Of a DNA stretch of 26,605 bases, positions 1 to 26,605 are shown one piece after another. Made by a program: the position numbers and the translations under genes. The notes under the pieces were generated by a model. That model saw nothing but the letters and a program-made list of their open reading frames with translations, did no database searches and was not told the origin of the DNA. The DNA is from a virus: positions 1 through 26,605 of the IMG/VR virus record IMGVR_UViG_3300044940_000698; one strand, 5' to 3'. Each line of letters starts with the position of its first letter. The stretch's first letter is position 1.

Positions 1-675
1 GTGCTGCCAGATAGTATTAAGCAAAAAAGATATCGTCAGGATTTTAGAACTAGATTCTGCGAAGGCTTGTTATCAAGAAGGGTATTAATTGCGGAGGGAG
101 AGACCGAAACTTCAGCAATGCCAATTGCGGCTAGACGGTTATCTGAACTCAAGCCAGAGGATTATACCAGTTTTGAGGCGCTCGGCATTTGCATAATTAA
201 TGCGGGCGGCGAGACAAACATTCCAGATTTCTCCAGCTTTTATAAAAGTCTAGAGAAGCGGGTGTTCGCTGTTTGTGACAAGCAAACTGATGCTCATAAG
301 GATAAAATAGAGAAAACTGTAGAAAAGCTGTTTATGCATGATGAAGATGGCTTCGAACAGCTTGTTCTAAAGGGAACCACAAAGGTAGCCATTGATAGAT
401 TTATTGATGTATTGGAATGGCCACAGCACTTAAAAACGAAATTCCCAGATCCAAAATCTGATCCCGCAAACGCCTTAATGGATTATTTTTCCTGGTCTAA
501 AGGGAATTGGGGAATAGCTGACTTTTTGGCTCAGTGCGATGAAACTGAAATCCCTGAGTGGATCAAGAATACCTGCAGCAACGTACGGTCATTGTGCGAA
601 AGTGTTCCTAAAAAGGCATTAGAAACTTCACAATCCGAAATTGAGGCTATCGTAGATGAAGACAGTCTCGTTTGA
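1..675 (+). CDS. gajA: Gabija GajA, OLD-family nuclease, C-terminal part (cut by window edge)
   Basis: This is the C-terminal TOPRIM half of an OLD-family ATP-dependent endonuclease; the N-terminal ATPase lies outside the window, so the GTG at position 1 is not the true start. Visible features are the TOPRIM glutamate in LIAEGETE (about residues 30-37), a Gly-rich stretch IINAGGETN, and the acidic motif VFAVCDKQ around residue 93. In Gabija, GajA is a nicking endonuclease that cleaves phage DNA once nucleotide inhibition is lifted, and it works with GajB. The identification rests mainly on the overlapping downstream UvrD-like helicase gene (20-nt overlap), which is the standard gajAB arrangement. 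An OLD nuclease of another class is possible but less likely given the partner. Confidence 0.85.
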   Translation: MLPDSIKQKRYRQDFRTRFCEGLLSRRVLIAEGETETSAMPIAARRLSELKPEDYTSFEALGICIINAGGETNIPDFSSFYKSLEKRVFAVCDKQTDAHKDKIEKTVEKLFMHDEDGFEQLVLKGTTKVAIDRFIDVLEWPQHLKTKFPDPKSDPANALMDYFSWSKGNWGIADFLAQCDETEIPEWIKNTCSNVRSLCESVPKKALETSQSEIEAIVDEDSLV

Positions 676-2494
676 TTTATCTGATGATCAAAAACAAATA
701 ATTGATGCCGAAGGGCACTTGTTAGTTGTTGGCGGTCCTGGTTCCGGCAAAACAACAGTATCCATCTTAAAGGCTGAGAAAATCGCTACGCAACTGAAGC
801 CTGGGCAAAAAATTCTTTTTCTGAGCTTTGCACGCGCAACAGTTTCCAGGGTGATTGAGGCGATAGAACAGCATTCGGGAATGACCAAGCAGATAAAAGA
901 AAAAATTGAAGTTGATACTTATCACTCATTTTTCTGGAAAATCGTTAAAACGCATGGATATTTAATCGGTTTGCCAAGAAGAGTTTCTATTCTTACTCCA
1001 CCTGCTGAGGCAGTTGCGTTATCTGCCATTCGTCATGAATATAAGGCCGAATCAAAATTAACTGCCGTGCAAAAAGAAGAAAAACACCGCAGATCGCATG
1101 AAGAGAGAATTCGCCTAGCAAATACGGAAGGCAAGTTGTGTTTTGACTTATTCGCAAATTATGTTGTGGAAATCTTAAGCGGAGGCAACAAGATTAGACA
1201 GCTAATATGCACAGCTTATCCCTATATCGTATTAGATGAATTTCAGGACACAAGTGCTGAGCAATGGAATGTCGTAAAATCCTTAGGTAAACATAGCACA
1301 CTAATATCTCTTGCTGACCCCGAGCAGAGAATTTTTGATTTTATAGGTGCAGACCCAGAGAGATTAGATCATTTCAGGGCAGAATTCTCTCCTGAAGAAT
1401 TTGATTTGCGAGATGCCAATCATCGCAGCCAGGGAACTGACATTGCGATATTTGGCAATGATATACTCAAAGGTCAGTATCGTGATTCCTATAATGGAGT
1501 TGAGTTCAATACCTTTAACTCAAATCAAAATCAGGCTTTTGCAACTTTGAAGGGCCACACTCTTCAGGCTAGAAAAAGGCTTATTGATGCTGGAAAACCA
1601 GATTGGTCACTGGCAATTTTAGTGCCTACAAAAAGAATGATGCGTCAAGTATCAGACTCATTCAGGATAAAACAGACATCCTTGCCCGCTATCCGTCATG
1701 TCGCTTCTATAGATATGCATGGTGCAATATTAGCAGCTGAGATACTGGGCTTCTTTCTGCAGCCAAAAAAAACATTTAATGATGAGCAGTACTTCATAGA
1801 ACTGATATGTAGTTTTTTTCAGGGTAAAGGTGGAGAAGCACCGTCAAAAAAGGATATTACAGAAGCATCGAGTATTAGAAAAGCATACACTAAGGCATTG
1901 CAATGTCGTGCATCAGGCAAACCTTTCCCAAAAAAGAGCATAATTATTGCGATCCTTGACGTGTATAACACTGCTCGCCAGATAATTTTGTCTGGAGATC
2001 CTGATGCAGACTGGATTGCGGCGCGTAGTACGCTAGAGGAATGCTCATGCCCTCGGTTAAAACAGGTGGCAGAAGAAGCTCGTAATTTGAGACTCTTGAA
2101 CCGTGGCACTCAGCTACGAGAATCATTATCCCAATGCTGGCGTGATTATGGCGCTTACGCAAATGCATTAGATATTGTTAGGAACTCGTTTATTCAGGAG
2201 CATTTTGCCACAGCTAATAAACCAGAAACTGGTGTGGTAATTATGAATATGCATAAAGCAAAAGGTAAGCAATTCGATGAGGTGATAATCTTTGAAGGTT
2301 GGCCGCAGGTAGTTAGAGGAAAAATCGTTAGTAACTCAGACCGAATTGTAAGAGGAAATTCAAAAGAGCAAGATTTAACCCATTACCGGCAAAACTTTCG
2401 AGTCAGCGTTACGAGAGCGAAGTCAAAAACAACAATATTAACACCAGCAAACGATCCGTGTGTACTGCTGATTGCAAATGATATGGATGTTTAA
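656..2494 (+). CDS. gajB: Gabija GajB, UvrD-like SF1 helicase
   Basis: A 612-residue superfamily 1 helicase, the second Gabija component, which senses or processes DNA ends and activates the GajA nuclease. Motif I is GGPGSGKTTV (about residues 27-36), the DExx box is VLDEFQD (about 212-218), motif III is LADPEQRIFDF, motif V is MNMHKAKGKQFDEV, and motif VI is FRVSVTRAKSK near the C-terminus, so all core motifs are present and the gene looks intact. The ATG overlaps the gajA end by 20 nt, with a GAGG about 10 nt upstream, consistent with translational coupling. Its TAA stop overlaps the stop of the convergent phage gene in the palindrome TTAA. It is AT-richer than the phage genes to its right. 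Confidence 0.88.
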   Translation: MKTVSFDLSDDQKQIIDAEGHLLVVGGPGSGKTTVSILKAEKIATQLKPGQKILFLSFARATVSRVIEAIEQHSGMTKQIKEKIEVDTYHSFFWKIVKTHGYLIGLPRRVSILTPPAEAVALSAIRHEYKAESKLTAVQKEEKHRRSHEERIRLANTEGKLCFDLFANYVVEILSGGNKIRQLICTAYPYIVLDEFQDTSAEQWNVVKSLGKHSTLISLADPEQRIFDFIGADPERLDHFRAEFSPEEFDLRDANHRSQGTDIAIFGNDILKGQYRDSYNGVEFNTFNSNQNQAFATLKGHTLQARKRLIDAGKPDWSLAILVPTKRMMRQVSDSFRIKQTSLPAIRHVASIDMHGAILAAEILGFFLQPKKTFNDEQYFIELICSFFQGKGGEAPSKKDITEASSIRKAYTKALQCRASGKPFPKKSIIIAILDVYNTARQIILSGDPDADWIAARSTLEECSCPRLKQVAEEARNLRLLNRGTQLRESLSQCWRDYGAYANALDIVRNSFIQEHFATANKPETGVVIMNMHKAKGKQFDEVIIFEGWPQVVRGKIVSNSDRIVRGNSKEQDLTHYRQNFRVSVTRAKSKTTILTPANDPCVLLIANDMDV

Positions 2495-2787
2495 TCCCGC
2501 TCCAGCGTAGCAATCACTTTCAGCTTCTTCTGGCCATATTCAAATGTTCCCCACCACTGCTCCTGTCCGGCAACGGTGCGGCGTTCCAGCATCAGGGTAA
2601 AGCGGTTAATTCCCATCTTTTTGGTTAGTGCAAAATCCTCCAACTCATACCAAGACCGGCGTGCCTGCGTGGTTGCCATGCGTTTTACAGTGTGCGCGTA
2701 AGTGTCGAGCAGCGCCTCAATTTCTGCATCGGTGCATTTGTCATTCTGGACGTCTTCAATCATGGCTTTGTAAAAAAGTTTGCTCAT
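2491..2787 (-). CDS. small hypothetical phage protein
   Basis: A 98-residue protein that I do not recognise. It is soluble, with an acidic N-terminal helix and a basic C-terminal half rich in Trp, Arg and Lys. There is no signal peptide or membrane segment. A strong ribosome binding site (GGAG, 7 nt before ATG) and a position directly downstream of the lysis genes on the same strand make it a genuine last gene of the phage late operon. Its stop codon overlaps the gajB stop, so the Gabija cassette abuts it exactly; the last few residues could have been altered by that junction, although the end ERD looks plausible. Confidence 0.65.
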   Translation of the reverse strand: MSKLFYKAMIEDVQNDKCTDAEIEALLDTYAHTVKRMATTQARRSWYELEDFALTKKMGINRFTLMLERRTVAGQEQWWGTFEYGQKKLKVIATLERD

Positions 2788-2854
2788 TGCTATCTCCTTG
2801 TTTTTGCAGTGTTTGTATGGACATGAATGCTTCCTTCCGAGCGTTAATCAACTG

Positions 2855-2890
2855 AATAAGAAGGAATAATCGCCCTATTCCGACGCGTTG
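2855..2890 (-). terminator. weak stem-loop downstream of the lysis genes
   Basis: GGAATA (2863-2868) pairs with TATTCC (2876-2881) around a 7-nt loop. On the minus strand it is followed by an imperfect T-rich tract. It sits just after the Rz1 stop, where a terminator would fit, but the stem is short and the tract imperfect, and another minus-strand gene follows. Confidence 0.25.
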
Positions 2891-2904
2891 CGCGAAAGCC
2901 GCTA

Positions 2905-3105
2905 TCACCAGCGGCACAAGGCTTTTCCCACCTCGTTATGATCGAGGATTTGCCGCGCTGTGCCATCCGTTAGCGTATCCTGCTTGCTGATGTAAATTGG
3001 CCTGCCGACGGTGCAGAAGCTGTCAGTCACGCGACCATTTATCGCGCAGGCGTTCAGCAGCATCGCCATCAGCAAGAGTGCGACGGTTTTTGTCTTGGAC
3101 TTCAT
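2905..3105 (-). CDS. Rz1-like outer-membrane spanin lipoprotein
   Basis: A 66-residue lipoprotein with a basic start (MKSKTKT), a hydrophobic stretch, and a lipobox ending in LLNAC, with Cys around residue 20 as the lipidation site. The remaining mature part contains two further Cys and the motif PIYISKQDTLTDGTARQILDHNE, here summarised as a conserved PI-(I/Y)-S-x-D-x-LTD-x-TAR-x-IL-x-HN pattern seen in small lysis-associated phage proteins. The start lies inside the 3' end of the Rz-like gene in another frame (83-nt overlap), the classic Rz/Rz1 arrangement. Its expected role is to span the periplasm with Rz and fuse the membranes in the last lysis step. Confidence 0.75.
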   Translation of the reverse strand: MKSKTKTVALLLMAMLLNACAINGRVTDSFCTVGRPIYISKQDTLTDGTARQILDHNEVGKALCRW

Positions 3106-3274
3106 GGGATTTTCTCACGTTTTCGGATTGCGTTTCCAGCGCATCCACCCGCTCGGCATTCCGACCGGCGCGACGAGCGGCCAGCAGAATTCCGAGGAAT
3201 GAAAGCGCCGCCATGCACCACGCCACAACGCGCAGCGCATTGGTGGTGAAGAAGGCTTTGATGGCGGTAATCAT
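3023..3274 (-). CDS. Rz-like inner-membrane spanin
   Basis: An 83-residue protein with one N-terminal membrane helix (about residues 14-34, ALRVVAWCMAALSFLGILLA) followed by a charged, coiled-coil-like periplasmic tail rich in Glu, Arg and Asp. This is the usual i-spanin design. I chose the ATG at 3274 because it has GGAAGG upstream and overlaps the endolysin stop as ATGA; longer readings lack a ribosome binding site. The Rz1-like gene begins inside it in a different frame. No homology search supports the assignment; it rests on topology and gene order. Confidence 0.72.
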   Translation of the reverse strand: MITAIKAFFTTNALRVVAWCMAALSFLGILLAARRAGRNAERVDALETQSENVRKSHEVQDKNRRTLADGDAAERLRDKWSRD

Positions 3275-3933
3275 ATTTTGCCTTCCTTCCGGGCTTGGTA
3301 ACGGCTCCACGCGATGTAGAGCAGCGCCATTGCCAGCACCGCGACAATTGCCCACGGTGCTGCCTGCGCCAGCGTTGTCGCAAGAGGCATGGCAGGCTCC
3401 AGCGTTTCGATAGCCTGCGACACCGCGCCGATGCCGACGCTGGCAACGCCGCCGATCTTGGTGGCAACCATCGTATCGGTTTTGCCGATAGGCTTAATCT
3501 GGTTCAGCGCATCCTTGGCAGTGACCGGCGGCTTGGTGTCGATGTCATTGAAGAACATATGACCGCTAGTGAAATAGACCGGCTTTTTGCCCCGCGACCA
3601 TGCCGGTTTTACAGCAGGCGTGTGGTAGTGCGTGCTGGCCGTAGTTGGATCAACCAGCTGGTGATCGACCGCTTTCATGGCAATCTGCACGCATTTATCG
3701 AACCATGCGCCATTGGCCTTGAATATCCGCGCCCGGTTCGGGTCGCTGGTGTTCCAGCAGCTGAATTGATACGGCTGGATGCAGACGGATTCTACGTCAT
3801 CCGGCCAGTTGGGGAGCGCCACCCGGTTCATCACCACGCAAGCGATGGCGGTGGCATCCTGAATGTCATGAGGTTTGGCCTCGCCGTAGAGTGTGCGTGC
3901 CAGCGTGTCGATATGTTCTGCTTTCGTCGTCAT
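3271..3933 (-). CDS. SleB-type cell wall hydrolase (endolysin) with C-terminal membrane anchor
   Basis: A 220-residue peptidoglycan hydrolase of the Hydrolase_2/SleB family. The N-terminal domain carries LARTLYGEA with the presumed catalytic Glu near residue 17, then CVVMNRV, QFSCWN and THYHTPAVKPAW, all typical of the family. The C-terminal 45 residues form a spacer and one predicted transmembrane helix (APWAIVAVLAMALLYIAW) ending in a basic tail. The ATG at 3933 has an AAGGA ribosome binding site. It is translationally coupled to the Rz gene through ATGA. The C-terminal helix suggests membrane tethering, or a holin-like role built into the enzyme. Confidence 0.82.
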   Translation of the reverse strand: MTTKAEHIDTLARTLYGEAKPHDIQDATAIACVVMNRVALPNWPDDVESVCIQPYQFSCWNTSDPNRARIFKANGAWFDKCVQIAMKAVDHQLVDPTTASTHYHTPAVKPAWSRGKKPVYFTSGHMFFNDIDTKPPVTAKDALNQIKPIGKTDTMVATKIGGVASVGIGAVSQAIETLEPAMPLATTLAQAAPWAIVAVLAMALLYIAWSRYQARKEGKI

Positions 3934-3953
3934 AAGGTTTTCCTTTGGTTGTG

Positions 3954-4181
3954 TTATTTCCAAGTCAGGTTTCCGGCTGCAAAGCTGAGGAAGGCGACAA
4001 GGCCAGTCCACAGACCTCCGACGATCAGGAGCGTGCGAAGGCTTCCTTTGCCTTGATTCGCCAGCGCGGTAAGCGCCTTCACTTCCTCCACCAGCCCATC
4101 CACGGTCTTTGTGAGCGTTTGGATTTGCGTGTTCATCACGGCCAGCTGCGCTTGCACGTCTTTCTCTTCGTTTGGCGGCAT
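3954..4181 (-). CDS. holin-like protein: coiled coil plus one membrane helix
   Basis: A 75-residue protein with an N-terminal amphipathic coiled coil (heptad pattern in MNTQIQTLTKTVDGLVEEVKAL) and a C-terminal membrane helix (about residues 50-70, TLLIVGGLWTGLVAFLSFAA). This architecture resembles XhlA-type haemolysin/holin accessory proteins. It lies directly upstream of the endolysin and spanin genes, which supports a lysis role. I chose the ATG at 4181 because the coding signal starts there and the upstream extension runs through a terminator hairpin. The family assignment is by architecture only. Confidence 0.65.
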   Translation of the reverse strand: MPPNEEKDVQAQLAVMNTQIQTLTKTVDGLVEEVKALTALANQGKGSLRTLLIVGGLWTGLVAFLSFAAGNLTWK

Positions 4182-4205
4182 GTCGGTTTCCTTTTGGTTC
4201 AGGCA

Positions 4206-4231
4206 TAAAAAAACCGCCTCAAAGGGCGGTC
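4206..4231 (-). terminator. Rho-independent terminator after the DUF2793 gene
   Basis: On the minus strand ACCGCC (4225-4230 read in reverse) pairs with GGCGGT (4213-4218) around a 6-nt loop, followed by seven T residues. It separates the tail-fibre-type gene from the lysis genes, so the lysis genes probably have their own promoter or depend on antitermination. Confidence 0.8.
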
Positions 4232-4254
4232 GGGTTGAAGTCAGATGCTGGCGG

Positions 4255-4908
4255 CTACCAGTTCCAAGGGCCGTGGGGTTTGAGATACTGCACGTTGAGA
4301 CGCACCAGCCCGCCTGTGAATGCGCCTGCATCGGGTGTGAGTAACAGCGGCGTGTCGCTGTAATAACTCACGGGGTGATATGTCAGGCCGATATTGGTGG
4401 AATCCACTGCCTTACCGATGCCATTTCCATAGCGCGAGGTATCGCCGGACACGCCAACGCCGAAGGTGGTCACGCTACCCGTGACGGCATTGATCACCCG
4501 CGTATTGACGGCCAGCACAATCGAGCGTTCAGGGATATTGAGGCTGGTGGTGTTGGTGACGCTGACGTCAACATCCTCCTGCCATCTCAACACGCGGAGA
4601 TATTCGCCGCTATCTCGCAGAATCAGGCCGAATGAGACCCACGCCGATCCGTTCCAGGTGATGCGTGCATCCAGCGATTCCACCACCGCATCCATCCATT
4701 TGAACGGCGCATAGAACACCCAGCCGCCCGTGAGAAATTGCGCCAGCTTGTTATTCTGGCCTGCGAAATCTCCCGTGGGGCTGGTTCCGACAATATAGAG
4801 GTCACCCACCGCAGGGCTGCCGGGTGGCGTATCAGCTATATCTGCCACCACGGGGGTGATAAACGCATCAAGGCGGTTTAAGCCTTCATTATGCGTCACT
4901 TCTTTTTG
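4255..4908 (-). pseudogene. DUF2793 phage tail-tip/fibre protein, 5' end lost
   Basis: About 217 residues of a DUF2793 protein found near the end of alphaproteobacterial phage tail operons. The domain signature begins VTHNEGLNRLDAF and continues with TPPGSPAVGDLYIV and GGWVFYAPFKWM; the C-terminal half (IPERSIVLAVNTRV, DTPLLLTPDAGAFTGG) is the usual beta-rich partner domain. Reading upstream of the GTG at 4899 gives QKE, which matches the conserved AQKxVTHNEAL start region, and then the frame enters AT-rich DNA and stops at 4918-4920. The first 15-20 residues and the ribosome binding site have therefore been cut off at about position 4908 by the neighbouring cassette. The GTG could in principle still be used. 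Confidence 0.78.
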
Positions 4909-4912
4909 TAAG

Positions 4913-4947
4913 TTGATTTACTTTAGGTTGTATATTATAGTGAAGGG
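4913..4947 (+). promoter_or_regulatory. predicted leaderless promoter of the 69-residue gene
   Basis: TTGATT (4913-4918), a 17-nt spacer, TATAGT (4936-4941), then exactly 6 nt before the ATG at 4948. Transcription would start at or next to the A of the ATG. It lies within 10 nt of the point where phage homology ends. Confidence 0.6.
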
Positions 4948-5157
4948 ATGGTAACTTATAAAGAAATTCAACAAATTGTAAAAGAAGAACATGGATTTAT
5001 TCCTAAGTCCTGCTGGATTGCACATATCCTTTTTGATCATGGTCTAACAAAGCGTCAATCATCTAATCGTATAGATCCGAATATTCGCAAATATCCATGC
5101 CCCGAAAACAAGCGTCTCCAAATTGAGCAGGTGATGAAACGGTTAAAAATATTATAG
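4948..5157 (+). CDS. conserved small protein of unknown function
   Basis: A 69-residue basic protein with the pattern YKEIQxIVKEEHGFxPKSCWIAH near the N-terminus and YPCPENKR...I near the C-terminus. I recognise this layout from a small family widespread in bacteria whose members are sometimes loosely labelled RNA methyltransferases, but no catalytic motif is visible, so I assign no function. The single Cys-Trp pair and the CP motif are its best markers. It is AT-rich, carries its own promoter, and is followed 51 nt later on the same strand by the DUF4238 gene, with which it may form a cassette. Confidence 0.7.
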   Translation: MVTYKEIQQIVKEEHGFIPKSCWIAHILFDHGLTKRQSSNRIDPNIRKYPCPENKRLQIEQVMKRLKIL

Positions 5158-5208
5158 AGTCAAATTTATTAATAACATTCAAATAGTTAAAATAAAAATG
5201 TAATAAAT

Positions 5209-6096
5209 ATGGCACATCCAAAACAACATCATTATGTACCCGCATTTGTTCTAAGAAATTTTGAATCTGGCAACAAAAGGCAGCTTTTTGGATATGATAA
5301 ACATACAGATAAAGTATTTCGCACTAAAGCTGCTAACATTGCCAGAGAAAAACATTTTTATGACTTTGAATTTGATGGAGAGAAATTTAGTTTAGAAGAA
5401 GGATTGCAAGAAATAGAAGATTCTGCTGCACCATATATTCAAAGGATTATTCAAGATAAAAAACTAAATATATTTGATCCTCTTGAGAGAGGCTATATAG
5501 CTAGATTTTTAGCTGTACAAATGGTTAGAACCCCTGCACTGCATATAACATTTGAGGATGTATTTCAGAGAATGAAAATACATTTACGTAATGACGGCGC
5601 ACCAGATGAATTTTTTAATATTGAACCAGAATTAGGAGATAAAGAAAATGCGTTGCGTGTAATTATGGCGCAAAATATTTACAATGCACCTCAAGAATAT
5701 AGTCATTTATTTTTAAATAAGAACTGGCTTTTATTTCAATGTTCTAGCCACAATCCTTTTTTGATAGGCGATCACCCTCTTGTTATGCATAATACATTAC
5801 ATAGGGCAGGTAGAGGAAATCTTGGAATAGCAGTTGATGGAATTGAAATATATATGCCATTATCACCGACTTTAACTCTAGCTTTGTTGTGTCCAAATTA
5901 TTATAGGGAATTCAGGCAATGCTATAATCCAATTTATTTGGAAGAAAAAAATGTAGAATTTCAAAACTCGTTGCAAATTTTTCATTCTGAAAGATTTTTA
6001 TTTTCAGCAACCAATTCATTTACGTTGGCAAAAGAAATGATAAGCGCAAATGTTTCTTTCCGAAACGGGAAGCGTTTGGAAAGCAATTTTGATTAA
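5209..6096 (+). CDS. DUF4238 family protein
   Basis: A 295-residue protein with the DUF4238 hallmark at the very N-terminus, PKQHHYVPAFVLRNF, followed by FGYDKHTDKVFRTKAANIAREKHFYDFE and, in the middle, HNPFLIGDHPLVMHN and MPLSPTLTLAL. Members are usually single accessory genes in genomic islands; the molecular function is unknown, although the conserved His pair and the GDxP motif look like an active or metal site. There is no membrane segment. A possible promoter is TTTATT (5165-5170), 17 nt, TAAAAT (5188-5193); there is no Shine-Dalgarno sequence. Its 3' end overlaps the read-through end of the truncated tail gene. It is strikingly AT-rich beside the phage DNA. Confidence 0.85.
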   Translation: MAHPKQHHYVPAFVLRNFESGNKRQLFGYDKHTDKVFRTKAANIAREKHFYDFEFDGEKFSLEEGLQEIEDSAAPYIQRIIQDKKLNIFDPLERGYIARFLAVQMVRTPALHITFEDVFQRMKIHLRNDGAPDEFFNIEPELGDKENALRVIMAQNIYNAPQEYSHLFLNKNWLLFQCSSHNPFLIGDHPLVMHNTLHRAGRGNLGIAVDGIEIYMPLSPTLTLALLCPNYYREFRQCYNPIYLEEKNVEFQNSLQIFHSERFLFSATNSFTLAKEMISANVSFRNGKRLESNFD

Positions 6097-8718
6097 GAAT
6101 AGTATTATTAGCGTAAAACTGATTCGTTCCCTCCAGGTTCCGTAAAGCGTAATATCCGCCATCTGTTTAGCCTGCGTCGCGCCCATCACAATCGGCAGAT
6201 TGGTAGTAACCTGATCCACCGCCTTGGTGGTTTGCCGCTGGGATACCTGTGTGACCGGATCATAATTGAACGGCCTGTCGAGGTAAGTGACATTCACGCG
6301 CTGGGGTAATTCCAGCTCCTGCGCGTAATTAATCTCCAGTACATCCTGCACGCCGCTTTTGGCGCTGGGGATGAGATCATCCTCAGAAATGGATTTAACC
6401 GGCTCCGAGCCACGCGGCACGCATTTCAGGATGCCGTCGCTTTCCACCACTTCGAAGAAGAACGCAGCGGCCAACTGCTCCAGCGCATTCCGCACCGTGA
6501 TCGGCTGCTGAAGGATATAGCCCTCTACCGTGGCGGTAAGGCGGGTTACATCATAATCGCTGGCGGTAAGCCCAGCTTTTTGCAGCAATACGGCAACGAT
6601 TGCGCCGAGTGTGGAATTGCCCAGCTTGCCGTTGACCCAATGGCCAGTCGCCCAGAGGATGGAATCCTGCCAGACGCCTTCCAGATCAGGCCAGAAAGAG
6701 AATGGCCGCGCATCCCACGTCCATATGAAACGCCGCGCCACGAGGCCACTATTACCTGATTCATGTTCACGGGAATCGAGGTAATCCAGTGTCGCATCGA
6801 GCGCCACGCGCTGCGCCTGAAAATCGGTGCGGCCACGGCTGCCACGCGGGAAGAAGCTCTCGCTGGAAGTGGGGTCATAAAACACATTGGGCTGGTTGGT
6901 GCAGCCATCCACGCTTGGGAAGCCGAACTCGGTAAACCAGACGGGCTTCATCTTCGCCGTCCAGCCCGTGACGTTAGAATCGGGGTTCGTGTGCGTATTT
7001 TTCCACCAATATTCCAGATTCTTCCACGCATAGGCAGGGTTGCCGCCATAGCTGGTTTGGCCGGTGCGGTTTACAGAGTCGGAGTAGTAATAGTCCCAGC
7101 CTTCGCCACTTTCCCAATATTCAGCAATCAGCTCTGGCGTGATCTGAATCTGCGGTAGGTCGGGTGTCAGCGGGAAATAGCTGTCGATGCCCACCATGTC
7201 GATATTGCTCGATGCCCAGAGCGGATCGAGGTTAAACCAGCCGCCCACACTGTGATACTCGCTACAGTCGGCGGCATAAGTGATCAGCGTTCCCGGCATC
7301 GCCGCTTTCACGCTGCCTGCCAGCGTTACCAATCTCGATACAGCGGGATAACTGCCCGGTGAATCGGTAAAGCCCGTCATGCCGATGAGTTCCGAGCCGA
7401 TGACAAACGCATCCACATCGCCACTCAGCAAATTGGTGTAGTGCATGACGAACGCATTGTAGCCGTTGGTTTTGGTGAACCAGTTGTTGCAATCCGTGGC
7501 GTTGGCTGGCTCGATGCGCCCGCGCCATGGCTTTGGCACAGGGGTAATCGTATCCACAAAAATCATGGGATAGAGCATCACATTCAGGCCACGGCTTTTC
7601 AGCTCCGCGCAGATCTGCACCACCGTATGATCCGAAGGCGTACCGCCATAGGTGAGCTTGTCGTCATCGAAGAACAGCACGATTTCTGCCGCTGCACGGC
7701 TGATGCCTGCCACACTCCAATCCTGCGGCAACACCTGTGTGGTGCCGTGGAACTCCACCTTGGGGATGATTTCGCACGCGCCCGCATCGGTGCTGGTGGC
7801 AAACCACGTCACTACCACCGCCACCCACTCAAGGTTTGGCAGGGTTTTCTGCAATTGGTCGATGGCCACCTTCACATCGGCCTTGCCATCGTAATTATGC
7901 ATATTGACGGTTTTCTTGTTACCTGAAGGGGTGAATGCTCCGCCGAAATAGGCGTAATACCCATCCTGCTTGGTGGTGACCTGTGTGCCATAGACAAATT
8001 CGCCAGCGCCTGGAATGAGCACCATATCCTTGATTTTATCTTCCACCGACGGGCTGAACTTCACTGCACGGCGCATCTCAAACGTGAAGTTGGGGATGCG
8101 ATTGCCGTAAGCGGCCAGCGGAAAATCTTCCACCACCACATAGGCGCGGCCACGATAGGCCGGTATCGTGCCTGCAGGCAGATACTTGGCCATGATGTCA
8201 TCCACACCCTGCGTTTCATCCCCGAAATGGACATTGTATTTGCCCTGGGCAGAGGAAAGCTCGGCCTCGGTCAGCACTTTGCTATCTGCCCAGACGCGGA
8301 TCACTTCATCAATCGGCCCCTCGCAGATCGCAATCGCCAGGGTGACGTAATATTCATAGGAAATCGTAGTCTGGCTGGTGGTGGTCTTGCCACCACCACC
8401 GCCTTTGCCGCCACCGCTGGAGGTTTGCGTGGTGGTTTTCTCGCTCTTTACTTCCTTGATGTCCGTTGACCAGATGACATTTCCCGCCAGCCGCATTGTG
8501 CCGAATACCTGTGGGATCATGTTGCCATAGGTAGACACCTGCGCCCGCAGGTCAGCAAGGCGCGGTCCTTCTTGCGCCGGTAACTGCACGCGCTGAGTCT
8601 TCGGGAAAAACATCCCCGCCGCCATGCCGCCAAGGTTTGCACCGAGCACAGCACCGGAGGGGCCGCCCAGCACAAATCCGGCAACGCCGCCAACAACAGG
8701 AAGGACAATATCAGCCAT
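6016..8718 (-). pseudogene. GTA-TIM-domain phage tail protein, C-terminus lost
   Basis: The first roughly 869 residues of a large host-recognition tail protein equivalent to ORFg15 of gene transfer agents (about 1300 residues in the family). The N-terminus is a Gly/Ala-rich hydrophobic segment; a Ser/Gly/Lys-rich linker lies near residue 105; the TIM-barrel domain spans roughly 380-690 (VMLYPMIFVD, FVIGSELIGMTGF, MVGIDSYFPL, KPVWFTEFG); and a second tail domain begins near 720. Phage homology runs to ITLYGTWRERISFT and then, at about position 6111, the frame enters AT-rich cassette DNA and adds 31 unrelated residues before a stop. About a third of the protein is missing, so it should be non-functional. 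It starts 3 nt after the NlpC/P60 gene. Confidence 0.9.
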
Positions 8719-8721
8719 GGG

Positions 8722-9207
8722 TTATTTCAGGGGTTGGAGTTGTTTCGTTTTGAATCGGTAAACATGGGTCAGCATTCGGCGCATGCCATCGCTAAAGGGC
8801 TGTTCCACCACCCAGCCGGAAGTGGAGGTGCAGTGAATGACACCCAGCCCGCCAGTGGGATATTGCGTCAGCAGGCCGACATGCTGCGGATCGGTGAAGA
8901 ACTTAAACAGCAGCACATCACCTTCGCGCATCTTCTCGGCAGGTATTTCACGCAGATGCTTTGAAATGCTGGCCACCAGCCGCCCGCGCTCTGGATACAT
9001 GGAGTAATTAAATTCATCATGTTGAGAGAGCGGCTTGCCTTGGCCATCCTGCAGGCCAAGCTCATCAATCACGCCGATCACCAGCCCGATGCAATCCACC
9101 CCACAAGGGCCGCGCTTGCTTTTCTTCAGCCTGCCTTGGTGGTGGTATTTCGTGCCGAGCCAACTTCTGGCCTGCGCGGTAATCTGTTGTGGTGTGATTT
9201 TAGTCAT
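8722..9207 (-). CDS. NlpC/P60-family tail-associated peptidase
   Basis: A 161-residue NlpC/P60 cysteine peptidase, equivalent to ORFg14 of gene transfer agents, that helps the tail tip cross peptidoglycan. The catalytic Cys is in GVDCIGLV (about residue 38), the His is in DPQHVGLL (about 112), and the third polar residue lies near VIHCTS. It overlaps the upstream DUF2163 gene by 8 nt and ends 3 nt before the large tail gene, as expected of a tightly coupled tail operon. It appears intact. Confidence 0.88.
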   Translation of the reverse strand: MTKITPQQITAQARSWLGTKYHHQGRLKKSKRGPCGVDCIGLVIGVIDELGLQDGQGKPLSQHDEFNYSMYPERGRLVASISKHLREIPAEKMREGDVLLFKFFTDPQHVGLLTQYPTGGLGVIHCTSTSGWVVEQPFSDGMRRMLTHVYRFKTKQLQPLK

Positions 9208-10063
9208 TGCGGTTTGCCTTATCCATGGTGCCAGCGGTCATCAGCAATTTGTCCACGCCCGGCACATCCGGTTCGCCACGGAAATTAAGGATATTGCTGA
9301 ATTTCGACTGGCAGGTTTCGCGGGTCTTGTCACAGCCTGCGATGATCTTAAAACTATCTCCGGCCTGAATAGATTTGCCCATCGGCAAAGCCAATACGAC
9401 CTTACCGGCAGCGAATTCCTTCACTTCCATGCGCCGACCTTCATTATTGCCGGAGAGCCACTCCACTTCGCCGCCGGTAAACCAGCCCGCATCCTGAGTG
9501 AGGGCGGAAGCGATAAAGGTCTGGTTATTAGTGACATCGCTCACTGTGGTAGTGACAGTCACACCCGCCAGCGCCACTTTGCACTTGGTGTCGCCCAGAA
9601 TGGCGCGGCAAGAGGGCGAATACACATCGCCAATCGTCTGAGAGAGGTGCTGAGTCAGCCCACGCACCTCGGCGCGGAACATCGGGCCGTTCAATGTCAC
9701 TTCACCCAGCCGCCCGCGCTTCACTACCAGCTTGCCCTGCGATAAATCCTCATAATTAACCATGAAGATTTCGATTTCGGCGTAGTCATAGAGGCCAGCC
9801 AGCAAATCCGATTCCGTGATTTTGGACGGGAATGTCTGGCCTTCGACTTCCAGATTATCCACGCTCATGTTGGATTTGCTTTCCACCGTGGTCGGCGTGA
9901 ACCCGGCGATGGAATCATAATCCAGCCCATCGACGGTCAATACCTGGTCGTGATCGGTGAAGCCCAATTCCTCGCCATCGAGCCGGATAATCTTCCAGCA
10001 GGTGGCCAGCGTGGTCATGTCACTGGCGAAATGCGCCTCAAGCTGCGGTGTAATCACTCTCAT
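9200..10063 (-). CDS. DUF2163 tail hub protein
   Basis: A 287-residue DUF2163 protein (ORFg13-like), a baseplate hub component of GTA-like tails. It opens with the family pattern in which TTLATCWKIIRLDG leads into GFTDHDQVLTVDGLDYDSIAGF. The C-terminal part has the conserved Cys cluster SPSCRAILGDTKC and GCDKTRETCQSKFSN, then FRGEPDVPGVDKLL, consistent with the iron- or disulphide-bound hub domain reported for the GTA homologue. It looks complete. The zinc-ribbon cassette starts within 45 nt upstream and may have displaced the original ribosome binding site; only a weak GGCAACG remains. Confidence 0.87.
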   Translation of the reverse strand: MRVITPQLEAHFASDMTTLATCWKIIRLDGEELGFTDHDQVLTVDGLDYDSIAGFTPTTVESKSNMSVDNLEVEGQTFPSKITESDLLAGLYDYAEIEIFMVNYEDLSQGKLVVKRGRLGEVTLNGPMFRAEVRGLTQHLSQTIGDVYSPSCRAILGDTKCKVALAGVTVTTTVSDVTNNQTFIASALTQDAGWFTGGEVEWLSGNNEGRRMEVKEFAAGKVVLALPMGKSIQAGDSFKIIAGCDKTRETCQSKFSNILNFRGEPDVPGVDKLLMTAGTMDKANRND

Positions 10064-10070
10064 AAATTCG

Positions 10071-10106
10071 TTGCCACGTTAAAGATTTTTCCAATATATT
10101 ACGCTC
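10071..10106 (+). promoter_or_regulatory. predicted leaderless promoter of the zinc-ribbon gene
   Basis: TTGCCA (10071-10076), an 18-nt spacer, TATATT (10095-10100), then exactly 6 nt before the ATG at 10107. There is no Shine-Dalgarno sequence. Confidence 0.55.
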
Positions 10107-10346
10107 ATGGCCAAGACACTGATTTGCAAAGCCTGTGGTCACATGGGCAAACCGGCACGGAAGACGAAGGGCAGTCTCCTGATTGAGATTGTCCTGTGGA
10201 TTTGTTTTATCGTTCCCGGCTTGGTCTATACGCTGTGGCGTTGCACCACGCGGTTCAATGCCTGCAAGAAATGTGGTGGTATCGAATTGGTGCCAGTCGA
10301 TTCCCCCATCGGGCAGAAACTGGTTAGCGAGCACCATCCCGCCTAG
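10107..10346 (+). CDS. small zinc-ribbon membrane protein
   Basis: A 79-residue protein with CKAC near residue 7 and CKKC near residue 53, forming a split two-CxxC zinc ribbon on either side of one membrane helix (LLIEIVLWICFIVPGLVYTLW). Proteins of this layout are common small accessory genes of unknown function. It is inserted antisense between the DUF2163 and DUF2460 tail genes and leaves both intact. Its TAG stop overlaps the TAG stop of the DUF2460 gene in the palindrome CTAG. It has its own promoter with no leader. Confidence 0.75.
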   Translation: MAKTLICKACGHMGKPARKTKGSLLIEIVLWICFIVPGLVYTLWRCTTRFNACKKCGGIELVPVDSPIGQKLVSEHHPA

Positions 10347-10927
10347 ACGCGCACCTCGATCAGCGGAATGTTGTTCCAACTACCGGCGTTGAAGCTATCC
10401 ATCGAAAGCCCCAGCTCGTCTGTATCGAACCGCACCGGCACATCAAATTCGAAATCCACCGTGAGCGTGCCGGTATGGGTGGTGGTGATGATGCCGGTGG
10501 CCGTGTCCACGCTCCAGCCGCTCACTTGCAGAATGCTGTTTTTGTAGAGCTTCACCGTGCCAGCGACCGGCTTACTGATAATGCGCTCCGACACCACCGC
10601 ACCGCTGACATACCGCTTCACCAGCTGGTATTCATCGCCACCGAGCGATTGCAGCGGCTGGTTCACTGCTTTGAAGTCACTCCAATCCTTGAAGCGAAAT
10701 CCCACCGCCTTGCCACGCCGCGCACGGAAGAAGGCAATCAGCACCTGCCATTGCGTTTCGGTTTTAACGCCGGAGGCGGCGTTATACCGCGCACGCGCTT
10801 GGCTCCATTTGCTGTTGCGTTGTTCATGCCCGGATACAGTGGTAACCACATCTGTCATAAACATCGGACCGCCATTCGCGCCATAGCTGATGTCGCTTGG
10901 GAACTGGGTTTCTACGAAGCTTGTCAT
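10343..10927 (-). CDS. DUF2460 tail protein
   Basis: A 194-residue DUF2460 protein (ORFg12-like distal tail component of GTA-like siphophages). Signatures include SDISYGANGGPMFMTDVVT at the N-terminus, RARYNAASGVKTETQWQ, FFRARRGKAVGFRFKDW and the C-terminal FNAGSWNNIPLIEVRV. I chose the ATG at 10927 because family similarity begins at MTSFVETQFPSDI; the upstream reading runs into the hairpin repeat region. The ribosome binding site is weak (GGAA, 9 nt upstream). It appears intact. Confidence 0.88.
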   Translation of the reverse strand: MTSFVETQFPSDISYGANGGPMFMTDVVTTVSGHEQRNSKWSQARARYNAASGVKTETQWQVLIAFFRARRGKAVGFRFKDWSDFKAVNQPLQSLGGDEYQLVKRYVSGAVVSERIISKPVAGTVKLYKNSILQVSGWSVDTATGIITTTHTGTLTVDFEFDVPVRFDTDELGLSMDSFNAGSWNNIPLIEVRV

Positions 10928-10986
10928 GTTGATATTCCAAATAGTTAAAGCCCAAACGTTAGAGTTTTGGCTGGAAAGGCGGCAAA

Positions 10987-11322
10987 GAATGAGTGAAGAA
11001 TGTGTAGATATGTCGGACCATCTCCACACATCATTCCGCTGAAAATCCCTTTATTCAGGTCAATTCAGCGGCGTTTTTCGGAATGAGTGAAGAACGTATG
11101 TAGATGTCGGACCATCATCATACATTCTTTGGCAAAGCCGCCTGAGCGAGAAAAAGCTGGCTGATTTGTCAAGAACGTATCGGGATGAGTCGATATATCG
11201 GACCACCTCTACACATTCTTTCGAGGTTTCTTGCTGCAATGGGCATATTCGTCGAGTTAGCTGCAGGAATGCATGAGAATAAGTCGGAATATGTCAATAT
11301 GTCGGACCATCACTACAGATTC
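10987..11322. repeat. four-copy imperfect hairpin repeat array between tail genes
   Basis: Copies lie at 10987-11036, 11081-11127, 11171-11218 and 11267-11322. All share the core ATcGGACCA within ATGTCGGACCATC, an AT-rich 5' arm beginning GAATG or GAAC, and a 3' arm ending in ATTC. Core-to-core spacing is 94, 91 and 104 nt. Copies 1 and 2 fold well: TGTG pairs with CACA in copy 1 and TATG with CATA in copy 2, a compensatory change. Copies 3 and 4 are more diverged. The array fills the 385-nt gap between the tape-measure remnant and the DUF2460 gene, and the tape-measure TAG stop lies in copy 4. No gene was found in the gap on either strand. Confidence 0.8.
11036..11078 (+). terminator. stem-loop in the spacer between repeat copies 1 and 2
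   Basis: CCGCTGAA (11036-11043) pairs perfectly with TTCAGCGG (11064-11071), with a 20-nt loop, followed on the plus strand by CGTTTTT. It has the shape of a plus-strand terminator, although the long loop weakens the case. Confidence 0.35.
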
Positions 11323-12071
11323 CTCCGCGCCCGTTCCATTTGTCGTGCCATATCCGCTGCAATCTGGCTTTGGCTTTGCCGGAAACTGCGAACATCGGGT
11401 GTTTGCACACTCATGTTGATGGTAATCGGCGCACCACCTGCCATGGCTTGATTGGGCAGGATATTGAGTGGGGAATTTCCTGCAAATGCCAGCTCAGGCC
11501 CGCGTTCGCCAACGACACCGAACTGCCCTGGCTTCAGCTTGCCACCGTCAGCGAAGAATCCGCCGAAGAAGTTGCCGACGCTGGAGAGTAAACCGCCAAA
11601 CCCGCCACCCGATCCACCGCTGCCACCGAATAACCCGCCGATAGAGCCGAAGATATCATCCATAAAACCACCTTTGCCAGTGATTCCGAGATTCTTCAGT
11701 GCGCTGTTGAGCAAGGCGCGGTTAATGTCGGATAGCATGCCTTTAAAGAAATCGCCGAAGCCATCGAAGCGTCCGCTGATTGCGTCCAGTGAGTCGGCAA
11801 TCGTGCCTTCCATGGTTTCGCCGATGCGAGAAAATTCATCACCAATCGTTTCGCCCGTTTTCTTAGTGGCATTTTCCATCTTCTGGTTTGCCTGTTCTAC
11901 GGCACGACCAAAGGTTTCCTGATTGATGTAGCCTTTCTCCAGCAGCTGGTTGAGCTGCGTCATCTCCTTGTTATAATTTTCCAGCGGCGTGCGCGTAGCA
12001 TCGATGATGCGCTGCGCTTCCTGCTGGAGCTTGTTGAACTGCTTGGTGTATTGAAATATACTTGAAGACAA
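11313..12071 (-). pseudogene. tail tape-measure protein, only the C-terminal part remains
   Basis: About 245 residues of the C-terminal part of a lambda-type tail tape-measure protein. Visible are the helical region with ATRTPLENYNKEMTQLNQLL and GYINQETFGRAVEQANQ, the Gly-rich segment (GGLFGGSGGSGGGFGG), the FADGGKLKPGQFGVVGERGPE motif and the terminal QSQSQIAADMARQMERARRNL, all typical of the end of this family. Phage-like sequence begins at about 12047; the eight residues before it come from AT-rich cassette DNA. Most of the ruler domain and the preceding tail-assembly chaperone genes are missing, so no normal tail could be built. Confidence 0.88.
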
Positions 12072-12096
12072 TGGACATGTCTGTTAAAAAATCATT
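12062..12096 (+). promoter_or_regulatory. possible leaderless promoter of the 185-residue membrane protein
   Basis: TTGAAG (12062-12067), a 17-nt spacer, TAAAAA (12085-12090), then 6 nt before the ATG at 12097. The -10 box matches consensus at only four of six positions, so this is the weakest of the set. Confidence 0.4.
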
Positions 12097-12654
12097 ATGA
12101 GTGATGATAAATATATTTACGCTGGGATTGCTTCAATCATAGCCGCAGTAATTACTTTAGCGGGAGCTTTACTGAGCGTTTGGGTAACTAATAGGGCAAA
12201 CTTAAGGCGCATAAAATTAGAACAAGATTATCAAAAAACAAAAGATACAAAGGCTTTTCTTACAAGCAAAGCGGAAGAATTATATGAATTAACCGAAAAA
12301 TGGTTTATTAGTTTATCTGGCTATTATCTTAACTTATCTTTTGTTATGCAAGGAAAAATAACTTATAATGATCATTTGGATTGGATTATAAAGCAAAATA
12401 CGGATGAGATTAAGTTTTATCGTATAGAAATGATAATCAGTCTTTACATTCCTCACTTAAAAAATTGTTATGAAGAAATCATAAAATCTCGCAGTGTATT
12501 GAATGAAATACATAGAAGATATAAAAAAGACTATGAACAGGGATATGCTGATGGTTCAGCATATTTAAGAGATTATGTTTCTGCTCAACATCATATAGAA
12601 AAGCATTTCGAAGATTTCAAACAAAAAATCGCAGCATTTGTAAAATCTATTTAA
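12097..12654 (+). CDS. single-pass membrane protein of unknown function
   Basis: A 185-residue protein with a short acidic N-terminus, one membrane helix (about residues 8-30, AGIASIIAAVITLAGALLSVWV) and a long charged, helical cytoplasmic domain rich in Lys, Glu, Tyr and Ile. I recognise no named family. The design of one N-terminal helix plus an all-helical domain recurs among small membrane effectors and sensors in defence islands, but that is only an analogy. It is strongly AT-rich, has no Shine-Dalgarno sequence, and replaces the 5' part of the tape-measure gene. A convergent 44-residue membrane peptide lies beyond its 3' end, separated by a perfect inverted repeat. Confidence 0.72.
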   Translation: MSDDKYIYAGIASIIAAVITLAGALLSVWVTNRANLRRIKLEQDYQKTKDTKAFLTSKAEELYELTEKWFISLSGYYLNLSFVMQGKITYNDHLDWIIKQNTDEIKFYRIEMIISLYIPHLKNCYEEIIKSRSVLNEIHRRYKKDYEQGYADGSAYLRDYVSAQHHIEKHFEDFKQKIAAFVKSI

Positions 12655-12724
12655 CGGTTTTTGATTTACCAAAATATAGATTATGTAGTGCTAACTGGCA
12701 GTATCGGACGGAGTTTGCCTTGTG

Positions 12725-12776
12725 GGTATCCACATACCGAAAAATTGCTCTTCTATTTTCTCGGTATGTGGATACC
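12725..12776. repeat. perfect 16-bp inverted repeat
   Basis: GGTATCCACATACCGA (12725-12740) and its exact complement (12761-12776) flank a 20-nt loop. It lies 70 nt after the membrane-protein stop and 9 nt after the stop of the convergent small gene, so a bidirectional terminator is the simplest reading. There is no T-run after either arm, so a protein-binding or recombination site is also possible. Confidence 0.85.
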
Positions 12777-12785
12777 GCACCATAC

Positions 12786-12920
12786 TCAATCTTGCTGTTT
12801 TTCTATTTGTGAAATACGATATTCTAAATGCTTATAATCCGACTTATAAGCATAAATAGTAATACTAAAAAGCAGAGTGATTGTAAATAGTATGATAGAT
12901 ATTATGATTTCTAAAGTCAT
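12786..12920 (-). CDS. 44-residue membrane peptide
   Basis: A short reading frame with an N-terminal membrane helix (MTLEIIISIILFTITLLFSI and a few more residues) followed by a charged tail ending EKQQD. A good ribosome binding site (GGAG, 8 nt before the ATG at 12920) supports real translation. It faces the 185-residue membrane protein tail to tail. It could be a small toxin-like peptide, a membrane partner of that protein, or an orphan. No family is recognised. The rest of the 12655-13012 gap holds only the inverted repeat and AT-rich sequence. Confidence 0.5.
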   Translation of the reverse strand: MTLEIIISIILFTITLLFSITIYAYKSDYKHLEYRISQIEKQQD

Positions 12921-13012
12921 AATTAAATACTCCAATTTAGGAGCTGTGCATAATCAGGATAGACTATTAGATACAAAAAGGCAATTCGTATTTTTATAAG
13001 ATCTTAAGGCTT

Positions 13013-13426
13013 TTAATCCATATTTTGAATGATAGGTGTTACGGTTTGTTCGCTGAGTGCGCCTGTGCCAGTGAAGCTGAAGGATGCTTCCACCAACCCA
13101 TCGAAAGAGGCGCTGTAGGAAATGGAAGTGATGATTGCATCTCCACTCCAGTATTTCGCTCCGGTGTCATCACCTTCGGGATAAAGGTTAAGCGTCACGG
13201 TCGCGCCTGCGGCCAGAGCGCCTTGGCCTTCGGTGTCGGTTTCGTCCCAGAACGCATCGAAACTGCCCGACCAGCCTTTGATGGTGGCCTGGTTCTTGCG
13301 CCACTGCGTTCCGATGATAGATGCGTCGACGGTGTCGGATGTGACTTCCATCGACCATGATTTTACTTCTGCGACCTGGTCAGTCCCGATAAAGACTTTC
13401 CCCTCGCTGCCAGCGTGTGTTGCCAT
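13013..13426 (-). CDS. phage major tail tube protein
   Basis: A 137-residue tail tube protein of the siphophage type. It opens with GSEGKVFIGTDQVAEVKSWSMEVTSDTVDAS, continues with WSGSFDAFWDETDTEGQ and LNLYPEGDDTGAKYWSGDAIITS, and closes with SFSFTGTGAL. It has a good ribosome binding site (AAGGAG, 7 nt before ATG). The last residues (about TPIIQNMD) are coded by AT-rich DNA, so the cassette junction lies at about 13030-13040 and the C-terminus may be slightly changed. The tail-assembly chaperones expected next are absent. Confidence 0.85.
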   Translation of the reverse strand: MATHAGSEGKVFIGTDQVAEVKSWSMEVTSDTVDASIIGTQWRKNQATIKGWSGSFDAFWDETDTEGQGALAAGATVTLNLYPEGDDTGAKYWSGDAIITSISYSASFDGLVEASFSFTGTGALSEQTVTPIIQNMD

Positions 13427-13452
13427 GGTATTCTCCTTGTTGGTTGGTTAAA

Positions 13453-13484
13453 TAAAAAAGGGCAGCCCCGTGAGGGACTGCCCA
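13453..13484 (-). terminator. Rho-independent terminator upstream of the tail tube gene
   Basis: On the minus strand GGGCAG (from 13478-13483) pairs with CTGCCC (from 13460-13465), extended by a CCC/GGG block around a 4-nt loop, followed by six T residues. It lies inside the late operon, after the tail terminator-like gene, and could set relative expression of head and tail genes. Confidence 0.8.
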
Positions 13485-13509
13485 GTGATGAACCGCGAGT
13501 CTGGAGGCA

Positions 13510-13953
13510 TCAGACTGGGGTTTGCGGCTCATGTTCCTTGACGGCGTAAGCCGCACTGAATGTAAGAATGGTGACGGCAATCGGCTTTTCGCCGTCATCA
13601 GAAAATTGGGTTTCGGTGCTGCTGAGACTGATGTCTTTTACCAATCCGCCAAGTGTGGGATCAGCGCCGATCTGCTGCTCAATTTCCAGCGCCAGCGTGT
13701 CGGCAATTTCATCCACATTACCGCGAGCCTTCACATAGGCTTCGATGGTTACCAGCAACTCGCGCTGCTGCGTGCGCGGGCGGCTGATGGAGCGTTCGCC
13801 GACCGTTTCCTGCTTGGTGTAAACCAGAAGGGCTGGCAGCTTGGCATCATCCAGCGCATAAACCCGCGCTTCATAAACGTGGTTTTCAGCGCTGGTATTG
13901 CCAGTGAGCAATGCAGTGACCGCATTGCGGATTTTGGTGCGTGCGTGTGTCAT
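13510..13953 (-). CDS. tail terminator/minor tail U-like protein
   Basis: A 147-residue protein. The N-terminus THARTKIRNAVTALLTG with VYEARVYALDDAKLPALLVYT, and the middle RELLVTIEAYVKARGNVDEIADTLALEIEQQI, match the usual layout of siphophage tail-terminator or minor tail U-like proteins, in which an N-terminal helix precedes a beta-sandwich. It sits exactly where such a protein belongs, between the head-tail connector (with an ATGA overlap) and the tail tube. No truncation is evident. Confidence 0.7.
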   Translation of the reverse strand: MTHARTKIRNAVTALLTGNTSAENHVYEARVYALDDAKLPALLVYTKQETVGERSISRPRTQQRELLVTIEAYVKARGNVDEIADTLALEIEQQIGADPTLGGLVKDISLSSTETQFSDDGEKPIAVTILTFSAAYAVKEHEPQTPV

Positions 13954-14261
13954 AACTTCTCCAGCATAATTTCTGTGATGCCCTCGCTATCCGGACGGAT
14001 GACAGCCACTTCATAATCCTTACCATCCACGGTAAACTGATCGCCGGTTTGCAGCTCAGCCACATCAGCGGTGCGAACCGAGAGGACGGGCTGCGCCACC
14101 ACCACATCCACCGATTCGCCGCTGGCCAGCTCACTGTAGGCCTGCAACATGCCGGACAGGACGCGAGGTGCTCCACCAGTTGGGGTGTAGGTGACCTCGC
14201 GCCCATCCAGCGCGTTCAACAACGTCAGGTGATGGCCATGCATGTCGTCGATAAACGGCAT
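13950..14261 (-). CDS. head-tail connector-like protein
   Basis: A 103-residue protein of mainly beta composition, with ALDGREVTYTPTGGAPRVLSGM and VLSVRTADVAELQTGDQFTVDGKDYEVAVIRPDSEGITEIMLEKL. The last stretch resembles head-tail joining proteins of the gpFII or ATP-binding-sugar-transporter-like family. The gene order (DUF2190, this gene, tail terminator, tail tube) supports the assignment. The start overlaps the DUF2190 stop by one base and the stop overlaps the next start, so translation is coupled. Confidence 0.7.
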   Translation of the reverse strand: MPFIDDMHGHHLTLLNALDGREVTYTPTGGAPRVLSGMLQAYSELASGESVDVVVAQPVLSVRTADVAELQTGDQFTVDGKDYEVAVIRPDSEGITEIMLEKL

Positions 14262-14590
14262 TACAGCCCCACATTGAGCAGGATTTTGGCCGTTGCATCG
14301 CCGCTTAGCGCCGCTTCTGCCGCCACGCCGACGATGGTATTGCCGGATGCGGTGGTAGTCAGCACCGAGTTAGTGGCATCCCAATAGAGCTTTGCGCCCT
14401 GGCTTACTGCGCCAGTTGCTTTTGGCACGCTGAATACGCCTTTGATATGCACCGCGCCGGTTTTGCCGTTAGCGATATCGGTGGTGGCAACACCGCCAAT
14501 TGCGCCAATCAGCACGAAATCGCCGGAATCAATATCCGCTCCGGCGGTGTAGTTGAGGGCATTGCCCTCCTGAACGAAGTTAGTAGCCAT
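14261..14590 (-). CDS. DUF2190 capsid-associated protein
   Basis: A 109-residue DUF2190 protein, a family found beside major capsid genes and thought to decorate the capsid. Signatures are the start FVQEGNALNYTAGADIDSGDFVLIG, then GKTGAVHIKGVFSVPKATGAVSQGAKLYWDATN, and the end GDATAKILLNVGL. A strong ribosome binding site (AAGGAG, 7 nt before ATG) is present. Normally it follows the capsid gene directly; here the toxin-antitoxin cassette has been placed between them. Confidence 0.85.
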   Translation of the reverse strand: MATNFVQEGNALNYTAGADIDSGDFVLIGAIGGVATTDIANGKTGAVHIKGVFSVPKATGAVSQGAKLYWDATNSVLTTTASGNTIVGVAAEAALSGDATAKILLNVGL

Positions 14591-14625
14591 AAGATTCTCC
14601 TTAAAGTTAGTTGGTTAGAGGATGT

Positions 14626-14654
14626 TTGTAAGTTTTGTACAAAAGTGTTATAGT
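14626..14654 (+). promoter_or_regulatory. toxin-antitoxin promoter with TGTACA palindrome operator
   Basis: TTGTAA (14626-14631), a 17-nt spacer and TATAGT (14649-14654) form a likely promoter. The perfect 12-bp palindrome TTTTGTACAAAA (14633-14644) fills the spacer. TGTACA is the core of known YefM-type operators, so binding of the antitoxin would block RNA polymerase and give autorepression. Family knowledge supplies the operator core; the fit here is inference. Confidence 0.6.
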
Positions 14655-14687
14655 GAGGCTATAAGATGAAAAATCGGAGGTTTTAGA

Positions 14688-14939
14688 ATGCAAACAGTCT
14701 CTTCAAGCGAAGCCCGCAACAATCTTGCGGCCATGCTGGATAAAGCCCAACATGAGCCTATCGCCATCCAGAAGCAGGGCAGAAAAGCCGCTGTTCTCGT
14801 GTCCTATGAAGAATACGAGCGGCTAACCAATGCTTCCGCAGCCGCGTTTCAGGCGATTTGCGACACGGTAGGAGCAAAAGCGCAGTCCAGAGGATTGACC
14901 GAAGAAAAACTCGCGGAGATTCTGGCTGAAAATGACTAA
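14688..14939 (+). CDS. Phd/YefM-family antitoxin
   Basis: An 83-residue antitoxin. The N-terminal Phd/YefM DNA-binding fold is clear (SSSEARNNLAAMLDKAQHEPIAIQKQGRKAAVLVSYEEYERL), and the C-terminal 35 residues should form the flexible helix that neutralises the toxin. There is a strong ribosome binding site (GGAGG, 7 nt before ATG). It overlaps the toxin gene by 8 nt, which is typical of this module class. Base composition is closer to the phage genes than that of the other cassettes, so it may have a separate origin. Confidence 0.9.
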   Translation: MQTVSSSEARNNLAAMLDKAQHEPIAIQKQGRKAAVLVSYEEYERLTNASAAAFQAICDTVGAKAQSRGLTEEKLAEILAEND

Positions 14940-15354
14940 TTCCAAACTCCGCGTTATCCTCGATATCAATCTACTGATAAGTCTTGCTCTCACGCCTCAT
15001 TCCGTGACAGCCAGTGCGGTTCGCATGATTATCGACCATTGCCACCTGCTGGTATCACAGGCGACCATGGATGAATTTGCGACTGTTCTGAACCGCATCC
15101 AGACAAAGGGCTTCATTAAGCAGAACGAAGCTCTTGCACTGATTCATGCTTATAAGGAACTGGTTGAGTGGGTTCCCATCATTGAGCATGTAAAAGAGTG
15201 CCGTGACCCGAAAGACGATAAGTTCCTCGAACTCGCCGTAAATGGCAAAGCTGAATACCTTATCACTGGCGATCAGGATTTACTGGTACTTCACCCGTTC
15301 AGAGACACTAAGATTCTTACCACCAAAGATTTTATCGACTTACTCCTCACTTAA
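14932..15354 (+). CDS. PIN-domain toxin (putative ribonuclease)
   Basis: A 140-residue PIN-domain protein of the putative toxin-component family paired with Phd-type antitoxins. Acidic residues for metal binding are visible: ILDINLLIS near residue 10, the Glu in MDEFATVL near 43, DPKDDKFLELA near 93, and LITGDQDLL near 112. It is expected to cleave RNA, its activity being held by the antitoxin made from the overlapping upstream gene. Its TAA stop overlaps the TAA stop of the capsid remnant in the palindrome TTAA. The gene looks complete. Confidence 0.88.
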   Translation: MTNSKLRVILDINLLISLALTPHSVTASAVRMIIDHCHLLVSQATMDEFATVLNRIQTKGFIKQNEALALIHAYKELVEWVPIIEHVKECRDPKDDKFLELAVNGKAEYLITGDQDLLVLHPFRDTKILTTKDFIDLLLT

Positions 15355-15852
15355 GCGCCCGGATTTTTATACAGGGTGCGGAACTCCAGCGGCGCTGCTG
15401 CCGCATCGATGCGAACCTTGTATTCCACACCGTCAATCGTCCAGCCGTCTTGCTGATCTAGGAATGGAGCGGCAATGCCATCGAGATAGCCCACCTCAAT
15501 CGTGTCAAACACGCTCGGATCAGCGGCCAGATACCATGCGATGGTAGAGGCAGCATCCAAACGCGCATCCACAATCACCTCAGCTGCGTTGCGAACAGGG
15601 CTTAAGCACACGGCTATTGGTTTTCGACGGATCGGTTTCCGAGGTCATCAACACTTGCGCCGTATCTTCCAATGCCGCAGGCACAAGCAGAAACGATGGG
15701 CGGATGTTCAGCGTTGCCTTACCATTCTTCTGGGTACGCATGGCGGTGCGCCCAGCGCCAACACTGGCAGCAGTGATTGCCGCGCCACTGCCTGCCAAGT
15801 TGTTATGGCTGGCATGGAACAGCGCGACCCCATTACTCATGGTCGGGTTACT
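15351..15852 (-). pseudogene. major capsid protein remnant (protease/capsid fusion type), truncated and frameshifted
   Basis: The last 165 or so residues of a phage capsid protein of the prohead protease/major capsid fusion type: NPTMSNGVALFHASHNNLAGSGAAI, then GKATLNIRPSFLLVPAALE, and in a second frame NAAEVIVDARLDAASTIAWYLAADPSVFDTIEVGYLDG. The two frames join near 15600-15610, where one extra base in CTTAAGCCC disrupts what would read LNPVRNAAEV. Upstream, phage similarity stops at about 15852, where the 473-residue cassette gene begins. The protease domain and most of the capsid domain are missing. This cannot make a capsid. Confidence 0.85.
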
Positions 15853-15857
15853 GAATA

Positions 15858-15892
15858 TTTACATCACTATCAGTTTGTGTTATAAACATATT
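15858..15892 (+). promoter_or_regulatory. predicted leaderless promoter of the 473-residue gene
   Basis: TTTACA (15858-15863), a 17-nt spacer, TATAAA (15881-15886), then exactly 6 nt before the ATG at 15893. It begins within 10 nt of the end of capsid homology. Confidence 0.65.
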
Positions 15893-17314
15893 ATGACTTA
15901 CGCACTTATTGATAATGCTACCATCACAGCCGTTCAACGCATTATGGGAACAGCACCTACTCGCTCAACAGATAACACTGATGTTGATATTATTGCATTA
16001 GATAATATGCTTCAAGCGATATTGTTTTATGATGAGATAACTGCGATAGATGATTATAAGCCAGAATTTCAAACACATCGCAAACAACAATTTTCACATA
16101 TACGCTTTTTGGACTCATCACAATATACACTTCCAGCTATTAAAGAGTATGCGAACCAAAAAGCTTCAGAATTACTGCCAGAAATTAGAGGCGGAGAATT
16201 TACCAATTCTGATTTCAAAAATTTCTTTGGCATGCTTCAAACAAATATAATCTGCACTTGGGATATGTCATCAAGTGTATATTATCTAACACTTAAAATG
16301 TTAGGGGAAGCACGAGGAGAAGAATTTGAGAAATATGGAAAAATTGCTGCGGCGATTTTTAGTGAGTTACAGGATTGTCGCAATTCTTCGGGGGTTACAA
16401 AAAATGATGTTTTGTTATACGATAGTGCTGGAAACAAAATAGATAAAGATTATAAAATTAATGGTTATCACAATGGTGAAAGAACACAGCGTAATACTGG
16501 TGGCATGACAGATGCACTTAAAGCATTTACTGCTTCTTTAATATGGATAGCCAATCGTAGCATTTATTACACGAATGCAGCGCATTACTTACATGCAGAT
16601 TCCATTTTATATCCTATAAGGCAAGCATACCAGCAACATTATTTCCAAAAAACACTGCAATTAGATAGCAATCATATTCAATCACTCATCAAAAAAACAA
16701 CGTCATCTATTTCGCAAGATATAGTTGAGATAACGAATAACAGTCGTAGTGCCAATATAACCTTTGAAGTTCCAGTCATTGCAGCATACTTGATAAATCA
16801 GTGTGATTCACCCGAACATATTCTTGTTGCAGCAAATGATTTAAGAAACCGTCCTATATTACAGGAATTTAGGGGCATACTGAGAGAAATAAGAAATACA
16901 TTGGATGATGGTGATAGAATTACTTTGAATAAAAAAACTCAACAACTCACATCAGACATTAGAAAGTGTAGTGATTCCATAAGAGGTCAATTTGGCATAA
17001 AAACGCAATCAGGTGTGCCAATCAAAAAGATAGTGCAATGTTATAACACTCATGCTTCTATGATAGGATTACCTACATTCCCTGAATATGATGGAAAAAT
17101 TCCATTGCCTCAGTTTATGAATAAAAGCAAAAAATCTGGATTATCCTTATTTTATAGTGACGTAACCAATGATTTGAGTCAAATATGGGCGTTGGGTAAA
17201 GCAAAAGATAGACTTGGTAGTAAAGTGTATAAAGAAAGAGGTAAGGAATATAATCCTAAGGCTGAATCACCTCGATACAGAAAAGTACATTCCGAATGGA
17301 AAAGTCCTATGTAA
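15893..17314 (+). CDS. uncharacterised 473-residue cassette protein
   Basis: I do not recognise this protein. It is strongly AT-rich, soluble and mostly helical, with no clear Walker, nuclease or membrane motif. Possible landmarks are CTWDMSSSVYYLTLKMLGEARG near residue 125, a polar GGMTDALKAFTASLIWIANRSIYY near 210, the segment ANDLRNRPILQEFRGILREIRNTL near 320, and a basic C-terminal end. I chose the ATG at 15893 because the AT-rich coding signal and a precise promoter begin there; the longer reading runs through the capsid remnant. It has replaced the portal gene and the 5' part of the capsid gene. A defence role is suggested only by its Gabija, PIN and DUF4238 neighbours. Confidence 0.7.
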   Translation: MTYALIDNATITAVQRIMGTAPTRSTDNTDVDIIALDNMLQAILFYDEITAIDDYKPEFQTHRKQQFSHIRFLDSSQYTLPAIKEYANQKASELLPEIRGGEFTNSDFKNFFGMLQTNIICTWDMSSSVYYLTLKMLGEARGEEFEKYGKIAAAIFSELQDCRNSSGVTKNDVLLYDSAGNKIDKDYKINGYHNGERTQRNTGGMTDALKAFTASLIWIANRSIYYTNAAHYLHADSILYPIRQAYQQHYFQKTLQLDSNHIQSLIKKTTSSISQDIVEITNNSRSANITFEVPVIAAYLINQCDSPEHILVAANDLRNRPILQEFRGILREIRNTLDDGDRITLNKKTQQLTSDIRKCSDSIRGQFGIKTQSGVPIKKIVQCYNTHASMIGLPTFPEYDGKIPLPQFMNKSKKSGLSLFYSDVTNDLSQIWALGKAKDRLGSKVYKERGKEYNPKAESPRYRKVHSEWKSPM

Positions 17315-17318
17315 TTTC

Positions 17319-18116
17319 CTAATACTTTACATCATCTACTCCACAAACTCTGGGTGCGGATACCGGCCATCCGTCTCGCCAGCCCGGATAACCTACCGAA
17401 GGTTCCCATGGCTTTCGTCGCTGCCGAGGAAACGCTTGCTGCTCGCTCCCTTGGCATCGCTGGTCGTTGGTGTCGGATAAAACATCCCATGCACCAGCTG
17501 ATCCCGCAGGTTCGCCGTCTTGCGCCGCCCTTTGCGTGGGCCGGTCATCTGCTTTTCCAGCGCCGCTTTGCTGCGTGGTGGCAGGCTGTCCATGGTGTTT
17601 GGCGTGGCCCACAATCCACACTCGGTCGCGTCGGTGTGGCGCTCCGACGGCACAAGCTGGAACAATAAATGGTTGCACGGCGTAGCCCGCACTTTCCAGA
17701 TCAGTTTTCGTGCGGGTGAATGCCAGACTGGTGAAGTGAGCAACATTCTCACCAATGACCCAAGCGGGCTGTGCTTGTTGTATGAGGCGAAACATTTCCG
17801 GCCAGAGGTCGCGGTTATCTGCCGTTCCCTTTTTTCGTCCAGCGACGCTAAAAGGCTGGCAGGGAAACCCTCCGCAGATAAGATCAATGGCTCCAGCATA
17901 AATAACTCGGCCTGCGTCATGTAAGTATCCGTCATGGTAGCGTAATTCCCGTATGTCTTTGTTAATCGGCAGTTTCGGCCAGTGCTTCTGCAACACCTGC
18001 TGGCAGAAGGGTTCAATCTCACAGAACGCCACCGTTTCCATGCCAGCGCGTTCCAAACCGAGAGAGAAGCCGCCGATGCCGGAAAACAAATCCAGCACTT
18101 TCAGCTTGTTCGGCAT
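17319..18116 (-). pseudogene. Dcm-like C5-cytosine methyltransferase, C-terminus lost
   Basis: A 265-residue reading of a phage DNA cytosine-5 methyltransferase. Motif I is VLDLFSGIGGFSLGLE (residue 7 on), motif IV with the catalytic Cys is GGFPCQPFSVAG (about 85), motif VI is VIGENVAHF, and motif VIII is PHRRDRVWIVGH. The end reads RVCGVDD and then KY and a stop from cassette DNA; family members continue with a segment like DRxxRIKALGNAVVP (motifs IX-X). About 40-60 residues carrying motif X, part of the AdoMet site, are therefore missing, and activity is doubtful. It starts 12 nt after the terminase gene. Confidence 0.82.
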
Positions 18117-18128
18117 GGCATTCTCTCT

Positions 18129-19958
18129 TCAGTTAAAATTCCAATCGTCGTAGCCCATCCACTGGCTGGGCTTCTGCGTTTCCTGTTTCTGTTCTTCGCG
18201 CTGCTGCAGGCGGTCGCGTTCCTGTTGTTTTGCCAGCGCATCGAGGTTTGGATTCAGGATGTGCAGCGCCGCCAAACCGTAAACGCGACAATCCAGCGCC
18301 TCATTGCGTCGGCCTTTCGGAATCACCCAGACGCGGGTGGGATGGCCGTTCACAAATCGTGTCTGAATGCGCTCCGAGGTGAGTTGCTTGAAGTATTCCT
18401 CCGGATATTCCGCAGGGAAATGGCAGTAACCTGGCCCCGGCTGGTGGATTCTCAGCCGTGAGTAAATCATCTGTTTCGCTGTGTCCGTGCCGATAGAAAA
18501 CAACTTCACGCGCAGCTTGTTGGCTTTGCTGAATTTGCTCACCAGCGGTTTGCCGATCTGACTTGCGCCCTTGATCGCATACACGCGCTGATGCTCACGG
18601 TTCTTGCAGAATTCATAGACTTTCTGCGTGTGATGGCCGCCCGTATCCACGCACATGCAGGCAATCGCCAGCGTGCGCCCATCGGTGGTTTTGATCGTCT
18701 GGTTCAGCACCGCATCAAGGTCTTCCCAGACTTTCGTCTGAGCGGGGTCGCCATGCAGCACATGGTATTGCAGTGACCAGCTTTCCTGCCCAATGCCCCA
18801 GCCGATGACTTCCACCTCCAGCCGGTCACCCTGAACATCCACGCCAGAGGTAATCACCACAGCGCCTTCCGGCGCGATGCGTCCCCAGTTTTCCTTGCGC
18901 TTCAGCAGGCCATTCGGGTCGATGCCTTCGGTCGCTTCCTTCCAGGTTTCACCAAGGCTGGTATTCACCCAGACTTTCAGTGTTTCAGGCAGGCGCTTGG
19001 CTTTCATGAAGCCCACGACCATATCGGACCATTTCACCCATGGGCTATACAGCTCCGATATATGAAATCCGGCAATGCCGTTGAATGCCGCTTCCGCACG
19101 CCATTCGCCACGCGCCAGCATCCAGATTTTATCGCTCTCCTGCAGTTTGGCCTGACAATGCTCGCATTCATAATGCGTGCTTTCAGGTTTCAGCTTGTCG
19201 AACTTTACCTGCGCCCAGAACAGCACCTGAAAGGTGCCACACTCAGGGCATGGCACATAAAATCTCCGCATATCGCTCTGCTGGTAGCGCGATGCAATCT
19301 TGCTTTCACCCTCATTGGTCGGCGTGGAGGCCGTAACCAGAAGGCGGTTCCAAAACGTCGTGGTGCGCTTCTGCGCCAGCGAGCCGGGGTCACCCTCGGT
19401 GCCAGCCGAGTGCGGATAGCGGTCTTCTTCATCCAGAAGCACTATCCGCACCGGCCTGCTTGCCAGCGACGAAGGGCTGTTGGCTCCCGCCATGGTGATA
19501 TGACCACCGGGGAACTTCTTGTGCAGCAGCGTGTTGTTGCTGTCCCGGCTGCGCGGGTCTTTGAACAACTCCATCAACACATCCGTATCGCGGATCATTG
19601 GTGCAAGACGGTCTTTGCTCTAGGTCTCCGCCATATCCAGTGTCGGCTGAATCAACAGCATGGGCGATGGGTCTTGGTGCGCGAAATAGCCGAGGATATT
19701 GTTAATAATTTCCGTCTTGCCCACCTGCGATGAGGTCATGAACACCACCTCAGACACGCCCGGTTCATTCACGGCATCCATCATGCCGCGCTGGTATGGC
19801 GCACGGTCAGTCACCCATTTTCCGGGTTCGCTGCTTGCCTCTGGGCTTAGGCGGCGATGCTGATCCGCCCACTGGCTCACTGTCAGTTCCGGCGGTGGCA
19901 TCCATGCCGCCATCGCTGTCTTCGTCATCTGCGGATATGTCTTCGTCGTCGGGTTCAT
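18129..19958 (-). pseudogene. GpA-type terminase large subunit with in-frame TAG
   Basis: A phage DNA-packaging motor of the GpA family, otherwise full length at about 608 residues. Visible are the adenine-binding start PPPELTVSQWADQHRRLSP, Walker A FMTSSQVGKTEI, Walker B VRIVLLDEEDRYP, motif III TASTPTNEGESKI, a zinc ribbon (CPECG..CEHCQ) and nuclease residues in GVDVQGDRLEVEVIGWG and CVDTGGHH. Codon 113 (19620-19622) is TAG where MAETxSKDRLAPMIRDT calls for Trp, a single-base TGG to TAG change. Both halves are in the same frame. Without suppression the gene is dead. A sequencing error is the main alternative. Confidence 0.85.
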
Positions 19959-20406
19959 AAGTAGCCAGCTCCGTTAACGCCTCGTGAATCGTGCGCTTGA
20001 GGAATTTCTCAATCTCGTGGGTGTCTTTCAGGTTCGATATTTGGTAGGCGCTCTTGGTGGGGATGCCGAGCAGCTTGGCGCGGCACGCAGCCACCATCGC
20101 CAGCCAATCCGCTTCTACGCGTTCCACCGTCACCAGCTCGCCCGTTCGCTGGGCAAGCTCAATCTCCGCCATGTCTGCTTGCGCTTTCAGCAGCCGCGCA
20201 CGCTCCAGATGCGTATCCTGTGGCGCAACACCTTTGCCGAAAGCGCGTTGCTGCAGGTAATTGATGTAGGCGCGAACGCTGCCCACCAGCTCGTACTGGT
20301 TCTTTTCCGGCTTCGGGATAATCCCATCCTGCGCCAGTTGCTGCACCCGTCGCTCGGAAATGCCGAAGAGCTTGGCGATGGTACTGACCGGATAAGCGGT
20401 GGGCAT
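19807..20406 (-). CDS. terminase small subunit (Nu1-like)
   Basis: A 199-residue DNA-packaging recognition protein. The N-terminal winged-helix region reads YPVSTIAKLFGISERRVQQLAQDGIIPKPEKNQYELV, followed by a helical segment (LERARLLKAQADMAEIELAQRTGELV) and a dimerisation region (LAMVAACRAKLLGIPTKSA). The last 50 residues are acidic then basic and low-complexity, encoded in a 152-nt overlap with the terminase large subunit gene. That overlap is long for this family. There is a weak ribosome binding site before the ATG at 20406. Confidence 0.82.
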   Translation of the reverse strand: MPTAYPVSTIAKLFGISERRVQQLAQDGIIPKPEKNQYELVGSVRAYINYLQQRAFGKGVAPQDTHLERARLLKAQADMAEIELAQRTGELVTVERVEADWLAMVAACRAKLLGIPTKSAYQISNLKDTHEIEKFLKRTIHEALTELATYEPDDEDISADDEDSDGGMDATAGTDSEPVGGSASPPKPRGKQRTRKMGD

Positions 20407-20516
20407 TGTAACACTCTCATTTTATTCGCATTTGTTGCTGCTAATTGACTTGATTGACCTCCCGATTGAAGCATTCATGGCCATGGTAAAAACTTAACCA
20501 AACCAAGGAGATAACC

Positions 20517-20960
20517 ATGACCGCCATGACCCTAAGCAATGCCCAGCAACGCGTGCTGCAGGAAGCTGCCAGCGCACCCGAAAGCCCGATTGAATCTTTT
20601 ATCAAAACCATGCCAGCAGGAGCTCAAGGCCTGATGCTGAAAGCACTGGAGCGCAAAGGCTGCGTTGAAGCACGCGGCAACGCGCATTTCATCACTGCAA
20701 CGGGATGCAACGCGGTGGGACACACCGCAACACCAAGCGTTGAACCGAAACGCGAAAGCAAACAGGCAGTGATTATCAACCTGCTATCCCGCGAAGGTGG
20801 AGCGACACTCGCCGAACTCATCGCAGCCACCGAATGGAAATCCCATTCCGTGCGCGGCCATCTCTCCAACCTGCGGAAGAAGAGAGGGATGAATATAACC
20901 AGCGAGCGCCTTAACAGTGAGAATCGATATTTTCTTTCTCAGCCAGATGCATTGAAGTAG
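20517..20960 (+). CDS. DUF3489 protein
   Basis: A 147-residue DUF3489 protein, a small helix-turn-helix-like family common on alphaproteobacterial mobile elements. The signature lies in the C-terminal half: SKQAVIINLLSREGGATLAELIAATEWKSHSVRGHLSNLRKK..MNITSERLNSENRYF. The N-terminal half resembles a degenerate second copy. There is a strong ribosome binding site (AAGGAG, 8 nt before ATG). It runs divergently from the terminase genes. The last 8 residues (LSQPDALK) may derive from the neighbouring cassette, whose convergent gene overlaps it by 50 nt. Confidence 0.82.
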   Translation: MTAMTLSNAQQRVLQEAASAPESPIESFIKTMPAGAQGLMLKALERKGCVEARGNAHFITATGCNAVGHTATPSVEPKRESKQAVIINLLSREGGATLAELIAATEWKSHSVRGHLSNLRKKRGMNITSERLNSENRYFLSQPDALK

Positions 20961-21762
20961 AATCTACAATTACCTGAGCCACATCAGGTCTCTCTTTAGC
21001 AATGATATCGCTGAACGCCTTTTGTACAAACGGGGCAACCCAATATTGTGAATCTGCCTCTGGTGTCATTCCCACTTCTAAAGCATCCAGATAATCGCTG
21101 GAGCACATGTAGTGGTCTTTCAGATAAAAGATGTAACTCAGGTGAAGTACAAAAATACTCCTAATATCAGCTCTTATAGCCTCAAGAGATGTAAGCCGGT
21201 TTTTCAAGTGCACCTGATTATCGTTAATCATCACATTCTGGAAAAAATTGTAGTGAATGTGATCGTTACAGCGTTCCTTGATTTTGCTGTAGGCATCATC
21301 TTTATACAAAAGGTTTGATATGGGCTTTAACCGCTCAGAACCTTTTATGTACTGCATGATAACGCGATATTCCGGCATCTTTTCTGTGCCTTGAATCCAG
21401 TCGGTTATCTTTTGCACTATAAAGTTCTCAATGCTGTGATGATCCTCCAGATAAAGATTCGTGTAGATGTTAATCACAGAGGAATCATAGTATTTCCGAA
21501 GCAAAGCATATGCATCACCAATGCGACCATTTTTCAGCACATGCATTAAGGATTCCAGGGTTCCCTGAATGGACGAGTAAACATAAGTATCAATGTTTAT
21601 GATCGCCCGTGTCCCCATGGTTGGAAAGCTCATGATAGACATGGAAAAGCTATCGTAGAAATCTATGTATTCTTGCAGTTCTTTAAAAACTGCGTGCTCA
21701 GCATATTCCTTTCGATCAGCCTCGCTTCGTTTGCTATCCCACACGGATTCATCTGCACTCAT
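20911..21762 (-). CDS. uncharacterised 283-residue partner of the DUF4143 ATPase
   Basis: I recognise no domain. The protein is soluble and helical, with an acidic N-terminus (SADESVWDSKRSEADRKEY), a central region rich in Tyr and Ile (INIDTYVYSSIQGTLESLMHVLKNGRIGDAYALLRKYYDSSVINIYTNLYLE), then HIHYNFFQNV and a C-terminal SIFVLHLSYIFYLKDHYM stretch. I chose the ATG at 21762 (GAGA upstream), which puts it 7 nt after the ATPase stop, so the two form an operon. Its 3' end overlaps the convergent DUF3489 gene by 50 nt, so the last dozen residues may be junction sequence. Helical layout and pairing fit a cassette effector, but no function can be given. Confidence 0.65.
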   Translation of the reverse strand: MSADESVWDSKRSEADRKEYAEHAVFKELQEYIDFYDSFSMSIMSFPTMGTRAIINIDTYVYSSIQGTLESLMHVLKNGRIGDAYALLRKYYDSSVINIYTNLYLEDHHSIENFIVQKITDWIQGTEKMPEYRVIMQYIKGSERLKPISNLLYKDDAYSKIKERCNDHIHYNFFQNVMINDNQVHLKNRLTSLEAIRADIRSIFVLHLSYIFYLKDHYMCSSDYLDALEVGMTPEADSQYWVAPFVQKAFSDIIAKERPDVAQVIVDSTSMHLAEKENIDSHC

Positions 21763-21769
21763 TTTATTC

Positions 21770-22951
21770 TCATCTAGATAAACCAACAATCTTAGGCAGC
21801 ATCTCCGCAAGGAAGGTTTCCAGATTTACCATCTGGACGCCGTCCTTCGTTGGGTAGGATTCACCTGATTCAGAGATAACAAAACTCTGCTCTGGCTCTA
21901 CATCCTTGATCACTTCAAAAAACCCTTTCGAGATTCCGGCTCCCTGGCTGCGCTTGATTTCCGCGCAGTAGCGTTTGCCATTTGGGGCAACCAGTATTGC
22001 GTCGCTTTCCGCACCTTTATGCGTCCGATAGAAATAGATTTTACCCTGACCTCCAGAACATCTGCGTATTTGCTCCAGCACATAGCCTTCCCATGAAGCG
22101 CCAACGGCTACATGCCCCAGCAACTGCTCCGTATCCTGAATCCCCAGCAGGTGATGCAGTATGCCGGTGTCACGCAAATACAGCTTCGGCTGCTTCACCA
22201 GCCGTTTACTGATGTTTACAAAATAGGGCTGCAATCTCGTGATAATAAATCCACCCTCCAGCAGATCGAGATAACGGCTAACTGTTGGTACACTCACACC
22301 AAGAGCGCGGCTCAAATCGCTCTGGTTTAATATCTGCCCGTGCAGGCTTGCTATCATCTCCAGCATTCGCGTAACAAGCGGTGGCGATATCTGATGCCCT
22401 AACTCCTGCAAATCTCGCTGCACAAAGGTTTCAGTGAATGATTTCAGCCAGCGCTGAGCATGAGCAGGATTCCCTGCAAGCATGGCCTGCGGAAATCCTC
22501 CAAACAACCAGTGGTGATGCAGTGAAACCGTTCCTTTTGCTTCCAGCCACGAGAACGGGGTTAGCTCGTTATACGCAATGCGCCCCGCCAAACTTTCAGA
22601 ACTGCCCTTAATCATCTCCGGTGAGGCAGAGCCGAGCAGAATGTAGCGCCCAGGTCTGCGATCCATATCAACCAGAGCACGAAGCAGAGCAAACAGCTCT
22701 GGCATGCGTTGCACTTCGTCAATCACGACGCATTTATCCTGATGGTATTTCAGGTACGTTTCCGCATCTTCGAGCTTTCTGCGATCCGCATCCAGTTCAA
22801 GGTCAAGATAGATGCTCTTTGCATCATCCAACTGCGCGATGATATGCTTTGCCAGCGTTGTTTTTCCAGCCTGACGCGGCCCGACAATCCCCACCACAGG
22901 GAAATATTCAAGGTCTTGTAAAATCTGTTTTATGGCATGACGTTTTAACAT
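21770..22951 (-). CDS. AAA_14/DUF4143 ATP-binding protein
   Basis: A 393-residue ATPase. Walker A is GIVGPRQAGKTTLAKHI (about residues 22-38), Walker B is CVVIDEVQRMPEL (about 74-86), and the sensor region is ILLGSASPEM. A winged helix follows (LSRALGVSVPTVSRYLDLLEGGFI), then the DUF4143 domain with SWEGYVLEQI and a PD-(D/E)xK-like arrangement, GAESDAILV..KRYCAEIKRS. The family is common in accessory regions and its function is poorly known; a nuclease-like domain tied to an ATPase is compatible with defence. It lies on the minus strand, in the same direction as the phage genes, unlike the other cassettes. It has its own strong promoter and a downstream partner gene. Confidence 0.88.
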   Translation of the reverse strand: MLKRHAIKQILQDLEYFPVVGIVGPRQAGKTTLAKHIIAQLDDAKSIYLDLELDADRRKLEDAETYLKYHQDKCVVIDEVQRMPELFALLRALVDMDRRPGRYILLGSASPEMIKGSSESLAGRIAYNELTPFSWLEAKGTVSLHHHWLFGGFPQAMLAGNPAHAQRWLKSFTETFVQRDLQELGHQISPPLVTRMLEMIASLHGQILNQSDLSRALGVSVPTVSRYLDLLEGGFIITRLQPYFVNISKRLVKQPKLYLRDTGILHHLLGIQDTEQLLGHVAVGASWEGYVLEQIRRCSGGQGKIYFYRTHKGAESDAILVAPNGKRYCAEIKRSQGAGISKGFFEVIKDVEPEQSFVISESGESYPTKDGVQMVNLETFLAEMLPKIVGLSR

Positions 22952-22999
22952 ATCACCATATTACAACGGTGAAGTCTTAAAGTCAAACCTTAAGACTTC
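22952..22999 (-). promoter_or_regulatory. strong leaderless promoter with flanking palindrome, for the DUF4143 ATPase
   Basis: On the minus strand TTGACT (22981-22986), a 17-nt spacer and TAATAT (22958-22963) form a near-consensus promoter that ends exactly 6 nt before the ATG at 22951. The inverted repeat GAAGTCTTAA/TTAAGACTTC (22971-22980 and 22990-22999) brackets the -35 box and is a likely operator. Confidence 0.75.
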
Positions 23000-23030
23000 T
23001 ACCTTATTTTATGGTCAATAATCACCTAAT

Positions 23031-23345
23031 TCATTGTTTTTCCTTGTTTTCAGATAAAACAGCCTTTTTACCAGTGAAATCTTCCCAGCGCTTCACAATC
23101 ACATCACAGAAAATCGGGTCAAGTTCGATTAGACGTGCCTGGCGCTTCAGCTTTTCGCAGGCAATCAGCGTGGTGCCGGAGCCGCCGAACGAATCCAGCA
23201 CGATGTCGCGGCTCTTGCTGCTGTTCTCAATTGCACGGGCGACCAGCTCTACCGGCTTCATGGTGGGATGCAGGTCATTCACTTTCGGTTTGTCATAGTG
23301 CCAAACGTCACTCTGGTTACGGTCGCCGCACCAGAAATGCTTATT
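23031..23345 (-). pseudogene. DNA methyltransferase (N-6/N-4 type), C-terminal fragment
   Basis: About 105 residues of a phage DNA methyltransferase of the ParB-associated type. The fragment reads KHFWCGDRNQSDVWHYDKPK, LHPTMKPVELVARA, and the AdoMet-binding motif I, IVLDSFGGSGTTLIACEKL, then ARLIELDPIFCDVIVKRWEDFTG. The catalytic DPPY region and the rest of the N-terminal half are missing: phage similarity ends near 23345, where the DUF4236 cassette sequence starts. The last seven residues (SENKEKQ) are AT-rich and may belong to the ATPase cassette, so both ends touch foreign DNA. It is non-functional as it stands. Confidence 0.85.
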
Positions 23346-23407
23346 GATTAAACCGATTTCAAATTTCTTCTTGCATGATAAATTATCCTTTATTAGTGTG
23401 TTAAGCT

Positions 23408-24463
23408 ATGGGATTTTATATTAAAGATAGTGTTAACGTTGGACCATTACGATTTAATTTATCAAAATCGGGGATAGGGGTTTCTGCTGGTATTAAAGGT
23501 CTGCGTGTTGGAACAGGTCCGCGTGGTAATTATATTCATATGGGACGAGGCGGTTTATATTACCGAAAAACTCTACCTTCTATAAGCAATCAAAAGAAAC
23601 AATCATTTCAAGAAAATATTACACCATCCTCAAGCATTGAAATACCAAGTAACACTCATGCGCCTTTAGAAGAGATAGAAAGCACAACCGTTTTAAGCAT
23701 GACTGATTCGGATTCAGTGGAATTACTAAATGAATTGAATGGAAAACGCAAAAAACACACTTTGTGGCCAATCGCTTTAGGATTAGGTCTTTTGTTTACA
23801 GGTTTGGCATCTTGGTCCATCATTGGTTTTGTGATTACAGTATCACTAACCATTATAGCTTATTACCACGACCTGATGAAAAAAACAGTTGTGCTTTTTT
23901 ATGAATTTGAAAGTGATATAAAAAGCCTTTATGAAGATCTCCATTGTGCGATTGAAGAAATAGCTTCGAGCAACAAAATTTGGCATATTGAAGCACAAGG
24001 CGCAGTTTATGATAAAAAATATCATGCAGGCGCAGATAGTTTATTAAGGCGGAAAGCCACATTTATTGTCAAAAAAAATCCTAGTTTTGTCAAAACGAAT
24101 ATTACCGTGCCTGCAATAGGTGTTGGCAAACAAACATTATTTTTCTTTCCTGATAGACTTTTGGTGTTTGAAAATAACTCGGTCGGTGCAGTATCTTATA
24201 AAGATTTACAAATTACTACATATGTCAGCAATTTCATTGAAGCAGAGGGTGTGCCCAAAGATTCAAAAATTATTGGTAAAACATGGAAGTATGTTAACAA
24301 AAATGGTGGTCCTGATAAACGTTTCAGTCACAATCCAGAGATACCAATCGTAGAATATAGCTATATTGAACTAAAGAGCAAAACAGGTCTTAATGAATGT
24401 ATCTGTCTTTCCAGAACTGATAAGTCACATACGTTTGAGAAAGCGATACAAAAGTTAAAATAA
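23408..24463 (+). CDS. DUF4236 membrane protein
   Basis: A 351-residue protein. DUF4236 covers the first 55 residues (MGFYIKDSVNVGPLRFNLSKSGIGVSAG, GPRGNYIHMGRGGLYYR). A hydrophobic hairpin of two helices lies near 118-152. The C-terminal region carries a recurring partner domain with FFFPDRLLVFENNSVGAVSYKDLQIT and GKTWKYVNKNGGPDKRFSHNP. Members are island-borne and of unknown function. AT-rich, with no Shine-Dalgarno sequence; a possible promoter is TTCTTG (23368-23373), 17 nt, TATTAG (23391-23396). It has removed the 5' part of the methyltransferase gene. Confidence 0.82.
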   Translation: MGFYIKDSVNVGPLRFNLSKSGIGVSAGIKGLRVGTGPRGNYIHMGRGGLYYRKTLPSISNQKKQSFQENITPSSSIEIPSNTHAPLEEIESTTVLSMTDSDSVELLNELNGKRKKHTLWPIALGLGLLFTGLASWSIIGFVITVSLTIIAYYHDLMKKTVVLFYEFESDIKSLYEDLHCAIEEIASSNKIWHIEAQGAVYDKKYHAGADSLLRRKATFIVKKNPSFVKTNITVPAIGVGKQTLFFFPDRLLVFENNSVGAVSYKDLQITTYVSNFIEAEGVPKDSKIIGKTWKYVNKNGGPDKRFSHNPEIPIVEYSYIELKSKTGLNECICLSRTDKSHTFEKAIQKLK

Positions 24464-24678
24464 ATTCTGTGCATCCGGCACGCAAAACGAAACGGACCTG
24501 AAAAATCCCACTTCGTTGTGACGGATGCTAAGTGTTTGATATTAGCCACTTCCGTTATCGTTCAAACGAAACGAAATGCTTGATTTTATACTGTGCCTAG
24601 CCAAATGCCGCGCCCTCGGCGTACCCGTGAGGGGGACGGCCTGGGAGTACCTTTTTGAATCGGCAGGATTGGCTGCGG
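24464..24678. other. intergenic stretch without a recognisable gene
   Basis: The left half is cassette-like and contains a direct repeat of AAACGAAACG (24485-24494 and 24564-24573) and a 7-bp inverted repeat GCATCCG/CGGATGC (24471-24477, 24522-24528). The right half is GC-richer and phage-like but holds no convincing coding frame. Confidence 0.5.
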
Positions 24679-25449
24679 CTAGAGGGTGACCGGTAGGCCA
24701 GCGCGATCAAAGCTCTGGCATTCAAATCCACCAGCGCGGTTTGGATAGCCAAGCTGGTTTGAAATGATCTGCGTCTTGCCTCGGCTCTGGTTGTCACACT
24801 CATGCGTGTGGCCGTAAACCCAAAGCGCAGGCTGGTGTTTGTCAATCAGTGCCAGCATGTCGAGTGAATTAAACGCAGGCATCAACGGACTGTTGCCATA
24901 CTTAGTGTTAGGGTTGACCACAGGTGCGTGGTGGGTGATCACCACACGCGGGCCTGCCAAATCCTCGTCAAACCAGTGCGATATGTTCCTGACAAATGCG
25001 GCGTGTATATCCGCCGTATGTGCAGGGGTTAACCGTTGTTCGGCGCTCATTTTGATCAGGCGGTAATCATTCATGTTGGCCAGCGCTTCAAGCATGGCCT
25101 TCTCATTGCGCCCGTTAAAATCCGTCCACATCGTGCCGCCAAAGAAATGCACGCCATCTATGGTGATGGCCTGATCCTGCAGGAAGGTTGCGTTGGGACG
25201 CGTCTCTTCCAGCCAAGCCTTAAACCGCGCATCTTCCTCCTGCATAGGAGTGTTGGTGTAATATTCGTGATTGCCAGCCACAAACAGAACGGGTTTTGAC
25301 CATTCCGCCAGAAAACGCTGCAGCGGCGTGTAATCCCGGAAAGTGATAATATCACCCGCCAGAATCATCACATCGGCATCGCTTTCGGCAGGCGGCAGGA
25401 AGCCAGTGCCAAATTCCAGATGCAAATCGCTGTAGCTGATGATTTTCAT
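24679..25449 (-). CDS. metallophosphoesterase
   Basis: A 256-residue calcineurin-like phosphoesterase. The metal-binding series is complete: YSDLHLE (DxH, residue 6 on), ILAGDI (GDxx, about 31), FVAGNHEYY (GNHE, about 55), VVITHHAP (about 160), and VYGHTHEC (GHTH, about 210). The substrate cannot be told; such genes are common in phage and bacterial genomes. I chose the ATG at 25449 because MKIISYSDLH is the usual family start; the 11-residue extension adds nothing. It sits between the phage GpZ-like gene and the DUF4236 cassette. It has no ribosome binding site of note. Confidence 0.88.
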   Translation of the reverse strand: MKIISYSDLHLEFGTGFLPPAESDADVMILAGDIITFRDYTPLQRFLAEWSKPVLFVAGNHEYYTNTPMQEEDARFKAWLEETRPNATFLQDQAITIDGVHFFGGTMWTDFNGRNEKAMLEALANMNDYRLIKMSAEQRLTPAHTADIHAAFVRNISHWFDEDLAGPRVVITHHAPVVNPNTKYGNSPLMPAFNSLDMLALIDKHQPALWVYGHTHECDNQSRGKTQIISNQLGYPNRAGGFECQSFDRAGLPVTL

Positions 25450-25511
25450 GGTTAATCGTTTTAGGTTTTTATTAATGGACATAATGCTGCAAAATCTAGC
25501 ACTTATCCAGA

Positions 25512-26099
25512 CTATTTGCGGTTCGCTATGCGCTGCACATAGAATGCCAGATTGCGTGCAAACTCCACAGGGAAGCGCTCGCGCACCGTTGCCTGCATGA
25601 TGGCGTCGTTCTCTCGCTGCCTGAATAGCTGCATCACTCCAGGCCCGTACATCAGATTAAGCGGCTTACGCTTCTTGGTCTTGCGAAGATAAACCGTAGT
25701 CTGGCTTGAGCCACTCTTGCGCGGCGCGATGAACGCATCACTGTAGGTGCGGGTCTTGCCATACACCTTGGCCTTCACCAGCCCACGCTTGCCACCTTTT
25801 TGCTGGGTGGGCTTCTTGCTGCCCACCACAAACTCAATCAGCTGCAACGCACGTTCGCTCGCCACCAGCGTTGCCCACAGTATTTTAAGCGTGGCCTTGC
25901 GTGTTTCAATGCGCCGTTTAACGGCAGCCTGCCTGCTGTTCATCTTGGGGGCAATGTGCTTGGCGCTGGCAACCTTGGCACTCTCTGCCACGCGGTTCAG
26001 GGTGCGAACAGTCGTTTGCGGCAGCGCCTGTAGCTCCAGCGCAGTGAGGCCGCGCTTTAGCTTATTCAGGTCATGTTGGATGGAGATATTAAACGCCAT
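25512..26099 (-). CDS. minor tail protein Z-like (GpZ)
   Basis: A 195-residue basic protein resembling lambda GpZ-type prophage minor tail proteins. The N-terminus reads MAFNISIQHDLNKLKRGLTALELQALPQTTVRTLNRVAESAKVASAKHIAPKM, a familiar helical layout, followed by a Lys/Arg-rich middle (GKTRTYSDAFIAPRKS, YLRKTKKRKPLNLMYGPGVMQLF) and VRERFPVEFARNLAFYVQRI. I chose the ATG at 26099, where the conserved FNIS start begins. GpZ-like genes usually stand with the connector genes; here the gene is about 5 kb upstream of the terminase. It appears intact. Confidence 0.75.
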   Translation of the reverse strand: MAFNISIQHDLNKLKRGLTALELQALPQTTVRTLNRVAESAKVASAKHIAPKMNSRQAAVKRRIETRKATLKILWATLVASERALQLIEFVVGSKKPTQQKGGKRGLVKAKVYGKTRTYSDAFIAPRKSGSSQTTVYLRKTKKRKPLNLMYGPGVMQLFRQRENDAIMQATVRERFPVEFARNLAFYVQRIANRK

Positions 26100-26161
26100 T
26101 GCTAAAATACCTTCGGGGAACAATCCCCAGTTAAATCAATCTAATGAAAGGAGCACTTACT

Positions 26162-26605
26162 ATGGAAACCACAACTATTCCTAATATCGACAAAAACCTT
26201 TTCATAACCCCACGTCCAAATAAATGGACACCTGAGTATGTGGAGCAGCGCTTTGAGGAAATGTTCATCACACTCAAACGTCTTCCTCCTGAGGCAACGC
26301 AGGGCTATCATAACTTGTGGCCCGACATCCGTTATTCCAAGATCGAACTGCTGATGCAGAAGCCTGGCCCAATTCGCTTTATGGCAATGCCGGAAGATGT
26401 CTCCAAAATGGAGGAGTCACTCCAATGGATCATCTGGCTTGATATTCCAGACCGCAAACTGATCTGGAAGCGAGCAGCTGGCGTGCCTTGGAAAGCAATC
26501 ATGAAAGAAACGAATCGAAGCCGAACCACCTTATGGACGCAGTATAAGCTGGCGCTCACCCAAATCGCCCAGCGTCTGGATGGCATGGGTGTGATGCCTC
26601 GTTAA
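26162..26605 (+). CDS. DUF6362 protein
   Basis: A 147-residue DUF6362 family protein. The pattern WTPEYVEQRFEEMFITLKRLPP, GYHNLWPDI, MEESLQWIIWLDIPDRKLIWKRAAGVPWKAIMKETNRSRTTLWTQYKLALTQIAQRLDG fits the family, with a helix-turn-helix at the end (about residues 108-140). It is probably a phage-encoded DNA-binding protein. I chose the ATG at 26162 (AAAGGAG, 8 nt upstream); an upstream ATG at 26144 has no ribosome binding site. It is transcribed divergently from the GpZ-like gene. The gene is complete and ends at the last base of the window. Confidence 0.85.
   Translation: METTTIPNIDKNLFITPRPNKWTPEYVEQRFEEMFITLKRLPPEATQGYHNLWPDIRYSKIELLMQKPGPIRFMAMPEDVSKMEESLQWIIWLDIPDRKLIWKRAAGVPWKAIMKETNRSRTTLWTQYKLALTQIAQRLDGMGVMPR

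Follow-up and report, generated by a model that had tools for sequence, protein, structure and literature searches.

A four-copy palindromic repeat in the cargo slot between two prophage tail genes, most likely a degenerate repeat element

The window, i.e. the whole stretch of 26,605 nt that was analysed, apparently represents a defective mosaic prophage with alphaproteobacterial kin; the closest prophages sit in MAGs labelled Rickettsiales or Alphaproteobacteria. Plus-strand cargo genes are interspersed among minus-strand structural genes. An in-frame stop between 19598 and 19620 splits the gene for the large terminase (18129-19958, minus strand). Of the head genes recognised by position in the kin prophage L158, most are replaced, and the tape-measure gene, which ends with its stop at 11313, lacks its N-terminal part, homology to kin spanning 11313-12047 only. 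It is these three features that make the prophage look defective. Several defence-like genes were also observed. A Gabija-like pair at 1-2494 (plus strand) consists of the C-terminal part of GajA, truncated at the window start, and a complete GajB (PADLOC, 5.8e-73 and 1.5e-229), and an ATPase encoded at 21770-22951 (minus strand) matches the PADLOC candidate defence family PDC-S01 (1.4e-88). Another cargo slot (14688-15354, plus strand) contains two overlapping ORFs, which by eye have the look of a Phd-type antitoxin and a PIN-type toxin.

The tape-measure ORF and the tail gene for DUF2460 are separated by four related palindromic copies of 45-50 bp (Table 1). The first-pass annotation had placed this array inside the tail operon. 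It does lie between tail genes, but solely as an insertion, as the two genes abut in relatives. In kin L004, L007, L157 and L158 the slot is empty, and the stop of the tape-measure gene and the start of DUF2460 overlap (ATGA); in kin L005, L008-L012 and L155-L156 it carries other genes, which, judged by eye from their translations, encode a putative membrane protein, a Fic-domain protein or a pair of HTH and Fic-like proteins. Since the slot is empty or differently filled in kin, it is a cargo slot, and the array is one of its occupants. The final tape-measure codons lie in the left arm of copy 4 and are also found in kin without the array, indicating that this part of copy 4 is older than the insertion. 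The DUF2460 gene stands out as a DNA island (10347-10930) with 92-94% identity to the nearest kin, whereas the flanks on either side are only 76-80% identical. The comparison therefore suggests that this small gene, a single tail gene between two cargo slots, was recently exchanged, one boundary of the exchange lying at or close to the array. In the same slot of kin L012 (4742-4841), repeats of about 10 nt resembling AAATGGATAT cluster ahead of a Fic-domain gene; these are perhaps operators.

Table 1. Features of the slot between the tape-measure and DUF2460 genes
Feature	Position	Strand	45-nt interval in repeat search	Remarks
DUF2460 tail gene, downstream of array	10343-10930	-		PF09343, 5e-64
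Inserted segment in slot	10931-11312			absent in kin
Copy 1	10987-11036	-	10987-11031	hairpin core 10997-11034; covariance model 55.9 bits
Spacer 1, hairpin CCGCTGAA...TTCAGCGG	11034-11083			fold z -4.20
Copy 2	11081-11127	-	11081-11125	hairpin core 11091-11128; covariance model 53.9 bits
Copy 3, palindrome AAGAA...TTCTT	11171-11220	-	11172-11216	core 11182-11219; covariance model 51.8 bits
Copy 4, weak hairpin	11281-11323	-	11276-11320	overlaps final codons and stop of tape-measure ORF; covariance model 56.4 bits
Tape-measure gene, C-terminal part, upstream of array	11313-12071	-		TMP_3, 6.6e-7, under curated cut-off

The copies are diverged to different degrees, copy 2 being 82% identical to copy 1, copy 3 64% and copy 4 67%. 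All four share a single orientation, and the repeat search reproduced the core spacing of 94, 91 and 104 nt given earlier. The description of four diverged copies with a constant loop core was likewise confirmed: in a minus-strand alignment, which is gapless across 38 nt, the core TGGTCCGA was invariant in all four copies while the stems varied, and each copy was recovered from the other three, a three-copy matrix scoring the left-out fourth copy at 20.7-28.9, compared with a top score of 11.9 across 20 dinucleotide-shuffled versions of the whole window. Exact occurrences of TCGGACCA numbered five in the window, four of them within the array. Copies 1 and 2 start with GAATG and end with CATTC, copy 3 is bounded by AAGAA and TTCTT, and in copies 1, 2 and 4 the motif GTCCGAC is palindromic around its central base. 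The window contains no fifth copy. The four-copy repeat is certainly genuine and beyond chance.

RNA folding of the individual copies against shuffled sequences gave z values of -3.29 for copy 1, -4.38 for copy 2 and -2.42 for copy 3; the hairpin of copy 4 (z +0.32) was no better than shuffled sequence. The whole segment, read on the minus strand, yielded a z of -3.96. Folding energies on the minus and plus strands were -18.0 and -11.0 kcal/mol for copy 1, -15.3 and -8.7 kcal/mol for copy 2, and -16.3 and -8.7 kcal/mol for copy 3. The minus-strand hairpins of these three copies are more stable because imperfect stem pairs are there more often G-U than A-C (six versus two). This bias towards the strand of the tail genes lends mild support to pairing at the RNA level, but is suggestive only (n=8, one-sided binomial about 0.14). 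The first-pass annotation had also reported a compensatory change between copies 1 and 2 as pointing to selection on structure. The pair itself is real (GC to AU, columns 8 and 31 of alignment A2), but total covariation was within the range of shuffles, with two doubly changed pairs compared with 1.6 in shuffled alignments and 266 of 500 shuffles as high, in a comparison of four sequences that has low power. This pair is not enough to establish selection on structure, a claim that depends on one or two doubly changed pairs and is not supported statistically. A scan for promoter-like or terminator-like sites found none in the array, Rfam 15 gave no covariance-model match at gathering score in the window, and a tRNA/tmRNA search returned nothing at the array.

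Sponge RNAs of the CsrB/RsmZ type are arrays of hairpins, and the plus-strand loop of the present array contains GGA. Pairing, however, favours the minus strand, on which the loop reads GUCCGA and has no GGA, and the array differs from such RNAs further in having neither promoter nor terminator. A CsrA sponge on the plus strand was rejected, as the strand bias points the opposite way.

The spacers between the copies were said to contain inverted repeats in two cases. This holds for spacer 1, while the remaining two spacers showed no strong hairpin (z -0.7 and +0.2). The spacers are mutually unrelated (shuffle p 0.15-0.91) despite the 82% identity of copies 1 and 2, indicating that the element of 45-50 bp was multiplied and not a tandem unit of 94 bp. 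We infer from these sequences that the element itself was the multiplying unit, by insertion or recombination.

Further copies were sought with a covariance model (R1) built on the four copies, which scored its own copies at 52-56 bits. This search, which had been proposed as a check on the array, yielded no further copy in related phages or bacterial genomes. Nothing comparable was found in 34 other loci, mostly kin prophages, and no copy in six genomes carrying kin prophages, which do not include the array's own host. The best scores were 24 bits in 385 Alphaproteobacteria and 27 bits in 344 genomes of the order of G001 (the order of G005 gives the identical set), searches over 40 genomes using stricter filters, so that weak relatives could be missed. 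The 27-bit match (L204), located just downstream of an apparent tRNA gene, was attributed to chance at 344 genomes searched. Pattern scans of IMG/VR with the loop and one arm, with the left flank and with all invariant columns returned only chance matches to the loop that lacked the stems and hence the full hairpin, the best of which scored 22.3 bits. Blastn against phage and plasmid records gave no match. The few weak blastn matches in genomes (58-385 searched) were judged to be chance and had the look of coding sequence; by eye, L190 resembles the end of a ribose-5-phosphate isomerase B gene and L313 an alpha/beta hydrolase. A scan of IMG/VR with tape-measure peptide patterns found no relative, the short patterns being too specific.

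The array was compared with known palindromic elements. REPs are extragenic palindromes of 20-40 bp with an unpaired GTAG or CGTC tag at one stem end, the CGTC tag being typical of Alphaproteobacteria, and roles in mRNA stabilisation and transcription termination have been proposed for them (PMC3733652). The array resembles REPs and BIMEs in consisting of short imperfect extragenic palindromes that are clustered, with structured and variable spacers (PMC3733652, PMC2817692). Its hairpin core of 38 nt between two genes agrees with REPs in size and location, with copy 4 overlapping the tape-measure stop and folding weakly. No REP tag was present at the stem feet, however: GTAG occurred solely inside the arms, and there was no CGTC at the feet. 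The array also differs from BIMEs in that its four copies share one orientation, and from REPs and BIMEs in being located in a prophage, with high copy number not seen. Among the genomes with kin prophages, none of which is the array's host, the Y1 transposase (RAYT, PF01797) was absent in G001-G004 and G006 and present in G005.

Rickettsia palindromic elements (RPEs) have 100-150 bp and are distributed genome-wide, and members of some families sit within genes in frame (PMC3767692, PMC10969869). Like them, the array is a palindromic insertion in an alphaproteobacterial context, and several MAGs of the nearest kin are labelled Rickettsiales, but its copies are only 45-50 bp long, occupy one intergenic slot and have reading frames with stops. 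No convincing match was obtained in the 344 genomes of G001's order. As the tag of REPs is missing, and size and genome-wide spread are unlike those of RPEs, membership in either family is not claimed. The array resembles MITEs as a small non-coding element with terminal inverted repeats (PMC10969869), but its terminal repeats are only about 5 bp long, with GAATG/CATTC found in copies 1 and 2 only. Comparison by eye with the junctions in kin revealed no target-site duplication, and no parent transposon was identified. A CRISPR-like array was rejected by eye, as the repeats are too diverged and no cas gene was present among the inspected ORFs. An integron attC array was not supported by eye, there being no recombination-site core.

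The four-copy palindromic repeat is unclassified, and a degenerate repeat element is its most likely explanation. We give a probability of about one half to the reading of the array as a small degenerate cluster of REP- or MITE-like palindromic repeats in a prophage cargo slot. The sharp limits of homology, the unrelated spacers and the slot being empty in kin support this reading. A palindromic element would have inserted into the slot between the tape-measure and DUF2460 genes and multiplied there. Since the array lies within minus-strand tail genes, it is probably transcribed by read-through, and copies 1-3 would then form hairpins in the tail mRNA. By analogy with intercistronic REPs, such hairpins could stabilise the upstream tape-measure message and lower its coupling to DUF2460. 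A mobile repeat is expected in many copies per host genome, and the lack of extra copies in the genomes searched, among which the array's host is not included, argues against a repeat element. The conserved loop also speaks against a purely parasitic repeat, as it could mean a binding site. Of the option put forward earlier, a host palindromic repeat that multiplied here, the multiplied repeat thus fits best, while the attribution to the host is not shown because no copy occurred in the six kin-prophage genomes or the broad samples of Alphaproteobacteria.

The main rival to the repeat element is a functional RNA. According to this explanation, the array is a structured RNA or a set of four modular RNA hairpins, which either forms a non-coding cargo gene or exerts its effect within the tail mRNA; a protein or complementary RNA would bind the GUCCGA hexaloop. 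The invariant TGGTCCGA loop region among variable stems, the three strong hairpins and the stronger pairing of the minus strand, on which the whole segment also folds well, are consistent with it. Covariation, however, was not significant, copy 4 folds poorly, and no promoter- or terminator-like site, Rfam match or relative was found, and we regard a structured RNA as rather unlikely. The more specific proposal of prophage-borne non-coding cargo whose four hairpins with invariant GUCCGA loop act in tail mRNA or as a decoy RNA appears slightly less likely still. It is also doubtful, and a little more so, that the array is a set of binding sites at the DNA level (operator, recombination or packaging-like) centred on GTCCGAC, with the hairpin incidental to an inverted-repeat site. 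The palindromic GTCCGAC of copies 1, 2 and 4, the regular spacing of the four sites and the coincidence of the slot with the apparent exchange boundary at DUF2460 would fit such sites, but their spacing does not follow a common multiple of the helical turn, they are not adjoined by a gene for a regulator or recombinase, and kin have exchanged the same slot without the sites.

Two further explanations concern the origin of the repeats. Tandem duplication of a unit of about 94 bp followed by neutral decay of the spacers would account for the shared orientation and similar spacing, but is already disfavoured and improbable, as no residual similarity of spacers was seen even beside the 82% identical pair. 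It is very improbable that the array is what remains of a protein-coding, internally repetitive cargo gene. The copies are similar in a minus frame (KECMMMVRHLHTFF, CVEMVRHIYTFF, KECVEVVRYIDSS and EESVVMVRHIDIF), but lie in different frames with stops, and neither strand holds a frame across copies. The differences between copies 1 and 2 are mostly amino-acid changing (codons compared by eye), a homologous intact gene was not found, and there was no Pfam match, one read giving 0.086, which is below the cut-off.

If the array is a repeat element, a small palindromic family not described so far would have entered a phage cargo slot beside an apparently exchanged tail gene. Should it prove to be a functional RNA, the slot, which holds only protein genes in the kin seen, would here carry non-coding cargo, and the array would offer a compact system to study hairpins in late phage mRNA. 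Nothing beyond one locus was found, and structural selection is not demonstrated.

Other inverted sequences were observed in the window. The stretches 2784-2869 and 20432-20520 are inverted relative to each other and 74% alike, and span the leaders and start regions of two divergent ORFs; they are possibly a shared regulatory leader. An inverted repeat of 29 bp (76%) with a gap of 3 nt is located between ORFs at 22955-23015. The strongest hairpin in the window is formed by a 20-bp inverted repeat (95%) at 12725-12776, downstream of the plus-strand cargo gene 12097-12654, and is probably a terminator.
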